Positions 1 through 64,000 of a stretch of DNA of 64,000 nt are shown in pieces; positions within the stretch are counted from its first letter, which is position 1, and each line of letters starts with the position of its first letter. Origin of the DNA: Mesorhizobium loti. Its GTDB lineage: Bacteria; Pseudomonadota; Alphaproteobacteria; Rhizobiales; Rhizobiaceae. Below the pieces are notes generated by a model. It ran no database searches and had not been told where the DNA came from. It was given only the letters and a program-made list of their open reading frames with translations. Position numbers and translations under genes: made by a program. The DNA lies in contig AP017605.1 in NCBI GenBank assembly GCA_002356515.1, positions 4,945,020 through 5,009,019 on the forward strand. The letters run 5' to 3'.

Positions 1-597
1 GGTGATCACCGTGCGGATGATGCCAGAGCCCTCATCCACGCCGACATGGGCCTTGTAGCCAAAAGTGAAACCGCCCTTGCCCTGCCGCGTGGTGACACGG
101 GCGTCCGCATCTTTCGAAGGCCGCTCAGCTGTCGGCGGCGCTGAGACTGCATCGATCAGCGTTGCATCCAGCATCGTGCCGCGCTTCAGGATCACGCCGG
201 CCTTCTCCAGCTGCCGGTCGAGTTCGCCAAACAGCTTCTCTAGCAGCCCTTCACCGACAAGCAGATTGCGAAAGCGCGAGAGCACCGTGTGGTCGGGAAT
301 GCTCTCTCCCAACCCAAGCCCGGCAAAACGCCGGAACGACAGCCGGTCGCCGAGCGCCTCCTCAAGTTCGCGATCCGACAGCCCATAAAGCGATTGCAGC
401 AGCAGTGCCTTGAACAGCACCAGCGGCGGCCAAGCCGCCCGACCCGGTCCGTCATCGCGCAGAGGGTTAAGCAGCTTCTCGAAGCGGTACCACTTCACAA
501 GGCCAGACAACCGGTCGAGCGGCGAGGAGCCACCCGACAGCTTGTCGCCCAGAAATCCCTCCACCAGACTCAACTGACCTGTCCGCTTCACCGCCAT
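1..597 (-). CDS. IS5-family transposase, 3'-truncated by the window edge
   Basis: Reading down from an ATG at 597, an open frame runs without a stop to base 1 (199 codons), so only the N-terminal part of the transposase is present. The sequence starts MAVKRTGQLSLVEGFLGDK. It contains the IS5-type N-terminal helix-turn-helix region and the block MLDATLIDA at residues 142-150, where Asp144 is the likely first residue of the DDE triad. The IS5-type stretch GYKAHVGVD follows at residues 180-188. The outer IS end probably lies near 650-660, but the second terminus is outside the window, so it cannot be confirmed. The enzyme would cut and join DNA at the element's inverted repeats. Confidence 0.85.
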   Translation of the reverse strand, partial: MAVKRTGQLSLVEGFLGDKLSGGSSPLDRLSGLVKWYRFEKLLNPLRDDGPGRAAWPPLVLFKALLLQSLYGLSDRELEEALGDRLSFRRFAGLGLGESIPDHTVLSRFRNLLVGEGLLEKLFGELDRQLEKAGVILKRGTMLDATLIDAVSAPPTAERPSKDADARVTTRQGKGGFTFGYKAHVGVDEGSGIIRTVIT

Positions 598-688
598 CGG
601 TTCGTCCTCCGAGCTTATGTCTCAGAGAATCACAACCAGCCAATTACGCAACAGGCCCACAGGGGGAGAAGGGAAGATCGCGCAGCTC

Positions 689-1159
689 TCACCCCTTCGC
701 AGCCTCTTCGATCTTGGTGATGTCGATCTTGCTCATCTGCATCATCGCCGCCATCACCCGGCCGGCCTTGGCCCGATCCGGATCCATAAGCAGGCGCGGC
801 AGTTGCTCCGGCACGACCTGCCAGGAAACACCGAACCTGTCCTTCAGCCAGCTGCATTGCGATGGTTCGCCGCCACCTTCGAGGAGCCTGTCCCAGAAAT
901 AATCCACCTCTTCCTGCGTCTTGCAGTCGATCGACTGTGACATCGCCTCGTTGAACTTGAATTGCGGTCCACCGTTGAGCGCCTGGAATTGCACGCCGTC
1001 GAGCTCGAACGTGGTCACCAGCGCCTTGCCCTCATCGGCGTGGCCTTCGGGCCAACGCATCACGCTCAGCACCTTCGAATTCTTGAAGATGGAGACATAG
1101 AAATTCATCGCCTCTTCGGCCTGGTCGTCGAACCACAGGCAGGTGGTGATCTTTTGCAT
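689..1159 (-). CDS. VOC-family (PhnB/glyoxalase-like) protein
   Basis: This 156-residue protein begins [18 protein letters not shown]. It has the PhnB-type VOC layout, with the beta-strand region [15 protein letters not shown] and the segment [12 protein letters not shown] near residues 109-120. Such proteins are usually annotated as 3-demethylubiquinone methyltransferase-like, but true enzymatic roles are rarely known. I chose the ATG at 1159 because a GAGGAG ribosome-binding site lies just upstream and family members begin this way. A longer in-frame extension to 1324 has no family similarity. It is a single gene, transcribed away from ilvD. Substrate and partner are unknown. Confidence 0.8.
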
Positions 1160-1429
1160 GTCATGCTCCTCGGGTTGCTTCTTTGCTGTTGCGGTGAAAC
1201 GGCTGACTCCGAGAATGGTGCCATTTCGTTTGCCGTCTGCCCAAGGACGCTTGTGCGGCTCGCGATCCGACAGCGGCACGCGATTTTTTCGGCGGCTCTC
1301 GTTTTTTCGTGGAATCTGGCGCATTGCAAAAATGTGGCCAGACCATACTTGCGAGTCTATAAAGCCAGCGATCTGAATTCAGCTCCGCCGCGCCATTCCT
1401 CGGCTGCGGCCAGCCACCAAGGAAAAGAC

Positions 1430-3274
1430 ATGCCTGCCTATCGCTCCCGCACCACCACCCATGGCCGCAACATGGCCGGCGCCCGCGGCCTCTGGCGCGC
1501 CACCGGCATGAAGGACAGCGACTTTGGCAAGCCGATCATCGCGGTGGTCAACTCGTTCACCCAGTTCGTGCCGGGCCATGTGCATTTGAAGGACCTCGGC
1601 CAGCTGGTGGCGCGCGAGATCGAGAAGGCCGGCGGCGTCGCCAAGGAGTTCAACACCATCGCCGTCGACGATGGCATCGCCATGGGCCATGACGGCATGC
1701 TCTATTCACTGCCGTCGCGCGAGCTGATCGCCGACTCCGTCGAATACATGGTCAACGCCCACTGCGCCGACGCCATGGTCTGCATCTCCAATTGCGACAA
1801 GATCACCCCCGGCATGCTGATGGCCTCGCTGCGCCTCAACATCCCGACCGTGTTCGTCTCCGGCGGGCCGATGGAAGCCGGCAAGGTGGTGCTGGCCGGC
1901 AAGACGCAGGCGCTCGACCTGGTCGACGCCATGGTCGCTGCGGCCGACGACAAGATCTCCGACGAGGACGTCAAGGTCATCGAGCGTTCGGCCTGCCCGA
2001 CCTGCGGCTCTTGCTCGGGCATGTTCACCGCCAATTCCATGAACTGCCTGACCGAGGCGCTCGGCCTGTCGTTGCCCGGCAACGGTTCCACGCTGGCCAC
2101 CCACGCCGACCGCAAGCGCCTTTTCGTCGAGGCCGGCCATCTCATCGTCGATCTCGCCCAGCGCTATTATGAGCAGGACGACGAAACGGCGCTGCCGCGC
2201 AGCATCGCGTCGAAAGGCGCCTTCGAGAATGCCATGACGCTCGACATCGCCATGGGCGGCTCGACCAACACCGTGCTGCATATCCTGGCCGCCGCCCATG
2301 AGGGCGAGGTCGACTTCACCATGGAAGACATCGACCGGTTGTCGCGCCGGGTTCCGGTGCTCTGCAAGGTGGCGCCGGCCAAGTCCGACGTGCACATGGA
2401 GGACGTTCACCGCGCCGGCGGCATCATGGCGATCCTCGGCCAGCTCGACAATGCCGGGTTGATCAATCGCGAGCTGCCGACCGTGCACACGGCCAGCCTC
2501 GGCGAGGCGCTCGACCATTGGGACATCTCCCGCACCTCCAGCCAGAATGTCCGCGACTTCTTCCTCGCCGCGCCCGGCGGCGTGCCGACACAGGTCGCCT
2601 TCAGCCAGGACCGCCGCTGGGACGATCTCGACCTCGACCGCGAGAAGGGTGTCATCCGCTCGGCGGAAACGCCGTTCTCGAAGGACGGCGGCCTTGCCGT
2701 GCTGAAAGGCAATTTGGCGGTCGACGGTTGCATCGTGAAGACGGCCGGCGTCGACGAGTCGATCCTGAAATTCACCGGCCCGGCGCGGGTGTTCGAAAGC
2801 CAGGACGCCTCGGTGAAGGCCATCCTCTCCAACGAGATCAAGGCCGGCGATGTCGTCGTCATCCGCTATGAGGGCCCGCGCGGCGGCCCCGGCATGCAGG
2901 AAATGCTCTATCCGACCAGCTATCTGAAGTCGAAGGGCCTGGGCAAGGCCTGCGCGCTGGTCACCGACGGCCGCTTCTCCGGCGGCACGTCTGGCCTGTC
3001 GATCGGCCATGCCTCGCCGGAAGCCGCCGAAGGCGGCACGATCGGGCTGGTCCAGGAGGGCGACACGATCGAGATAGACATCCCCAACCGCACCATCCGT
3101 CTCGCTGTCAGCGACGCCGAACTTGAAGCGCGCCGGGCGGCGATGGTGGCCAAGGGTGCCCTGGCCTGGAAGCCCGAGGAAAAGCGCAAGCGCAAGGTGA
3201 CAACGGCGCTGCGCGCCTACGCCGCCTTCGCCACCAGCGCCGACAAGGGCGCGGTGCGGCACGTGCCGGAGTGA
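1430..3274 (+). CDS. ilvD: Dihydroxy-acid dehydratase
   Basis: This 614-residue enzyme dehydrates 2,3-dihydroxy-isovalerate and 2,3-dihydroxy-3-methylvalerate in valine and isoleucine synthesis, in the cytoplasm. The length matches the bacterial family. Visible signatures are NCDKITPGM (residues 121-129) and [11 protein letters not shown] (189-199). Cys122 and Cys195 are the expected 4Fe-4S ligands. The position near residue 42-50 ([10 protein letters not shown]) has no cysteine, as in the Escherichia coli-type 4Fe-4S enzyme rather than the 2Fe-2S type. The start at 1430 follows an AAGGAAAAG ribosome-binding site; an in-frame extension upstream to 962 reads through the antisense of the VOC gene and is not credible. 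A second, divergent IlvD/Edd paralogue lies at 43908. Confidence 0.97.
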
Positions 3275-3288
3275 ATAAAGGCGGCGAC

Positions 3289-3395
3289 TCCTACCTCCCC
3301 CTTGTGGGGAGGTCGGACCGAAGGTCCGGGTGGGGGCGGCGCCGCACCCCCGCCCCGCTGCTGCGCAGCGACCCTCCCCACAAGGGGGAGGGTAA
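3289..3395. repeat. Palindromic intergenic repeat, copy 1 (RIME-like)
   Basis: Between ilvD and the ABC exporter gene lies an inverted repeat whose outer arms read CCTCCCCCTTGTGGGGAGG and CCTCCCCACAAGGGGGAGG. The inner part is an internal GC-rich palindrome (GTCGGACCGAAGGTCCG, then GCTGCTGCGCAGC). Copies with the same outer arms lie at 24819-24938 and 29337-29488. Because both genes converge here, the element could also act as a bidirectional transcription-terminating or mRNA-protecting hairpin. The RIME-like label is by resemblance only. Confidence 0.85.
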
Positions 3396-3398
3396 GGC

Positions 3399-5174
3399 TC
3401 ACGGCATCAACTGATACTCATAAAGCTTCTGGTAAAGCCCGCCCTGCTTGAGCAGCGCCTTGTGCGGTCCGCTCTCCACCACCTTGCCGCCTTCCAGCAC
3501 CACGATCGTGTCGGCCTGGTGCACGGTCGACAGGCGGTGGGCGATGACGATCGTCGTGCGGCCTTCGGTCAGCTGCTGCAGCGCGTCGCGGAACAGCGCT
3601 TCCGATTCGGCGTCGAGCGCGCTGGTCGCCTCGTCCAGCAGCAGGATTTCGGCGTCGCGCAGCATGGCGCGCGCGATCGAGATGCGCTGGCGCTGCCCGC
3701 CCGACAAGAGGCCGCCATTCTCGCCGACATCGGTCTCGTAGCCTTTCGCCTGCGCCATGATGAAGTCATGCGCGTTGGCGGCCTTGGCGGCGGCGATCAC
3801 CTCCTGGTCGGTCGCGTCCTGCCGTCCAAGCCGGATGTTGTGCATGATGGTGCCGGCGAACAGGAACGTGTCCTGGCTGACATAAGCGATCTTTTCCCGC
3901 AGCGAGGCGAGCGTCGCATGGGAAATGTCCTGGCCGTCGAGCAGCACCTTGCCGCTGTTGGGGTCATACATGCGCATGATCAGGTTCAGGATGGTCGACT
4001 TGCCGCCGCCGGAAGGGCCGACCAGCGCCGTCATCTTGCCGGGCGCAAGGGTGAGGTCGAACCGGTCGAGCACCGGCGGGCCATTCTGGTAGGCGAAGCT
4101 GACGGTATCGAACCGGATCTCGCCCGGTCCGGACCGAAGCGGCTTTGCATCGGGCTTCTCTGCCAGTGTCAGCGGCGCGTCGGCGAGCTGGAACATCATG
4201 CGCACGCCGACGATGCCGCTTTCCAGCGAGATGCGCACGCGCGCCAGGCGCTTTGCCGGCTCATAGGCGAGCAGCAGTGCTGCGATGAACGCCATGATGT
4301 TGCCCGGCATCTGGCCGCCCTGCAGGACCAGGAAGCCGCTGACCATCACGGCGCCGGCGATCGCCAGCCCGGCCAATGTCTCCATCACCGGGCTTGTCAC
4401 TGCCTCCAGCGCAGCGATGTTGTTGGCCCGATCCTCGACGTCCGCCACCGCCTTGTACATGCGTTTGCGCATCAAGCCTTCGAGATTGAAGGATTTGACC
4501 ACGCGCACGCCGATCGCGGTTTCCTGCATCACCTGAATGATCTGGCCGACCGAGCGGAACTCCATGGCGGCGAACTTGCGCACGCGCTTCAGGATGCGGT
4601 TGACGCCATAGATGGCCACGGGCCCGGCGACGAAGCAGATCAGCGACAGCACCGGCTGCTGCCACACCATGACACCAATCAAGGCAAGCAGGGTCACCAG
4701 ATCGCGCACATAGGAGGTGACGATCAGGTCGAGCACGTTGCGTGCCGCCTGGGCATTGTTGGTCATGCGGGTGATCAGGTCGGATGACGAGGTCGAATGG
4801 TAGAATTCGATGCCTTGCGCCAGGATGCGGTCGTAGATCTTGCGCTGCCGGTCGGCAATGATGGCATTGCCGACCCGGCTCATGAAATAGGCCTGGACGA
4901 AATTGGCGAGGCCCTTGAGGATGAAGATCCCGGCGACCGCCGCGGCAATCATGTTGACGCGGTCGACCCGCTTGTCGATCACGAATTCATTGGTGATCTC
5001 GCGCAGGATCCAGGCGCTGGCGGCCGTCATGCCGGCCACCACCAGCATCGACACAATGGCGGCGCCATATCCGAACATATGCTGCCGGAAGGACTCTTTG
5101 ACCAGCCTCACGATAAGGCGCTGGTTCTCCGCCGAGCGTTCGTCGCGTTTCAGGAACGGCAAGTTCAAGTTCAC
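3399..5174 (-). CDS. ABC transporter, fused permease/ATPase (MsbA/exporter type)
   Basis: This 591-residue half-transporter has an N-terminal six-helix exporter membrane domain (about residues 30-330) and a C-terminal nucleotide-binding domain. The ATPase shows Walker A GPSGGGKST (about 386-394), the signature LSGGQRQRISIARAM (about 489-503) and Walker B ILLLDEATSALD (about 510-521), all intact. It would act as a homodimer in the inner membrane to export a lipid or hydrophobic compound at the cost of ATP. Fusion order and length fit the MsbA/LmrA group, which rhizobia carry in several copies, so the substrate cannot be assigned. It is monocistronic and divergent from the amidohydrolase gene. 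Confidence 0.9.
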   Translation of the reverse strand: MNLNLPFLKRDERSAENQRLIVRLVKESFRQHMFGYGAAIVSMLVVAGMTAASAWILREITNEFVIDKRVDRVNMIAAAVAGIFILKGLANFVQAYFMSRVGNAIIADRQRKIYDRILAQGIEFYHSTSSSDLITRMTNNAQAARNVLDLIVTSYVRDLVTLLALIGVMVWQQPVLSLICFVAGPVAIYGVNRILKRVRKFAAMEFRSVGQIIQVMQETAIGVRVVKSFNLEGLMRKRMYKAVADVEDRANNIAALEAVTSPVMETLAGLAIAGAVMVSGFLVLQGGQMPGNIMAFIAALLLAYEPAKRLARVRISLESGIVGVRMMFQLADAPLTLAEKPDAKPLRSGPGEIRFDTVSFAYQNGPPVLDRFDLTLAPGKMTALVGPSGGGKSTILNLIMRMYDPNSGKVLLDGQDISHATLASLREKIAYVSQDTFLFAGTIMHNIRLGRQDATDQEVIAAAKAANAHDFIMAQAKGYETDVGENGGLLSGGQRQRISIARAMLRDAEILLLDEATSALDAESEALFRDALQQLTEGRTTIVIAHRLSTVHQADTIVVLEGGKVVESGPHKALLKQGGLYQKLYEYQLMP

Positions 5175-5359
5175 ACGGGACTTCCATGGTTTGCGACTAT
5201 GGCCTTGGGTCCGAAGCCGATCGCTGCGTGGGCGAAAGGCGGCTTATAGAGCGAGTTACCGCCAGAGGGAACCTTTCGCGGTCGCCTAAAGAAACGGCTG
5301 CGGCAAGCTGTCTTTTGCGCCACCATGGCTGGGTGATTCTGGAAATGGGATGACGACAG

Positions 5360-6640
5360 ATGGATTTCGACCTTATCGTTCGTGGCGGCACGCTGCCGGA
5401 TGGCCGGATTGCCGATATCGGCATCAGCGGCGAGACGATCGCGGCGATCGAGCCCAAACTGCAGGGTTCGGCGCGGACCGAGGTCGACGCCCGCCGCAAT
5501 CTGGTCTCGCCCCCCTTCATCGATCCGCATTTCCACATGGATGCAACGTTGTCCTATGGCATTCCGCGCATCAACGCCTCGGGCACGCTGCTCGAAGGCA
5601 TTGCGCTATGGGGTGAGCTGAAGCCGCTTTTGACGCATGAGGCGGTGCGCGACCGCGCGCTCGCCTATTGCGACTGGGCGGTGTCGATGGGCCTGCTCGC
5701 CATCCGCACCCATGTCGATGTCTGCGATGACCGTTTGCTGGCGGTCGAGGCCCTGCTCGACGTCAAGAAAACGATCGCGCCCTATATCGACCTGCAATTG
5801 GTGGCTTTCCCGCAGGACGGTTTCTACCGCTCGCCAAAGGCGCGTGAAAACACCATTCGGGCGCTGGACATGGGCGTCGACATCGTCGGCGGCATCCCGC
5901 ATTTCGAGCGCACCATGGCGGACGGCACGCGCTCGGTGACCGAGCTTTGCGAGATCGCGGCCAAACGCGGCCTGATGGTCGACCTGCACTGCGACGAGAC
6001 CGACGACCCGCTGTCACGCCACATCGAGCAACTGGCCTATGAAACGCAGCGCCTCGGCCTGCAGGGCAGGGTCGCCGGCTCGCACCTCACCTCGATGCAC
6101 TCGATGGACAATTACTACGTCTCGAAGCTTCTGCCGCTGATTGCCGAGGCCGGCGTTTCGGCTATCCCCAATCCTTTGATCAACATCATGCTGCAGGGCC
6201 GTCACGACACTTTCCCGAAGCGGCGTGGCCTGACCCGGGTCAAGGAGATGCAGGCGCTGGGCATCCGCGTCGGCTGGGGCCAGGATTGCGTGCTCGATCC
6301 CTGGTATTCGCTGGGCACCGCCGACATGCTCGACGTCGCCTTCATGGGCCTGCACGTTGCCCAGATGTCGAGCCCGGCCGACATGGCGCGCTGCTTCGAC
6401 ATGGTCACCAACGTCAACGCCGCCATCATGGGGCTCGATCATCTGGGTCTCGCCGTCGGCAAGCGCGCCAGCCTTGTCGTCCTCGACGCCGGCAATCCGA
6501 TCGAAGCCCTGCGCCTGCGCGCCGAGCGCGTCTGCGTCATTGCCAGGGGCAAGGTGGTGGCGGAACGGACAAGGCAGGACACCAGGCTTTCCATCCCTGG
6601 CAGGCCGGCGCAGGTGAACCGCAGGCACAAAGCCATGTAG
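5360..6640 (+). CDS. Cytosine deaminase-like amidohydrolase
   Basis: This 426-residue protein belongs to the CodA branch of the amidohydrolase superfamily, which deaminates cytosine and related bases using one metal. The metal motif HFHMD (residues 57-61), DLHCDETDD (208-216) with His210, HLTSMH (242-247), and GQDCVLDPWY (307-316) are all in the expected order. By alignment from memory with E. coli CodA (GHDDVFDPWY), Asp309 fits the catalytic or metal Asp, while the substrate-contacting second Asp (D314 in E. coli) is Cys310. The substrate may therefore differ from cytosine. It is followed after 107 bases by an EamA transporter, suggesting an uptake-plus-deamination or export pair. The divergent neighbour is the ABC exporter. 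Confidence 0.8.
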   Translation: MDFDLIVRGGTLPDGRIADIGISGETIAAIEPKLQGSARTEVDARRNLVSPPFIDPHFHMDATLSYGIPRINASGTLLEGIALWGELKPLLTHEAVRDRALAYCDWAVSMGLLAIRTHVDVCDDRLLAVEALLDVKKTIAPYIDLQLVAFPQDGFYRSPKARENTIRALDMGVDIVGGIPHFERTMADGTRSVTELCEIAAKRGLMVDLHCDETDDPLSRHIEQLAYETQRLGLQGRVAGSHLTSMHSMDNYYVSKLLPLIAEAGVSAIPNPLINIMLQGRHDTFPKRRGLTRVKEMQALGIRVGWGQDCVLDPWYSLGTADMLDVAFMGLHVAQMSSPADMARCFDMVTNVNAAIMGLDHLGLAVGKRASLVVLDAGNPIEALRLRAERVCVIARGKVVAERTRQDTRLSIPGRPAQVNRRHKAM

Positions 6641-6747
6641 GCCCAGCCGATTCCCGGTTCTGGTCCCGCGATTTCCCGGATTCTTCTCGTCAAAGCCGCT
6701 GCTTCCGTCTAGGACGCGGCTTACGCGAAGGAGGAATCGGGATCGGC

Positions 6748-7671
6748 ATGACGCAACCGGTGGCGCAGAATTCCACGATCAGGAACGTGCTTCTGGCCGG
6801 CATTCTGCTGATGCTGGCCGGTGACTTCCTGTTTGCGTTGAACGACGCGATGGGCAAGTGGCTGGTCGCCAGCTTCTCCGTCGGCCAGGTGGTGCTGATC
6901 CGCTCCATCGGCGCCTTTATCGTGCTTGGCCCGATGATCGCTAATCAGGGCGCCGGCAGACTGTTCCGGATGGAGCGGCCCGGGCTGCAGATCCTGCGCG
7001 TGTTGGCGACGACGCTGGACACCGCATTGTTTTACGCCGCCGTCGTCTATCTGCCGCTTGCCGATGTGATGAGCTTCTACATGGCCGGGCCGATCTATGT
7101 CGCGGCGCTGTCGCATTTCCTGCTTGGTGAAAAGGTTGGCTGGCGCCGCTGGGTGGCGATCCTGCTCGGCTTCTGCGGCGTGGTGATCATGCTGAAGCCT
7201 TCCTCGGCCGCGCTCTCGCTGTCGTCGAGCTTCGCGCTGGTCGGCAGCATCGCCTTTGCCTTCGCCATCATCCTCAACCGGCGGCTGCGCGGCACCAGCG
7301 ATACCAATCTGGTGACATGGCAGACGATTGGCACGCTGCTGGTCGGCGGCGTGCTGACCATCGGCGCTTGGCAGACGCCGTCGGCGCTCGATTTCGGTGC
7401 CATGCTGCTGCTCGGCATCGTCTCCTGCAGCGCCCATCTGATGATCACACGGGCGCTCAAACTCGCCCCGGCCTCGACGCTGGCTCCGCTGCACTACACG
7501 CTGCTGCTGTGGGCGGTGGTGTTCGGGCTGGTGTTCTTCGGCGACATTCCCGGCCCGCGTATCCTGATCGGCTCTGGCATCATCGTGCTGGCTGGACTGT
7601 TCATCTTCCACCGCCAGAAGGTCGTCGACACCACGGTGCCACCCGAAAACGTGCCGAAGGGCGTGAACTGA
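6748..7671 (+). CDS. DMT-superfamily (EamA) transporter
   Basis: This 307-residue integral membrane protein has about ten hydrophobic helices arranged as two EamA repeats. The first repeat starts near LLAGILLMLAGDFLFALNDA and contains LIRSIGAF. The second begins about residue 165 with SSSFALVGSIAFAFAIILNR. EamA proteins export or import amino acids, nucleobases or other small metabolites; the substrate here is unknown. I chose the ATG at 6748 because a strong GAAGGAGGAAT ribosome-binding site ends about 11 bases upstream. A longer frame open to 6286 overlaps the amidohydrolase gene out of phase. The order suggests cotranscription with the deaminase-like gene, whose substrate or product it might move (inference). 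Confidence 0.87.
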   Translation: MTQPVAQNSTIRNVLLAGILLMLAGDFLFALNDAMGKWLVASFSVGQVVLIRSIGAFIVLGPMIANQGAGRLFRMERPGLQILRVLATTLDTALFYAAVVYLPLADVMSFYMAGPIYVAALSHFLLGEKVGWRRWVAILLGFCGVVIMLKPSSAALSLSSSFALVGSIAFAFAIILNRRLRGTSDTNLVTWQTIGTLLVGGVLTIGAWQTPSALDFGAMLLLGIVSCSAHLMITRALKLAPASTLAPLHYTLLLWAVVFGLVFFGDIPGPRILIGSGIIVLAGLFIFHRQKVVDTTVPPENVPKGVN

Positions 7672-7927
7672 AGCGGTTACAGGAAAGTGTGAAACGGCTT
7701 TCCGTCCGCGATTGCAGCCAAACAAAGCATACAGCGCGTCGCACGAAACGATGCGCTTAGCCGCTGAAGGCTATCACCCGGAATTGCCTGGGTTTCCGGT
7801 CAAGCAGTTCGGTATTTACATCGATATTTTGCGGTGTACGTTGCTTTTCGGGCGCAATACGGGATTGATTCTTCGCCGGGAGAGGCAAGAACAATATCTC
7901 CGCAAAGACTGCGATAGAGGGGGGATA

Positions 7928-8401
7928 ATGGGCAGTTTCTCTATATGGCATTGGCTGATCGTTCTAGTCCTGATCGGCTTACCATTGGTGTTTGTTCTAA
8001 GAGCGGCACCAGCTGGCGGCAATCGCTTCGGAGAAATGCCGCCTCCGATGAGTTTTAGTGAAGCTGTTTCAAGTTTCTTTCGAAATTATGTGAATTTTTC
8101 AGGCAGGGCCAGTCGCTCGGAGTTCTGGTATTCCTACCTCTTCCTTTTCATCGTCGGCGTCATTCTCGTCATAGTCGATGCCGTTGTGAAGAATGAAATT
8201 ATCTCATCGATATGGAATCTGGCCGCCCTCCTGCCGACACTGGCCATGACCACCCGCCGGCTGCATGACATCAACCGAAGCGGTTGGCATCAGCTCCTGG
8301 TGGGATTATTCCCCATTGGCACCATCGCGCTGATCATCTGGTATTGCAAAAAGTCTGACGACACAGTGACGTTGAGTGAAATAGAGAGGGTTTTCAGGTA
8401 G
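7928..8401 (+). CDS. DUF805 membrane protein
   Basis: This is a 157-residue membrane protein. An N-terminal helix (residues 5-24) is followed by a soluble linker and then the DUF805 domain. The domain has its two hallmarks, NFSGRASRSEFW (about residues 56-67) and RRLHDINRSGWHQ (about 111-123), and three further hydrophobic segments. The extra N-terminal helix is unlike the minimal DUF805 form, which is about 110-120 residues. The start follows an AGAGGGG ribosome-binding site at 7916-7922. Base composition around this gene and its 250-base leader is visibly more AT-rich than its neighbours, which hints at later acquisition. The function of DUF805 proteins is not established. Confidence 0.8.
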   Translation: MGSFSIWHWLIVLVLIGLPLVFVLRAAPAGGNRFGEMPPPMSFSEAVSSFFRNYVNFSGRASRSEFWYSYLFLFIVGVILVIVDAVVKNEIISSIWNLAALLPTLAMTTRRLHDINRSGWHQLLVGLFPIGTIALIIWYCKKSDDTVTLSEIERVFR

Positions 8402-8473
8402 GTGCGGCGACAGGCATTTTGTGCGCTTGATAGAATCGCGGGAACGCCAAAGCCGCTGTCACATGGAATTGCT

Positions 8474-9382
8474 CTACCCCAAACGCACGGCCGCCAGGTG
8501 CCGGGAAAATTCCGGGGCTTCCATCAGTGCCTTGCAGCGGGCGAAGCGGCCATCGGCATAGGCGCGGAAATCGTCGACCGGGTTGTTGTTGGCGAGCTGG
8601 ATCAATCCCCATAGCGTCCACAACAGATCGCACATCGCCTTGTAGATGACGACCCGGCCGCGCTCGGCCGGCCTCGCCTCACCGCCGAAATAAGCTCGCA
8701 TCAGCTCTTCGTCCTGGTCCGCATCGAACTTGCCTTCCACGCTGAGGTCGCCGAGATCCCAGAGCGGGTCGTTCATCCCCGAATATTCCCAGTCGACGAT
8801 CCACATCCGCTCGCCCGTATCGAGGAAATTTTCGCACAGCGGGTCGCAATGGCAGGCGACGATGGGGAGCGGATGGGCGGCCAGCGCCGAGCGCACGCTG
8901 CCGGCCTCGCGCACCACGTCGTGATAGCCGGCGGGCAGGGTGACATCCTTGGTCGACAGCACTTTGAGATAGTCGTCGATCATCGCGAACAGTTCGAAGC
9001 GGAAGGGAAACGCCGCACCGGACGCGTGCAGCTTGCGGAAGGCCTCGCCGGCGCGGGCCGGACTGCCTGGCCGGCTTTTGAATTTTTCCGGTGACATCGT
9101 CTCGGCACCGGCGATGAAGCGCGTCACCATCACGCCGGTATCGGGATCGGCATGCAGGACTTCGGGACTGACGCCGGCTTTAGCCGCCTCGCGCGCGGCC
9201 ACTGCTTCGTTGGCGCGGTTGATGTATTCCTCGGTGCCTTTGCCTGGAATGCGCAGGCAGAGATCGCCGGCCCTGAAGACAAGGTTGGTGAGGCCGCCAA
9301 GCCGGTCCAGTGGCCCGGTATAGCCGGCCAGCACCGGAATGGCGGCCAGTTTTGCCCGCGCCTCTTCTGTCACCATGCCCAC
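8474..9382 (-). CDS. Choline kinase-like / aminoglycoside phosphotransferase-fold kinase
   Basis: This 302-residue cytoplasmic kinase-fold protein carries the catalytic Brenner-type motif CHCDPLCENFL and the metal-binding motif IVDWEYSGMNDPLWDLGDLS, typical of bacterial choline/ethanolamine kinase-like proteins. The N-terminal glycine-rich loop LGGLTNLVFRAG is also present. The enzyme would phosphorylate a hydroxyl group of a small amine-alcohol using ATP, but the substrate is not proven. A second family member at 13936-14823 has a similar catalytic core, so the two are diverged paralogues. The start could be ATG 9382 or the third codon ATG 9376. It is divergent from the methyltransferase gene at 9479, which begins 97 bases away. 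Confidence 0.82.
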   Translation of the reverse strand: MGMVTEEARAKLAAIPVLAGYTGPLDRLGGLTNLVFRAGDLCLRIPGKGTEEYINRANEAVAAREAAKAGVSPEVLHADPDTGVMVTRFIAGAETMSPEKFKSRPGSPARAGEAFRKLHASGAAFPFRFELFAMIDDYLKVLSTKDVTLPAGYHDVVREAGSVRSALAAHPLPIVACHCDPLCENFLDTGERMWIVDWEYSGMNDPLWDLGDLSVEGKFDADQDEELMRAYFGGEARPAERGRVVIYKAMCDLLWTLWGLIQLANNNPVDDFRAYADGRFARCKALMEAPEFSRHLAAVRLG

Positions 9383-9478
9383 GCCCCCACGCCGTTATTT
9401 CTCACCGCAACGGTTCCACAATTTTCGCGGTTTGGCTATCATTGGTCGAAGGCAACTCGATCAGGCGACAGACCAGAG

Positions 9479-10111
9479 ATGACGGACGGCAAACATTTGG
9501 GCGCGCTCAGCGCAGCCTATGCAGCGACGCGGCCCGAAGAAGTGGCGGCGCTGTATGACCGCTGGTCGCAGACCTATGACGCGGACATGTCGGCCGCCGG
9601 TTATCGTCATCCGACGATCTGCCTGGCGCTGCTCACCCGCCATCTGCCGCGTGGCGCGGCGCCGTTGCTCGATGCCGGCGCGGGCACCGGGCTCATCGGC
9701 GAATGGCTTGATATTACCGGCTACCCCAAGGTCGAGGCTCTCGATATTTCGCAAGGCATGCTGGACAAGGCGGCCGCCAAGGGCGTGTATACCGCACTCC
9801 ACTGCCTGGCGATGGGCGCGCCATTGCCCTTCGCGGATGGCGCCTATGCCGGGATCGTCTCGGCCGGCGTCTTCACCTCAGGCCATGTCGGAGCCGAAGG
9901 GCTGGACGAGCTGATCCGCATCTGCCGGCCCGGCGGGGTGATCGTGTTGACGGTCAAGAACACGTTGTGGGAGGCCGGTTTTGCCGTACGCATCGCCGAA
10001 CTCGAAGCGCAAGGCGTCGTCACCCGCGTTGAGGAGACACGCCCCTATGTCTCGATGCCGGGCGAGGCCGACACCGTGCCCAGCCGCGGCCTTGCCTTGC
10101 GGGTGAACTAG
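9479..10111 (+). CDS. Class I SAM-dependent methyltransferase (METTL27/WBSCR27-like)
   Basis: This 210-residue Rossmann-fold methyltransferase has motif I LLDAGAGTGLIGEWL at residues 63-77, the post-I acidic region VEALDISQGML, and a motif with RICRPGGVIVLTVKN. The N-terminal YDRWSQTYDADM box is shared with Williams-Beuren-region methyltransferases and related phytoplankton and bacterial proteins. The substrate is unknown. I chose the ATG at 9479 because the upstream in-frame extension to 9152 overlaps the antisense of the kinase gene. The IS3 element begins 29 bases after the stop codon, separating this gene from whatever was downstream. Confidence 0.82.
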   Translation: MTDGKHLGALSAAYAATRPEEVAALYDRWSQTYDADMSAAGYRHPTICLALLTRHLPRGAAPLLDAGAGTGLIGEWLDITGYPKVEALDISQGMLDKAAAKGVYTALHCLAMGAPLPFADGAYAGIVSAGVFTSGHVGAEGLDELIRICRPGGVIVLTVKNTLWEAGFAVRIAELEAQGVVTRVEETRPYVSMPGEADTVPSRGLALRVN

Positions 10112-10216
10112 CAATTCCAGGAAAAGTGTGAACGGTTTTTGGAGTGCGCCCCTCGGAGCGGACAGCTTGACTAAGCAGAATTGACTTGGAAGCCGGGCTT
10201 TCGAAGGATGGAAGCC

Positions 10217-10567
10217 ATGACTGCACATCGCGCGCACAGCATCGAGTTCAAACGTCAGGTAGTGCAAGAGTTCCTCTCCGGCGAGACGCTTCATGGTCTG
10301 GCCAGGCGGCACGAACTAGCGCGTAACCTGATCCGTATCTGGGTCCAGAAATACGAGGCCGGCGCCTTCGACGAGGATGTAGCGGCGGCCGAGACGATGC
10401 AGACCTATGAGGCTCGGATCGCCGCGCTGGAGCGGCTGGTAGGCCGGCAAGCCTTGGAAATCGAGTTTCTAAAGGGGGCTCTGAAAAGCGCACCACATCC
10501 CAGAAGCGGGCCTACATCCGTGATCACCGGCCCCGCGGTGTCTCTATCGCTGAAGGATGCCGGCTGA
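10217..10567 (+). CDS. IS3-family OrfA (DNA-binding transposase subunit)
   Basis: This 116-residue protein has an N-terminal helix-turn-helix (about residues 5-55, with [13 protein letters not shown] and the [15 protein letters not shown] recognition region). A coiled-coil or leucine-zipper stretch follows, reading [20 protein letters not shown] at about residues 66-85. OrfA binds the IS ends and acts with the OrfB catalytic subunit. An alternative ATG is 10208; I preferred 10217 because homologues begin [11 protein letters not shown] and the GGA sequence upstream is better spaced. Its TGA stop overlaps the orfB ATG (TGATG), so OrfB is likely made by translational coupling or reinitiation rather than by the frameshift seen in some IS3 members. 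Confidence 0.9.
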
Positions 10568-11364
10568 TGGGGATCGCGCGATCAACCTACTACGATCAGC
10601 CCGAAACCGCCGTGGATGACACAGCGCTCGTCGAGACGATGGGTGAGATCTCCGACAGCTTCGAAGCCTACGGCTATCGCCGCATGCAGGCGGCGCTGCG
10701 GCAGAGCGGCATTGTCGTGAACCACAAGAAGATCAGACGATTGATGCGCGAGCATGATCTGCAGCCCAGGATCAGGCGACGCTTCATCGCCACCACGGAC
10801 AGCAATCATGAATTGCCGATCTTCCCGAACCTGGCGAAGGACGTGACACTCGATGGCCCGAACCGGCTTTGGGTAAGCGACATAACCTACGTGGCGATTG
10901 CGGCAGGCTTCGTCTACGTCGCGGTCATCCTGGATGCCTGGTCCCGCAAGGTCGTTGGTTACGCCATCGGCCGGTCGATCGACGCGCGCTTGACCGTTGC
11001 AGCATTGAAGGCGGCAATCGTACGGCGAAAGCCGCCGCCGGGCTGCGTCCATCACTCGGATCGAGGGGCGCAATATGCCGCGCGCCTCTATCGCAATCTT
11101 CTCGCCGAGCACGATCTTATTGGATCGATGGGTCGGCGCGGCAATCCCTACGATAATGCCAAAGCGGAAAGCTTCATGAAGACGATGAAGGTCGAAGCCA
11201 TCTATCCGATGGCCTATGAAACCTTCACCGACGTCGCTGAGGACCTTCCCCGCTTCATTGATGAGGTCTACAACACCCGCCGATTGCATTCAGCGCTCGG
11301 CTATCTCAGCCCGCAACAGTTCGAAGACCAACACGCCCGGAAGATGGTCAAAACTGCCGCTTGA
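10567..11364 (+). CDS. IS3-family OrfB transposase, DDE catalytic subunit
   Basis: This 265-residue integrase-core transposase has the complete DD(35)E triad: Asp105 in WVSDITYV, Asp165 in HHSDRGAQY, and Glu201 in [11 protein letters not shown]. The HTH_21-type N-terminal region is present at residues 25-75 ([17 protein letters not shown]). The C-terminus [19 protein letters not shown] is characteristic of the family. It is intact from start to stop, and only 2 bases separate its stop codon from the right inverted repeat. Confidence 0.95.
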
Positions 11365-11485
11365 TCCTGTCCGCCCCGAGGGGCGCACTCCATTTCCCGG
11401 GAAAAGCGCGTAGCGCTTTCCCTAGGGAATTGCGTCAAAACAGAAGTTAGAGCGGTTCGCCGTTTCCGTGAAATGGTGAACTGCT

Positions 11486-13939
11486 CTAGGCTTTCACCCT
11501 CTCAGCGGCTGGATCGTACATCGGCTCGAGATGGATTCTGGCCGGCGTCCGCTCCATTGCGACCACCAGCTCGTAGTCGCCCGAGGCGAGAAAATCGTCG
11601 CTTACCCCGTCGCCGTTGCGCACATAGCCGTAGCCGATGTTTTTGCTCACCGTGTAGCCATAGCCGCCGCTGGTCAGATAGCCGACCGGCTCGCCATTGC
11701 GCAGGATGGTCTCGCGGCCGAGCAGCACGATTTCAGGATTGTCGACCGTGAAGCCGGCAAAGCGTTTCTTCAGAGCCGCCCCGCCGATCGTCTCCAGCGC
11801 GCGCCGTCCGACGAAATCGGTGTTCTTGCGCAGCTTGACCGCCCAGCCGAGCCCGGCCTCCTGCGGCGTGTCGTTGGGCGTGATGTCGGAGCCCCAGGCG
11901 CGGTAGCCCTTTTCCAGCCGCAGCGATTCCAGCGCCCGGTAGCCGACCGGGCGGATGCCGTGCGTCTTGCCTGCCGCCATCAGCGCGTCGAAGACCTCGC
12001 CTGTCGCCGCGATCGGCACATGCAGTTCCCAGCCAAGCTCGCCGACATAGGTGACGCGCAGCGCCCGGATTGTGTGGCCGGCGATGGTGATCTCGCGGAC
12101 ATGGCCGAACGGGAATAGAGCATTCGACACATCCGCATCGGTCACATCGGAAAGCACGTCGCGGGCGCGCGGACCCATCAGCGACAGCGTGCCGAAATCC
12201 TCGGTGACATCGGTCAGCTTGGCATTGAGGTCCTCGCCTATATGGTCGCTGATCCATGAGGCATCATGCGTGCGGAAGCCGGTGCCGGTGACGATGTAGA
12301 ATTTTTCCTCGGCCAGCCGCGCCACTGTCAAGTCGGCCTCGATGCCGCCGCGCGTGTTGAGAAGCTGGGTGTAGGTCAGCCTTCCCACCGGCTTGCTGAC
12401 ATCGTTGGCGCAGATCCAGTCCAGTGCCTTGGCCGCGTCGGGTCCGCTCAGCTCGTATTTGGCGAAAGACGATTGGTCGAAGATGCCGACCTTCTCGCGC
12501 ACATGCCGATGCTCGTCGCCGACCGCCGCGAACCAGTTCTGCCGACCCATCGAGTAGATGTCCTGTGGCTCGACGCCTTCCGGTGCGAACCAGTTCGGCC
12601 GCTCCCAGCCGAGCTTGGAGCCGAACACGGCGCGTTGCTGCTTCAGCCTGTCGTAGAGCGGCGAAACGATGCGGGGCCGGCCGCTGGCATACTCCTCATG
12701 CGGGAAGCCGATCGTATAATGCTTGCCATAGGCTTCCAGCGTGCGTTCGCGCACCCATTGCCGGTCGCGGTGCAGGTTGGAAAAGCGCCTGATGTCGACG
12801 ACCCACAGGTCTAGCGGCGCCTCGCCGTCGACCACCCATTGCGCCAGCACCCAGCCGGCGCCGCCGCCAGACGCGATGCCGAAGGCATTGAAGCCGGCGC
12901 CGACGAACATATTGGCGCATTCAGGCGCCGTGCCGAGAATGAAATTACCGTCCGGTGTGAAGCTTTCCGGCCCGTTGATCATCTGCTTGACGCCGACGGT
13001 TTCCAGCGCCGGAACGCGCGCGATCGCCTGGCTCATATGCTGCTCGAAATGGTCGTAGTCGTCATCGAACAGCCGGAATTCCCAATCGTTGGGCACGTCG
13101 CCGCCGGGGAGACCGGTCGTCCACGCCTGCGGGTTCGGCTCATAGCCGCCCATCACCAGCCCGCCGACCTCTTCCTTGAAATAGGTGCGCCGGTCAGGGT
13201 CGCGCAGCGTCGGCGCATCGGTCGCCAGGCCATCGATCTTCTCGGTGATGATGTATTGGTGCTTCACCGGCTGCAGCGGCACGTTGATGCCGGCCATGGC
13301 GCCCACTTGCCGCGCCCACTGACCGGCGCAGTTCACCACCTTCTCGCAAGCGATGTCGCCTTGATCGGTCTTCACCGCTGCGATGCGGCCGCCCTTCATC
13401 TCGAAGCCGGTGACGCGGATATTCTCGAACAGCTTCGCGCCATGCATGCGCGCGCCCTTGGCCAAGGACTGGGTGATGTCGGAGGGGCTTGCCTGGCCGT
13501 CGGTCGGCAGCCAGGAGGCGCCGACAAGATCGCCGGTTTCCATCAGCGGCCACATCGCCTTGACCTCGTCCGGCGACAAAAGCTGCATGTCCATGCCGAA
13601 GCTCTTCGCCGTCGTCGCCAGCCTTTTGTACTCGGTCCAGCGGTCGGCATTGGTGGCGAGCCGCAGGCAGCCGGTCATCTTCCAGCCGGTGGCAAGACCG
13701 GTTTCGGCCTCCAGCCCCTTGTAGAGGTCGACCGAGTATTTGAGCACGCGGGTGATCGAGGCAGAGGAGCGCAATTGCCCGACAAGGCCAGCCGCGTGCC
13801 AGGTCGAGCCCGAGGTCAGCTTGCCCTGTTCGAGCAGCACCACGTCGGCCTTGTGGTCGCGCGCCAGATGATAGGCCGTCGAGCAGCCGATGATGCCGCC
13901 GCCGATGACGACGATGGCGGCATGGCTGGGCAAGGTCAT
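11486..13939 (-). CDS. Dimethylglycine/sarcosine dehydrogenase-like flavoprotein with GcvT domain
   Basis: This 817-residue protein has an N-terminal DAO-type FAD domain (about residues 5-400) and C-terminal aminomethyltransferase-type domains (about 440-810). The dinucleotide motif VVIGGGIIGCSTAYHLA lies near residues 10-26. STWHAAGL includes His48, the likely site of covalent flavin attachment as in dimethylglycine dehydrogenase. The C-terminal part includes LMGPRARDVLSDV and YVGELGWELHVP, typical of GcvT-like tetrahydrofolate-binding domains. It would oxidise an N-methyl group and pass the C1 unit to tetrahydrofolate; the exact substrate (dimethylglycine, sarcosine or another N-methyl amine) is not settled. 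The ATG at 13939 overlaps the upstream kinase stop by four bases (ATGA), which argues for an operon. Confidence 0.87.
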   Translation of the reverse strand: MTLPSHAAIVVIGGGIIGCSTAYHLARDHKADVVLLEQGKLTSGSTWHAAGLVGQLRSSASITRVLKYSVDLYKGLEAETGLATGWKMTGCLRLATNADRWTEYKRLATTAKSFGMDMQLLSPDEVKAMWPLMETGDLVGASWLPTDGQASPSDITQSLAKGARMHGAKLFENIRVTGFEMKGGRIAAVKTDQGDIACEKVVNCAGQWARQVGAMAGINVPLQPVKHQYIITEKIDGLATDAPTLRDPDRRTYFKEEVGGLVMGGYEPNPQAWTTGLPGGDVPNDWEFRLFDDDYDHFEQHMSQAIARVPALETVGVKQMINGPESFTPDGNFILGTAPECANMFVGAGFNAFGIASGGGAGWVLAQWVVDGEAPLDLWVVDIRRFSNLHRDRQWVRERTLEAYGKHYTIGFPHEEYASGRPRIVSPLYDRLKQQRAVFGSKLGWERPNWFAPEGVEPQDIYSMGRQNWFAAVGDEHRHVREKVGIFDQSSFAKYELSGPDAAKALDWICANDVSKPVGRLTYTQLLNTRGGIEADLTVARLAEEKFYIVTGTGFRTHDASWISDHIGEDLNAKLTDVTEDFGTLSLMGPRARDVLSDVTDADVSNALFPFGHVREITIAGHTIRALRVTYVGELGWELHVPIAATGEVFDALMAAGKTHGIRPVGYRALESLRLEKGYRAWGSDITPNDTPQEAGLGWAVKLRKNTDFVGRRALETIGGAALKKRFAGFTVDNPEIVLLGRETILRNGEPVGYLTSGGYGYTVSKNIGYGYVRNGDGVSDDFLASGDYELVVAMERTPARIHLEPMYDPAAERVKA

Positions 13940-14823
13940 GATTTCAGGATCCCGTATTTTGTCCGGTAGTTTTCCAGCGCCGCGTCGAGCCGCACCAGAT
14001 TTTCCTCGGTGTAGGCGACGTAGTCGATGCCGGGCGCGTCGAGATAGAGTTCCGACACCATGCTCCACATCGCCTCGCGCAGCAGCGAGGCGCATTGCAT
14101 GGCGGCGTGCGATCGGCGGATCGCCTGGTCCGGCTCTTTCATGAAATAGGCGGTCAGGAAGGCGAAGGATTCCTCGTCGCTCATGCCGGCATTCGAGGCG
14201 ACGCCGGCAAGGTCGAACATTGCCGTGTTGAAGCCGGCATATTCGAAATCGATCAGCCACAGCCTGCTGCCGTCGTCGAGAATGTTGGCTGGCAAGAGAT
14301 CGTTGTGGCCAAAGACGATCGGCAGCAATTTCTGCGCGCGCTCCAGCTCGTCCGCCAGCGTCAGCAGGCGCGGCAGGTCGTTGCGCTTGCGGCTACCGCC
14401 TTCCTCGAGCGTGCGCGCATAGTCGCGGATGACGTGGAACACCCAGAACATGAAGCCGGCGCCGGAGACATGGTTCGGCATCTCGCGATGGAAGGATCGC
14501 AGCAGAGCCGCCACGCGGCCGAGATTGGCGCGCACGTCTTCGGCGAGGAAGGTCCTGGCGCCGAGAAACTGCGTCACCAGGATGCCGGGTTCGGAATAGT
14601 GCACGGCAGGCGCGAAACCGGCGGCATGGGCCGCCCGCGCGGTCATCACCTCGCGCTCGCGGAAGACATGGTGGAAGGGATAGTCCTGGCCGAAGCGCAC
14701 GACATGCCGTCCGGCAGCGTCGCTGACCACATAATTGGCGTTGCTCAGGCCGCCGGGCAGGGGGGCGATCTCGATGGCGCCGGTCCAGCAGGGCAGGGCG
14801 CGGATGCGATCTTCGGCAATCAC
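13936..14823 (-). CDS. Choline kinase-like phosphotransferase
   Basis: This 295-residue kinase-fold protein is a paralogue of the protein at 8474. Its catalytic motif is FGHNDLLPANIL and its metal motif is LWLIDFEYAGFNTAMFDLAG, both intact, with the N-terminal loop LPGGLSNANYVV. It probably phosphorylates an amino alcohol. It is the first gene of a two-gene operon with the dimethylglycine dehydrogenase-like gene, sharing an ATGA overlap. That pairing suggests a role in using a choline-like, N-methylated compound, but whether it activates the substrate or works on a product is unknown. The divergent neighbour is a DeoR-type regulator, a plausible controller of the operon. Confidence 0.83.
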   Translation of the reverse strand: MIAEDRIRALPCWTGAIEIAPLPGGLSNANYVVSDAAGRHVVRFGQDYPFHHVFREREVMTARAAHAAGFAPAVHYSEPGILVTQFLGARTFLAEDVRANLGRVAALLRSFHREMPNHVSGAGFMFWVFHVIRDYARTLEEGGSRKRNDLPRLLTLADELERAQKLLPIVFGHNDLLPANILDDGSRLWLIDFEYAGFNTAMFDLAGVASNAGMSDEESFAFLTAYFMKEPDQAIRRSHAAMQCASLLREAMWSMVSELYLDAPGIDYVAYTEENLVRLDAALENYRTKYGILKS

Positions 14824-15334
14824 GGGCTCATCCCTGGTTTGCTGAGCTTCGACTAAAGCGCGTCGCGTTGAAACGGGTCCATGCGACGCGCTTTAGGTCC
14901 TTGTTTTTATGCATGTCGTTCTCCCAAAACCGAGGTCACTTTTGGGCGACATGCATTAGGCGCCATGGACAGCGCGACGAGAGCGGGGAGAAACGCAAAT
15001 AATCTCGCCGGTGCGGGACGCCAGGATCGGTATCCCGCACCGCACCGACGAGCCCCTTGGCCAGGACTTTGAGCCTGGCATCCGCCCCCGCGGATCTGAA
15101 AATTCCTTGCGCCAGACGCATTCAAGGCTGTCCGGCCACTGAGTTGCGGCTCTGCCATCACCCTCCCGTTGCAGTTCCGAAACCCCTGTTGATGCCTTGG
15201 ATTTCACGCCAGGGTTGCCCGGTTGTCAATAAAAAGGTGTGACTTTTTTTGGGTGTTTTGCCCGAAAGCAAGAGTTGATCCCTTTAAAAGCGCTTGAATT
15301 GCCTTAAAACCGGTCAAAAGGTTCGGGAAACCCA
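14824..15334. other. 511-base divergent intergenic region with repeat hairpins, no gene
   Basis: This region separates the phosphotransferase operon from the DeoR gene. It holds the double-hairpin repeat at 14853-14957 and a further inverted repeat at 15009-15042 with 10-nt arms CGGTGCGGGA and TCCCGCACCG. The rest shows no credible coding frame. The last 100 bases before the DeoR gene are AT-richer (around 15225-15300) and probably contain its promoter, but I cannot fix hexamers with confidence. Confidence 0.6.
14853..14957. repeat. Double-hairpin intergenic repeat
   Basis: Two adjacent perfect or near-perfect hairpins are visible. The first has 14-nt arms CTAAAGCGCGTCGC (14853-14866) and GCGACGCGCTTTAG (14883-14896), around a 16-nt loop. 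The second has ATGCATGTCG (14909-14918) pairing with CGACATGCAT (14947-14956), extended by CCCAAAA with TTTTGGG and a short bulge. From memory, this arrangement matches a repeat common in Rhizobiales intergenic DNA. Confidence 0.8.
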
Positions 15335-16111
15335 ATGGTCCATTCCAAACGCCACGGCGAGATCCTGCGGCTGTTGCAGGAAGAGGGAACCGTCACCATC
15401 GCCAGCCTGGCCGACCGGCTGGGTGTTTCACTGGAAACCGTGCGCCGCGACGTCAAGCCGCTCACCAATGATGGTTCGGTTCTGAAAATGCATGGCGCCA
15501 TCGGCCTGCCGTCGATGGTCGGCGAGGCGCCGTTCGAACGGCGCATGCGCGAGAACGCCGATGCCAAGCGCATCATTGCCCGCATGGTCGCGGCCACCAT
15601 CCGCGACGGCGAATCGGTCATGCTCGACACTGGCACCACGACCTCGTTCCTGGCCCGGGAGTTGCTCGGCCACCGGCGGCTGACGGTCGTCACCAATTCA
15701 TCCGACATCGCCCGCACGCTGGCCACCATCAACGGCAACAAGGTCTATATGGCGGGCGGCGAATTGCGCAGCGATTCAGGCGCTGCCTTCGGCACTTCGG
15801 CCATCGACTTCGTCAGCCGCTTCTCGGTCAGTCACGCCATCATCTCCACCGGCGCCGTCGATGCGGTGACGGGTGTCATGGACTACGATCTGGAAGAGGC
15901 CGAATTCGCCCGCATGGTGCTATCGCGCGGCCAGCGCTCGCTCGTCATCACCGACCACACGAAATTCGGCCGCCAGGGGCTGGTCCAGGTCTGCGGCTTC
16001 GATGGCTTTTCCGAACTCGCCACCGACCGTTCGCCGCCGCATGACATCGCCGCGGCGCTGGCACAGGCCGGCGCGCGGCTCAGCATTGCCGGCGGCGAAG
16101 CCGGATTTTAA
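15335..16111 (+). CDS. DeoR/GlpR-family transcriptional regulator
   Basis: This 258-residue regulator has the DeoR-type N-terminal winged helix-turn-helix (residues about 6-57, with ILRLLQEEGTVTIASLADRL and VSLETVRRDVKPL). Its C-terminal sugar-phosphate sensor domain contains DTGTTTSFLARELL and ITDHTKFGRQGLV. DeoR proteins normally repress until a phosphorylated metabolite binds. It is divergent from the phosphotransferase/dehydrogenase operon, which makes that operon the likeliest target. A kinase-made phosphorylated intermediate would be a logical effector, though this is speculative. Its stop codon overlaps the convergent thioredoxin reductase-like gene by four bases. Confidence 0.88.
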   Translation: MVHSKRHGEILRLLQEEGTVTIASLADRLGVSLETVRRDVKPLTNDGSVLKMHGAIGLPSMVGEAPFERRMRENADAKRIIARMVAATIRDGESVMLDTGTTTSFLARELLGHRRLTVVTNSSDIARTLATINGNKVYMAGGELRSDSGAAFGTSAIDFVSRFSVSHAIISTGAVDAVTGVMDYDLEEAEFARMVLSRGQRSLVITDHTKFGRQGLVQVCGFDGFSELATDRSPPHDIAAALAQAGARLSIAGGEAGF

Positions 16112-17007
16112 CTGAACACCAGCGATTGGTGGGCACACACGCCCGCGAAGGTCCCGCCCGATACGGCGAAGGCGATGTTGTGCATCGCGCGTGCCGCATC
16201 GCCTGCGGCGTAGACGCCGGGAACCGTCGTCTGCTGCCTGTCATCGACAGATATCACCGGGCCGAGGAGGCCGTCCTTGAAGCCGCAGCCGAGCTGCTCG
16301 GCCAGCGGGCTTGCCATCGTGTTGCGCGGTGCGGTGAACATCGCCCTGACGCCAGCCTTTCGGCCGCCGTCGAGATGGACGATCAAGCCGCCGGCGCCGT
16401 CTTCCCGTAGCTCGCTGACGACCGCGGGTTCGAATCTGACATTCTTGCGCTCCAGGGCGAGCATCTGCTCGGTGTCGGGTTCGATCTGGCCGTTGCCGAA
16501 CAGAGTGACGTCGCCCCAGTCGGCGATCAACTGCGCCTGATGCATGGACATCGGGCCGGTCGCGAGCACGCCGAGCGGCCCGCCGGAAACCTCATAGCCG
16601 TGGCAATAGGGGCAGTGCAGCACGGTCTTGCCCCATTGTCCGGCAAGTCCGGGGACCTCCGGCAGGATGTCGCGTACGCCGGTGGCGAGCACCAGCCGTG
16701 CGGCGCCGAATGTCTCGCCACCACTGGTGGTGATCTCGAAATCGCTGCTGCTGTTGGCGACGGCTTTTTCCGCACGGGCGTTGACAAGCCTGGCCGTAGG
16801 ATAGGCCAGAAGCTGCTGTCTGGCATCGTCGAGGATGGCGCCGGGTGTGCGCCCGTCCTGGCCGAGAAAACCGTGCGAATGCACGGCAAAGCGATTGCGT
16901 GGCCGGCCGGCGTCGATCACCAGCACGTTGCGCCGGGCCCGCGCTGCCTGGATGGCGGCGGACAGGCCGGCGAAGCTGCCGCCCACAATGGCGAGATCAT
17001 ACTGCAT
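16108..17007 (-). CDS. Thioredoxin reductase-like FAD/NAD(P) oxidoreductase
   Basis: This 299-residue flavoprotein has the FAD-binding motif DLAIVGGSFAGLSAAIQAA (residues 4-22), a redox-active CPYC at 132-135 (HCPYCHGYE), and the C-terminal flavin motif GVYAAGDAARA. It resembles the thioredoxin reductase-fold proteins often found beside Rrf2-type regulators. It differs from housekeeping TrxB in having a low-similarity NADPH domain (VLATGPMSMHQAQL), so its electron donor and acceptor are uncertain. It overlaps the Rrf2 gene by 11 bases on the same strand and is probably co-transcribed. It would reduce a disulfide or small molecule under a redox or metal signal. Confidence 0.85.
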   Translation of the reverse strand: MQYDLAIVGGSFAGLSAAIQAARARRNVLVIDAGRPRNRFAVHSHGFLGQDGRTPGAILDDARQQLLAYPTARLVNARAEKAVANSSSDFEITTSGGETFGAARLVLATGVRDILPEVPGLAGQWGKTVLHCPYCHGYEVSGGPLGVLATGPMSMHQAQLIADWGDVTLFGNGQIEPDTEQMLALERKNVRFEPAVVSELREDGAGGLIVHLDGGRKAGVRAMFTAPRNTMASPLAEQLGCGFKDGLLGPVISVDDRQQTTVPGVYAAGDAARAMHNIAFAVSGGTFAGVCAHQSLVFS

Positions 17008-17446
17008 GGCTGGAAACTCCGATGAGATCGTAACGGCGGCGGAAATCGGCGGTCAGGTCGGCCAGCGTGATGCGGCTGAGCTTCTCCGCCAGCAGCTTCT
17101 CCGCCGCGATGCGGAAATCGTCGAGTACGGCGATCACCGCTTGCTCGACGAGGCAGCCCGGGCTTTCCGGCTGGGTGCTGAACGGCAGCAGCGTCTCGCC
17201 AAGGGCGGCGCTGATCTCGGCCAGCGAGATGTTTTCAGGCGCACGCCCGAGCAGCCAGCCACCGCCATGCCCGCGCGACGAGGTGACGATGCCGGCGTTG
17301 CGCAAGCCGGCGATGGTGCGGCGCACCACCACCGGATTGGTGTGGATGAAGGTGGCAAGCTGCTCGGAGGTCAACGCGTGGTCCGGCTTCTCGGCCATGT
17401 GGACGAGAATGTGCAAGGTGGAGGACAGCCGGCTGTTGCGTTTCAT
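16997..17446 (-). CDS. Rrf2-family transcriptional regulator
   Basis: This 149-residue regulator has an Rrf2 winged helix-turn-helix (residues 1-85, with LSSTLHILVHMAE, NPVVVRRTIAGLRNAGIV and SSRGHGGGWLLG). The C-terminus contains a single cysteine in PGCLVEQAV rather than the three-cysteine 2Fe-2S cluster set of IscR or NsrR. It therefore probably senses through thiol chemistry instead of an iron-sulfur cluster. The palindrome and promoter at 17447-17480 touch its ATG, suggesting autorepression and a leaderless transcript. Together with the downstream thioredoxin reductase-like gene it forms a short redox operon. Confidence 0.88.
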   Translation of the reverse strand: MKRNSRLSSTLHILVHMAEKPDHALTSEQLATFIHTNPVVVRRTIAGLRNAGIVTSSRGHGGGWLLGRAPENISLAEISAALGETLLPFSTQPESPGCLVEQAVIAVLDDFRIAAEKLLAEKLSRITLADLTADFRRRYDLIGVSSHAV

Positions 17447-17480
17447 GTAACTTAGTTAGTTACGATTTCGGCGATGTCAA
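17447..17480 (-). promoter_or_regulatory. Promoter with overlapping palindromic operator for the Rrf2 operon
   Basis: Reading the minus strand, a perfect minus-35 TTGACA occupies 17480-17475. A 16-bp spacer leads to a minus-10 TAACTA at 17458-17453, and the ATG at 17446 follows after six bases. The palindrome GTAACT...AGTTAC (17447-17463, 5-nt centre) covers the minus-10 element. No ribosome-binding site fits between it and the start codon, so the transcript is probably leaderless. Autoregulation is inference. Confidence 0.7.
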
Positions 17481-17505
17481 ACACGCCAACGCGATTTTGT
17501 CGGTG

Positions 17506-18867
17506 CTATGCGGGCACAGCGTGAAAAGTCATCCTGAAGCAGGCGCCGCTCGGCTTGCCGTCGAGGATATCGATGCGCCCGCCATGCAGTTGCATGATTT
17601 CCTGCACGAGGTTGAGCCCGAGCCCGGCGCCGTGATCCTGCGGCCGCAGCCGGTAGAACGGCTCGAAGATGCGTTCGCGCTCGGCTGGCGGCACGCCGTC
17701 GCCTTCGTCCCGCACCTCGATGACGGCCGACGCTGTGACACTGACGGTGATCTTGCCCGTGCGGCCGCCATGCTCGATGGCGTTCTGGACGATGTTGGTC
17801 ACCGCGCGCTCGATCGCCGTGCGGTCGCCGGTGGCGAAGACCGTTTCCCGTTCCGGCTCGAACGACATCTCGTATCCGGCCGAGAACGCCATTGGCGCGA
17901 GGTCGACGATGACGCCGCGCGCGATCGCGACGAGATCAACCTTCTCGAACGGCGAAGTCTGTCGGTCGAGGCGTTGCAGGTCGAGCAACTGGTCGGTCAG
18001 CGTCGAAAGCCGCGCCGCGTCCTGCAGCAGCCGTGCCCGCTCCGGTGTCGCCGGCAGCGAGGCCAGGCGTGTGTTGAGGATGGCGACCGGCGTTCGGAGT
18101 TCATGAGCGGCGTCGGTCAGGAAGCGCTTGTGGCGCTCATAGCCCTTGTCGAGGCGCGCAAGGGCTGCGTTTACCGCCTTCACCAGCGGCGTGACTTCCG
18201 TCGGCACATCCTTCAGCGGCAGTTGCACGCCGCGCTGGTCTATGTTGATGCGCTCGGCCTCAGCGGCCGCATGGCCAAGGCCCGACAGCGCGCCGCGCAC
18301 CACCCAGGGCGTCGCGAACAGCGTCGCTAGCGCCATCAGTCCGGCCAGCGGCAATATGCCCTGCAGGAAGAACTGCGGCGCCTGCCCAAGCAGGCGCAGC
18401 AGCGAAAGCCCGCCCTTGGTGCCGGTGAAGATCTGGACATTGCCGGCGGCCGTGTCGGTCCAGCGGATCTTTGCATCCGGCGGCGCGCTCTCGCCGATGG
18501 AATTGTCGATACGCGCGTCGCTGATGGTGTCCAGCAGTCCGGCGAAAGGCAGGAAGAGGGCCGGCACCGTGCCTTCCTGCAGCCGCTGCCCCTGCTTGTC
18601 GCGGACGATGAACCAGAGGTCGGGGACGTCGGATCGCAGCTTGGTCAGATCCGAAGTCTCGCGCAGCACAAGCTTGCCGCCTGCATCGCGCGCCACGGCA
18701 TCTGCCAGCACGTCCATCGTGCCGTCCTCATAGTCGTGTGGGATGAGGCCGGTGGCCAGCAACGCGCCGAGAATGCCGACAATGATCAGCGTCAGCATCG
18801 CGCATTGCAGCAAAGCAATGCGCAGCACCAGGCTCCATTTGAGCGAACGTGGTCGTTTGAGGCTCAT
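17506..18867 (-). CDS. Two-component sensor histidine kinase
   Basis: This 453-residue membrane kinase has a first transmembrane helix (about residues 14-40), a periplasmic sensor (about 41-165), a second helix (about 166-190), a HAMP-like linker, and the H-box AHELRTPVAIL with His255. The N-box is NIVQNAIEHGG, followed by G-boxes RDEGDGVPP and GAGLGLNLVQE. It would autophosphorylate and pass phosphate to the response regulator encoded 10 bases upstream on the same strand. The order regulator-then-kinase fits a two-gene operon. The sensor domain is not one I recognise, so the stimulus is unknown. Confidence 0.9.
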   Translation of the reverse strand: MSLKRPRSLKWSLVLRIALLQCAMLTLIIVGILGALLATGLIPHDYEDGTMDVLADAVARDAGGKLVLRETSDLTKLRSDVPDLWFIVRDKQGQRLQEGTVPALFLPFAGLLDTISDARIDNSIGESAPPDAKIRWTDTAAGNVQIFTGTKGGLSLLRLLGQAPQFFLQGILPLAGLMALATLFATPWVVRGALSGLGHAAAEAERINIDQRGVQLPLKDVPTEVTPLVKAVNAALARLDKGYERHKRFLTDAAHELRTPVAILNTRLASLPATPERARLLQDAARLSTLTDQLLDLQRLDRQTSPFEKVDLVAIARGVIVDLAPMAFSAGYEMSFEPERETVFATGDRTAIERAVTNIVQNAIEHGGRTGKITVSVTASAVIEVRDEGDGVPPAERERIFEPFYRLRPQDHGAGLGLNLVQEIMQLHGGRIDILDGKPSGACFRMTFHAVPA

Positions 18868-18877
18868 CCCTTGGCGC

Positions 18878-19552
18878 TCACGTCGTTTCGCGCAGGAGAT
18901 AGCCGACGCCGCGAATGCCGTTGATCGTCACCCCGGCATCGGCGTCGGCGAGCTTGCGGCGCAGGCGTGAGACATGGGTGTCGAGCGCATTGGACTGGAT
19001 CTCGTCGTCGAGGCCGAACACCGCTTCCATCAGCGCCTCGCGCTGCACCATGCGGCCGGTGCGCCGCATCAGCGCCTCCAGCACCAGCAGTTCGCGGCGC
19101 GGCAGGCTGAGCGGCTCGCCGCGGATCGCCGCTTCGCGATGTCCGACATCGAGCACCAGATGGCCGGCGCGGATGAATTGCGCCTGCATCGGCGCCGGCC
19201 GCCTGAGCAAGGCGCGCAAGCGGGCCAGCAATTCCTCGAAGGCGAACGGCTTGGCCAGATAGTCGTCCGCGCCCATGTCCAGCCCGTCGACCTTGTCGGA
19301 TGTGTCGCCCTTGGCCGTCAGCACCAGCACCGGCGTGGTGTTGTTCGCCGAGCGCAATCTCGGCACCAGCGACAGCCCGTCGCCATCCGGCAACTGGCGG
19401 TCGAGCAGGATGGCGTCGTAGCCGTCGACGGCAACGAAGCCCTCCGCCTCGAGCAATGTGCCGGCGTGATCGACCACCATGTCGTGGCGCTTCAGCGCGG
19501 CACGCAGCGCCGAGACCATTTCAGGCTCGTCTTCGACCAGCAAGATACGCAT
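18878..19552 (-). CDS. OmpR-family response regulator
   Basis: This 224-residue protein starts MRILLVEDEPEMV. It has a receiver domain with acidic residues E7/D8, phosphoacceptor Asp51 and Lys101 (LAKPF), then an OmpR/PhoB winged-helix domain containing LPRRELLVLEALMRR and DTHVSRLRRKL. I chose the ATG at 19552 because the receiver starts here; an in-frame extension to 19642 is unrelated. Its gene lies just upstream of the cognate kinase. A target promoter is not obvious. The neighbouring PmtA-like and DedA genes point to membrane-lipid functions, but regulation of them is speculative. Confidence 0.92.
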   Translation of the reverse strand: MRILLVEDEPEMVSALRAALKRHDMVVDHAGTLLEAEGFVAVDGYDAILLDRQLPDGDGLSLVPRLRSANNTTPVLVLTAKGDTSDKVDGLDMGADDYLAKPFAFEELLARLRALLRRPAPMQAQFIRAGHLVLDVGHREAAIRGEPLSLPRRELLVLEALMRRTGRMVQREALMEAVFGLDDEIQSNALDTHVSRLRRKLADADAGVTINGIRGVGYLLRETT

Positions 19553-19842
19553 CCACACTCCCCAGGCAACGAACTCAGCATCGGGCGTTACCGCGCCAAC
19601 ATTGCGCAGACATGGCAGAGCCGAATGGACCGGGGCCGGCAAGGTCTTTCTTTACGCCCGCACTATTGCGCAATGTCTATGCAATCCAGCCACGGCAAAC
19701 AGCGCCGGTCGGCAGGAACCGCCCATGCCGGCGTCAAGGCGTCGGGCCCGACGATGCAACAGGTTCGGGTCCGACGCCGAAACGAAATCAAGTGGCCGCG
19801 CCAAACTGGTTGGCGCGCCACTGTCCGGGATTGAGGTTGGTT

Positions 19843-20442
19843 ATGCCTGCACATGATGCCCTGTCTTTTCTCATGGCGTGGACCGTTGCGCCGTTCAGGG
19901 TCGGCTCCGTCACGCCGTCCAGTTCCAGCCTGGCGGCCTTGATGACGCGCGACATCGGTCCAGAGACGGGCTCCGTGCTGGAGCTCGGTCCCGGAACCGG
20001 CCCTTTCACCCGGGCGCTGCTGTCACGCGGGGTGCGGGAGGAGGATCTGACGCTGATCGAATCCGATCCGGATTTTGCCGCACTTCTCATGCGGCGCTTT
20101 CCCGCCGCCCGGATTTTCGAGATGGATGCCGCCGGGCTGCGCCATCTGTCGCTCTTCCCAGGGCCGGTGGTTGGTGCCGCCGTCAGCGGGCTGCCCTTCC
20201 GCCTGATTTCGCCGCGCAAGACGCTTGCCATTCTCGAAGGCGTTTTCGCGAATCTGCGCCCGGGTGGGGCGCTCTACCAGTTCACGCTCGGCCGGCGCTG
20301 CCCGTTCGACCAGTCGCTGCTCGACCGGCTCGATCTCGAAGTCACGCGGGTCGGCCATACCTTTCGCAATTTCCCGCCGGCGACGGTCTATCGCGTCACG
20401 AGGATCAAGACGCTCGGGACCTATGACTGGCGCTTCGCATGA
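19843..20442 (+). CDS. Phospholipid N-methyltransferase-like (PmtA family) SAM methyltransferase
   Basis: This 199-residue protein has the rhizobial PmtA pattern. Motif I is VLELGPGTGPFTRALLSRGV (near residue 45), with an acidic LIESDPDFAALLMRRFP and the loop VVGAAVSGLPF. The C-terminus contains TFRNFPPATVYRVTRI, characteristic of the family. PmtA enzymes methylate phosphatidylethanolamine to phosphatidylcholine, a membrane lipid important in rhizobia, but this one could act on a related aminolipid. Its stop codon overlaps the next ATG (ATGA) with a DedA-type lipid-transport protein, so the pair may form a membrane-lipid operon. The catalytic function is inferred from family resemblance. Confidence 0.8.
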   Translation: MPAHDALSFLMAWTVAPFRVGSVTPSSSSLAALMTRDIGPETGSVLELGPGTGPFTRALLSRGVREEDLTLIESDPDFAALLMRRFPAARIFEMDAAGLRHLSLFPGPVVGAAVSGLPFRLISPRKTLAILEGVFANLRPGGALYQFTLGRRCPFDQSLLDRLDLEVTRVGHTFRNFPPATVYRVTRIKTLGTYDWRFA

Positions 20443-21056
20443 CGGGTCCGCTGTCGGCCATTCTCGGCTTCGGCCTGTTCGGCGTCTTCTGCCTCGCCTT
20501 CACCGAAAAAATCCTGCCGATTCCGCCCTCGCATGTGCTGCTGCTGTTCCTCGGCATGACGGCGGCGCCGGATGCCTTCACACTGGCAATCCTGCTGGCG
20601 GTGACGACGTTCGCCTCCTTCGCCGGTTGCCTTGTCTGGTATGGGGTTGGTCGCCGGATCGGATTTGACCGTGCCGACAGGCTGATCGAACGTGTCGGCA
20701 GATATGTCTTCCTGCGCTCCGCAACCTACCGCAAGCTCGGCCAGGCCTATCGCCGCAATCATGTGCGGGTGTCGCTGCTGGCGCAGTTCATCCCGACGGT
20801 GCGCAATTATTTGCCGATCGCGGCCGGCGCGCTCTGTCTGCCTGCTCTGCCCTTCGCGATCGCGACGCTGCTCGGCGCCACCATCTGGAATGCGGGCTTT
20901 CTCGTAACCGGCTATCTCTTGCACGGCAGTGGCCAGGATTCTTTCACGGTGGGTTTGCGCATCATCGTCATCGTCGTGGCGCTGGAGACGGCCTTCATGC
21001 TGGCGCTGCGCTATAGTCCCGCATGGCGGCGGCGCATCAGGCTGATGCTCGGCTGA
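20439..21056 (+). CDS. DedA-family membrane protein (VTT domain)
   Basis: This 205-residue inner-membrane protein belongs to the DedA/VTT family, which is linked to membrane lipid homeostasis and lipid scrambling. It has hydrophobic segments around LSAILGFGLFGVFCLAFTEK, FASFAGCLVWYGVGRRIG and VGLRIIVIVVALETAFM. The family motif RNHVRVSLLAQFIPTVRNYL is present. It overlaps the PmtA-like gene by four bases, so translation is probably coupled. Length and topology agree with the family. Whether it acts on the PmtA product is speculative. Confidence 0.88.
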   Translation: MTGPLSAILGFGLFGVFCLAFTEKILPIPPSHVLLLFLGMTAAPDAFTLAILLAVTTFASFAGCLVWYGVGRRIGFDRADRLIERVGRYVFLRSATYRKLGQAYRRNHVRVSLLAQFIPTVRNYLPIAAGALCLPALPFAIATLLGATIWNAGFLVTGYLLHGSGQDSFTVGLRIIVIVVALETAFMLALRYSPAWRRRIRLMLG

Positions 21057-21130
21057 GCGCACAGCACCAGTCATGGGATAAGCTCCGCCATCGGCTTTCC
21101 TTCCCTTGTCTGCCGGTGTTTAGTCCGGCC

Positions 21131-22036
21131 ATGGCCTTCACCATCCGCCAGTTGCAGTTCTTCATCGCCGTCGCCGAGCAAGGCACGGTGTCGGGCGCGG
21201 CACAGAACCTCTCCATCTCGCAATCGTCCGTCACCGAAGCGATCAAGGAACTCGAAAGCGATCTCGGCGTCGAATTGTTCGAGCGCCATCCGCGCGGCCT
21301 CAACATCACCCACAAGGGCCACCAGTTCCTGCGTCACGCGACGAAGATCCTCGCCGACGTGTCCGACGCCCGCCGCTCTTTTTCTGGCGAACAGGCGGTG
21401 GCGGGCGGCCGGCTGCAGCTCGGCGTCACCTCGCTGGTCGCCGGCTATGTGCTGTCGGATCTGCTCTCCCGCTATCGCCGCGCCTATCCCGGCGTCGAGG
21501 TCTCGGCCATCGAGGACAATGGCGACTACCTCGAACATCTCCTGATCGGCGGCAAGCTCGACATCGCCGTCATGGTCACTTCCAATTTGCGCGACCGCAC
21601 AGCGCTGCAATCGGAAATCCTCGAAGTCTCGGCCTACCGCCTGTGGCTGCCGCTCGGCCATCCGCTCGCCAGCGCCGACATCATCAGCATTGGCGATATC
21701 GCTGGCGAGCCACTGATCATGCTGACCGTCGACGAAATCGAGGAGAATACGGGAAAACTGCTGACGGCGATCGGCGCCAAGCCCCATGTCGCCTTCCGCA
21801 CCCGTTCCGTCGAAGCCGTGCGCAGCCTGGTCGCCACCGGTGCCGGCGTGGCGCTGTTGCCCGACCTTGTCTACCGGCCTTGGTCGCTGGAAGGCGACCG
21901 CATCGAATCACGCGATATTTCCGGCTCCTTGCCGGTCGTGCAGGTCGGCATGGTCTGGCGGCGCGGCTCCGGCTTGCCGCAGGCGGCGCGCGATTTCATC
22001 GGGCTTGCCCAGTCGCAGCGAACGGTCCGTCGCTAG
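21131..22036 (+). CDS. LysR-type transcriptional regulator
   Basis: This 301-residue regulator has an N-terminal winged helix-turn-helix (FTIRQLQFFIAVAEQGTVSG, ASSVTEAIKEL-type segment, VELFERHPRG) and a C-terminal periplasmic-binding-protein-like effector domain (residues about 92-300). I chose the ATG at 21131 because the in-frame extension to 21023 overlaps the DedA stop region. It shares a CTAG with the convergent MerR gene. It lies 74 bases after DedA and may be expressed independently. No dedicated target or binding palindrome is apparent. Confidence 0.88.
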   Translation: MAFTIRQLQFFIAVAEQGTVSGAAQNLSISQSSVTEAIKELESDLGVELFERHPRGLNITHKGHQFLRHATKILADVSDARRSFSGEQAVAGGRLQLGVTSLVAGYVLSDLLSRYRRAYPGVEVSAIEDNGDYLEHLLIGGKLDIAVMVTSNLRDRTALQSEILEVSAYRLWLPLGHPLASADIISIGDIAGEPLIMLTVDEIEENTGKLLTAIGAKPHVAFRTRSVEAVRSLVATGAGVALLPDLVYRPWSLEGDRIESRDISGSLPVVQVGMVWRRGSGLPQAARDFIGLAQSQRTVRR

Positions 22037-22521
22037 TGTGACATACTCCAGGCGACGCCAGTCCTACGCTTGCGCCTCTTGATGGAAACCGCCTCCGCCA
22101 TGAACGGCCCTATCGGAGCAACCTCGAAGCGGCCGGCGCCGGCAAGCCTGACGGCGCGGCGGAACGCAGGGCACTCCATCGGCCGGGTGGCCGGACATTG
22201 GGCGGCGTGACGCAAGGCCTCTCGGATCGTCGTCAGCCGTTGGATGATTTGGTCCAGTTCCTTCGCTTTGGCATCCAGGCGCCCTCGATCCATTTTCGGC
22301 AGACCGTCGGGTGTCAGCATCGAGGAAATCTCGTCCAGTGCGAATCCACCGGCGCGTCCGAGTGCGATCAAGGCGAGCCGGTCGAGGACGGCAGGGTCGA
22401 ACAAACGGCGCTGGCCGCGACGGCCGATCGAGGCGACGAGGCCCTTCTCCTCGTAGTAGCGAAGTGTCGAGGCGGGCACGCCGGAGCGGCGCGATACTTC
22501 GGCAATGTCCATATTTTTCAT
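22033..22521 (-). CDS. MerR-family transcriptional regulator
   Basis: This 162-residue regulator has a MerR helix-turn-helix at its N-terminus (MDIAEVSRRSGVPASTLRYY, then EEKGLVASIGRRGQRRLF) and a coiled-coil dimerisation region (about residues 85-125). The C-terminus has two cysteines in QCPATRPMECPAF rather than the SoxR cluster pattern, so the ligand may be a metal or small compound. I chose the ATG at 22521 because GAGG precedes it by six bases. An alternative ATG at 22512 exists. It diverges from a methyltransferase gene across the operator at 22524-22554. Confidence 0.85.
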   Translation of the reverse strand: MKNMDIAEVSRRSGVPASTLRYYEEKGLVASIGRRGQRRLFDPAVLDRLALIALGRAGGFALDEISSMLTPDGLPKMDRGRLDAKAKELDQIIQRLTTIREALRHAAQCPATRPMECPAFRRAVRLAGAGRFEVAPIGPFMAEAVSIKRRKRRTGVAWSMSH

Positions 22522-22523
22522 AC

Positions 22524-22554
22524 TTGACCTCAAGTCGGCTTGAACTCGTAGAGT
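22524..22554 (+). promoter_or_regulatory. MerR-type operator with 19-bp promoter spacer
   Basis: A minus-35 TTGACC (22524-22529) and a minus-10 TAGAGT (22549-22554) are separated by exactly 19 bp. That is the over-long spacer typical of promoters that MerR regulators activate by DNA distortion. The spacer contains an inverted repeat, TCAAG...CTTGA, and resembles the SoxR box. The promoter faces the methyltransferase gene and sits directly beside the MerR start, overlapping its ribosome-binding site. Confidence 0.75.
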
Positions 22555-22597
22555 GCTCGTGACGATCGGTGAGAGCAACACGAAAGCGAGGTCCGTT

Positions 22598-23443
22598 ATG
22601 CCGCAATCCGCGCCGCCCAACACACGCCAAGCCGCGCTCTGGAACGATGCCAGCGGAAAAGCCTGGGTCGAGATGCAGCCGATCCTCGACGAGATATTGG
22701 CACCGTTCGAGCGGCTGGTGGTCGATGCCGGCTATCCCGGGGAAGGGGGCAATGTCCTGGATGTCGGCTGCGGTGCCGGCGCCACAACTCTGGCGATGGC
22801 GCGCCGCGTGGGCAAAGGCGGAAATTGTGTGGGGCTCGACATCTCGCAGCCGCTTGTCGCCCTGGCGACGGAGCGCGCGAGGGTGGAAGACGTAGCAAAC
22901 GCAAGTTTTGAAGTGGGCGATGCCCAGGCGTTTGCGTTCGAATCCGGGCGCTTCGACGTTGTTATCTCGCGCTTCGGCGTCATGTTCTTCGACGATCCCG
23001 TGGCGGCGTTCACCAACATAAGAAAGGCTGCGAGGCGCGGCGGCAAACTCGCCTTTGTCGCCTGGCGCAGTCCGCTCGAGAATGATTTCATGACGACCGC
23101 CGTGCGAGCGGCTGCGCCTTTCCTGCCGCCCGCAGCGGTGCCAGACCCCGATGCGCCGGGTCAGTTTGCCTTTGCCGACGGCGCCAAGGTGAAGAGGATC
23201 CTGGAATCGAGCGGCTGGGCTTCAATCGAAGTCGAACAGGCGGACGTCCCGTGCCGGATCGCCCAACGCGATCTGATGACGTTTGCCACCCGGCTAGGGC
23301 CCCTCGGCGCCGTGCTGCGCGAGGTTGACCGGGCAACGGCCGAAAAAATCACGACGGTGTTGCCGGCTGCGTTCGCGCCTTTCGTGGAGAACGGTGAGGC
23401 TCGCTTCAATGCGGCCTGCTGGCTGGTGACGGCGCTTGCTTGA
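22598..23443 (+). CDS. Class I SAM-dependent methyltransferase
   Basis: This 281-residue Rossmann-fold methyltransferase has motif I VLDVGCGAGATTLA at residues 53-66, LDISQPLVALA as the acidic loop, and DVVISRFGVMFFDDP as a later motif. The family is UbiE-like and the substrate is unknown. I chose the ATG at 22598 because it starts MPQSAPPNTRQAALWND and is preceded by GCGAGG; the earlier GTG at 22553 lies inside the promoter. The MerR-type promoter directly in front suggests induction by the MerR ligand. It may detoxify or modify that compound, but this is inference. Confidence 0.83.
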   Translation: MPQSAPPNTRQAALWNDASGKAWVEMQPILDEILAPFERLVVDAGYPGEGGNVLDVGCGAGATTLAMARRVGKGGNCVGLDISQPLVALATERARVEDVANASFEVGDAQAFAFESGRFDVVISRFGVMFFDDPVAAFTNIRKAARRGGKLAFVAWRSPLENDFMTTAVRAAAPFLPPAAVPDPDAPGQFAFADGAKVKRILESSGWASIEVEQADVPCRIAQRDLMTFATRLGPLGAVLREVDRATAEKITTVLPAAFAPFVENGEARFNAACWLVTALA

Positions 23444-23652
23444 AGCGGTCCGGCTATCGGAAAAACCGATATCGCCTTTCTGATAAATGAATTTGCGAAA
23501 CCGGGATTTTCCAAGCACCTTCGGCTTCAGGGACCAAAGCCGCCATCAGAGCGGCATCAAGTCCACAGGACGAACTGATACGTTTTTCAGTCCGCGCGTG
23601 ATCTGGCGAAAACCGGAGCGGTTTCGGGGTCATCCGCCAAAATGGGAGATCG

Positions 23653-24810
23653 ATGATGAATTCATTCCTGAAGTCATGCACGGCGCTGACGGTCGCGCTG
23701 ACCTTCTCCGGTCAGGCCATCGCCCAGGTCAAGGAACTGGGCAAGGGCGAAGGCCAGGTCAACATCGTTGCCTGGCCCGGCTATATCGAGCGCGGCGAGA
23801 CCGATAAGGGCTATGACTGGGTCACCGCCTTCGAGAAGGAGAGCGGCTGCAAGGTCAACGTCAAGACCGCCAACACGTCGGACGAGATGGTCTCGCTGAT
23901 GAACGAGGGCGGCTTCGACCTCGTCACGGCTTCGGGTGATGCCTCGCTGCGCCTCGTCGCCGGCAAGCGCGTGCAGCCGATCAACACCGATCTCATCCCG
24001 AGCTGGAAGACGGTCGACGACCGGCTCAAGGACGCGCCCTGGTTCACCGTCGACAAGGTGCATTACGGCGTTCCCTATCAGTGGGGCCCCAACATCCTGA
24101 TGTACAACACCGAGGTGTTCAAGGACGCGCCGAAGAGCTGGAACGTCGTCTTCGAGGAGATGAAGCTGCCGGACGGCAAGTCCAACAAAGGCCGCGTCCA
24201 GGCCTATGACGGCCCGATCCACATTGCGGATGCCGCCAACTATCTGATGTTCCACAAGCCGGAACTCGGCATCAAGGACCCCTACGAGCTGAACGAGGAC
24301 CAGTACAAGGCAGCGCTCGACCTGCTGCGCGTCCAACGCACGCTGGTCGGTCGCTACTGGCATGACGCTGCCATCCAGGTCGACGATTTCCAGAATGAAG
24401 GCGTCGTCGCCTCGGGTTCGTGGCCGTATCAGGTCAACACGCTGGTTGCCGCCAAGAAGCCGGTTGCCTCGACCGTGCCGGAAGAAGGCGTCACCGGCTG
24501 GGCCGACACCACCATGATGGAAGCCGACGCGGCTCACCCGAACTGCGCCTATATGTGGCTCGAGCATTCGCTGTCACCGAAGGTGCAGGGCGATGTCTCG
24601 GCCTGGTTCGGATCGCTCCCCGTGGTGCCCGCCGCCTGCAAGGGCAACGAGCTCTTGACCGACGAAGGCTGCAAGACCAACGGCTACGACAATTTCGACA
24701 AGATCAAGTTCTGGAAGACGCCGGTTTCGAAATGCGTCACCCAGAACGACCAGTGTGTGCCTTACTACCGCTGGGTGTCGGACTATATCGGCGTCATCGG
24801 CGGACGGTGA
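23653..24810 (+). CDS. ydcS: ABC substrate-binding protein (YdcS-like, spermidine/putrescine type)
   Basis: This 385-residue periplasmic solute-binding protein has an N-terminal signal peptide (MMNSFLKSCTALTVALTFS, likely cleaved after QAIA). The mature region begins QVKELGKGEGQVNIVAWPGY and resembles the PotD/YdcS family that binds polyamines or aromatic ligands. The C-terminal segment CVTQNDQCVPYYRWVSDYIG is typical of YdcS. The following genes (ATPase, two permeases, gamma-aminobutyraldehyde dehydrogenase) match the E. coli ydcSTUV-patD order, which supports the assignment and a putrescine-uptake role. The 210-base gap to ydcT contains a palindromic repeat (24819-24938). Confidence 0.88.
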   Translation: MMNSFLKSCTALTVALTFSGQAIAQVKELGKGEGQVNIVAWPGYIERGETDKGYDWVTAFEKESGCKVNVKTANTSDEMVSLMNEGGFDLVTASGDASLRLVAGKRVQPINTDLIPSWKTVDDRLKDAPWFTVDKVHYGVPYQWGPNILMYNTEVFKDAPKSWNVVFEEMKLPDGKSNKGRVQAYDGPIHIADAANYLMFHKPELGIKDPYELNEDQYKAALDLLRVQRTLVGRYWHDAAIQVDDFQNEGVVASGSWPYQVNTLVAAKKPVASTVPEEGVTGWADTTMMEADAAHPNCAYMWLEHSLSPKVQGDVSAWFGSLPVVPAACKGNELLTDEGCKTNGYDNFDKIKFWKTPVSKCVTQNDQCVPYYRWVSDYIGVIGGR

Positions 24811-24818
24811 TTTCCCTT

Positions 24819-24938
24819 ACCCTCCCCCTTGTTGTGGGGAGGGTCGACGCCCAGCGTCGGGGTGGGGGCTGTCCGACATGTCGGCGCCATCACCCCCACC
24901 CGCGGCTTCGCCGCGACCTCCCCCATCGAGGGGGAGGT
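24819..24938. repeat. Palindromic intergenic repeat, copy 2
   Basis: This element lies between ydcS and ydcT. The outer arms CCCTCCCCCTTG and GAGGGGGAGG are related to copies 1 and 3, with internal palindromes such as GTCGACGCCCAGCGTCGGG and CGCGGCTTCGCCGCG. Its position after the binding-protein gene fits a hairpin that slows 3' decay of the ydcS message so that more binding protein than ATPase is made (inference). Confidence 0.8.
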
Positions 24939-25020
24939 GGAGCGGCGCGCGAATTTCGCGATCCTAGCCAGATTTGTAGCTGAGGATGATTTTGATAAAC
25001 CGGTAACAGACTGACAGCCC

Positions 25021-26019
25021 ATGACCTCTGCCGTCTCCTTCCAGAAAGTCTCGCGCCATTTCGGCAGCGTTCGCGCCGTCGATGCGGTCGATCTCGACAT
25101 TGCGCCGGGCGAGTTCTTCGCCATGCTCGGGCCGTCCGGTTCCGGCAAGACCACCTGCCTGCGCCTCATCGCCGGTTTCGAGCAGCCGACGGCGGGTTCC
25201 ATCTCGATCTTCGGTGAGCGCGCCGAGGGCGTTCCGCCCTATCGCCGCAACGTCAACACCGTGTTCCAGGACTATGCGCTGTTCCCGCATCTCAATGTGC
25301 TCGACAACGTCGCCTACGGGCTGATGGTCAAGGGCGTCGGCAAGGCCGAGCGGCACAAGGCGGCCGAGGAAGCGCTGTCGCTGGTGCGGCTGCCCGGCTA
25401 TGGCGCCCGCCGCCCCGGCCAGTTGTCAGGCGGCCAGCGCCAGCGGGTCGCGCTGGCGCGTGCGCTGGTCAACCAGCCCAAGGTGCTGCTGCTCGACGAG
25501 CCGCTCGGCGCGCTCGACCTCAAACTGCGCGAAAACATGCAGGAAGAGCTGAAATCGCTGCAGAAGGTGCTCGGCATCACCTTCGTCTTCGTCACCCATG
25601 ACCAGGGCGAGGCACTGTCCATGGCTGACCGCGTAGCCGTCTTCAATGACGGCAGGATCATGCAGATCGGCACGCCCGAAGATATCTATCAGCGGCCTCG
25701 CACGCGCTTCGTTGCCGATTTCGTTGGCTCCTCCAACGTGCTGCCGCCGGATTTTGTCCAGCGCTATTCCGGCCAACACCGCTGGGGCAGCTTGCGTCCC
25801 GAATCCATCCGCGTCAGCCGCGCCGCAAGCGGCGAAGGCGTCGCCGCCCGTCTCGTCTCAACCAACTATCTCGGCGCCACCACCAGGCTGGCGCTCGATG
25901 CCGATGGGTTGAAACTGCACGCTGTGGTGCCGGCCGGCACGGCCCTACCGGCGGAAGGCGAGGCGGTCATGCTCACCTTCAACCGCGAGCACCTGCATCT
26001 GATGGACGAACCGGCATGA
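25021..26019 (+). CDS. ydcT: ABC transporter ATPase (YdcT-like)
   Basis: This 332-residue ATP-binding subunit couples ATP hydrolysis to polyamine-type import. Walker A is GPSGSGKTT (residues 37-45), the Q-loop is FQDYALFPHLN, the signature is LSGGQRQRVALARAL and Walker B is VLLLDEPLGALD. A C-terminal TOBE-like domain (SLRPESIRVSRA, GATTRLAL) follows. The ATG at 25021 begins after the repeat element; four bases of overlap with ydcU (ATGA) indicate a translationally coupled operon. Homologues are PotA-like, and here they serve the YdcS-type import system. Confidence 0.92.
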   Translation: MTSAVSFQKVSRHFGSVRAVDAVDLDIAPGEFFAMLGPSGSGKTTCLRLIAGFEQPTAGSISIFGERAEGVPPYRRNVNTVFQDYALFPHLNVLDNVAYGLMVKGVGKAERHKAAEEALSLVRLPGYGARRPGQLSGGQRQRVALARALVNQPKVLLLDEPLGALDLKLRENMQEELKSLQKVLGITFVFVTHDQGEALSMADRVAVFNDGRIMQIGTPEDIYQRPRTRFVADFVGSSNVLPPDFVQRYSGQHRWGSLRPESIRVSRAASGEGVAARLVSTNYLGATTRLALDADGLKLHAVVPAGTALPAEGEAVMLTFNREHLHLMDEPA

Positions 26020-26984
26020 GCGTCGACGTCACCATGCCGCGCGCCACGGCCCCTGCCATCCTGCCCGGCAGCGGCGGCATGCGCGGTACGCTGTCGGATC
26101 TGTTCTGGCGCCGGCCGCAACTGCTCCTGCTTCTCATGCTGTTGCCGCCGGTGCTGTGGCTCGGCATCGTCTATATCGGCTCGCTCTTCGCGCTCTTGGC
26201 ACAGAGCTTTTTCTCCATCGACGAGTACTCCGGCCTCATCAACCGCCAGTTCACGCTGAAGACCTATGGCGATCTGTTGCAGGCCGCCAATCTCGACATC
26301 ATCCTGCGCACGGTGACCATGGCGGCCCTGGTGACGCTGGCCTCGGCCATCGTTGCCTTCCCCATCGCCTATTACGCGGCGCGTTATGCGCGCGGCCGTT
26401 GGAAGGCGCTGTTCTATCTCGGCGTCATGCTGCCGCTGTGGTCGAGTTATCTGGTCAAGATCTACGCCTGGAAGCTGATCCTGGCCAAGGAAGGCATCCT
26501 CACCTGGCTCTTCGCCAAGCTGCATTTGCTGTGGATTCTCGATGCCTGGCTCTCGCTGCCGGTCGTCGGCGGCAACTCGCTGTCGGTCTCGTTCACCGGC
26601 ACCTTCATCGTTTTCGTCTATGTCTGGCTGCCCTTCATGATCCTGCCGGTTCAGGCGGCGCTCGAGCGCGTGCCCGGCAACCTGGTCGAGGCTTCCTCCG
26701 ATCTCGGCGCCTCGCCGGGACAGACCTTTCGCAACGTGCTGTTCCCGCTGGCGCTGCCCGGCATTGTCGCCGGCTCGATCTTCACCTTCTCGCTGACTCT
26801 CGGCGACTACATCATCCCGCAGATCATCGGCACGTCCCGGCTGTTCATCGGCCAGGCCGTCTATTCGCAGCAAGGCACCGCCGGCAACATCCCGCTCGCC
26901 GCCGCCTTCACCGTGGTGCCTATCATCATCATGGGTTTCTACCTCTGGGGCGCCAAGCGCATGGGGGCCTTCGATGCGCTCTGA
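26016..26984 (+). CDS. ydcU: ABC transporter permease (YdcU-like)
   Basis: This 322-residue inner-membrane permease has about six hydrophobic helices, including [20 protein letters not shown] and [20 protein letters not shown]. The EAA-like segment [20 protein letters not shown] lies at the cytoplasmic loop that contacts the ATPase. It partners with the second permease, which overlaps its end by 11 bases. The pair forms the PotB/PotC-type channel of the polyamine importer. It follows ydcT by translational coupling. Confidence 0.92.
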
Positions 26985-27789
26985 TCGTGGCCAGTCGGCT
27001 CCGCTCGGCCTGAAGATCGCCGCCGCCTGCGGTCTGCTCTTCCTGCATCTGCCGATCCTGCTGATCTTCGTCTATGCCTTCACCACCGAGGAGAAGAGCT
27101 TCGTCTGGCCGCCGCCCGGGCTGACCACGCAGTGGTTCGCCGTCACCTGGAACCGGCCCGACGTCTGGGAGGCGCTGTCGCTGTCGGTGCGCGTCGCCGC
27201 CATCTCGACAGCGATCGCGCTGGTGCTCGGCACGCTGTGCGCCGCCGCGGTGTCGCGGACGAAATTCTTCGGTCGCGAGACCATCTCGCTGCTGGTCATC
27301 CTGCCGATCGCCCTGCCCGGCATCATCACCGGTATCGCGCTGCGCTCGGCCTTTTCGCTCGCCGACATTCCTTTCTCGTTCTGGACGATCGTGCTCGGCC
27401 ACGCCACCTTCTGCGTCGTCGTCGTCTACAACAATGCAGTTGCCCGTTTCCGCCGCACCTCCGGCTCGATGATCGAGGCCTCGATGGATCTCGGCGCCGA
27501 TGGTTTCCAGACCTTCCGCCATGTCATGCTGCCCAACATCGCCACCGCACTGCTTGCCGGCGGCATGCTGGCCTTCGCCCTTTCGTTCGATGAGGTCATC
27601 GTCACCACCTTCACCGCCGGCCAGCAGCAGACCGTGCCGATCTGGATGCTGGAGGAACTGATCCGCCCGCGTCAGCGCCCGGTCACCAATGTCGTGGCCA
27701 TGGTCGTCGTGCTGGTGACGCTGCTGCCCATCCTGTTTGCCTATTACCTGACCCGCGACGGCGACCAGATCGCTGGTTCGGGCAAATAA
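26974..27789 (+). CDS. ydcV: ABC transporter permease (YdcV-like)
   Basis: This 271-residue permease has about six helices and the EAA loop [20 protein letters not shown]. It belongs to the PotC/YdcV family and completes the YdcSTUV importer. The start overlaps the 3' end of ydcU by 11 bases. It is followed after 25 bases by the aldehyde dehydrogenase gene, with an AGGGAGAG ribosome-binding site, supporting one transcript. Confidence 0.92.
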
Positions 27790-27814
27790 TCCAATCGATA
27801 AGGGAGAGACCTCC

Positions 27815-29242
27815 ATGGACACCCAGATGCTGATCGGCTCGAAATTCGAGAACGGCGCCGAGACCGAGGAGCCGATCCTCAATCCGAAGACCGGGGCGAC
27901 CGTTCTCAATCTGCCCGAGGCCAGCCAGGCGCAGATCGAGGCAGCGGTCAGTGCCGCCGAAAAGGCGTTCGTCTTGTGGTCGCGCACCACGCCGGCGCAG
28001 CGCTCCGGCTATCTCCTCAAGATCGCCGATCGCATCGAGGCCGAGGCCAAGGAATTCGCTGCGCTCGAGGCGCTCAACTGCGGCAAGCCGATCAATGCCG
28101 TGCTCAATGACGAGATTCCGGCCATCGTCGACTGCTACCGCTTCTTCGCCGGCGCGGTGCGTTCGATGCCGGGCGTTGTCGCCGGCGAATATCTGCCTGG
28201 CCACACCTCGATGGTCCGCCGCGACCCGATCGGCATTGTCGCTTCGATCGCGCCCTGGAATTATCCGCTGATGATGATGGCCTGGAAGCTGGCGCCGGCA
28301 ATCGGCGGCGGCAACACCGTCGTCTTCAAGCCGTCGGAGCAGACGCCGCTGACGGCGCTGAAGCTGGCAAAAATCCTCGCCGAAATCCTGCCCGAAGGCG
28401 TCGTCAATGTCGTGCTCGGCCGCGGCGACAGCGTCGGCAACACGCTGATCAACCACCCCAAGGTCAACATGATCTCGATCACCGGCGACGTCGCCACCGG
28501 CAAGAAGGTGCTGCAGGCCGCCGCCAAGTCGGTCAAGCGCACGCATCTCGAACTCGGCGGCAAGGCGCCGGTCATCGTCTTCGACGACGCCGACCTCGGC
28601 GCCGTCGTCAACGGCCTGCGCGCCTTCGGCTACTACAATGCAGGCCAGGACTGCACCGCCGCCTGCCGCATCTATGCCGGCAAGAAGATCTACGACAAGC
28701 TCGTCGCCGACCTGTCCTCCGCTGTGTCGACCATCAAATACAACCGGCCCGACGATACCGAAAACGAGATCGGCCCGCTGATCTCGCGCCGCCAGCGCGA
28801 CCGCGTGTCGAGCTTCGTCGAACGCGCCTCGGAGCTGAAGCACATCGAGATCACCACCGGCGGCAAGCCGGGCGACGGCACCGGCTTCTACTACCAGCCG
28901 ACCGTCGTCGCCGGCGCCTTGCAGGAAGACGAGATCGTGCGCCGCGAGGTGTTTGGCCCGGTTGTCTCGGTCACCCGCTTCACCGAAGTCGACGAGGCGG
29001 TGACCTGGGCCAATGACAGCGACTATGGCCTGGCGTCGTCGGTGTGGACCAAGGACGTCTCGCGCGCCATGGCGACGGCCGCGCGCCTGCAATATGGCTG
29101 CACCTGGATCAACACCCATTTCATGCTGACCAACGAGATGCCGCATGGCGGGCTGAAGCAGTCCGGCTACGGCAAGGACATGTCGCTCTACGCGCTGGAA
29201 GACTACACCGCCGTGCGGCACGTGATGGTGGCGCATGGGTGA
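27815..29242 (+). CDS. patD: Gamma-aminobutyraldehyde dehydrogenase
   Basis: This 475-residue aldehyde dehydrogenase closely follows E. coli PatD (YdcW). Shared blocks include [40 protein letters not shown] and [17 protein letters not shown]. The catalytic Cys280 sits in [10 protein letters not shown] and the general base Glu246 in HLELGG. It oxidises 4-aminobutyraldehyde to GABA with NAD, the second step of putrescine degradation. Its place at the end of the ydcSTUV cluster makes the substrate assignment strong. Putrescine aminotransferase is not in the window. Confidence 0.93.
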
Positions 29243-29262
29243 GAAGCGGTCCGCGTAGTGGA

Positions 29263-29288
29263 CGAAAAGCCAATTGCTTGGCTTTTCG
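29263..29288 (+). terminator. Candidate terminator after patD
   Basis: Perfect 11-nt arms CGAAAAGCCAA and TTGGCTTTTCG around a 4-nt loop TTGC lie 20 bases after the patD stop codon. The U-run is inside the 3' arm rather than after it, so termination may be partial. The palindromic repeat copy 3 follows. Confidence 0.6.
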
Positions 29289-29336
29289 AGCTTCGAACGC
29301 CCTGAGCCTGCGAAGGGCCGGGCGGTAGCCATTTTC

Positions 29337-29488
29337 CCTTCTCCCCTTGTGGGAGGTGGATCGGCGCGTAGCGCCGAGACGGTTGAGGGGTGTTCCAGCT
29401 TGGCGCCAGCCTACCCCTCACCCGGATTGCCAACCGATTTGTGAAGAACAAATCGGGGCAATCCGACCTCTCCCACAAGGGGAGAGGT
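29337..29488. repeat. Palindromic intergenic repeat, copy 3
   Basis: The outer arms CTTCTCCCCTTGTGGGAGG and CTCTCCCACAAGGGGAGAGG bracket two internal hairpins, one being GATTGCCAACCGATTTGTG with CAAATCGGGGCAATC. It belongs to the same family as copies at 3289 and 24819, with a different inner module. It lies between converging genes. Confidence 0.8.
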
Positions 29489-29505
29489 AAGACCGTTGCG
29501 CGCCG

Positions 29506-29820
29506 CTACTCGACGATGCGATAGATGTTCCACAAACTGCTGCCCGACACGACATAGGGCTCGATCTCCTTGCCCCATTTGGCATGGGCGTCGATCTTGC
29601 CGATCTTGGCAAACATCGCCTCCAGCTGGGCCAGGCTTTCGACCTGGTGGTGTGACTCGACCGTCGCTTCCCGCGCGCCGATCGATCCGGTCATGATCTG
29701 GAACTTCAGCTCGGCCAGGCCGACCTGCGAGCCGATCTCGCGTTCCCATTTTTTCAACAGGTCGAGCACGGTCTGCTTGTGCCCGAACTTGGCGTCGATC
29801 TGCCATCTGGCGCTGAACAT
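29506..29820 (-). CDS. Small conserved protein of unknown function
   Basis: This 104-residue soluble protein has an alternating helix-strand pattern suggestive of an alpha-beta-barrel (NIPSNAP/ABM-like) fold. It has a tryptophan-rich start (MFSARWQIDAKFGHKQTV) and the segment RIVE at the end. I do not recognise the exact family, and no catalytic motif is visible. It lies 46 bases downstream of the NTF2-like gene on the same strand, after a GGAGGAGAAGAAG ribosome-binding site, so the two and the AhpD-like gene could be one operon. Confidence 0.6.
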   Translation of the reverse strand: MFSARWQIDAKFGHKQTVLDLLKKWEREIGSQVGLAELKFQIMTGSIGAREATVESHHQVESLAQLEAMFAKIGKIDAHAKWGKEIEPYVVSGSSLWNIYRIVE

Positions 29821-29866
29821 CTTCTTCTCCTCCGCGTTTGCGGCCAGGCCGCTGTTGATCTACCTG

Positions 29867-30229
29867 CTACTCGTCCCAGGCCTGCACGACGGTCTGCCGT
29901 GCGATCTGCCCGTTCTTCAGTTCCAGCATCGCGGCGGCGAACACCTTGGTGCCATCCGGATAGGCGCAGGCCTGGGTGAAGGCCAGGCTGTTGCCGTCGG
30001 CGATCGTGGTGTCGACCTTGTGGGTCATCGCCCGGCTGCAAATGTCGTCCCAGAAGGTGGTGATCGCCGCGCGCCCGCGGATCTCGCGCGGCTTGCTCGG
30101 CGGGTTGTTGCGGTCGATCACGCGCACCAGCGCGTCATCGGTATAGAAGCTCGAAAGCGTCTTGCCGTCGCGGGTCTCGATCGCCTTCTTGATGGCCGCG
30201 CCATCCACGGTTTGGGTCTTGGTCAGCAT
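29867..30229 (-). CDS. SnoaL/NTF2-like protein
   Basis: This 120-residue protein starts MLTKTQTVDGAAIKKAIET. It matches the NTF2-like/SnoaL cone fold pattern (RDGKTLSSFYTDDALVRVID, then IRGRAAITTFWDDICSRAM). Such proteins are often small-molecule-binding or polyketide-cyclase-like, and many have no known reaction. The ATG at 30229 is preceded by GGAGGATG, so I prefer it to an in-frame extension to 30271. It is located between the AhpD-like and small unknown genes. Confidence 0.7.
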   Translation of the reverse strand: MLTKTQTVDGAAIKKAIETRDGKTLSSFYTDDALVRVIDRNNPPSKPREIRGRAAITTFWDDICSRAMTHKVDTTIADGNSLAFTQACAYPDGTKVFAAAMLELKNGQIARQTVVQAWDE

Positions 30230-30304
30230 TTCATCCTCCATGGCCCGTCTTCGGGCGGTTGATGTGCGCAAATCTGCCCGGCGCTTATCGACGGGCAGTG
30301 TCGT

Positions 30305-30784
30305 TCACTGCGACTTCGCCTTGACGGCCGCGAAAACGTCGTCGGTCTGCTTCTTGAAAGTCGCGAGATCGACCTGACTGCCGTTGAGCATCGTCGACCA
30401 ATGGCGCACGATCGCCGCCATCGCGATCGTCTCCTTGATCTCCTCCTCGCTGGCGCCGTTGAGCTTGGCCGCCTCGGTGTGGAAATAGATGCAGTACTGG
30501 CAGGGGATCTGCGCGGCGACCGCAAGGCCAATCAACTCCTTGGTCTTGCCGTCGAGCGCGGTCTTGGGGTTAAGCTGCACCCCCTTGATCTCGGCCCAGG
30601 CGCCGGCGACGGCGACGTCAGGCAGCGTCTTGAACATATCCGGCACCGAGCCGAGCGTCGCCTGGATGTCCTTGTAGGCGGCTGTCGCCGATGCATCCTC
30701 GGCCTTTGCGGGAGAGATCGTGAACAGCGCGCCAATGCCTGCCGCGATCACGAATGATCTGACATTCAGTTTTGACTTGAGCAT
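30305..30784 (-). CDS. Exported AhpD-like carboxymuconolactone decarboxylase-family protein
   Basis: This 159-residue protein has a signal peptide (residues 1-28, ending AKA) followed by an AhpD/CMD-type domain. The redox motif PCQYCIYFHTEA includes Cys95, Cys98 and His102. Cytoplasmic AhpD proteins have the same CxxC and act in peroxide or thiol chemistry. A periplasmic version is less common, which suggests an export-linked oxidative-stress role. The gene follows the hydrolase-cyclase-LuxR gene by 108 bases on the same strand, so it could be under the LuxR-type control of that fusion (inference). Confidence 0.8.
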   Translation of the reverse strand: MLKSKLNVRSFVIAAGIGALFTISPAKAEDASATAAYKDIQATLGSVPDMFKTLPDVAVAGAWAEIKGVQLNPKTALDGKTKELIGLAVAAQIPCQYCIYFHTEAAKLNGASEEEIKETIAMAAIVRHWSTMLNGSQVDLATFKKQTDDVFAAVKAKSQ

Positions 30785-30892
30785 TTCATCCTCCGTTCGC
30801 AGGGCCTTCCCGGCGGCATCCGCCTGGCCTGCATGGGGGAATTGATAGCCCCTACATCGGCGTGTCCGCTTCGCCCGAAAGCGCCATGGCTC

Positions 30893-32446
30893 TCATGGCC
30901 CGTCCGGGCCAGCGTGCCTGGCGGAAAATGCCGCCGCTGCCGCTCGCGATGGCAGGTCGAGCTTGAGCAGTATGTTGGCGACGTGACGCTTGACCGTGTG
31001 CTCGCTCAGCCTGAGTTCGGCGGCGATAGCGGCGTTGCTCTTGCCATCGGCGATCAGGTTCACCACCTCGCTTTCCCGTGCCGTCAACACGGCGGGTTCC
31101 GCCGGCTTGGACTTCGAACGGCAAGCCGGTTCCAGATGCTGCTCCGACGTCGCATGCACCACCGGCAATGGCTCGTCCAGTTCGCCGAGGCTGACGCGGC
31201 CGGCGTCGACGAAATGCAGGCCGGATCCCACCGCCAGATCGGCAACCAGCCGGGAAGCCAGAATGTCGCCACGCCCGGCATGGTTCGCCAACTGCATGGC
31301 CACGCGCGCCGTCAGTCCGACCGGTGGGCCGCGCGCTTCGATCTCGCCGACATGGACCCCTTGCGCACTCGCCACCCCGATCTGCTGCGCCGCCTCGCGC
31401 AACGCCGCCGCGCAACGTACGGCGCGCGCCGGCCCGTCGAAGCGCGAGATCATCAATTCGCCATGCATGCCCACCGCGCGCCCGCCATGGCGCCCGACCA
31501 GCAGCCGCCAGCTCTCCTGAAAACGCTGACTGCGCTCGAGCCACATGCGGTCGCCAAGCTTGGCCGTGTCGGAGATGCGCGTCACCAGCAACGCGGCAAG
31601 CACACGCTCCGTGTCCGCCACCGCCGGCTGGCCGGTAAGAAATTCCTCGATCAGATCGGCAACGCGGTCGACATCGCCGGTCCAGACCGGATGGTCGCGC
31701 CCGGCGATCTCGACCAGCCGTGCATTCGGGATCTTCTTCGCCAGGAAGCGGCTGGCCTCGGGATCGACACGAATGTCGTTGCGGCGATGGATCAGCAGTG
31801 TTGGCGCGCTGATCGCGCCGAGGATGTCTCGCACATCGATTCCGGCATTCATCCGCGCCAATGCCACCGCCGCGGTCGGGCTCGCCGACAGGCGCTCGAA
31901 GCGTGCCCACCAGGTTGAAAAGTGGGCGTCATCGACCCGGCCCGGAGCAAAATTCGGCAAGGTCGCACCGGTGCCCCAGGCCGTTTCGGCCGTCTCGATG
32001 AAGGCCGCCAGCCGCTCCGGCGGCATCACCCATTTGTGGAAATTCGCATAGCCGCCATAGAGCACCAGCCCCCGCGTCCGCTCCGGATAGGTGGCTGCGA
32101 ACAGCATCGCCATCGGCGCGCCCTCGGAAGCGCCGAGCAATGCGGCCCGGCCGCTGCCGGCCGCATCCATCACCGCGCGCACATCGTCCATGCGGGTTTC
32201 GAGGCTCGGCAGATGATGGGCATCGACACGGTCGGAAAGACCGGTGCCGCGCTTGTCGAACAGGATCAGCCGCGAGAATGCCGACAGCCGCCTCAAGAGC
32301 CTTGTATAGCCCTCGTCCTCCCAATGCAGGTCGAGATTGGAAATGAAGCCCGGGACGAAGACGAGATCAAGCGAACCCTGGCCGACCACCTGATAGGCGA
32401 TCCGCACCTCGCCACTGCGGGCATATCGGGTCTCGATCGGCCTCAC
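30893..32446 (-). CDS. Fusion of alpha/beta hydrolase, degenerate class III cyclase-like domain and LuxR HTH
   Basis: This 517-residue fusion starts with an alpha/beta hydrolase domain (about residues 1-270). The nucleophile elbow is GASEGAP with Ser107, plus candidate Asp224 and His252. Next is a class III nucleotidyl-cyclase-like domain (about 278-430, with FDGPARAVRCAAALR and VGLTARVAMQLANHAG). A LuxR-type HTH (about 452-505, LTARESEVVNLIADGKSNAA) ends it. The cyclase half lacks the metal-binding pattern: the first Asp of the usual FTDI motif is Arg290 and the GDG Asp is Glu330. It therefore probably binds a nucleotide or is structural. I infer that the protein senses a small molecule and acts as a transcription factor. 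The genes following at 30784 and below are candidate targets. Confidence 0.8.
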   Translation of the reverse strand: MRPIETRYARSGEVRIAYQVVGQGSLDLVFVPGFISNLDLHWEDEGYTRLLRRLSAFSRLILFDKRGTGLSDRVDAHHLPSLETRMDDVRAVMDAAGSGRAALLGASEGAPMAMLFAATYPERTRGLVLYGGYANFHKWVMPPERLAAFIETAETAWGTGATLPNFAPGRVDDAHFSTWWARFERLSASPTAAVALARMNAGIDVRDILGAISAPTLLIHRRNDIRVDPEASRFLAKKIPNARLVEIAGRDHPVWTGDVDRVADLIEEFLTGQPAVADTERVLAALLVTRISDTAKLGDRMWLERSQRFQESWRLLVGRHGGRAVGMHGELMISRFDGPARAVRCAAALREAAQQIGVASAQGVHVGEIEARGPPVGLTARVAMQLANHAGRGDILASRLVADLAVGSGLHFVDAGRVSLGELDEPLPVVHATSEQHLEPACRSKSKPAEPAVLTARESEVVNLIADGKSNAAIAAELRLSEHTVKRHVANILLKLDLPSRAAAAAFSARHAGPDGP

Positions 32447-32562
32447 GAGGTTTCTTCCGCCCGGCCTGACGATTTCTGATCGTCGACCATAGCAGAGCCG
32501 CGTCGATAGCGGCAGATCAAACTTTAGCGGAAAGGAATATAGGCCCGCGTGGCGGCTCGCGG

Positions 32563-32871
32563 CTACTTCTGCGACGCGGCGACGTCTGCCGGGGAGGGCT
32601 TGAGCCCGAGCTTGAGATCGGCCTCGGCTGGTGTGATCGGCCGCTTGATCCTGGCCGACGCAGCCACGACGAGTTCGTCGAAGCCTTCACCGCTGTCCAG
32701 CAGTTCGAAGAACTGCCGCCGCATCCGGGGTTCCCAGAACTTGTTGATATGCTCGGCGACGCCGGCAATCCCTTCCTCGCGCGACTTGGAATGGAAGAAG
32801 GCCGCGATCTGGTTGGCCATGCGCACCAGCTTTTCGCTGGTGCTCGTGATGTGGTCTTCGTCATGCGACAT
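32563..32871 (-). CDS. fdsD: Formate dehydrogenase subunit delta
   Basis: This 102-residue protein matches the FdsD family. It starts MSHDEDHITSTSEKLVRMAN and has the conserved IAAFFHSKSREEGIAGVAEHINKFW-type core. FdsD is required for assembly or activity of the Mo-containing FDH, though its exact role is not fully settled. The ATG at 32871 lies 11 bases inside the fdhD end (overlap), so it is the last gene of the fds operon. Confidence 0.88.
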   Translation of the reverse strand: MSHDEDHITSTSEKLVRMANQIAAFFHSKSREEGIAGVAEHINKFWEPRMRRQFFELLDSGEGFDELVVAASARIKRPITPAEADLKLGLKPSPADVAASQK

Positions 32872-33691
32872 GCTGGGCAACTCCCAAAACCACCCGGTCG
32901 GGGTGGGTGAAAACATCGAAATCTTCGCCGCGCACCAGCGCCACCAGTGTCATGCCGGCCTCATCGGCGGTGCGGATGGCAAGCGCGGTCGGCGCCGAGA
33001 CGGCAATGATGAAGGCCGAGCCGATCGCCGCCGTCTTCTGCACCATTTCGACCGACACGCGCGACGTCACCACGACGGCGCCCGACGCGCCGTCGATGCC
33101 TGCTTTGGCCAATGCGCCGGCCAGCTTGTCCAATGCATTGTGGCGGCCGACATCCTCGCGCGCCATGACGACTCCCTTGCCGGGAATGTAGAAGCCGGCG
33201 GCATGCACGGCCCCGGTCTCCTGATGCAGCGGCTGCACCTTCGACAACAGCTTGACGGAGCGCACGATGTCGTCTGCACCAAGCGTAAGTTTTGACGCAC
33301 CAACCGCATCGACCGAGCGCATCGCTTCCTCGATGGATTCAATGCCGCACAGCCCGCAACCGACCGGCCCGGCGAGCCTGCGCCGCCGCGCTTCGAACCG
33401 TGTATTGGCCTGATCTCTCAGCCGGATCTGGATGTCGATGCCGGCGCCATGATCCTCGACCTCGATCGCCTCGATCTCTTCAGGGGAAGAGATGATGCCT
33501 TCTGTCAACGAGAAGCCGAGCGCGAAATCCTCGAAATCGGCCGGGCTCGCCATCATCACCGCATGGGTTGTGCCGGCGAAGGAGAACGCCACCGGCGTCT
33601 CCTCCGGCACCATGCGATTGGCGGCAGCCGTACCGCTGGCGCGATGCGCCAGCCGCGATATCTCGGTCGTTGCTTTGCGGCGCGCGGCCAC
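32861..33691 (-). CDS. fdhD: FdhD sulfurtransferase (formate dehydrogenase maturation)
   Basis: This 276-residue protein is FdhD, which transfers sulfur from IscS-type desulfurase to the molybdenum cofactor. The CGLC motif (Cys112 and Cys115) in GPVGCGLCGIES is present. The conserved stretch MAREDVGRHNALDKLAG is also visible. It lies between fdsA and fdsD in one operon, in the position called fdsC in other bacteria. Without it the Mo-FDH is inactive in known systems. Confidence 0.93.
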   Translation of the reverse strand: MAARRKATTEISRLAHRASGTAAANRMVPEETPVAFSFAGTTHAVMMASPADFEDFALGFSLTEGIISSPEEIEAIEVEDHGAGIDIQIRLRDQANTRFEARRRRLAGPVGCGLCGIESIEEAMRSVDAVGASKLTLGADDIVRSVKLLSKVQPLHQETGAVHAAGFYIPGKGVVMAREDVGRHNALDKLAGALAKAGIDGASGAVVVTSRVSVEMVQKTAAIGSAFIIAVSAPTALAIRTADEAGMTLVALVRGEDFDVFTHPDRVVLGVAQHVA

Positions 33692-33693
33692 GG

Positions 33694-36606
33694 CTACTCC
33701 GCTGCCTGCAGCGAGGCGATGCGGCGGCTGTTCCTGGCCTGCTCATCATACTCGCGCTGCCAGTCCGACGGGCCGTTGGAGGCGCCGACCTGCACCGCCG
33801 TCACCTTGTACTCCGGACAGTTGGTCGCCCAGTCCGAGAAGTCGGTGGTGATGACGTTGGCCTGCGTGTCCGGATGGTGGAAGGTGGTGTAGACCACGCC
33901 CGGCGACACCCGGTCGGTGATCAGCGCCCGCAGCGTCGTCTCGCCGGAGCGGCTGGTAAGCCGCACCCAGTCGCCGTCGCGCAGGCCGCGATTCTCGGCA
34001 TCGTGCGGGTGGATCTCCAGCCGGTCTTCCGAGTGCCACATGACGTTGTCGGTGCGCCGCGTCTGCGCGCCGACATTGTACTGGCTGAGGATGCGGCCTG
34101 TGGTCAAAAGCAGCGGGAAGCGCGGCCCGGTCCTCTCGTCCGTCGCCACATATTCGGTGCGGATGAACTTGCCCTTGCCGCGCACGAAGCCGTCGATGTG
34201 CATGATCGGCGTGCCGAGCGGGGCCTTCTCGTTGCAGGGCCACTGCACCGATCCCACCCGGTCGAGCAGCTCGAAGGAGACATTGGCGAAGCTCGGCGTC
34301 GTCTGGGCGATCTCGTCCATGATCTGCGACGGATGCGTGTAGTTCCAGTCGAGCCCGATGGCGCGGGCAAGCTCCTGCGTCGCCTCCCAGTCGGCATAGC
34401 GCGCCTTCGGTTCCAGCACCTTGCGCACCATGTTGATGCGGCGCTCGGCATTGGTGAAAGTGCCGTCCTTTTCCAGGAAGGTCGAACCCGGCAGGAAGAC
34501 ATGCGCGTAGTTCGCCGTCTCGTTGAGGAAGAGATCGTGGACGACGACGCATTCCATGGCCGCGAGACCGCCGGCAACATGCTTGGTGTCGGGATCGGAC
34601 TGCAATATGTCCTCACCCTGGATGTAGATGCCCTTGAAGGAGCCGTCGACGGCGGCATCGAGCATGTTGGGAATGCGCAGGCCGGGTTCATCGTCCAGCT
34701 TTACGCCCCACAGGCTCTCATAGATGTCGCGCACGGCTTCGCCGGAGATGTGACGATATCCAGGCAACTCATGCGGGAAGGAGCCCATGTCGCACGAGCC
34801 CTGCACGTTGTTCTGGCCGCGCAGCGGGTTCACGCCGACGCCCGGGCGGCCGATATTGCCGGTGGCCATGGCGAGGTTGGCGATCGCCATCACCGTCGTC
34901 GAGCCCTGGCTGTGCTCGGTGACGCCGAGGCCGTAATAGATCGCGCCATTGCCGCCCTTGGCGTAGAGCCGCGCGGCACCCCGGATCAGCTCCGGGTCGA
35001 CGCCGGAAAGCTTGCCGACGGTCTCAGGGCTGTTTTCCGGCAAGGCGACGAACGAGGCCCAGTCCTGGAACTCCGTCCAGTCGCAGCGTTCGCGGATGAA
35101 GGCTTCGTCGAAAAGCCCTTCGGTGACGATGACATGCGCCAGCGACGTCAGCACCGCCACGTTGGTGCCGGGCTTCAGCGGCAGGTGATAATCGGCCTCG
35201 ACATGCGCCGACTTGACCATCTCCGTGCGGCGCGGATCGAGCACGATCAGCTTGGCGCCCTGGCGCAGCCGCTTCTTCAGCCGCGAAGCGAACACCGGAT
35301 GCGCCGAAACCGGATTGGCGCCGATGACGACGGCGACGTCGGTGAATTCGACGGAATCGAAATCCTGCGTGCCGGCCGAGGTGCCATAGGTCTGGCCGAG
35401 CCCGTAACCGGTCGGCGAATGGCAGACGCGGGCGCAGGTGTCGACATTGTTGTTGCGGAAACCCTGCCGCACCAGCTTCTGGACGAGATAGGTCTCTTCG
35501 TTCGTGCAGCGCGAGGAGGTAATGCCGCCGATCGAGGTGCGGCCGTACTGATATTGGATCCGGCGGAATTCCTTGGCCGTATGGGCGATCGCCTCTTCCC
35601 AGCTCACCTCGCGCCACGGATCGGAAATCTTCTCGCGGATCATCGGCGACAGGATGCGGTCCTTGTGGGTGGCGTAGCCATAGGCGAAACGGCCCTTGAC
35701 GCAGCTATGGCCGTGGTTCGCTTTGCCGTCCTTGTAGGGCATCATACGGATGACTTCGTCGTCCTTCACCTCGGCCTTGAACGAGCAGCCGACGCCGCAA
35801 TAGGCGCAGGTGGTGACGGCCGAGCGTTCCGGCATGCCCTTTTCGAGCACCGTCTTCTCGCGCAGCGCATCGGTCGGGCAGGCCTGCACGCAGGCGCCGC
35901 AGGACACGCATTCGGAAGCGATGAAATCCTCATGCATGCCGGCGACCATGCGCGATTCGAAACCGCGGCCCTCTATGGTCAGCGCGAAGGTGCCCTGCAC
36001 CTCCTCGCACGCCCGCACGCAGCGCGAGCAGACGATGCACTGCGCCGGATCATAGGTGAAATAAGGATTGGATTCGTCGCGGGCGATGTAGTCGACCGCC
36101 AGCGAGCCATGGCCGGGCGCGACGCCGTCTTCCTGCTTGACGTGGTTGCGGCCCTCGACGCCGTAACGGTTCTCGGTCAGGCCGACCGACTTCGCCACCG
36201 TGTCGAATTCGCTGGCGCCGGTGCCGGCCTTCTCGTTCCAGCCGGTCGGATGATCGGAGACGTAAAGCTCCATGACGCCGCGGCGGATCGCGTCGAGCCG
36301 GTCGGACTGCGTGCGCACCACCATGCCTTCGCCGACCGGCGTCGTACAGGAGGCCGGCGTGCCGCCACGGCCTTCGATCTCGACCAGGCAGACGCGGCAC
36401 GAGCCGAAGGAGTCCAGCATGTCGGTGGCGCAGAGTTTCGGGATCTCGACACCGCCTTCCATCGCCGCGCGCATGATCGAGGTGCCTTCCGGCACCGTGA
36501 TGCTGCGGCCGTCGACGTTCAGCATGACCTGCTTTTGCGCTCGCGATTCCGGGGTTCCGTAGTCGATCTCTTCGACCAGCGATGGGAAGTCGGCCTTGAT
36601 GTTCAT
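33694..36606 (-). CDS. fdsA: NAD-dependent formate dehydrogenase, alpha subunit (Mo/W bis-MGD, Fe-S)
   Basis: This 970-residue catalytic subunit oxidises formate to carbon dioxide and passes electrons to FdsB. The N-terminus has a 2Fe-2S domain (ITVPEGTSIMRAA, DSFGSCRVCLVEI), then 4Fe-4S ferredoxin repeats (CIVCSRCVRACEEVQG, CVSCGACVQACPTDAL), and a cluster near CAYCGVGCSF. The molybdenum ligand is the Cys in ARVCHSPTG, with no in-frame stop for selenocysteine. Its partner operon fdsGB-fdhD-fdsD matches the soluble Rhodobacter/Cupriavidus-type enzyme. It is the largest gene of the window. Confidence 0.97.
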   Translation of the reverse strand: MNIKADFPSLVEEIDYGTPESRAQKQVMLNVDGRSITVPEGTSIMRAAMEGGVEIPKLCATDMLDSFGSCRVCLVEIEGRGGTPASCTTPVGEGMVVRTQSDRLDAIRRGVMELYVSDHPTGWNEKAGTGASEFDTVAKSVGLTENRYGVEGRNHVKQEDGVAPGHGSLAVDYIARDESNPYFTYDPAQCIVCSRCVRACEEVQGTFALTIEGRGFESRMVAGMHEDFIASECVSCGACVQACPTDALREKTVLEKGMPERSAVTTCAYCGVGCSFKAEVKDDEVIRMMPYKDGKANHGHSCVKGRFAYGYATHKDRILSPMIREKISDPWREVSWEEAIAHTAKEFRRIQYQYGRTSIGGITSSRCTNEETYLVQKLVRQGFRNNNVDTCARVCHSPTGYGLGQTYGTSAGTQDFDSVEFTDVAVVIGANPVSAHPVFASRLKKRLRQGAKLIVLDPRRTEMVKSAHVEADYHLPLKPGTNVAVLTSLAHVIVTEGLFDEAFIRERCDWTEFQDWASFVALPENSPETVGKLSGVDPELIRGAARLYAKGGNGAIYYGLGVTEHSQGSTTVMAIANLAMATGNIGRPGVGVNPLRGQNNVQGSCDMGSFPHELPGYRHISGEAVRDIYESLWGVKLDDEPGLRIPNMLDAAVDGSFKGIYIQGEDILQSDPDTKHVAGGLAAMECVVVHDLFLNETANYAHVFLPGSTFLEKDGTFTNAERRINMVRKVLEPKARYADWEATQELARAIGLDWNYTHPSQIMDEIAQTTPSFANVSFELLDRVGSVQWPCNEKAPLGTPIMHIDGFVRGKGKFIRTEYVATDERTGPRFPLLLTTGRILSQYNVGAQTRRTDNVMWHSEDRLEIHPHDAENRGLRDGDWVRLTSRSGETTLRALITDRVSPGVVYTTFHHPDTQANVITTDFSDWATNCPEYKVTAVQVGASNGPSDWQREYDEQARNSRRIASLQAAE

Positions 36607-36616
36607 CTGCCAGCTC

Positions 36617-38173
36617 CTACTCAGCAGCCACGCGCGCCGGCGCGGGCTTGAAATCTTCGGGGAAATGCGTGATCGAACTCATCACCGGGTAGGGCGTGAA
36701 GCCGCCCAGCGCGCACAGCGATCCAAACTTCATCGTGTTGCAGAGGTCGGTGACCAAAGCGAGGTTCTTTTCCGGCTCGATGCCGGCGGCAAGCCTGTCG
36801 ATGGTCTCGACGCCGCGCGTCGAGCCGATGCGGCAGGGCGTGCACTTGCCGCAGCTTTCGATGGCGCAGAATTCCATGGCGAAGCGCGCCTGCTTCAGCA
36901 TGTCGGCGGTGTCGTCGAACACGGTGATGCCGGCATGGCCGATCAGCCCGTCGCGCTTGGCGAATTCCTCGTAGTCGAACGGCGTGTCGAACAGAGCGCG
37001 CGGGAAATAGGCGCCGAGCGGTCCGCCAACCTGCACTGCCTTCACCGGACGGCCAGTGGCCGTGCCGCCACCGATGTCATCGACGATTTCGCCCAGCGTC
37101 AGGCCGAAAGCGGTCTCGAACAAACCGCCATTCCTGACATTGCCGGCGATCTGGATCGGGATCGTGCCGCGCGAGCGGCCCATGCCGAAATCCTTGTAGA
37201 AGGCGGCGCCCTTGTCCATGATGATGGGCACGGAGGCCAGGCTGATCACGTTGTTGATCACCGTCGGTTTGCCGAACAGGCCCTGGATGGCCGGCAGCGG
37301 CGGCTTGGCGCGCACCACGCCGCGCTTGCCTTCCAGGCTGTTCAGAAGCGAGGTTTCCTCGCCGCAGACATAGGCGCCGGCGCCGACGCGGATTTCCATG
37401 TCGAAGGCGTTGGGCGAACCCAGCACATTGACGCCGAGCACACCGGACTTGCGAGCGATTTCGACGGCCTTGTTCATTGTTGCCACCGCATGCGGATATT
37501 CCGAGCGGATATAGACAAAACCCTTGGTCGCGCCGGTGGCGATGCCGGCGATCGCCATGCCTTCGATCAGCACGAAAGGGTCGCCTTCCATGATCATGCG
37601 GTCGGCGAAAGTCGCGCTATCGCCTTCGTCGGCGTTGCAGACGATGTATTTGCGCTCGGATGTCGTATCCAGCACCGTCTTCCACTTGATGCCGGTCGGG
37701 AAGCCGGCGCCGCCGCGGCCGCGCAGGCCTGAGTCTGTCACCTGCTTGACAATGTCGGCCGGGGCCATGGCGACCGCGTTCTGCAGGCCCTTCAGCCCGC
37801 CAAGCGACTTGTAGGCGTCAAGCGACAGCGGATCGTTGATGCCGCAGCGGGCGAAGGTCAGCCGGGTCTGTTTGGCCAGGAATGGGATTTTGTCTGGCGC
37901 GCCGAGCCAGCGCTTGTGATGGCCGCCGGTGAGGAAACCGCTGTCGAACAGGCTCTTGACATCGGACGACTTCACCGGCCCGTAGGCGACGCGGCCCTTT
38001 TCGGTCGCCACTTCGACCATCGGCTCAAGGAAATAGGCGCCGCGTGAGCCGTTGCGCACGATCTTGGCCTCGATGCCACGCTCGGCGAGTTCCTTGGCGA
38101 TCGCCTTGGCGACCTTTTCGGCACCGAGCGCCAGCGCGCCGGAATCGCCGGGAATGTAGATGCGGGGGATCAT
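36617..38173 (-). CDS. fdsB: NAD-dependent formate dehydrogenase, beta subunit (NuoF-like)
   Basis: This 518-residue subunit carries FMN, NAD and a 4Fe-4S cluster, resembling NuoF. An N-terminal thioredoxin-like extension ends around residue 115, followed by the NADH/FMN motif GLRGRGGAGFPTGIKW, then GAGAYVCGEETSLLNSLEG. The C-terminal ESCGKCTPCRIGSTRG holds cluster cysteines. The start overlaps fdsG by four bases (ATGA), so they are co-translated. It transfers electrons from the Mo site to NAD. Confidence 0.96.
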   Translation of the reverse strand: MIPRIYIPGDSGALALGAEKVAKAIAKELAERGIEAKIVRNGSRGAYFLEPMVEVATEKGRVAYGPVKSSDVKSLFDSGFLTGGHHKRWLGAPDKIPFLAKQTRLTFARCGINDPLSLDAYKSLGGLKGLQNAVAMAPADIVKQVTDSGLRGRGGAGFPTGIKWKTVLDTTSERKYIVCNADEGDSATFADRMIMEGDPFVLIEGMAIAGIATGATKGFVYIRSEYPHAVATMNKAVEIARKSGVLGVNVLGSPNAFDMEIRVGAGAYVCGEETSLLNSLEGKRGVVRAKPPLPAIQGLFGKPTVINNVISLASVPIIMDKGAAFYKDFGMGRSRGTIPIQIAGNVRNGGLFETAFGLTLGEIVDDIGGGTATGRPVKAVQVGGPLGAYFPRALFDTPFDYEEFAKRDGLIGHAGITVFDDTADMLKQARFAMEFCAIESCGKCTPCRIGSTRGVETIDRLAAGIEPEKNLALVTDLCNTMKFGSLCALGGFTPYPVMSSITHFPEDFKPAPARVAAE

Positions 38174-38649
38174 GAGCGCACCTCGGCAAGGATCTCGTCG
38201 ATCTTGTCGTCATCGAGCCGCCCGATCACCTCGCCGTCGAGCATCGCCGACGGCGAACAGGCGCAAAGCCCGAGGCAATAGACCGGCTCGAGTGTAACCG
38301 ATCCGTCGCGGGCGGTCTCGTGGAAACCGATGCCCAGCAACTGTTTGATCTTGGCAGCGACAGCATCCGAGCCCATCGACTGGCAGGCTTCCGCCTGGCA
38401 GAGCTTGAGGACATGCCGCCCGGCCGGCCGGGCACGGAAATCATGATAGAAGGTGACGACGCCGTGCACCTCGGCCCTGGAGAGGTTCAGCCCATCGGCG
38501 ATGACAGGCAGCGCTGCCTGCGGCACATGGCCGAATTCTTCCTGGATCTCGTGCAGGATCGGCAGCAACGGGCCTTCGAGGCCCTTCAGCTCCTGGATAA
38601 TCGCCGCCGTGCGCGATGCGATCTCGGTACTTGCAGGCTGCATCGTCAT
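38170..38649 (-). CDS. fdsG: NAD-dependent formate dehydrogenase, gamma subunit (NuoE-like)
   Basis: This 159-residue 2Fe-2S thioredoxin-like protein is the first gene of the fds operon. The cluster cysteines are in LCQAEACQSMG and CLGLCACSPSAM, which fit the NuoE pattern. The start ATG at 38649 is preceded by a GGGAGGG ribosome-binding site. It mediates electron transfer next to FdsB. The LysR-type palindrome lies about 93 bases upstream. Confidence 0.95.
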   Translation of the reverse strand: MTMQPASTEIASRTAAIIQELKGLEGPLLPILHEIQEEFGHVPQAALPVIADGLNLSRAEVHGVVTFYHDFRARPAGRHVLKLCQAEACQSMGSDAVAAKIKQLLGIGFHETARDGSVTLEPVYCLGLCACSPSAMLDGEVIGRLDDDKIDEILAEVRS

Positions 38650-38741
38650 GCAGCGCCCTCCCTGGTCGGTGGTAGCGTTCTAGCGCTAAGTCGTTACAAA
38701 AACAGAGGAAACCCGCGAAATCAATAAAGCTGATCCGTTGC

Positions 38742-38762
38742 TTGATAGAAATCTTCTATCAA
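38742..38762. promoter_or_regulatory. LysR-type operator upstream of fdsG
   Basis: Perfect 9-nt arms TTGATAGAA and TTCTATCAA flank a 3-nt centre ATC. The core has an ATAG-N7-CTAT architecture, which suits the binding of LysR-type dimers. It sits between the LysR gene end and fdsG, as expected for an FdsR-type regulator site. Confidence 0.75.
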
Positions 38763-38787
38763 GCGCTGTCAGCCGCCATTCTCTATC

Positions 38788-39687
38788 CTAGCGGTGGGCG
38801 CGGAAATCGTCTGCCAGCGCCATCGCCTCGTCCAGCAGCGCCTGCACCAGCGGCGTGTGTGGCTCGCGCGGCGCGGCCACCAGGCCGACCGTGTGGCTGG
38901 CATCCGGCTCGACGATCGGAATGGCTCGGATCGGCTCGGAAAAGCCGAACGTTTCCGCGAGGTTGAGCGGCATGATCGACGACCATTTGCCGGTGTGGAT
39001 ATGCGAGAACAGCACGATCATCGAGTTGGATTCGAGCGTCGGCCGCACCTGCACCCCGGCCTCGGCCAGATGCTGGTCGATGATGCGACGGTTCTGCATG
39101 TCCGGCGTCAGCAGGCAGAGCGGCAACCGGCTGATCTCGGCCCATGTCACTTTGTCGCGGTCGGAATAGGGGTTTCCGACCGCCGTGATCAGCTGATAGC
39201 GCTCATCGTAAAGCGGCACGCTGGTCACCCGCCCGAGCGGTTCGTTGTCGAGATAGGTGATGCCGGCGTCGATGTCGAAATTGCCGAGCAGCGACAAGAC
39301 TTCGATCGAGGTGCGCGACAGAACCGAAAAGGTGACGCCCGGGTGCTTTTCGCGAAACGGCGTCGTCAGCCGCGCCACCATGGCAAGTGCGGTCGGAATG
39401 GCGGCAATGCGGATGCGGCCGGAAAGACCGTGGCGCGCCGCCCGCATCTCCTCGCGCATGGTTCTGGAATCGCCGACGATGCGACGCGCCCAGACCAGCA
39501 CCTGCTTGCCCTCCGGCGTCAGCCCCTGGAACCGCGACCCGCGATTGACCAGCATGACGCCAAGCTGCCCCTCCAGCTGCTTGATACCGGCCGACAGGGT
39601 CGGCTGGGTGACGCCACACGCCTCCGCCGCCCGGCCGAAATGCTCTTCCTTGGCCAGCGCGATGAAGAATTCGAGTTTGTCGATCAT
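38788..39687 (-). CDS. LysR-type regulator, likely FdsR-like
   Basis: This 299-residue LysR protein begins MIDKLEFFIALAKEEHFG and has the N-terminal helix-turn-helix (CGVTQPTLSAGIKQLEGQLG) and an effector-binding C-terminal domain. The ATG at 39687 follows GGAAGGATGGC, and a longer in-frame frame to 39768 is not needed. It is directly upstream of fdsG in the same direction, with the perfect palindrome in between. I infer that it controls formate dehydrogenase expression, as FdsR does in other bacteria. The effector (formate or another metabolite) is not shown. Confidence 0.85.
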   Translation of the reverse strand: MIDKLEFFIALAKEEHFGRAAEACGVTQPTLSAGIKQLEGQLGVMLVNRGSRFQGLTPEGKQVLVWARRIVGDSRTMREEMRAARHGLSGRIRIAAIPTALAMVARLTTPFREKHPGVTFSVLSRTSIEVLSLLGNFDIDAGITYLDNEPLGRVTSVPLYDERYQLITAVGNPYSDRDKVTWAEISRLPLCLLTPDMQNRRIIDQHLAEAGVQVRPTLESNSMIVLFSHIHTGKWSSIMPLNLAETFGFSEPIRAIPIVEPDASHTVGLVAAPREPHTPLVQALLDEAMALADDFRAHR

Positions 39688-39856
39688 GCCATCCTTCCGG
39701 TCGTCATGCGCAGACTCGGGGAAATTCTTCCTTGCCGCAAGCGCTGTGCGTAATCGTTCCGCATCCACATCTTTCAGCCGGCTTACTGTTTCCCGCGGCG
39801 TCAGGCGGCGCTATGTCAATGAAACGGTCGTGAACAGGGCGCGATGGGAGACTGAC

Positions 39857-40498
39857 ATGCTGGGCTGGTTCCGCAAGCTGCTGCCACGCGAAGATCGTTT
39901 CTTCGAATTGTTCGAGCGGCATTCCCGTACGGTGGTCGGCGGCGCGGAGGCGCTGCAGAAGCTTCTTCAGGGCAAGGACATCGATCGCTGGTGCGAGAAG
40001 ATCGTCGATCTCGAGGACGAGGCTGATCATATCACGGCGGAAGTCCTGCTTGCCGTGCGGCGCTCCTTCATCACGCCTTTCGATCGCGGCGACATCAAGG
40101 ATCTGATCCAGTCGATGGATGACGCCATCGACATGATGCACAAGACCGTCAAGACGGTGAGGCTATTCGAGAAGCGGGAGTTCGACCCGCTGATGCAGGA
40201 AATGGGCGCCGTCATCGTCGACGCCGCCCGTTTGGTCGCGGAAGCGATCCCGCTGCTCGCCAAGGTCGGCGCCAACAGCGCACGCCTCAACGCCCTTGCC
40301 GAGGAGGTGATGCGTGCCGAAGGCCGGGCCGACGATTTGCACGAGCAGGGCCTGAAGGATTTGTTCAGGCGCCATGGTCGCGGTGACGCGATGGCTTATC
40401 TGATCGGCAGCGAGATCTATGGCCAGCTGGAGAAGGTGGTCGACCGTTTCGAGGACGTCGCCAACGAGATCAGCGGCATCGTCATCGAGAACGTCTAG
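39857..40498 (+). CDS. DUF47/PhoU-like protein associated with phosphate transport
   Basis: This 213-residue all-helical protein belongs to the DUF47 family, which resembles PhoU. It starts MLGWFRKLLPREDRFFELFE and carries a repeated EExDxxxxE-type acidic helix (LEDEADHITAEVL and ANEISGIVIENV). It likely regulates the adjacent phosphate transporter. The ATG at 39857 follows GATGGGAG; it lies just 3 bases before the Pit gene start, so the pair is co-transcribed. The extended frame back to 39257 overlaps the LysR antisense. Confidence 0.87.
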   Translation: MLGWFRKLLPREDRFFELFERHSRTVVGGAEALQKLLQGKDIDRWCEKIVDLEDEADHITAEVLLAVRRSFITPFDRGDIKDLIQSMDDAIDMMHKTVKTVRLFEKREFDPLMQEMGAVIVDAARLVAEAIPLLAKVGANSARLNALAEEVMRAEGRADDLHEQGLKDLFRRHGRGDAMAYLIGSEIYGQLEKVVDRFEDVANEISGIVIENV

Positions 40499-40501
40499 GC
40501 G

Positions 40502-41506
40502 ATGGACGTCGCGATCGCTTTCCCCCTGCTGGCCGGCCTCGTCGCCGTCGCGCTGTTCTTTGATTTTCTCAATGGCCTGCACGATGCGGCAAATTCCATC
40601 GCCACCATCGTCTCGACACGCGTACTCAGGCCGCAATATGCAGTGCTGTGGGCGGCCTTCTTCAACTTCATTGCCTTCATGTTCTTCGGCCTGCATGTCG
40701 CTGAGACCGTGGGGAAAGGCATCGTCGACGTCAGCATCGTCACACCGGCGGTGATCTTCTCGGCCCTCGTCGGCGCCATCGTCTGGAACATCGTCACCTG
40801 GATCGCCGGCATTCCCTCGAGCAGTTCTCACGCGCTGATCGGCGGGCTGGTCGGCGCCGGCGTTGCAAAGGGAGGCATCGGCGCCATCGTCTGGTCGGGA
40901 CTTGGCAAGACGGTCGCCGCGATCGTGCTCTCGCCGGCGACCGGTTTTGTCTTGGCACTCGTGCTGATCCTGGTGGTTTCGTGGCTGTTCGTGCGCCAGA
41001 CGCCGTTCGCCGTCGACAGCACCTTTCGCGTCCTGCAGTTCTTTTCCGCCTCGCTCTATTCGCTTGGCCATGGCGGCAACGATGCGCAGAAGACCATGGG
41101 CATCATCGCCGTGCTGCTCTATTCGCAAGGCATGCTCGGCGAAAAATTCTACGTGCCGCTATGGGTCGTCCTGACCTGCCAGTCGGCGCTGGCGCTCGGC
41201 ACGCTGTTCGGCGGCTGGCGGATCGTCCACACAATGGGTTCTAAGATCACCAGGCTCAATCCGATGCAGGGCTTCTGCGCCGAAACCGGCGGCGCAATCA
41301 CACTGTTCGCCGCCACCTGGCTTGGCGTTCCCGTATCGACCACGCATACGATCACCGGCGCCATCATCGGCGTCGGCGCCGCCCGCCGCGTCTCGGCGGT
41401 GCGCTGGGGCATTGCCGGCAACATCGTCATCGCCTGGATCGTCACCTTGCCGGCGACGGCGGCGATTTCGGCTCTCACCTATTTCGTCACAAACCTGGCA
41501 GGCTGA
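40502..41506 (+). CDS. pit: PiT-family inorganic phosphate transporter
   Basis: This 334-residue membrane transporter has the PiT signatures FDFLNGLHDAANSIATIVS at the N-terminus and YSLGHGGNDAQKTMGIIA in the second half. It probably has around ten helices and imports phosphate or metal-phosphate with protons. It is co-transcribed with the DUF47 gene, as is usual in Rhizobiales. The start follows directly on the DUF47 stop. Confidence 0.93.
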   Translation: MDVAIAFPLLAGLVAVALFFDFLNGLHDAANSIATIVSTRVLRPQYAVLWAAFFNFIAFMFFGLHVAETVGKGIVDVSIVTPAVIFSALVGAIVWNIVTWIAGIPSSSSHALIGGLVGAGVAKGGIGAIVWSGLGKTVAAIVLSPATGFVLALVLILVVSWLFVRQTPFAVDSTFRVLQFFSASLYSLGHGGNDAQKTMGIIAVLLYSQGMLGEKFYVPLWVVLTCQSALALGTLFGGWRIVHTMGSKITRLNPMQGFCAETGGAITLFAATWLGVPVSTTHTITGAIIGVGAARRVSAVRWGIAGNIVIAWIVTLPATAAISALTYFVTNLAG

Positions 41507-41522
41507 CGCGCAGCGCCGAAGC

Positions 41523-41900
41523 CTATTTGTCGACTAGATTCAGGATGTTGCCGTCGGGGTCCTTGAACCATGCGACCTTCATGCCGTCGCCGACATGGAC
41601 GTCGCCCTCAAGCGTCAGGCCGGGCATCTCATAATGTTCGAAGGCCACGCCCTTTGATTTCAGCGATTTGACGACATCGCCGATCTGGTCGCCAACCGTC
41701 CAGGTCAGTGCCGTCGCCTTGTTGGTTCCGGCAAATTGCGAGTGGTAGACATTGATGAGCGTGTCACCGCTTTTGTAGACGATGAGCTCGCCGCCCATGT
41801 CGTCGACCTGCTTGAGGCCTAGCGTGCCCTCATAAAAGGCCTTTGCCCTTGCCAGGTCCTTGACGGCGAGATTGGCCGTTGCGTTGCTGTTTTGGAGCAT
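41523..41900 (-). CDS. VOC/glyoxalase-family protein
   Basis: This 125-residue single-domain VOC protein starts MLQNSNATANLAVKDLARAK and has a C-terminal motif WFKDPDGNILNLV, typical of metal-binding glyoxalase-fold proteins. The exact reaction is unknown. It diverges from mrp with 217 bases between them and is convergent with pit. Confidence 0.85.
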   Translation of the reverse strand: MLQNSNATANLAVKDLARAKAFYEGTLGLKQVDDMGGELIVYKSGDTLINVYHSQFAGTNKATALTWTVGDQIGDVVKSLKSKGVAFEHYEMPGLTLEGDVHVGDGMKVAWFKDPDGNILNLVDK

Positions 41901-42117
41901 GACCGTCTCCTTCCCGGATTGTCGTGTCCTCGCTCAGGCAACCGAAATAGGGCAGGCGGCCCGTTTGGCCATCGGCAACCGTCCGACCGGGAGCGTCACC
42001 TGGCAAAATCCGACAGCATCGGTCGTTTTCCGTGGCACGCCGGACAAGCCTTTGCGTCACGGCTTGGTTCTCGCTGGAAACTGCACTATCTGGATCGCAA
42101 AACGCCGAGGAAAGATC

Positions 42118-43290
42118 ATGACCGTTACCAAGGAAATCGTCACCGAGCGCCTGAAGACGGTCAACGGGCCGGACTTCACCGGCAACATCGTCGACCTCGG
42201 CATGGTTTCGGAGATTTTCATCGCCGATTCGAAAGTGTTCTTCTCGATCACGGTTCCCGCCGCCCGTGCGCAGGAGATGGAGCCGTTGCGCGCCGCCGCC
42301 GAGCGTGTCGTCAAGGCGATCCCCGGCGTTGCCGGCGCCGTGGTGGCGCTGACGGCGGAGAAAAAGGGGGGCGGCATGGAAGCGCCGGTGCCGGCGCGCC
42401 CCGCGCCCAGGCCGGCATCGCCTGCAACCGCCGCCCCGCGCCCCGCGCCGCATGCCCCCGCCTCGCACAGCTCGGGCAAGCGCGGCGTGCCCGGCATCGA
42501 GGCGATCATCGCGGTTGCTTCCGGCAAGGGCGGCGTCGGCAAGTCGACCACCGCCGTCAATCTCGCGCTTGGCCTCGCCGCCAATGGCTTGCGGGTCGGT
42601 GTGCTCGATGCCGACATCTACGGCCCGTCCATGCCGAAGCTGCTCAACATCCACGGTCGGCCGCAGACGGTTGACGGCAAGATCCTGAAACCGATGGAGA
42701 ACTACGGTCTCAAGGTGATGTCGATGGGCTTCCTCGTCGATGAGGAGACGCCGATGATCTGGCGCGGGCCGATGGTGATGTCGGCGCTGACGCAGATGCT
42801 GCGCGAGGTCGAATGGGGCCGGCTCGACGTGCTCGTCGTCGACATGCCCCCCGGCACCGGCGACGCGCAATTGACCATGGCGCAGCAGGTGCCGCTGGCC
42901 GGCGCCGTCATCGTCTCGACGCCGCAGGACCTGGCGCTGATCGATGCCCGCAAGGGTTTGAACATGTTCAAGAAGGTTGACGTGCCGCTGCTCGGCATCG
43001 TCGAGAACATGAGCTATTTCATCGCCCCGGACACCGGCAAGCGCTACGACATTTTCGGCCATGGCGGCGCACGCCGCGAAGCCGAACGCCTCGGCGTCAC
43101 CTTCCTCGGAGAAGTGCCGCTGGAAATGGGTATCCGCGAAAGCTCGGATGCCGGTGAGCCGGTTGTTGCCTCGAAGCCCGATAGCGCCACGGCGAAAACC
43201 TATCGCGACATCGCCGCCAAGGTCTGGGACCGCGTCAATGAGGAACGCGGCGCGGCCGAAGCGGCGGTGCCGAGCATCGTCTTCGAGTAA
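42118..43290 (+). CDS. Mrp/ApbC-family Fe-S cluster carrier ATPase
   Basis: This 390-residue protein carries an N-terminal DUF59/MIP18-like domain (residues 1-85), a proline/alanine-rich linker (about 86-120), and the P-loop GKGGVGKST at 136-144. The Mrp signature MPPGTGDAQLTMAQQ is present. It delivers iron-sulfur clusters in the cytoplasm. The usual CxxC after ENMSYF is not present: this protein reads IAPDTGKRYDIFG instead. The start follows CGAGGAAAG. Its neighbours are unrelated. Confidence 0.92.
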   Translation: MTVTKEIVTERLKTVNGPDFTGNIVDLGMVSEIFIADSKVFFSITVPAARAQEMEPLRAAAERVVKAIPGVAGAVVALTAEKKGGGMEAPVPARPAPRPASPATAAPRPAPHAPASHSSGKRGVPGIEAIIAVASGKGGVGKSTTAVNLALGLAANGLRVGVLDADIYGPSMPKLLNIHGRPQTVDGKILKPMENYGLKVMSMGFLVDEETPMIWRGPMVMSALTQMLREVEWGRLDVLVVDMPPGTGDAQLTMAQQVPLAGAVIVSTPQDLALIDARKGLNMFKKVDVPLLGIVENMSYFIAPDTGKRYDIFGHGGARREAERLGVTFLGEVPLEMGIRESSDAGEPVVASKPDSATAKTYRDIAAKVWDRVNEERGAAEAAVPSIVFE

Positions 43291-43308
43291 GCGTTCCGAG
43301 GGGGAGGG

Positions 43309-43758
43309 TCAGCCGCCGACCTTCTCGCCGAAACTGGAAAAGAACTGCCCGGCCAGTTTTTTCGACGTCGACTCGATCAGCCGGCTGCCGAGCTGGGCGA
43401 TCTTGCCGCCGACATCGGCCTTGGCCGCGTATTTGAGCACCGTGGCATCCGGTCCATCCTCGGTCAGCGTCACGTCGGCGCCACCCTTGGCGAAGCCGGC
43501 GATGCCGCCCTTGCCTTCGCCCTGGATGGTGTAGGAATGCGGCGGCTTGAGGTTCTTCAGCGTCACTTCGCCGTTGAAGGTTGCCTTGATCGGGCCGATC
43601 TTCAACACCACCGTCGCCGCCATCTCGGTCGGCGACTTCATCTCCAGACTCTGGCAGCCGGGAATCGTCGCCTTCAGCACATCGGGATCGTTCAGCGCTT
43701 CCCAGACTTTTTGTAGGGGTGCGGCAATGCGTTCCTCGCCTTCGATCACCAAAGCCAT
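43309..43758 (-). CDS. CoxG-like SRPBCC protein
   Basis: This 149-residue protein has the CoxG/SRPBCC pattern (MALVIEGEERIAAPLQKVWE, PGCQSLEMKSPTEMAAT, then GGIAGFAKGGADVTL). CoxG anchors carbon monoxide dehydrogenase to the membrane in carboxydotrophs, but similar proteins occur with other xanthine-oxidase-family enzymes. No coxSLM genes are in the window. The ATG at 43758 follows GGGAGG by six bases; an earlier TTG at 43761 is too close to that site. Confidence 0.78.
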   Translation of the reverse strand: MALVIEGEERIAAPLQKVWEALNDPDVLKATIPGCQSLEMKSPTEMAATVVLKIGPIKATFNGEVTLKNLKPPHSYTIQGEGKGGIAGFAKGGADVTLTEDGPDATVLKYAAKADVGGKIAQLGSRLIESTSKKLAGQFFSSFGEKVGG

Positions 43759-43880
43759 CAAGAACCTCCCGGAAAGAATGCTTTGAAGCCCTAGCGCAGG
43801 GGCGCTGTTGTGTCTATCGCACCAAAGTGCGGGTTAGGAACGCGCGTGCCCCTTGCTTGCAGTGACGCGTTGTCATATCG

Positions 43881-43895
43881 ATTTGTCATACAAAT
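43881..43895. promoter_or_regulatory. Palindromic operator upstream of the dehydratase gene
   Basis: A 15-bp palindrome, ATTTGT-CAT-ACAAAT, lies 12 bases before the ATG of the IlvD/Edd-type gene. The TTGT...ACAA form is common among GntR-family operators. A GntR regulator is not in the window. Confidence 0.55.
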
Positions 43896-43907
43896 ACGGA
43901 GACCGTG

Positions 43908-45713
43908 ATGGCCGGCGCCCCCACCAAGAAGAAAAAATTCCGCTCCCAGGAGTGGTTCGACAACCCCGACAATCCGGGAATGACCGCGCTCTATCTGGAG
44001 CGTTACCTGAATTACGGGTTGACCCGTGCCGAGCTGATGTCGGGCAAGCCGCTGATCGGCATCGCCCAGACAGGCTCGGATCTGTCGCCTTGCAACCGGC
44101 ACCATATCGAGCTCGCCAAGCGCGTGCGCGAAGGCATCGTCTCGATGGGCGGCATCCCTTTCGAATTCCCTTGCCATCCGATCCAGGAGACCGGCAAGCG
44201 CCCGACCGCAGCACTTGACCGCAACCTTGCCTATCTCGGCCTCGTCGAGGTGCTCTATGGCTATCCGCTCGACGGCGTCGTGCTGACCATCGGATGCGAC
44301 AAGACGACGCCGGCGCTGCTGATGGCGGCGGCCACCGTCAACATTCCTGCCATCGCGCTGTCGGTCGGTCCGATGCTCAATGGCTGGCACAAGGGCAAGC
44401 GCACCGGCTCCGGCACCATCGTCTGGGAATCGCGCCAGCGGCTGTCGGCCGGCGAGATCGACTATGACGAGTTCATGGACATCGTCGCTTCCTCGGCGCC
44501 GTCCACCGGCTATTGCAACACGATGGGCACCGCCACCACGATGAATTCGCTGGCCGAGGCGCTCGGCATGCAGCTTCCGGGCTCGGCCGCCATTCCGGCC
44601 CCTTACCGCGAGCGCGGCCAGATCGCCTACGAAACGGGAAAACGCATCGTCGACATGGTGCATGAGGATCTGAAGCCGTCCGACATCATGACGCGCAAAG
44701 CCTTCGAAAACGCCATCGTCGTCAATTCGGCGATCGGCGGTTCCACCAACGCGCCGATCCATCTCAACGCCATCGCCCGCCATCTCGGCGTGCCGCTCGA
44801 CAATGACGACTGGCAGAAGATCGGCCTCAAAGTGCCGCTCATCGTCAATCTGCAGCCGACGGGCGAATATCTCGGCGAGGATTACCATCATGCCGGCGGC
44901 GTGCCGGCGGTGGTGGCCGAACTGATGAAGGGCGGGCTGTTGCCGCATCCCGATGCCCTGACCGCCAATGGCAAGTCGATCGGCGACAATTGCAAGGCGG
45001 CGGTCGTTGAAAACGCCGACGTCATCCACAGCGTCGACAAGCCGCTGAAGATCAATGCCGGCTTCATCAACCTCAGCGGCAATCTGTTCGATTCGGCGAT
45101 CATGAAGACGAGTGGCATCTCGCCGGAATTCCGCGAACGCTATCTGTCCAACCCGAAGGACCCGGAAGCGTTCGAAGGCAACGCCATGGTCTTCGACGGG
45201 CCGGAGGATTACCACGCCCGCATCGACGATCCGGCGCAAGGCATCGACGAGCACACCATCCTGTTCATGCGCGGCGCCGGCCCGGTCGGCTATCCCGGCG
45301 GCGCCGAGGTCGTCAACATGCAGCCGCCGGCCTACCTCATCAAGAAGGGCATCCATGCGCTGGCGTGCATCGGCGATGGCCGCCAGTCGGGCACGTCGGG
45401 CTCGCCGTCGATCCTGAACGCCTCGCCGGAAGCGGCAATAGGCGGCGGCCTGGCGCTGCTCAAGACAGGCGACCGCGTTCGCATCGACCTGAACAAGGGC
45501 ACCGCCAACATCCTGGTCAGCGACGACGAGATCGCCAAGCGGCGCGCAGCACTCCAGGGCAATGGCGGCTACCATTATCCGCAGCACCAGACGCCATGGC
45601 AGGAAATCCAGCGCGGTATGGTCGACCAGTTCGACCAGGGCATGGTGCTGAAGCCGGCGGTGAAATACCAGGATGTCGCGCACACCCGTGGCGTGCCGAG
45701 GGACAATCACTGA
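43908..45713 (+). CDS. IlvD/Edd-family aldonate dehydratase (arabonate/xylonate type)
   Basis: This 601-residue dehydratase follows the pentonate-dehydratase branch. Blocks [40 protein letters not shown] and [15 protein letters not shown] match L-arabonate or D-xylonate dehydratases of rhizobia and Caulobacter. The iron-sulfur ligands are the Cys in SPCNRH, in GCDKTTP and in YCNTMGTA, the three-cysteine pattern of the 2Fe-2S type. Substrate (arabonate, xylonate or gluconate) is not settled. I chose the ATG at 43908 over the GTG at 43905, judged from the ACGGAGA ribosome-binding site. It is followed by the 22-bp tandem array. Confidence 0.88.
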
Positions 45714-45836
45714 TTGCTGCGGAGACAATCGCTGATTGCTCCGGAGACAATCGCTGATTGCTCCCGGGATAATCACCGATTATTCCAAGGGGCAGTCATC
45801 GATTATTCCTGGCGGCAATCACTGATGTTGGATCGA
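45704..45836. repeat. Tandem array of ~22-bp units with AATCNNNGATT palindromes
   Basis: Six units start at 45705, 45727, 45749, 45771, 45794 and 45817, at periods 22, 22, 22, 23 and 23. Each unit has a palindromic core such as AATCACTGATT, AATCGCTGATT or AATCACCGATT; the last two are imperfect. The first unit overlaps the stop codon of the dehydratase gene. No coding frame crosses it. It may bind a regulator or act as an mRNA-end structure. Confidence 0.85.
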
Positions 45837-46020
45837 CCGGCTGACGGCCCGTGCAATTGGGCCGCCAGCCGTTTTTCGTTTTCGCAGTGGCGCTCCGGTC
45901 ACGATCCTTGACAAGCGCGCCCAACAAATCCACGATCATGGCAAGGGGTGCATCGCGACGACCCCGTGAGGCGTCAGCCCAACGTTCGCGTCCAAGCTTC
46001 TCTATCAGGAGGTGGACGCT
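45714..46020. other. 307-base gap between the dehydratase and chrB, no gene
   Basis: The region holds the tandem array (45704-45836) and the terminator (45838-45876). The remaining bases up to chrB carry only its leader and ribosome-binding site (AGGAGGT at 46008-46014). No convincing promoter hexamers are visible. Confidence 0.6.
45838..45876 (+). terminator. Strong intrinsic terminator for the dehydratase gene
   Basis: Arms CGGCTGACGGCCC (45838-45850) and GGGCCGCCAGCCG (45859-45871) pair with one A-C mismatch around an 8-nt loop and are followed by TTTTT. This is a clear rho-independent terminator on the plus strand, after the tandem array. Confidence 0.85.
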
Positions 46021-46839
46021 ATGCCGTCAACAACCGCTATCACCGTATCGCAACTGTCCCGTCTCGTCGGTCTGCCGGGTGCGCCTGTCATCATCGATGT
46101 CCGCATCGATGATGATTTCGACGCCGATCCGCGCCTGCTGCCGGCGTCGGTCCGGCGTGATTTCAAAACCGTTTCGACCTGGGCGCCCGATTTCGCCGGC
46201 AAGCCGGTGGCGATCGTCTGTCAGAGAGGTCAAAAACTCTCGCAAGGCGTGGCCGCTTGGCTGCGGCACGAGGGAATTCCCGCTGAATCCCTCGAAGGCG
46301 GCTTTGAGGCCTGGCGCGATGCCGGGGGGATTCTGGTCCGCACCGACAAATTGCCGCCACGCGACGAAAAGGGCCGCACCGTCTGGGTGACACGGTCACG
46401 CCCGAAGGTTGACCGCATCGCTTGCCCCTGGCTGATCCGGCGTTTCGTCGACCCTCATGCGGTGTTCCTGTTTGTCGAACCCGCTGAAGTCTTGGCTGTT
46501 GCCGACCGCTTTCAAGCCGTGCCATTCGACATCGACAATGTGTTCTGGAGCCATCGCGGCGAGCGCTGCACCTTCGACACGATGATCGAGGAATTCGGGC
46601 TGGAATCCGCCGCGCTCGACCGTCTCGCCGCGATCGTGCGCGCGGCCGACACCGCAAATCTCGATCTGGTGCCCCAGGCCGCCGGCTTTCTGGCTGCCTC
46701 GCTTGGCCTGTCGCGGATGTTTCGCGATGATCTGGAGCAATTGGAAGCAGGCATGCTGCTCTACGATGCATTCTTCCGCTGGTGTCGCGACGCCACCGAA
46801 GAAACGCACAACTGGCCCAGCGCGGGGAAACCGTCATGA
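46021..46839 (+). CDS. chrB: Rhodanese-ChrB fusion, chromate resistance protein
   Basis: This 272-residue protein joins a rhodanese-like domain (about residues 8-112, catalytic-type Cys67 in VCQRGQKLSQG) to a ChrB C-terminal domain (about 124-265, with RTVWVTRSRPKVDRIACPW and FDIDNVFWSHRGE). ChrB proteins promote chromate resistance and some regulate chrA; the rhodanese fusion may bring thiosulfate or persulfide chemistry. The ATG at 46021 follows AGGAGGT. It overlaps chrA by four bases, indicating co-translation. Confidence 0.9.
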   Translation: MPSTTAITVSQLSRLVGLPGAPVIIDVRIDDDFDADPRLLPASVRRDFKTVSTWAPDFAGKPVAIVCQRGQKLSQGVAAWLRHEGIPAESLEGGFEAWRDAGGILVRTDKLPPRDEKGRTVWVTRSRPKVDRIACPWLIRRFVDPHAVFLFVEPAEVLAVADRFQAVPFDIDNVFWSHRGERCTFDTMIEEFGLESAALDRLAAIVRAADTANLDLVPQAAGFLAASLGLSRMFRDDLEQLEAGMLLYDAFFRWCRDATEETHNWPSAGKPS

Positions 46840-48224
46840 GCGCTGTTGCGCCTCTACATGAGGCGGGGAACGTCGAGGCGCCGGCTGCCCCGACCTTTGC
46901 CGAAGCCGTGAAGGTCTGGGCGAAGATCGGACTGCTCAGCTTCGGCGGGCCGGCCGGGCAGATCGCCCTGATGCACAGGGAACTGGTCGAGGAGCGGCGC
47001 TGGATCGGTGAACAGCGTTTCCTGCATGCGTTGAACTACTGCATGCTCCTGCCCGGCCCGGAGGCCCAGCAGCTCGCCATCTATATTGGCTGGCTGCTGC
47101 ACCGGACGGTCGGCGGCCTTGTCGCCGGCATCCTGTTCGTCGTGCCCGGCGCGCTCGTCATGCTGATCCTGAGCAGCCTCTACGTGCTCTATGGCGACAT
47201 GCCGCTCGTCGAGGCGCTTTTCCTCGGGGTGAAGGCGGCGGTGCTTGCCATCGTCATCGAGGCGGTGATCCGCATCGGACGGCGCGCCTTGAAAAACCGG
47301 GCCATGGTGCTGATCGCGGTCGCGGCCTTCATCGCCATCTATGCGTTGAATGTGCCGTTTCCGCTCATCATCCTGCTCGCCGGCCTGACAGGATGGCTGG
47401 GAGACCGCATGGTTCCCGGCCTGTTTTCCGGCTCCGCGCATGGCAAGGGCGACGTTGTCGACATCAAGGGCGCGGTCGACCTGATGTTCGAGCGCGGCGA
47501 ACTGGCCCATGTCAAACCGACCAGATGGCATGCGCCGCGCACGATCGCCATCTGGCTACCGATCTGGCTCGGACCGGTTCTCGTCATCTGGTGGTTCACC
47601 GGCGCCAGTGTGTGGACCGAGATCGGCCGGTTCTTCAGTCTGATGGCGGTCGTCACCTTCGGCGGCGCCTATGCGGTGCTTGCCTATGTCGCGCAGGCGG
47701 CCGTCCAGTCCTTCGGCTGGCTGGCCCCCGGTGAAATGGTCGATGGTCTCGGGCTTGCCGAGACCACGCCTGGCCCGCTCATCCTGGTGCTGCAGTTTGT
47801 CGGCTTCATCGCCGCGTTCCGCCACTCCGGGTCACTGAACCCATTGCTTGCCGGATCGCTTGGAGCGCTGCTGACGCTGTGGGTGACGTTCACGCCGTGC
47901 TTCTTCTGGATATTCCTTGGCGCGCCCTATATCGAGGCCCTGCGCGGCAACAGGGCCTTGTCGGCGGCACTCGGCGCGATTACCGCCGCTGTTGTCGGCG
48001 TCATCATGAATCTCGCTTTGTGGTTTGCCTTGCACGTCGTTTTCCGTGAGGTGCACGCAATGAGCCTCGGCATGAATGTGCCGGTGCTTTCGTCGATCGA
48101 CTGGCGTGCCGCGCTGCTCTCCTGTGCCGCGATGATCGCCATCCTGAAGCTGAAGATCGGCATGCTGCCGACGCTCGCCGGATCGGCCCTTGCCGGTGTC
48201 TTGCTGCTGGCGGTGGGTGGCTAG
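46836..48224 (+). CDS. chrA: ChrA chromate transporter
   Basis: This 462-residue membrane protein is a long-chain ChrA with two CHR domains. The first starts GLLSFGGPAGQIALMHRELV and the second AVVTFGGAYAVLAYVAQAAV. Each carries the family FGGP/FGGA-type motif and the mature protein has about ten or more helices. It exports chromate from the cytoplasm. The start overlaps chrB. It ends 64 bases before a small unknown gene. Confidence 0.93.
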   Translation: MSAVAPLHEAGNVEAPAAPTFAEAVKVWAKIGLLSFGGPAGQIALMHRELVEERRWIGEQRFLHALNYCMLLPGPEAQQLAIYIGWLLHRTVGGLVAGILFVVPGALVMLILSSLYVLYGDMPLVEALFLGVKAAVLAIVIEAVIRIGRRALKNRAMVLIAVAAFIAIYALNVPFPLIILLAGLTGWLGDRMVPGLFSGSAHGKGDVVDIKGAVDLMFERGELAHVKPTRWHAPRTIAIWLPIWLGPVLVIWWFTGASVWTEIGRFFSLMAVVTFGGAYAVLAYVAQAAVQSFGWLAPGEMVDGLGLAETTPGPLILVLQFVGFIAAFRHSGSLNPLLAGSLGALLTLWVTFTPCFFWIFLGAPYIEALRGNRALSAALGAITAAVVGVIMNLALWFALHVVFREVHAMSLGMNVPVLSSIDWRAALLSCAAMIAILKLKIGMLPTLAGSALAGVLLLAVGG

Positions 48225-48254
48225 ATATCAGTCGCCTTTGTATTCCGCTTGCCG

Positions 48255-48268
48255 ACCACTTAAGTGGT
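48255..48268. promoter_or_regulatory. Perfect 14-bp palindrome before the small unknown gene
   Basis: ACCACTTAAGTGGT lies 20 bases before the ATG at 48289 and 30 bases after the chrA stop. It could be an operator or part of an mRNA hairpin. No nearby regulator is an obvious match. Confidence 0.5.
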
Positions 48269-48288
48269 TGGAAACGGATCGGACCATC

Positions 48289-48687
48289 ATGGCGCAACGA
48301 CGCTCTTCCCTCGGTTTCCTTGGCATGTTCGGCCGCTCGGGCGATCTGAGGCAGCTTGATACCGCCTTGCGCGGCGTCGACCTGCATCCCGCCCTGGTGC
48401 CTGAGGGCGTGAAACTCACCCTCGTCAATCTGATGAAGGACCGCTGGCCCGACGAACCGCCGCCACAGGCCTATCCGGACGTGGCGCGGCTGTTCAGCTA
48501 TTGCATTGCCGGACCGGAAACTTTCGAAAGCGCGCATGGCTTGCAGCAACGGCAGGACGTCGAGCGCCGGATCGAGGCCGCTGTCGAGGCCGGCGACAGT
48601 TTCGACGCGCAAATCGTGCTGATGGCGCTACACGCCAAGCTGATCAATGCCGAAGTCGTCGAGCGTTTTGGGTTGGGCGCCGAATAA
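48289..48687 (+). CDS. Conserved small protein of unknown function
   Basis: This 132-residue soluble protein starts MAQRRSSLGFLGMFGRSGDL and ends DAQIVLMALHAKLINAEVVE. It has an alternating helical pattern but no motif that I recognise. It is probably co-transcribed with or shortly after chrA, although the palindrome at 48255 could be its own control site. It shares no clear resemblance to chromate-resistance proteins. I would keep it as hypothetical. Confidence 0.6.
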   Translation: MAQRRSSLGFLGMFGRSGDLRQLDTALRGVDLHPALVPEGVKLTLVNLMKDRWPDEPPPQAYPDVARLFSYCIAGPETFESAHGLQQRQDVERRIEAAVEAGDSFDAQIVLMALHAKLINAEVVERFGLGAE

Positions 48688-48705
48688 CTTGTTCCGACGA
48701 GCGCC

Positions 48706-50295
48706 TCAGCCGCCCATATTGGCGCGTGGCAGCTTGATCATGTCACCGAAGCGGGCGCGCAATTTGTCGTCGAGCAGTTTCGGCACATGGCGCGGGAAGC
48801 GTTCGGCAAGGATCCGCTTCTTCTCGATGATCGCCCGCTGCAATATGTCGGGCCGGCCCTTCTCGTTCCATTCCTTCGGCGAAAACCGGTCGCCGACGGC
48901 CGGGTAGAAATACTCCGTCTGCATCAGCCGCAGCGTCTGCTCGTTGCCGAGATAGTGGCCCGGGCCGTTCAGGCAGACCTCGGCGATGGTGTCGATCGAC
49001 AGTGCCTCGTCGGTCACCTCGATACCGCGCACGCAGCGCAGGCAGTGGCCGAGCATGTCATTGTCGATGATCAGGCTTTCCAGGCAGAAGCCGAGCAGCG
49101 AGGCATGCATGCCGGCCGACTCATAGACCAGGTTGAGGCCGGCAAGGCCGGCCATGACATCGGTGATGCCCTTTTCGTAGCCGGACTGGATGTCGGGCAA
49201 TTTCGAATCCGTCATGCCGGCGGCCGAGCCGCCCGGCAGATCGTAGAATTGCGCCATCTGCGCGCAGGCCGCGGTCAACACCGCCTGCTCGGCCGAGCCG
49301 CCCGACATGGCGCCGGTCCGCAGATCCGATACGAACGGCCAGGTGCCGAAGATCGCCGGATGCCCCGGCTTGATGGCGTTGACATAGACCAGACCGGCCA
49401 GCACTTCGGCCACGGCCTGCACCACCGCGCCGGCGATCGCCGCCGGTGCGGTCGCGCCGGCCTGGCCGGCCGACAAAAGCAGGATCGGGATGCCGCCCTC
49501 GACGCAGGCCTCGAGCACGCCGCAGGCGTCCTCGGCGAATTTCATCGGCGGCACGACGAAGCAGTTGGAGTTCGACACGAACGGCCGGGCGCGGAAATTC
49601 TCCTCGCCGCCGGCAATGGCGTAGAGCATTTCCAGCGCCGGCTGCACGTTCTCGCGCACCGTGAACGAGGTGCCGACATGCTTGGACGTGCCCATCACGC
49701 AGGCGTAGAGCGTGTTGAAGTCCATTTCGAGTGGATCGGGAATGTCGCGCGGCACCATCGGCCGCTGGAAGAAATGGATGTTGTCGAGCCCGTCGACGAT
49801 GCGGGCGGCGTCATAGATGTCCTGCAGCAGCGATTCGCGGTATTCGCGCTTCTCGACATCGACCAGATGGACCGCGGCACCCGCCGTGCCGTAATGCACG
49901 CGCTTGCCCTGGATCACCATGTCGTGTTTCGGGTCCTGGCCGTGCAAGGTGAAATTCCGTGCCGCTTTTTTGATCGTGTCGAGCACCAGCGCGCGCGGGA
50001 AACGGATGCGGCCGTCATCGCCATAGGTGGCGCTGGCCTTGGTCAGGGCGTCTATGCAGGAGGGGATGGCATTGGCGAAGCCGACGGTCTCCAGCAGCGT
50101 CAGCACCGCCTCGTGGATGCGCTCCTGGTCGTTCCCGCGCAACGGTCCGTAGCTGCCGCCCTCGAGGCCCGCGCGCACCGGCCTGATGTCGTCGGCGAGC
50201 GGCGCTGCCCGCATGGCACGGCGCGCTTCGCGTCCACCGGAGCGGCGCGAGCGCTGATCCGCCGCCGCTTCCTGCTTTTCAAGAACCACTGACAT
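48706..50295 (-). CDS. MttB-superfamily methyltransferase homologue without pyrrolysine
   Basis: This 529-residue protein is a full-length TIM-barrel MttB-family member without an in-frame amber codon, so it belongs to the non-pyrrolysine branch. That branch includes glycine betaine:corrinoid methyltransferases. Recognisable blocks are NDQERIHEAVLTLLETVGFA, IKPGHPAIFGTWPF and GGSAAGMTDSKLPDIQSGYE. It would demethylate an N-methylated quaternary amine, passing the methyl group to a corrinoid protein. No corrinoid protein or reactivase gene is in the window. The divergent choice of substrate is unknown. The upstream MocR gene at 50487 is a likely regulator. Confidence 0.85.
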   Translation of the reverse strand: MSVVLEKQEAAADQRSRRSGGREARRAMRAAPLADDIRPVRAGLEGGSYGPLRGNDQERIHEAVLTLLETVGFANAIPSCIDALTKASATYGDDGRIRFPRALVLDTIKKAARNFTLHGQDPKHDMVIQGKRVHYGTAGAAVHLVDVEKREYRESLLQDIYDAARIVDGLDNIHFFQRPMVPRDIPDPLEMDFNTLYACVMGTSKHVGTSFTVRENVQPALEMLYAIAGGEENFRARPFVSNSNCFVVPPMKFAEDACGVLEACVEGGIPILLLSAGQAGATAPAAIAGAVVQAVAEVLAGLVYVNAIKPGHPAIFGTWPFVSDLRTGAMSGGSAEQAVLTAACAQMAQFYDLPGGSAAGMTDSKLPDIQSGYEKGITDVMAGLAGLNLVYESAGMHASLLGFCLESLIIDNDMLGHCLRCVRGIEVTDEALSIDTIAEVCLNGPGHYLGNEQTLRLMQTEYFYPAVGDRFSPKEWNEKGRPDILQRAIIEKKRILAERFPRHVPKLLDDKLRARFGDMIKLPRANMGG

Positions 50296-50333
50296 GGAGG
50301 CACTCCACCTTTTCTTGGAAACAGGGCGGCGGT

Positions 50334-50410
50334 TGGTCCACCATCGTCTGTTTCTTCCCCTTTATGCCACGACTATGCCGCCGGCATTGGCACAGACTAT
50401 GAGCCAGCCG
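50334..50410 (-). promoter_or_regulatory. Candidate MocR-binding region upstream of the mttB homologue
   Basis: TGGACCA is present on the minus strand at 50334-50340. Two imperfect direct repeats follow around ACTATG: 50365-50384 (with GACTATGCCG) and 50388-50410 (with AGACTATGAG). A TGGACCA also lies at 52020-52026, beside the MocR gene. MocR regulators commonly bind direct repeats, so this is a sensible candidate, not a proof. Confidence 0.5.
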
Positions 50411-50442
50411 GTCTGGCTGCATATGCCAGAGCTAAAGGTTAC

Positions 50443-50464
50443 GGAGCCGCACTCATGCGGCTCC
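50443..50464. terminator. Hairpin after the MocR gene
   Basis: The arms GGAGCCGCA and TGCGGCTCC (50443-50451 and 50456-50464) form a 9-bp stem with a 4-nt loop, 23 bases past the MocR stop. No T-run follows on the minus strand, so it is only a weak terminator candidate. Confidence 0.5.
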
Positions 50465-50486
50465 GGTCAGGGATAGAGCGCGTGGT

Positions 50487-51980
50487 TCAGGCAGCCGCCG
50501 GCCTGCGGCCGGCCGCGGTGGCGAGTTCGCGGATGCCGGGCTCGATATGCTGCAGCGCGATCGACGAAATGCCCAACCGCATGAAACGCGAAGGCTTTTC
50601 GGTGCGGTCGAAGAAGCGGTCGCCCGGCTCGATGATGACGCTGCGCGAGGCGGCGGCCTCGGCCAAACCGCGGGAATCGGTACCGCGCGGCCCTTCGAGC
50701 CAGAGCGACGTGCCGCCGGCCGAGTCGGTCGAGCGCCATTCCGGCAGGAAAGCGGAAATCGCATGGACCAGGCGCTTGCGCCGCTCGTCGAAGGCGCTCG
50801 ACAGCCGCCGCACCAGGGCCTCGTGATGGCCGAGCGACAGGAACAGTGCGACGGCGCGCTGGTTGTTGGCCGGCGGATGGCGCAGCATGAAACGGCGCAG
50901 CGCCCTGAGCTCCGATATCAGCCCAGCCGAGGCGACGATGTAGCCAAGCCGCAGGCCGGGAGCCAGCGTCTTCGACATCGAGCCGACATAGACGACGCGA
51001 CCGGAGCGATCTAGGCTCTTCAGCGCCTGCTGCGGCGCCTCGTCGAGAAGCTGGCTGTCATAGCCGTCCTCGATGATGATCTGGTTGTGCCGGTTGGCGC
51101 GCGCCAGAAGATCCTGCCGACGCTCGGCAGACAACGGCACCATGGTCGGGCAATGATGGCTGGGCGTGACGAAGACGAAGCCCGAATCATTGGGGATAGA
51201 AGAGGTTACGATGCCGGACTGGTCGACCGGAACCGGCTGGATCTCGGCGCCCGCAAGCCGGAAGATCGAGCGCGCGTCGGGATAGCCAGGATCTTCCATC
51301 GCCACCTTCGAGCCCTTGGTCATCAGCAGCGAAGCCAGCATGTAGAGCGCGTTCTGGGCGCCGAGCGTGACGATGATCTCGTCGGGGTTGGCGAAGATGC
51401 CGCGCCGGGGCAAGAGCCGCGCCTGAATCTGTTCGATCAAGAGCGGATCGTCGCGATCGACCATGTCGGACGCCCAGTTGCGGATTTCGAGCACGGCCAG
51501 CGCCATGCGGTTGCACTCGCGCCACTCGGCGGTCGGGAACAGCGCCGGATCGAACTGGCCGTAGACGAACGGGTAGGACGACTTGATCCAGTTCTCGTGC
51601 TTGGCCGGTGGCGGCATGTCGCTGGCGGCGATCTGCCGGCGCGCCTTCCAGTCGATCTCGTTGGCCTGGTCGGGCGCCTTCTGGTGCGGCTTGGCCGGCG
51701 TTGCCAGCACGTCCGGATTGACGAAATGGCCGCGCCGCTCGCGCGCCACCAGGAAACCCTGGTCGACGAGCTGCTGGAAGGCCAGCACCACCGTCCCGCG
51801 TGCGACGCCGAGTTTTTCGGCCAGGATGCGGCAGGAGGGAAGCGGCATCGAAGCGGCGATCTGGCGGTCGAGAATGGCGGCCACGATGGCTTGGCGGATC
51901 TGCGCCTGCAGGGTTTGGCCGGATTCGGCCGAAATCCGGAACAGGCCGGACCATATGGCCGTGTCGTTGCGCTGTGGCAT
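50487..51980 (-). CDS. MocR/GntR-family regulator with aminotransferase domain
   Basis: This 497-residue regulator has a GntR-type winged helix-turn-helix at its N-terminus (about residues 22-90, PSCRILAEKLGVARGTVVLA) and a fold-type-I aminotransferase-like domain (about 125-490). The PLP-binding Lys337 lies in GSMSKTLAPGLRLGY, and the substrate-phosphate region is TLGAQNALYML. MocR proteins use PLP adducts of an amine as effectors. It is upstream of the mttB homologue on the same strand, with shared TGGACCA motifs in both promoter regions. It may sense a methylated amine or amino acid (inference). Confidence 0.88.
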   Translation of the reverse strand: MPQRNDTAIWSGLFRISAESGQTLQAQIRQAIVAAILDRQIAASMPLPSCRILAEKLGVARGTVVLAFQQLVDQGFLVARERRGHFVNPDVLATPAKPHQKAPDQANEIDWKARRQIAASDMPPPAKHENWIKSSYPFVYGQFDPALFPTAEWRECNRMALAVLEIRNWASDMVDRDDPLLIEQIQARLLPRRGIFANPDEIIVTLGAQNALYMLASLLMTKGSKVAMEDPGYPDARSIFRLAGAEIQPVPVDQSGIVTSSIPNDSGFVFVTPSHHCPTMVPLSAERRQDLLARANRHNQIIIEDGYDSQLLDEAPQQALKSLDRSGRVVYVGSMSKTLAPGLRLGYIVASAGLISELRALRRFMLRHPPANNQRAVALFLSLGHHEALVRRLSSAFDERRKRLVHAISAFLPEWRSTDSAGGTSLWLEGPRGTDSRGLAEAAASRSVIIEPGDRFFDRTEKPSRFMRLGISSIALQHIEPGIRELATAAGRRPAAA

Positions 51981-52284
51981 GGGAAATCTTCCTCGGATGG
52001 CCAGCCATTTTCATTTGGCTGGACCAGTCGAGTGTATGGGTGGCACAAGGGGTTGCGCCAATCAATTTTTCTGATCGTTGGGATTTATGCCAGTGATCCT
52101 TCAGCCAAAAATCGGGCTCTGTGGCCGCCCGCAGTGACACATTGTGTCATCGCATCGTGATGCGATGCGGCATCGCCGCGTATTGACCGCACGGAATTCG
52201 GCTCAATAGGTTTGTCGCGACGACACGCGCCGGAAACATCCGGTCTGATAAAGTACGTCGAAAAACGCCAGGAGCCCCCCGCCA
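51981..52284. other. 304-base divergent region between the MocR gene and pgi
   Basis: No gene is present. It contains the motif TGGACCA at 52020-52026. It also contains two adjacent palindromes: TGACACA-T-TGTGTCA (52135-52149) and CATCGCATC-GT-GATGCGATG (52148-52167). Both promoters must lie here, but no consensus hexamers were fixed. Confidence 0.6.
52135..52167. promoter_or_regulatory. Two adjacent palindromes upstream of pgi
   Basis: TGACACATTGTGTCA is a perfect 7-nt-arm palindrome with a single central base. It overlaps by two bases with a second perfect palindrome with arms CATCGCATC and GATGCGATG around GT. Such composite dyads suit a repressor site or mRNA hairpin. I do not recognise a cognate regulator. 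Confidence 0.6.
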
Positions 52285-53928
52285 GTGGATAAGTCAGCCT
52301 TCCAGAAACAGCTTGCCGCCTTGCGCGATCATCGCGCTGCGGCACCTGCCAGCATGCGCCAGGCCTTCGCCGCCGATCCGCAGCGGTTCCAGACATTCTC
52401 CGCCAGCGACGGCGACCTCTTGCTTGACTGGTCGAAATGCGCCGTCGACGCAACCACCATGGACTTGCTGGAAAAGCTCGCCGGCGCCGCCGATCTCGAA
52501 GGCCGCCGCGCCGCCATGTTCGCCGGCAAGAAGATCAACATCACCGAAGACCGCGCCGTGCTGCACACGGCGCTGCGCAATCTCAGCGGCAAGGGCGTCA
52601 CGGTCGATGGCCAGGACGTCAAGGCGGATGTTCTTTCCGTGCTCGACGCGATGGGCGCCTTCGCCGATGCCATCCGCTCCGGCAAAGCGGCCGGTGCCAC
52701 CGGCAAGAAGATCACCGACATCGTCAACATCGGCATTGGCGGCTCCGACCTCGGCCCGGCCATGGCGACGCTGGCGCTCGCCCCCTATCATGACGGACCG
52801 CGCGCGCACTATGTCTCCAACATCGACGGCGCCCATATCCATGACACGTTGAAAGGCCTGTCGGCCGAGACCACGCTGTTCATCATCGCCTCCAAGACCT
52901 TCACCACGGTCGAGACGATGACCAATGCGCAGACGGCGCGCGACTGGGTGCAGAAGGCGCTGGGCAAGGAAGCGGTCGGCAAGCATTTCGCCGCCGTTTC
53001 GACGGCGCTCGACCTGGTGGCCAAGTTCGGCATCGAACCCGATCGCGTCTTCGGCTTCTGGGATTGGGTCGGCGGCCGCTATTCGGTCTGGGGCGCGATC
53101 GGCCTTCCGGTCATGATCGCCGTCGGTCCGAGGAATTTCCGCGCCTTCCTCGACGGTGCCCATGAGATGGACGAGCATTTCCGCACCGCGCCGCTCGCCA
53201 ACAACCTGCCGGCGCTGCTCGGGCTGGTCGGTTGGTGGCATCGCGTGATCTGCGGCTATCCGGCTCGCGCCGTCATCCCCTATGACCAGCGCCTGTCCCG
53301 GCTGCCCGCCTATCTGCAGCAGCTCGACATGGAATCGAACGGCAAGGGCGTCACACTTGACGGCACGCCCGTGGCGACGCCGACCGGGCCGCTGGTCTGG
53401 GGCGAGCCGGGCACCAATGGCCAGCACGCCTTCTTCCAGCTTCTGCACCAGGGCACCGACTTCATCCCGGTCGAGTTTCTCGCCGCGGCCGTCGGCCACG
53501 AGCCGGAGCTCAAGCATCAGCATGATTTGCTGCTCGCCAATTGCCTGGCGCAGTCGGAAGCGCTAATGAAGGGCCGCACGCTGGATGAGGCGCGCGCGCA
53601 GATGCTGGCCAAGGGCATGAAGCCGGCTGATGTCGACAAAATAGCGCCGCATCGTGTCTTCTCCGGCAACCGGCCTTCGGTGACCATCCTCTATCGCAAG
53701 CTCGACCCGCGCACCTTCGGCCGGCTGATCGCGCTCTACGAACACCGCGTCTTCGTCGAGGGCACGCTGTTCAACATCAATTCCTTCGACCAGTGGGGCG
53801 TCGAGCTCGGTAAGGAACTGGCGACCGGCCTGCTGCCTGTCGTGGAAGGCAAGGAAAGCGCCGCAAACCGGGACGCCTCGACCAGGGGCCTTGTGGAACG
53901 CATCCACCAATTGCGTGGTTCGGAGTAA
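52285..53928 (+). CDS. pgi: Glucose-6-phosphate isomerase
   Basis: This 547-residue enzyme interconverts glucose-6-phosphate and fructose-6-phosphate in the cytoplasm. The two PGI signatures are visible: [19 protein letters not shown] and the C-terminal block [13 protein letters not shown]. The substrate-binding region [15 protein letters not shown] is also intact. Translation starts at a GTG at 52285 ([16 protein letters not shown]), with AGGAG at 52269-52273 upstream. Length agrees with the E. coli type. It is followed directly by a HAD phosphatase gene. Confidence 0.96.
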
Positions 53929-53933
53929 CTGAT

Positions 53934-54656
53934 TTGGCAGACATCAAAGGCATACTGTTCGACAAGGACGGGACACTTGTCGACTTCAACGCGACCTGGC
54001 TCGGCGTCGCCGACTTCATGGCCATGGACGCGTCCGATGGCGACCGCTGGAAGGCCGACAGGCTGCTGGCGGCGGCCGGCTTCGATTTCGCCAACCGCCG
54101 CTTCAAGCCCGATTCGATCTTTGCCTCGGGCACCAACATGGACGTCGTCGAGCTGTGGTTCCCGCGCCTGTCCGACGAGGACCAGATGCTGGCTGTCGCC
54201 CGCTTCAACGAGATCACCTCGGTGCAGGGTTCATCGATGGCGGTGGCGCTGCCGGGCATCGTCGACACCTTGGCAACACTGCACAAAAGATCTTACCGGC
54301 TCGGCGTCGCCACCAATGATTCCACCAGCGGCGCGGAAAAGACGCTGGTCACGCTGGGCGTCGCGCAGCTGTTCGACGCCGCCTATGGTTACGACGCCGT
54401 GGCCAATCCCAAACCAGCGCCCGACACCATCCAGGCCTTTTGCGATCTCACCGGACTGAAGCCGTCGGAGATAGCCATGGTCGGCGACAACCGCCACGAT
54501 CTCGAAATGGCGCGCGCCGGCGGCTGCGGCCTGGCGGTGGGCGTGCTCTCCGGCACCGGCACGCGCGAATCGCTGGCCGAGATTGCCGACGTCATCCTGG
54601 ATTCGGTTGCCGACCTGCCGGATTTCCTGGCGGCGCGGGTCAGGGAGACTGTCTAA
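53934..54656 (+). CDS. HAD-family phosphatase (Gph-like)
   Basis: This 240-residue hydrolase has the HAD motif I FDKDGTLVDF (Asp10 and Asp12), motif II ATNDST, and motif IV MVGDNRHDLEMARAGG. It resembles phosphoglycolate phosphatase, but the true substrate is unclear. The frame starts at TTG at 53934, five bases after the pgi stop, with GGAG upstream; no ATG is near. Its end overlaps the ETF-beta methyltransferase gene by four bases, convergently. Confidence 0.88.
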   Translation: MADIKGILFDKDGTLVDFNATWLGVADFMAMDASDGDRWKADRLLAAAGFDFANRRFKPDSIFASGTNMDVVELWFPRLSDEDQMLAVARFNEITSVQGSSMAVALPGIVDTLATLHKRSYRLGVATNDSTSGAEKTLVTLGVAQLFDAAYGYDAVANPKPAPDTIQAFCDLTGLKPSEIAMVGDNRHDLEMARAGGCGLAVGVLSGTGTRESLAEIADVILDSVADLPDFLAARVRETV

Positions 54657-55405
54657 CCGCCAGGTTCGGCCTCGAAACGAAAGACGCCGCTCGGCCTTGG
54701 GGCGGCGTCTTTCGCGTCGCCGAAATCCGGCACCTGATATTCGGCGAGCAGGCGCAATCGCGACCGCGGCAGGTAGGCCCGGCCCGGATCGCCCACCAGC
54801 ACCTCGATTCCGGTGGCAAGGCAGCGGTCGAAAAAAGGCATGACGCGCTCAGCGACTTCCTGGCCATAGAACACATCGCCGGCAAGCACGAGATCGACCA
54901 AGGGCGGCCAGCTCCCAGTGATATCGCCATCGACAATGGCAATTTTGACACCGTTCGCCGCCGCGTTGAGGCCGAGCGCGGCGACGCCGTTGCGGTCGAT
55001 TTCGGCGGCGATCACCTCGCGTGCCCCGGCCTTGGCGGCGGCGATGCCGACAATGCCGGAGCCGGCACCGAGGTCGAGCACGCGGCGGCCTGCCACTGTC
55101 ATCGGATGGTCGAGGATATAGCGCGCCAGCACCGCACCACCGGCCCAGGCATAGGCCCAGTAGGGCGGCCGCGGCTCCGACGCGTCGTCGTCCGCGTCAC
55201 CATCGTCTTCGGGATCGACGAGGCGCCTCAGCCCGCTGCCCGGGTGGGCGGTGTAAAACCGGATTTCGGGAAGCGCCGCCACCGGAACAAGGCGCATGTT
55301 CGCCTTGATGAATTCCGCCGGGTCGAGGCGGGGGCGCGGGGTCGGCGAATCGTTGTCTGGCAAAACATTGCCCAAGGCGTTGTCGCCGACAGAATCTCCT
55401 CTCAC
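54653..55405 (-). CDS. METTL20-type ETF-beta lysine methyltransferase homologue
   Basis: This 250-residue class I methyltransferase has the METTL20 pattern: PPYWAYAWAGGAVLARYI (residues 80-97), motif I VLDLGAGSGIVGIAA (109-123), and DVFYG (177-181). Bacterial homologues in Agrobacterium methylate the beta subunit of electron transfer flavoprotein, linking it to fatty-acid oxidation. It lies beside an acyl-CoA ligase gene, which fits that pathway. An acidic, disordered insert (residues 60-80) with DDGDADDD is unusual. It overlaps the acyl-CoA ligase start region by four bases at 55402. Confidence 0.82.
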   Translation of the reverse strand: MRGDSVGDNALGNVLPDNDSPTPRPRLDPAEFIKANMRLVPVAALPEIRFYTAHPGSGLRRLVDPEDDGDADDDASEPRPPYWAYAWAGGAVLARYILDHPMTVAGRRVLDLGAGSGIVGIAAAKAGAREVIAAEIDRNGVAALGLNAAANGVKIAIVDGDITGSWPPLVDLVLAGDVFYGQEVAERVMPFFDRCLATGIEVLVGDPGRAYLPRSRLRLLAEYQVPDFGDAKDAAPRPSGVFRFEAEPGG

Positions 55406-57546
55406 GAGGCGCGCAGCGCCCGCCGCAGGATCTTGCCGACCGGCGTCTTCGGCAATTCGGTCCTGAACTCGATGTATTTGGGCCGCTTGTAGCCGGTCAG
55501 GTTCTCGCGGCAGAAAGCGGTGATGGCTTCCACGGTCAGGGCTGGATCCTTCTTGACGATGAACAGCTTCGGCACTTCGCCCGAATGCTCGTCCGGCACG
55601 CCGATCGCCGCCACTTCGAGAACGCCCGGATGCATCGCCACGACCTCCTCGAGCTCGTTCGGATAGACGTTGAAGCCCGAGACCAGGATCATATCCTTCT
55701 TGCGGTCGACGATCTTGGTGTAGCCGCGCGCGTCCATGAAGCCCATGTCGCCGGACTTGAAGTAGCCGTCCTTGGTCATCACCTTGGCGGTCTCGTCAGG
55801 CCGGTTCCAATAGCCCGCCATCACCTGCGGACCCCTGATGCAGATTTCGCCGACCTCGCCGAGCGGCAGATTGTTGCCGTCGTCGTCGCGGATGGCGATT
55901 TCCGTCGAGGGCAGCGGCAGGCCGATCGTGCCGGTGAACTCGCCGGAGCTGAATTTGTTGGCCGTCGCCACCGGCGAGGTTTCCGACAGGCCGTAGCCTT
56001 CGGTGACAGGGCAGCCGGTCAACGCCTTCCAGCGTTCGGCGACGCCCTTTTGCACCGCCATTCCGCCGCCCAGTGTCAGCACCAGCGGCTTGAAATCGAG
56101 TTTGCGGAAATCCTCATTGTTGAGCAGCGCATTGAACAGCGTGTTGAGGCCGGGAAAGATGTGGGCCGGATACTTTGCCAGTTCCTTGACGAAGCCCGGA
56201 ATGTCGCGCGGATTGGGAATGAGCACGTTGCGAGCGCCTTGCTGCATGCCCATCAGTGCGTTCACGGTCAGCGCGAAGATATGATAGAGCGGCAGCGCGC
56301 AGATGAAGTTCGGGTGCGCGGGTTTCGGCTTGATCGTATAGGCGTCTTCCATCCACTGCGCGTTCTGCATGACATTGGAGAGCACATTGCTGTGCAGCAG
56401 CGTGGCGCCCTTCGACACGCCGGTGGTGCCGCCCGTATATTGCAGGAAGGCGACGTCGTCGGCTGCGACCTTGGCTGGCTTGAAGCCAAGGCCGGCGCCG
56501 GCCTTCATCGCCGCGTTGAACTTGACATGCCCGGGCAGCGACCATGCCGGCACCATCTTCTTCACGCGGCGCACCACGAAGTTGACGATGGTGCCCTTGA
56601 GGCCGCCGAGCATGTCGCCCATGGCCGCCACCACGACGTGCTTGACCGCGGTCCTGGCGACTACCGCCTGCAAGGTGTTGGCGAAGTTTTCCAGGATGAC
56701 GATGGCTTGTGCGCCGGAATCCTTGAGCTGGTGCTCCAGCTCGCGCGGCGTGTACAGCGGATTGATGTTCACCACGACATAGCCGGCGCGCAGGATGCCC
56801 ATCATCGCCACCGGATATTGCAGGACGTTCGGCATCATCAGGGCGACGCGCGCCCCCTTTTGCAGCCCCTTCGATTGCAGGTAGGCACCGAAGGCCGCCG
56901 ACAACTGCTCGACATCGGCGTAGCTGATGGATTTGTCCATGCAGGTGAAAGCCGGCTGGGCGGAAAATTGCTTGCAGGCGGCGACCAGGAAATCGCCGAT
57001 CGAACTGTAGGGCAACGCACCGATCTCAGCCGGCACATTTTTCGGATAGCTCTTGAGCCATGGCTTTTCGGGCAGGCCGGCCGCAAGTTCCGCCAGTGCC
57101 TTCGGCAGCCCCTTGGTGGCAGCCGGCGCCGGCTTCGATGTCGGCGCTGCCTTTGCTGGCGATGTGGCCTTCGTTGCCCCAGTCTTTGTGGGAGAAGTCT
57201 TTGCCGGAGAAGCCTTTGTCGGAGAAGTCTTCGTCGCAGAAGTTTTTGCCGGGGTGGCTTTCACGGCTGGCTTCGCAGCGGCTTTGGCGGTGCTGGCCGC
57301 TTTTGCCGCCGGTGCTGTCTTGGCAGGCTTTGCCTCCGCCTTGGCGGTCGCGGCTTTGGCGGCAGCTTTACCTTGCCCGTCGGCGGCGGCTGGTTTCGAC
57401 ACTGCCTTGGCCGACGCTTTCACCGGCGCCTTCGATGCTTTTGCCACCCGTTCCTCCCTAGCAATTCTTGTTCGCCGTCTGGTCGCCTGTGCCGCGCTTG
57501 CCTCCGAATTGACAGAGACATCCTCCGCTGCGGCCAGCATATCCAT
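55402..57546 (-). CDS. fadD: Long-chain acyl-CoA synthetase with H1-like N-terminal extension
   Basis: This 714-residue adenylating enzyme activates long-chain fatty acids with ATP and CoA. The core begins near residue 158 (LPEKPWLKSYPKNVPAEIG) and includes the AMP motif LQYTGGTTGVSKGATLLH, GYGLSETSP and KSGDMGFMDARGYTKIVDRK. Residues about 35-145 are alanine/lysine/proline-rich with tandem KTSPTK-type repeats, resembling histone H1-like tails. No internal ATG exists between the start and the core, so the extension appears to be real. The stop overlaps the convergent METTL20 gene by four bases. The longer frame is consistent with the codon bias of its neighbours. Confidence 0.9.
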   Translation of the reverse strand: MDMLAAAEDVSVNSEASAAQATRRRTRIAREERVAKASKAPVKASAKAVSKPAAADGQGKAAAKAATAKAEAKPAKTAPAAKAASTAKAAAKPAVKATPAKTSATKTSPTKASPAKTSPTKTGATKATSPAKAAPTSKPAPAATKGLPKALAELAAGLPEKPWLKSYPKNVPAEIGALPYSSIGDFLVAACKQFSAQPAFTCMDKSISYADVEQLSAAFGAYLQSKGLQKGARVALMMPNVLQYPVAMMGILRAGYVVVNINPLYTPRELEHQLKDSGAQAIVILENFANTLQAVVARTAVKHVVVAAMGDMLGGLKGTIVNFVVRRVKKMVPAWSLPGHVKFNAAMKAGAGLGFKPAKVAADDVAFLQYTGGTTGVSKGATLLHSNVLSNVMQNAQWMEDAYTIKPKPAHPNFICALPLYHIFALTVNALMGMQQGARNVLIPNPRDIPGFVKELAKYPAHIFPGLNTLFNALLNNEDFRKLDFKPLVLTLGGGMAVQKGVAERWKALTGCPVTEGYGLSETSPVATANKFSSGEFTGTIGLPLPSTEIAIRDDDGNNLPLGEVGEICIRGPQVMAGYWNRPDETAKVMTKDGYFKSGDMGFMDARGYTKIVDRKKDMILVSGFNVYPNELEEVVAMHPGVLEVAAIGVPDEHSGEVPKLFIVKKDPALTVEAITAFCRENLTGYKRPKYIEFRTELPKTPVGKILRRALRAS

Positions 57547-57913
57547 CTATGTATTGCCTCTATCGGCGGCGGTGCAAGTCTTGCCCCTGCGGCAAGGCGC
57601 CGAAAGATTTGCCGCCGAAAATCTTTCCCGTCGGCGACACTTGGAACCGGCATCTTTCCACATCGACGATCGGATGAAGGCGGACGCGGCATCGATGTCG
57701 CCAGATGCCAGATCAATAAAAAAATGCGGTCGTTAACAATCTCGTGAGTGGAAAAAACTGCTAATTTTTTCTGCCGTTTAGCAAAATGACGGATTTTTTT
57801 CCTGCTTCCCGCGGGGTAAGCAAACGGGGTGTTCCAAAGCCGGAAAAACGGTGCTTATATGCGCGCTTCGCGAGCCTGATAGAGGGGCTTGGAAGAACAT
57901 CAGGGAGTGCTCA
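57547..57913. other. 367-base divergent region between fadD and dppA
   Basis: The region has no credible gene. It is AT-rich at 57710-57800, with poly-T runs and a weak dyad CCGT...ACGG near 57773-57792. Both promoters must be here, but I could not settle hexamers. An AGGGAG ribosome-binding site precedes dppA at 57902-57907. Confidence 0.6.
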
Positions 57914-59512
57914 ATGAAAAAGAAACTCGCTTTTGCGGCCGCGTTGCTGGCTGCAAGCGTCCTGAGCGGCATGGCCAATGCGAAGACGCTTGTCTATTGC
58001 TCGGAAGCGTCGCCGGCCAATTTCGATCCGGGTACGACGACCGGCGGCAACGACTTCGATGCCTCGTCGCGTACCGTCTATTCGCGTCTGGTCGAATTCA
58101 AGCATGGCGGCACCGAGGTCGAGCCCGGCCTCGCCGACAAGTGGGAAATCTCGGACGATGGCCTGGTCTATACGTTCCACCTGCATCCGGGCGTGAAGTT
58201 CCAGACCACCGACTATTTCAAGCCGACGCGTGACCTCAATGCCGACGACGTCGTCTTCTCCTTCGACCGCCAGTTCAACAAGGCGAATCCCTGGAACGGC
58301 GACAAGTATCTGCCCAACCTGACCTGGGACTACTACACCGGCATGGACATGCCGAAATACGTCGCCAAGTGGGAAAAGGTCGACGACCTGACCGTCAAGC
58401 TGACGCTGACCGAGCCGAACGCGCCGATGCTGGCCAACCTTGGCATGGACTTCGCGTCGATCGTGTCGAAGGAATATGCCGACCAACTGGAGAAGTCCGG
58501 CAAGATGGCCGATTTCTCGACCAAGCCGATCGGCACTGGTCCTTTCCAGTTCGTCGACTACCAGCTGGATTCGGTCATCCGCTACGCGGCCCACCCGGAT
58601 TATTTCAAGGGCAAGGAGAAGATCGACGATCTCGTCTTCGCCATCACGCCTGACGCGACCGCCCGCATCCAGAAGGTGCTCGCCGGCGAGTGCGACATCG
58701 CTCCCTATCCGAATCCTGCCGACATCGGCACGATCAAGGCCAAGAACGACGTGACCCTGATGGATCAGGCCGGCCTGAACATCGGCTATATGAGCTACAA
58801 CACCACGATCCCGCCGCTCGACAAGCCTGAAGTGCGCCACGCGCTCAACCAGGCGATCGACCGGGAGGCGCTGATCAAGTCGCTGTTCCAGGATGCCGGT
58901 GCCACGCCTGCCGAAAACCTGATCCCGCCGACCATGTGGTCGTGGAACAAGGATGTGAAGGCCGACGCCTATAATCCGGATGCGGCCAAGAAGGTGCTTG
59001 AGGCTGCCGGGCTGAAGGAAATCCAGCTCTGGGCTTCCGATCGCGTTCGTCCTTACAACCCGAACTTCCAGCGCGCCGCCGAACTGATCCAGGCCGACTG
59101 GGCCAAGGTCGGCGTCAAGGCCGAGATCGTCAACTACGAGTGGACCAAGTATCGCTCGGAGGGCAAGAAGAAGGACCGTCCCGGCGCGTTCCAGATTGGC
59201 TGGACCGGCGACAATGGCGATCCGGACAACTTCTTCGCCACCCTGTTCGCTTGCTCCGCCATCGGCGTCTCGAACTACTCCAGCTGGTGCGACAAGGACT
59301 TCGAAGACCTGATCCAGAAGGCCAAGAAGACCAGCGACCAGGCCGAGCGCGCCAAGCTCTATGGAGAGGCGCAGGTCGTCTTCCAGAAGCAGGCTCCGGC
59401 CTTCCTGCTGGCGCATAGCCAAGTCTACGCGGTGGTGCGCAAGAATGTCAGCGGTTTCATGATGGACCCGCTCGGCATTCACCGCTTCGACGGCGTCGAC
59501 AAAGCCGAATAA
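57914..59512 (+). CDS. dppA: ABC peptide-binding protein (DppA-like)
   Basis: This 532-residue periplasmic binding protein starts with a signal peptide (MKKKLAFAAALLAASVLSG, cleaved after ANA). The mature chain reads KTLVYCSEASPANFDPGTTT, the SBP_bac_5 pattern of DppA. The blocks YTFHLHPGVKFQTTDYF and IGTGPFQFVDYQLD are also typical. It binds dipeptides or, in related systems, heme or delta-aminolevulinate. The ATG at 57914 follows CAGGGAGTG. It is the first gene of a five-gene dpp operon. Confidence 0.9.
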   Translation: MKKKLAFAAALLAASVLSGMANAKTLVYCSEASPANFDPGTTTGGNDFDASSRTVYSRLVEFKHGGTEVEPGLADKWEISDDGLVYTFHLHPGVKFQTTDYFKPTRDLNADDVVFSFDRQFNKANPWNGDKYLPNLTWDYYTGMDMPKYVAKWEKVDDLTVKLTLTEPNAPMLANLGMDFASIVSKEYADQLEKSGKMADFSTKPIGTGPFQFVDYQLDSVIRYAAHPDYFKGKEKIDDLVFAITPDATARIQKVLAGECDIAPYPNPADIGTIKAKNDVTLMDQAGLNIGYMSYNTTIPPLDKPEVRHALNQAIDREALIKSLFQDAGATPAENLIPPTMWSWNKDVKADAYNPDAAKKVLEAAGLKEIQLWASDRVRPYNPNFQRAAELIQADWAKVGVKAEIVNYEWTKYRSEGKKKDRPGAFQIGWTGDNGDPDNFFATLFACSAIGVSNYSSWCDKDFEDLIQKAKKTSDQAERAKLYGEAQVVFQKQAPAFLLAHSQVYAVVRKNVSGFMMDPLGIHRFDGVDKAE

Positions 59513-59522
59513 GACATTGAGT

Positions 59523-59548
59523 GGGGCGGTGCTCTAGAGCGCCGCCCC
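59523..59548 (+). terminator. GC-rich hairpin between dppA and dppB
   Basis: GGGGCGG and CCGCCCC enclose the inner palindrome GCTCTAGAGC, leaving a near-perfect 12-bp stem with one T-G step. It lies just after the dppA stop. It is not followed by a long T-run, so partial termination or mRNA stabilisation is more likely than full termination. Confidence 0.7.
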
Positions 59549-59555
59549 CTTTGCC

Positions 59556-60563
59556 ATGCTCAAATATATTCTTCACAGAATTGCACTTTTGATCCCGACG
59601 CTAGTCGGCATCACTATCTGTGCCTTCGCCTTCGTCAGGCTGCTGCCCGGCGATCCCATCCTTGCCATGGCCGGCGAACACGGCGTGGCGCCCGCGCGTT
59701 ACGAGGAACTCAAGGAACAGTTCGGCTATAATCTGCCGATCTGGCAGCAATACGCACGCTATGTCGGCGAGGTCGCGACCGGTGATTTCGGGGTCTCGAT
59801 TTCGTCCAAGCGCCCGGTACTTGAAGAGTTCAAGACGCTCTTCCCGGCGACGCTGGAACTCTCGTTCTTCGCCATGATTTTCGCCATGTTGCTCGGCATC
59901 CCGGCCGGCATCTTCGCGGCCGTCAAGCGCGGCTCGTGGTTCGACCAGTCGCTGATGGGCACCGCGCTCGTCGGCTACTCCATGCCGATCTTCTGGTGGG
60001 GCCTGCTGCTGATCATCTTTTTCTCCGGTTATCTCGGCTGGACACCGGTTAACGGCCGCATCGACCTGCAGTACTTCTTCAAGCCGATCACCGGCTTTAT
60101 GACCATCGACACCTTGCTCTACGGCAAATGGGATGCATTTCGCTCGGTATTGCGGCATCTGGTGCTGCCGACAATTGTGCTCGGCACCATTCCGCTGGCT
60201 GTGATAGCGCGCCAGACGCGCTCCGCCATGCTCGAGGTGCTGGGCGAGGACTACGTGCGGACGGCCCGAGCCAAAGGGCTTTCGTCGGCCCGAGTCATCG
60301 GCGTGCATGCTCTGCGCAACGCACTCATCCCGGTGGTCACCACCATCGGCCTGCAAGTTAGTACGCTGCTCGCCGGCGCCATCCTTACCGAAACGATCTT
60401 CTCCTGGCCCGGCATCGGCAGGTGGATGGTCGAGTCAATATCCAAGCGCGACTATGTTGTCGTGCAGTCTGGCCTGCTCTTGATCGCCCTTGTCGTCATG
60501 GCCGTGAACCTGATCGTCGATGTGCTTTATGCCGTCATCAACCCACGCATAAGGGCGGCGTGA
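59556..60563 (+). CDS. dppB: ABC peptide permease (DppB-like)
   Basis: This 335-residue permease has an N-terminal hydrophobic segment (LKYILHRIALLIPTLVGITI) and a C-terminal EAA-type region with DYVRTARAKGLSSARVIGVH. It forms one half of the peptide channel with DppC. The ATG follows the hairpin at 59523-59548. Its TGA shares one base with the dppC ATG (TGATG), a coupled pair. Confidence 0.93.
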   Translation: MLKYILHRIALLIPTLVGITICAFAFVRLLPGDPILAMAGEHGVAPARYEELKEQFGYNLPIWQQYARYVGEVATGDFGVSISSKRPVLEEFKTLFPATLELSFFAMIFAMLLGIPAGIFAAVKRGSWFDQSLMGTALVGYSMPIFWWGLLLIIFFSGYLGWTPVNGRIDLQYFFKPITGFMTIDTLLYGKWDAFRSVLRHLVLPTIVLGTIPLAVIARQTRSAMLEVLGEDYVRTARAKGLSSARVIGVHALRNALIPVVTTIGLQVSTLLAGAILTETIFSWPGIGRWMVESISKRDYVVVQSGLLLIALVVMAVNLIVDVLYAVINPRIRAA

Positions 60564-61474
60564 TGAGCCAATCGACCGAAATCACCCCGATGGCCGCTGG
60601 CAACCCGGATCGCCTCACCGGCTTCAGGACCTTCTGGCATTATTTCTCGGTGAACCGGGGCGCCGTGATCGGCCTGTTCGTCTTCATCCTCTTGGTGCTG
60701 GCGGCGCTGTTTGCGCCGCTGCTCGCGCCCTATGCGCCCGACATCCAGGACAAGACCGCTTTCTTGAGGCCTCCGGCCTGGCAGGCCGGCGGTAGCGCCC
60801 AATATCTGCTCGGCACCGACCCGGTCGGGCGCGACATCCTTTCACGCCTGCTCTATGGCGCGCGCTTCTCGTTGCTCATCGGCGCGGTCGTGGTCACGCT
60901 GGCGCTCGCCGGCGGCATCACGCTCGGCCTGCTGGCTGGGTATTTCCGTGGCTGGGTCGACGTGGCGATCATGCGCGTCATGGACCTGATCCTGGCCTTC
61001 CCGTCGCTGTTGCTGGCGTTGGTGATGGTCACCATCCTCGGTCCCGGCCTGTTCAATGCGATGCTGGCCATCGCGCTTGTGCTGCAGCCGCATTTCGCGC
61101 GCCTTGTGCGCGCCGCGGTGATGGCCGAGAAGAGCCGCGAATATGTCGTGGCGGCGAAGGTCGCCGGCGCCGGCCACATCAGACTGATGTTGCGCACCAT
61201 CCTGCCCAATTGCCTGGGGCCGCTGATTGTCCAGGGCACGCTGTCCTTCTCCAACGCCATCCTCGAGGCCGCCGCCCTAGGCTTCCTCGGCCTTGGCGCC
61301 CAGCCACCGACGCCCGAATGGGGCACGATGCTCGCTTCGGCGCGCGAGTTCATCCTGCGCGCCTGGTGGGTGGTGACCTTCCCCGGTCTTGCGATCCTGA
61401 TCACCGTGCTTGCCATCAATCTGATTGGCGACGGCCTGCGCGATGCGCTCGACCCGAAACTGAGGAGGTCGTGA
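60563..61474 (+). CDS. dppC: ABC peptide permease (DppC-like)
   Basis: This 303-residue permease has the family N-terminal helix AVIGLFVFILLVLAALFAPL, then the motif LGTDPVGRDILSRLLYGARF and the EAA-like VAAKVAGAGHIRLMLRTILP. Its start overlaps the dppB stop by one base and its stop overlaps dppD by one base. It completes the transmembrane channel. Confidence 0.93.
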   Translation: MSQSTEITPMAAGNPDRLTGFRTFWHYFSVNRGAVIGLFVFILLVLAALFAPLLAPYAPDIQDKTAFLRPPAWQAGGSAQYLLGTDPVGRDILSRLLYGARFSLLIGAVVVTLALAGGITLGLLAGYFRGWVDVAIMRVMDLILAFPSLLLALVMVTILGPGLFNAMLAIALVLQPHFARLVRAAVMAEKSREYVVAAKVAGAGHIRLMLRTILPNCLGPLIVQGTLSFSNAILEAAALGFLGLGAQPPTPEWGTMLASAREFILRAWWVVTFPGLAILITVLAINLIGDGLRDALDPKLRRS

Positions 61475-62325
61475 TGGCGCTGCTGGACATTCAGAATCTC
61501 GTCGTCGAGTTCCAGACCGCATCCGGTCCATTCCGTGCCGTCGATGGCGTGTCGCTCCATGTCGACGAGCGCGAAGTGCTGGCGATCGTCGGAGAATCTG
61601 GCTCGGGCAAATCGGTCTCGATGTTGGCGGTGATGGGCCTTTTGCCATGGACCGCCAAGGTCACCGCCGACCGTATGAGTTTCAACGGCCGCGACCTCCT
61701 GAAGCTGAGCCCTGCCGACCGCCGCAAGATCGTCGGCAAGGACATGTCGATGATCTTCCAGGAGCCGATGGCCAGCCTCAATCCCTGTTTCACCGTAGGC
61801 TTCCAGATCGAGGAGGTGCTGCGTTTCCATATGGGCATGGACGGTGCGCAACGCCGGGAGCGCGCCATCGAACTCCTGACGCAGGTCGGCATTGCCGAGC
61901 CGGCGGAACGGCTGAACTCGTTCCCGCACCAGATGTCGGGCGGCCAGTGCCAGCGCGTCATGATCGCCATCGCCATTGCCTGCAATCCGAAGCTTTTGAT
62001 CGCCGACGAGCCGACCACCGCGCTCGACGTCACCATCCAGAAGCAGATCCTCGATCTCCTGGTCTCGCTGCAGGCCAAATACGGCATGGGGCTGATCATG
62101 ATCACCCACAATATGGGCGTGGTGGCCGAGACCGCCGACCGTGTCATCGTCCAGTACAAGGGCCGCAAGATGGAAGAGGCCGACGTGCTGTCGCTGTTTG
62201 AATCGCCGAAGAGCAACTACACCCGGGCGCTTTTGTCGGCACTGCCGGAAAACGCCGTCGGCGACCGGCTGCCGACCGTCTCCGACATGCTGTTCGAGCC
62301 GGCGCCCTCCGGAGCCGCAGCATGA
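61474..62325 (+). CDS. dppD: ABC peptide transporter ATPase (DppD-like)
   Basis: This 283-residue ATPase has Walker A GESGSGKS (residues 40-47), the signature MSGGQCQRVMIAIAIA, and Walker B KLLIADEPTTALDVT. The signature has a Cys where Arg is more usual. The start at 61474 overlaps the dppC stop. It acts with DppF, whose gene it overlaps by four bases. Confidence 0.93.
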   Translation: MALLDIQNLVVEFQTASGPFRAVDGVSLHVDEREVLAIVGESGSGKSVSMLAVMGLLPWTAKVTADRMSFNGRDLLKLSPADRRKIVGKDMSMIFQEPMASLNPCFTVGFQIEEVLRFHMGMDGAQRRERAIELLTQVGIAEPAERLNSFPHQMSGGQCQRVMIAIAIACNPKLLIADEPTTALDVTIQKQILDLLVSLQAKYGMGLIMITHNMGVVAETADRVIVQYKGRKMEEADVLSLFESPKSNYTRALLSALPENAVGDRLPTVSDMLFEPAPSGAAA

Positions 62326-63152
62326 CCAAGGTCGTCGAAGGCAAGAATATCGTGCGCGACTATCATGTCGGCGGCGGGCTGTTTCGCGCGCAGCGCACCG
62401 TGCATGCGGTCAAGGGTGTCTCGTTCGGCGTCGACAAGGGCAAGACGCTGGCCATCGTCGGTGAGAGCGGTTGCGGCAAGTCGACACTTGCCCGCATCAT
62501 CACGCTGATCGATCCCGCGACTTCGGGTGAACTGTTCATCGACGGCAACAAGGTCGACATCGCCAAGGATGGGCTGAGCAAGGAGATGCGCCGCAAGGTG
62601 CAGATCGTCTTCCAGAACCCGTATGGCTCGCTCAACCCGCGCCAGAAGATCGGCGACGTGCTGGGTGAACCGCTGCTCATCAACACCGGCAAGCCGGCCG
62701 AGGAGCGGCGCGACCTCGCCATGAAGATGCTGAAAAAGGTCGGCCTCGGCCCCGAGCACTACAATCGCTATCCGCACATGTTCTCGGGCGGCCAGCGCCA
62801 GCGCATAGCCATTGCCCGCGCGCTGATGCTGAACCCGAGCCTCTTGGTGCTGGACGAGCCGGTTTCGGCGCTCGACCTGTCGGTGCAGGCGCAGGTGCTC
62901 AATCTGCTCGCCGACCTGCAGGACGAGTTCCAGCTGACCTATGTCTTCATCAGCCACGATCTGTCCGTGGTGCGCTACATCGCCGACGATGTGATGGTGA
63001 TGTATTTTGGCGAGGCGGTCGAATACGGCTCGCGCGACGAGGTCTTCTCAGACCCCAAGCACAGCTACACCAAAACGCTGTTCGCCGCGACGCCGCGCGC
63101 CGATGTGGCCAGCATCAAGGCGAGGCTGGCGAAGAAGAAGGCGGCGGCCTGA
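62322..63152 (+). CDS. dppF: ABC peptide transporter ATPase (DppF-like)
   Basis: This 276-residue ATPase has Walker A GESGCGKST (residues 47-55), signature FSGGQRQRIAIARALM and Walker B LLVLDEPVSALDLSVQ. It is the last gene of the dpp operon. It overlaps dppD by four bases (ATGA). It ends 36 bases before the convergent aminotransferase-like gene. Confidence 0.93.
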   Translation: MTKVVEGKNIVRDYHVGGGLFRAQRTVHAVKGVSFGVDKGKTLAIVGESGCGKSTLARIITLIDPATSGELFIDGNKVDIAKDGLSKEMRRKVQIVFQNPYGSLNPRQKIGDVLGEPLLINTGKPAEERRDLAMKMLKKVGLGPEHYNRYPHMFSGGQRQRIAIARALMLNPSLLVLDEPVSALDLSVQAQVLNLLADLQDEFQLTYVFISHDLSVVRYIADDVMVMYFGEAVEYGSRDEVFSDPKHSYTKTLFAATPRADVASIKARLAKKKAAA

Positions 63153-63188
63153 GGCTGCGCGCTGCAGCCGCCAGGCCACCGTCTTCGA

Positions 63189-64000
63189 TCACGACAGCTT
63201 GGCGATGATGGCGCGCAGCGCTTCGCCGAAACGGCGGATTTCCTCGACCGTGTTGTAATGCACCAGCGAGGCGCGGATGGCGCCGCTGTCCATCGACAGA
63301 TTGAGGCGCTTCATCAGCCGCGGCGCGTACATGTGGCCGTCGCGGATACCGATCTGCATCTCGGCCATTTCCTCGACGATCCGCTGCGGCGAGAGCTTGC
63401 CGATGTTGAAGCAGAAGGTCGGCACGCGTTCGTTGATGCGGGCCTCGTCGGCAACGCCGTAGATGGTCGCGCCGCAGCCTTTCAGCACGCCAAGCATCTC
63501 GCGCGCCAGCAGCAGCTCATAATCGCGGATGGCGCCCATGCCGGCGACGATGTTTTCGCGCCGCGAGCGGTTGTTGGACGGCGCCAGGTTGCGGCCGATC
63601 AGTTCCAGATACTGCACGGCGGCATCCATGCCTGAGACATTTTCGTAGATGAAGGTGCCGGCCTCGACCTTGTAGGGAGGTTCGTCGGGGATGAAATCCT
63701 CGCGGAAAGTCGGCAACCGCTTCAGCGTGTCGAAGCGGCCCCAGAGAAAACCCATATGCGGTGAGAAATTCTTGTAGCCGGAGCAGACGAGATAGTCGCA
63801 ATCCCAGGCCTGCACGTCGATCAGGCCGTGCGGCCCGTAGTGGACGCAGTCGAGGAACACTTCGGCGCCGGCCGCGTGCGCGATCCCGGCCACCGAAGCG
63901 ACATCGACGATCGAGCCGATCGAATGCGCCGTCACCGTGCAGGCGACGAGACGGGTGCGGTCGGAGACCAGGGGCTTGAGATCGTCGACATGCAGATTGC
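63189..64000 (-). CDS. Cysteine desulfurase-like class V aminotransferase, 5' end outside the window
   Basis: The open frame continues past 64000, so only the C-terminal 270 residues are here. The visible region reads [20 protein letters not shown] then [20 protein letters not shown]. The PLP Lys lies in [15 protein letters not shown]. These features match the cysteine desulfurase-like subfamily related to VC1184. It may not be a true desulfurase, since family members often lack the catalytic Cys loop, and the active region cannot be fully assessed. A short GTG-initiated frame at 63935 is internal, not the real start. Confidence 0.85.

Follow-up and report, generated by a model that had tools for sequence, protein, structure and literature searches.

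What a protein built from two enzyme domains and a DNA-binding domain could sense, and which genes it could control, is the question raised by a gene of Mesorhizobium loti that we studied within a window of 64,000 nucleotides, the whole stretch of DNA analysed here. The preliminary description of this gene had proposed for it an alpha/beta hydrolase acting as a small-molecule receptor, a dead class III cyclase acting as a nucleotide sensor and a LuxR-type helix-turn-helix (HTH), with the three genes downstream as candidate regulon. We followed each of these parts in relatives from other genomes, and the features discussed below are collected in Table 1.

Table 1. Features of the regulator locus (positions in the window) and of related hydrolase genes elsewhere (positions in the named locus)
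Feature	Position	Strand	Remarks
Regulator gene, hydrolase + cyclase-like domain + LuxR HTH	30893..32446	-	517 aa, GTG start
Alpha/beta hydrolase domain, aa 5-272	31631..32434	-	Triad Ser107-Asp224-His252
Degenerate class III cyclase-like domain, aa 279-430	31157..31612	-	Arg290 and Glu330 at metal positions
LuxR/NarL-type HTH, aa 453-506	30929..31090	-	GerE E 6.2e-17; NarL chains 1je8/1a04 matched
Site 1, perfect 7-2-7 inverted repeat TGGCCCG-GA-CGGGCCA	30896..30911	-	Overlaps the regulator's last codons
Site 2, TGGCGCT-TT-CGGGCGA	30871..30886	-	Less symmetric; 25 bp after site 1
-10-like TATCAA	30842..30847	-	Inferred promoter
CMD/AhpD-core protein (AhpD)	30305..30784	-	Pfam; CQYC motif; signal-peptide-like N terminus (by eye)
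SnoaL_2/NTF2-like protein (NTF2)	29867..30271	-	Pfam
U104	29506..29820	-	104 aa; conserved in Mesorhizobium and Aminobacter
BTAD-type (+ Trans_reg_C) hydrolase gene	L109:682-2340		
BTAD-type hydrolase gene	L111:1486-3135		
Hydrolase joined directly to GerE HTH	L099:1462-2532		Another genome; 356 aa; without cyclase-like domain

Domain organisation of the regulator

The three-domain chain proved real, as a single open reading frame whose two ends are recognised by Pfam (Abhydrolase_1 at aa 28-252, E 2.6e-15; GerE/LuxR with 61.4 bits, above the cutoff of 23.5) and whose cyclase domain has no Pfam match even at E 10. Sequence comparison identifies this middle domain as a homologue of class III cyclases, akin to Rv1900c/LipJ: aa 279-420 match the Rv1900c cyclase chain 1ybt (phmmer, E 1.8e-11), aa 5-420 match the NCBIfam family LipJ (NF058673; E 3e-80, with 270.2 bits, below the curated cutoff of 800), and profile comparison with an intact relative gives a probability of 99.2. 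In the alignments with 1ybt and with the intact relative alike, Arg290 occupies the place of the TDI-motif Asp and Glu330 that of the GDG-motif Asp.

An AlphaFold2 model of the regulator (monomer, 40 sequences; mean pLDDT 83.8, pTM 0.55) gives the middle domain a ferredoxin-like order of strands and helices, with pLDDT of 83-94 in 13 of the 15 ten-residue blocks of aa 281-430 and of 69 and 74 in blocks 291-300 and 371-380; the single domains are fairly sure in this model, their mutual arrangement is not. Homology to 1ybt and to the intact relative, together with the modelled order of strands and helices, points to a class III fold. A structure search with the regulator returned hydrolases only, a listing that is uninformative on the cyclase fold because one domain can fill it. 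The closest named relatives at the regulator gene, among the matches listed, belong to Mesorhizobium.

Loss of the cyclase active site

According to the preliminary description, both metal-binding Asp residues are replaced (Arg290 and Glu330) and the cyclase is dead. We took positions 290, 326, 330, 381 and 385 to be catalytic, on the basis of the alignments and of what is generally known about class III cyclases, and examined them across 189 listed proteins after alignment, 166 of them with an HTH. Among these 166 LuxR-fused proteins, 160 have Arg at position 290 and none has Asp, so that none keeps both metal Asp residues; at position 330, 128 have Glu and 19 have Asp. The fused rows were found by searching with the regulator, with L127 or with their relatives, and as the counts are among the matches listed, farther fused groups could be missing. 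Arg290 is retained in 52 of 55 representatives at 80% identity. Both Asp residues are kept in 14 of the 18 LuxR-less relatives with a cyclase domain, a set from which the partial P0090 was left out, as were L152, L084, L109 and L153 for having too little cyclase domain to count. As a correction to the preliminary description, Glu330 is a mild change, at a position where some of the fused proteins still have Asp. Asp residues at other positions, an objection that the preliminary description had raised against itself, were not found on alignment with cyclases.

Other parts of the active site have gone as well. The transition-state Asn/Arg pair, which active class III cyclases use even if the Asn is not always needed (according to the available part of PMC4886424), is absent from the regulator, which has Arg381 and Gln385; Arg385 is kept in 45 of the 166 fused proteins. 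None of the 55 representatives retains the ST of the DIxxST phosphate loop, as against 14/18 LuxR-less rows; compared with most of the latter, 11 of the 55 representatives, the regulator among them, have a loop shorter by 4 residues.

The domain as a whole is still under purifying selection. Median dN/dS over 71 genes (L032, L056, L062, L063, L065, L072, L077, L066 and L067 excluded) is 0.096 for the hydrolase, 0.159 for the cyclase-like domain and 0.073 for the HTH, the most constrained domain of the regulator, and the mean identity of the representatives to the regulator is 0.47 in the cyclase-like domain versus 0.74 and 0.78 in its neighbours. This selection, the high conservation of Arg290 (rank 14 of 152) and the near invariance of His365, Gly367 and Glu368 are what would be expected if the dead domain bound a nucleotide and signalled to the HTH, and the same has been suggested for Mclx2/3, which lack some canonical cyclase residues (available part of PMC4452763). 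However, the other catalytic positions 326, 330, 381 and 385 rank only 121, 76, 90 and 79 of 152, the ST of the loop is gone and the loop itself shortened as described, and His365-Glu368 are common to intact relatives and may be structural, so the nucleotide-sensing switch of the preliminary description now looks unlikely. We prefer a scaffold, because purifying selection acts on the domain as a whole while constraint has weakened at four of the five catalytic positions and the phosphate loop has gone. These sequence data speak for a structural role, which leaves the steady Arg290 as a point unexplained; with Arg290 so conserved, the old pocket may have kept a ligand or salt-bridge role. Arg290 might form a salt bridge with residue 330, although some members have no acidic residue there.

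The hydrolase domain as candidate signal input

The hydrolase has the intact elbow attributed to it, with Ser107 in GASEG forming a triad with Asp224 and His252. None of the three residues varies in a 40-sequence alignment that includes the regulator, and among the 166 fused proteins Ser is present in 161, Asp in 166 and His in 165. The closest relatives that the regulator's hydrolase has within this genome, at 47 and 43% identity, belong to its subfamily and are fused to Trans_reg_C and BTAD (L109) and to BTAD (L111), and the hydrolase of L099, at most 35% identical to the regulator's, precedes a GerE HTH. Related hydrolases therefore occur on three different DNA-binding layouts, which suggests, from sequence, that the hydrolase is the signal input. 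Its fold matches include RsbQ and D14; as plain esterases rank equally high, the match is no proof of receptor function.

Family and distribution

In a quick tree restricted to the hydrolase domain (56 fused rows, 14 intact and 4 degenerate LuxR-less rows, and L109 and L153 as 2 hydrolases without cyclase domain), the fused rows lie on one side of one branch with an SH-aLRT of 100, and by this sequence measure the sampled LuxR-fused relatives are a single clade. Degenerate cyclase domains without HTH also exist (L087, L131, L151, L168 and later L200), so the fusion alone does not account for loss of the cyclase site. L196, also without HTH, has the family's Arg at position 290. At L077 the copy of the regulator has an early stop in the read frame and the downstream operon is still present.

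Pfam detects the cyclase in 3/3 intact relatives and in 0/6 fused proteins scanned (the regulator and five more). The source names among the matches listed are mostly hydrolase or esterase, some with "regulator" added, with one LuxR regulator and one adenylate cyclase. No paper on the hydrolase-cyclase-LuxR architecture was found by title and start of abstract in the open-licence literature; PMC2447327, whose full text contains the terms Rv1900c, hydrolase and LuxR and whose abstract reports cyclase domain fusions, may describe related fusions.

Conservation of the downstream genes

We examined 79 distinct loci of other genomes that encode a relative, obtained from 80 of 88 matches listed (one, L072, ends within the regulator). 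The NTF2 gene accompanies the regulator in 78 of these 79 listed loci, U104 in 76 and AhpD in 70; the loss of co-conservation that the preliminary description had named as counting against a dead sensor was not found. Two plasmid copies of the regulator, one from Shinella and one from Phyllobacterium, have different genes in front but again AhpD and NTF2 behind; L126 and L127 carry these two genes as well. At L192-L195 NTF2 is present with no AhpD seen, and L187 has a poor AhpD remnant; being kept where AhpD is missing, NTF2 is the steadiest partner of the regulator. U104, for which no Pfam or PDB match was obtained, was found only in the Mesorhizobium/Aminobacter group, the flanks elsewhere being short. 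None of the three genes was seen near LuxR-less relatives within flanks of about 1.5 to 4 kb. A regulon of three genes is thus supported, as far as sequence goes, by co-conservation, by the AhpD and NTF2 genes on plasmids and by the tandem site treated below, with the reservation that U104 is limited to one group and that AhpD is missing in some members.

The likelier start of the NTF2 gene, by eye, is an ATG at about 30229 or 30241 and not the listed TTG. The upstream formate dehydrogenase genes were considered as part of the system, being present at 77-78 of the 79 near loci, yet they are absent beside both plasmid copies and for this reason are regarded as chromosome context. In the gap between U104 and an aldehyde dehydrogenase gene, positions 29414-29490 hold an inverted-repeat element with a weak Rfam match to whalefall-1 (24.3 bits, cutoff 37), perhaps an intergenic repeat.

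A tandem inverted repeat at the end of the regulator gene

The block between the regulator and AhpD barely changes among the copies, and it resolves into two 7-2-7 inverted repeats that lie across the regulator stop in the pattern TGGCCCG-NN-CGGGCCA, 9 nt, TGGCGCTTTCGGGCGA. Motif counts exclude L072 (contig end) and L077 (broken), and the 76-sequence conservation profile excludes L056 and L062 in addition. A perfect 7-2-7 repeat lies near the regulator stop in 70 of 82 copies (6/7 pairs in 8 and 5/7 in 4), against 0.149 perfect repeats per kb elsewhere in the same loci, and the 25-bp offset recurs in 69 of the 71 copies, out of 82 examined, where the search pattern found site 2. Scored against the sequence of the Mesorhizobium loti genome itself as consensus (0 mismatches), the pair reaches 31-34 of 34 positions in 78/78 near copies and 27-32 in 8 of 9 distant fused copies, the ninth, L127, falling within background at 22; the HTH-bearing L190 (G956) was left out of this scoring. 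LuxR-less loci score 15-19 of 34 (23/23), and the background maximum is 24 over 1613 windows. L187 and L192-L195, obtained after the pattern was known, score 31-32.

The repeat pair also follows the HTH across the family. At three mismatches or fewer it occurs in 9 of 199 family genomes, with one copy per genome, and the HTH-bearing gene was found in exactly these 9 (the regulator and site surveys covered 199 family genomes each, and the sameness of both sets is taken from shared handles); the reversed control gave 0 of 199, and the pair is absent from five genomes with only LuxR-less relatives. The perfect site 1 has no second copy in the 8.45 Mb genome, and near-matches are not enriched genome-wide (102 vs 96 in the control at two mismatches), so a wider regulon beyond this single perfect site is unsupported.

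Coding constraint was rejected as the cause of site 1: codons 513, 514, 516 and 517, which the site overlaps in Mesorhizobium, keep one synonymous codon at 0.97-1.0, compared with a mean constancy of 0.77 over 152 codons, of which 19 reach 0.95, and in L126 and L192-L195 the site lies past the stop codon. A mini-ORF in the conserved block after the stop was discarded too, since distant copies keep the DNA pattern and not the frame (by eye). At the other end of the gene, 21 bases before the regulator start, an inverted repeat GACGATCAGAAATCGTC at 32468-32484 (6-bp arms, gap 5) has a mean conservation of 0.83 over 76 sequences and may be a second control site.

Downstream of site 2, a TA follows in 78/78 near copies, at 23 nt in 71 and at 22 nt in 7, and at 22 nt in 7 of 9 distant copies; 37 of the 78 near copies also have a TA 16 nt beyond site 2. 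As the promoter scanner called no sigma-70 promoter, the proposed -10 element rests on this conservation. If transcription starts 7 nt after the -10 hexamer, a start that we assume, the site centres would lie near -44 and -69. Activation by NarL, which binds 7-2-7 repeats, takes place at ogt through sites at -44.5 and -77.5 and at one construct through a single -67.5 site (available part of PMC7419079). The positions found here resemble those at NarL-activated promoters and therefore favour activation, with repression also possible; by this analogy the regulator most likely activates the operon promoter.

Palindromes can act as RNA too, and the repeats, lying between two co-oriented genes and able by inspection to form 5-bp stems with 6-nt loops, could instead be stem-loops between cistrons or a partial terminator, with the regulator acting elsewhere. 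We did not retain this as first choice and consider it improbable: the 121-nt region folds no better than shuffles (z -0.04), no Rfam match covers the repeats and no terminator is called there, the 25-bp offset and the steady distance to the TA suit DNA, and the pair co-occurs with the HTH-bearing gene only.

Proposed mechanism

The reading that we favour, with a probability of roughly 0.6, is a one-component regulator of the neighbouring operon, fed by its hydrolase, held together by a dead cyclase and acting through an HTH on paired sites. A hydrolase-cyclase enzyme would have gained a LuxR/NarL HTH and lost its cyclase chemistry. The intact hydrolase would receive a small ligand, which could be an ester or lactone, and bind or cleave it; the dead cyclase domain would serve as dimer scaffold and relay; and an HTH dimer would occupy the two 7-2-7 repeats where the regulator gene ends. 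From there the regulator would control the adjoining downstream operon AhpD-NTF2-U104, most likely by activating its promoter. Co-occurrence and position suggest that the regulator, the site and the operon are probably linked. That this link is merely positional, with a vestigial HTH and a protein that acts through hydrolysis or at distant genes, would agree with the triad being intact in nearly all members but is the least probable of the alternatives, given that the HTH has the lowest dN/dS of the three domains and that site and operon accompany the regulator onto plasmids and into other genera.

A more far-reaching version of the favoured reading, which we put forward only tentatively, sees a second-messenger enzyme rewired: the ancestor would have turned a ligand sensed by the hydrolase into a cyclic nucleotide, this chemistry would have been lost with the cyclase dimer kept as a hinge, and the HTH and tandem operator gained. 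Transcription would then be driven by a ligand-cleaving hydrolase of the same chain, in effect a D14-like receptor fused to its output.

Relation to known systems

The hydrolase receptors RsbQ, KAI2 and D14 act on partner proteins, whereas the regulator has its DNA-binding domain in the same chain. With Rv1900c/LipJ (1ybt, NF058673) it shares the order of hydrolase then class III cyclase domain, and it differs in having neither the metal Asp residues nor the phosphate loop and in its added C-terminal HTH. The Mclx proteins (cyclase-LuxR; Rv0386, Rv1358, Rv2488c) have their cyclase at the N terminus, where the regulator has its hydrolase; the available part of PMC4452763 gives them, by some algorithms, an AAA/NB-ARC domain in between, of which Pfam finds none in the regulator, and names no hydrolase in them. 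Regulators of the NarL/LuxR type have in common with it the GerE HTH, and their tandem 7-base inverted repeats 2 bp apart near -35 (available part of PMC7419079) resemble its candidate sites; unlike NarL, the regulator has no receiver domain, its input domain being the hydrolase, and its candidate half-site is TGGCCCG. The BTAD-hydrolase (L109, L111) and hydrolase-LuxR (L099) regulators have a related hydrolase and no cyclase-like domain.

Significance

As their source names are those of hydrolases and esterases and their middle domain is not seen by Pfam, proteins of this class are easily overlooked. With regulator, candidate site and target operon within 3 kb, the locus makes it possible to test whether an enzyme has been reused as the scaffold of a transcription factor, and if the site binds the regulator, a reporter would make discovery of the ligand practical.
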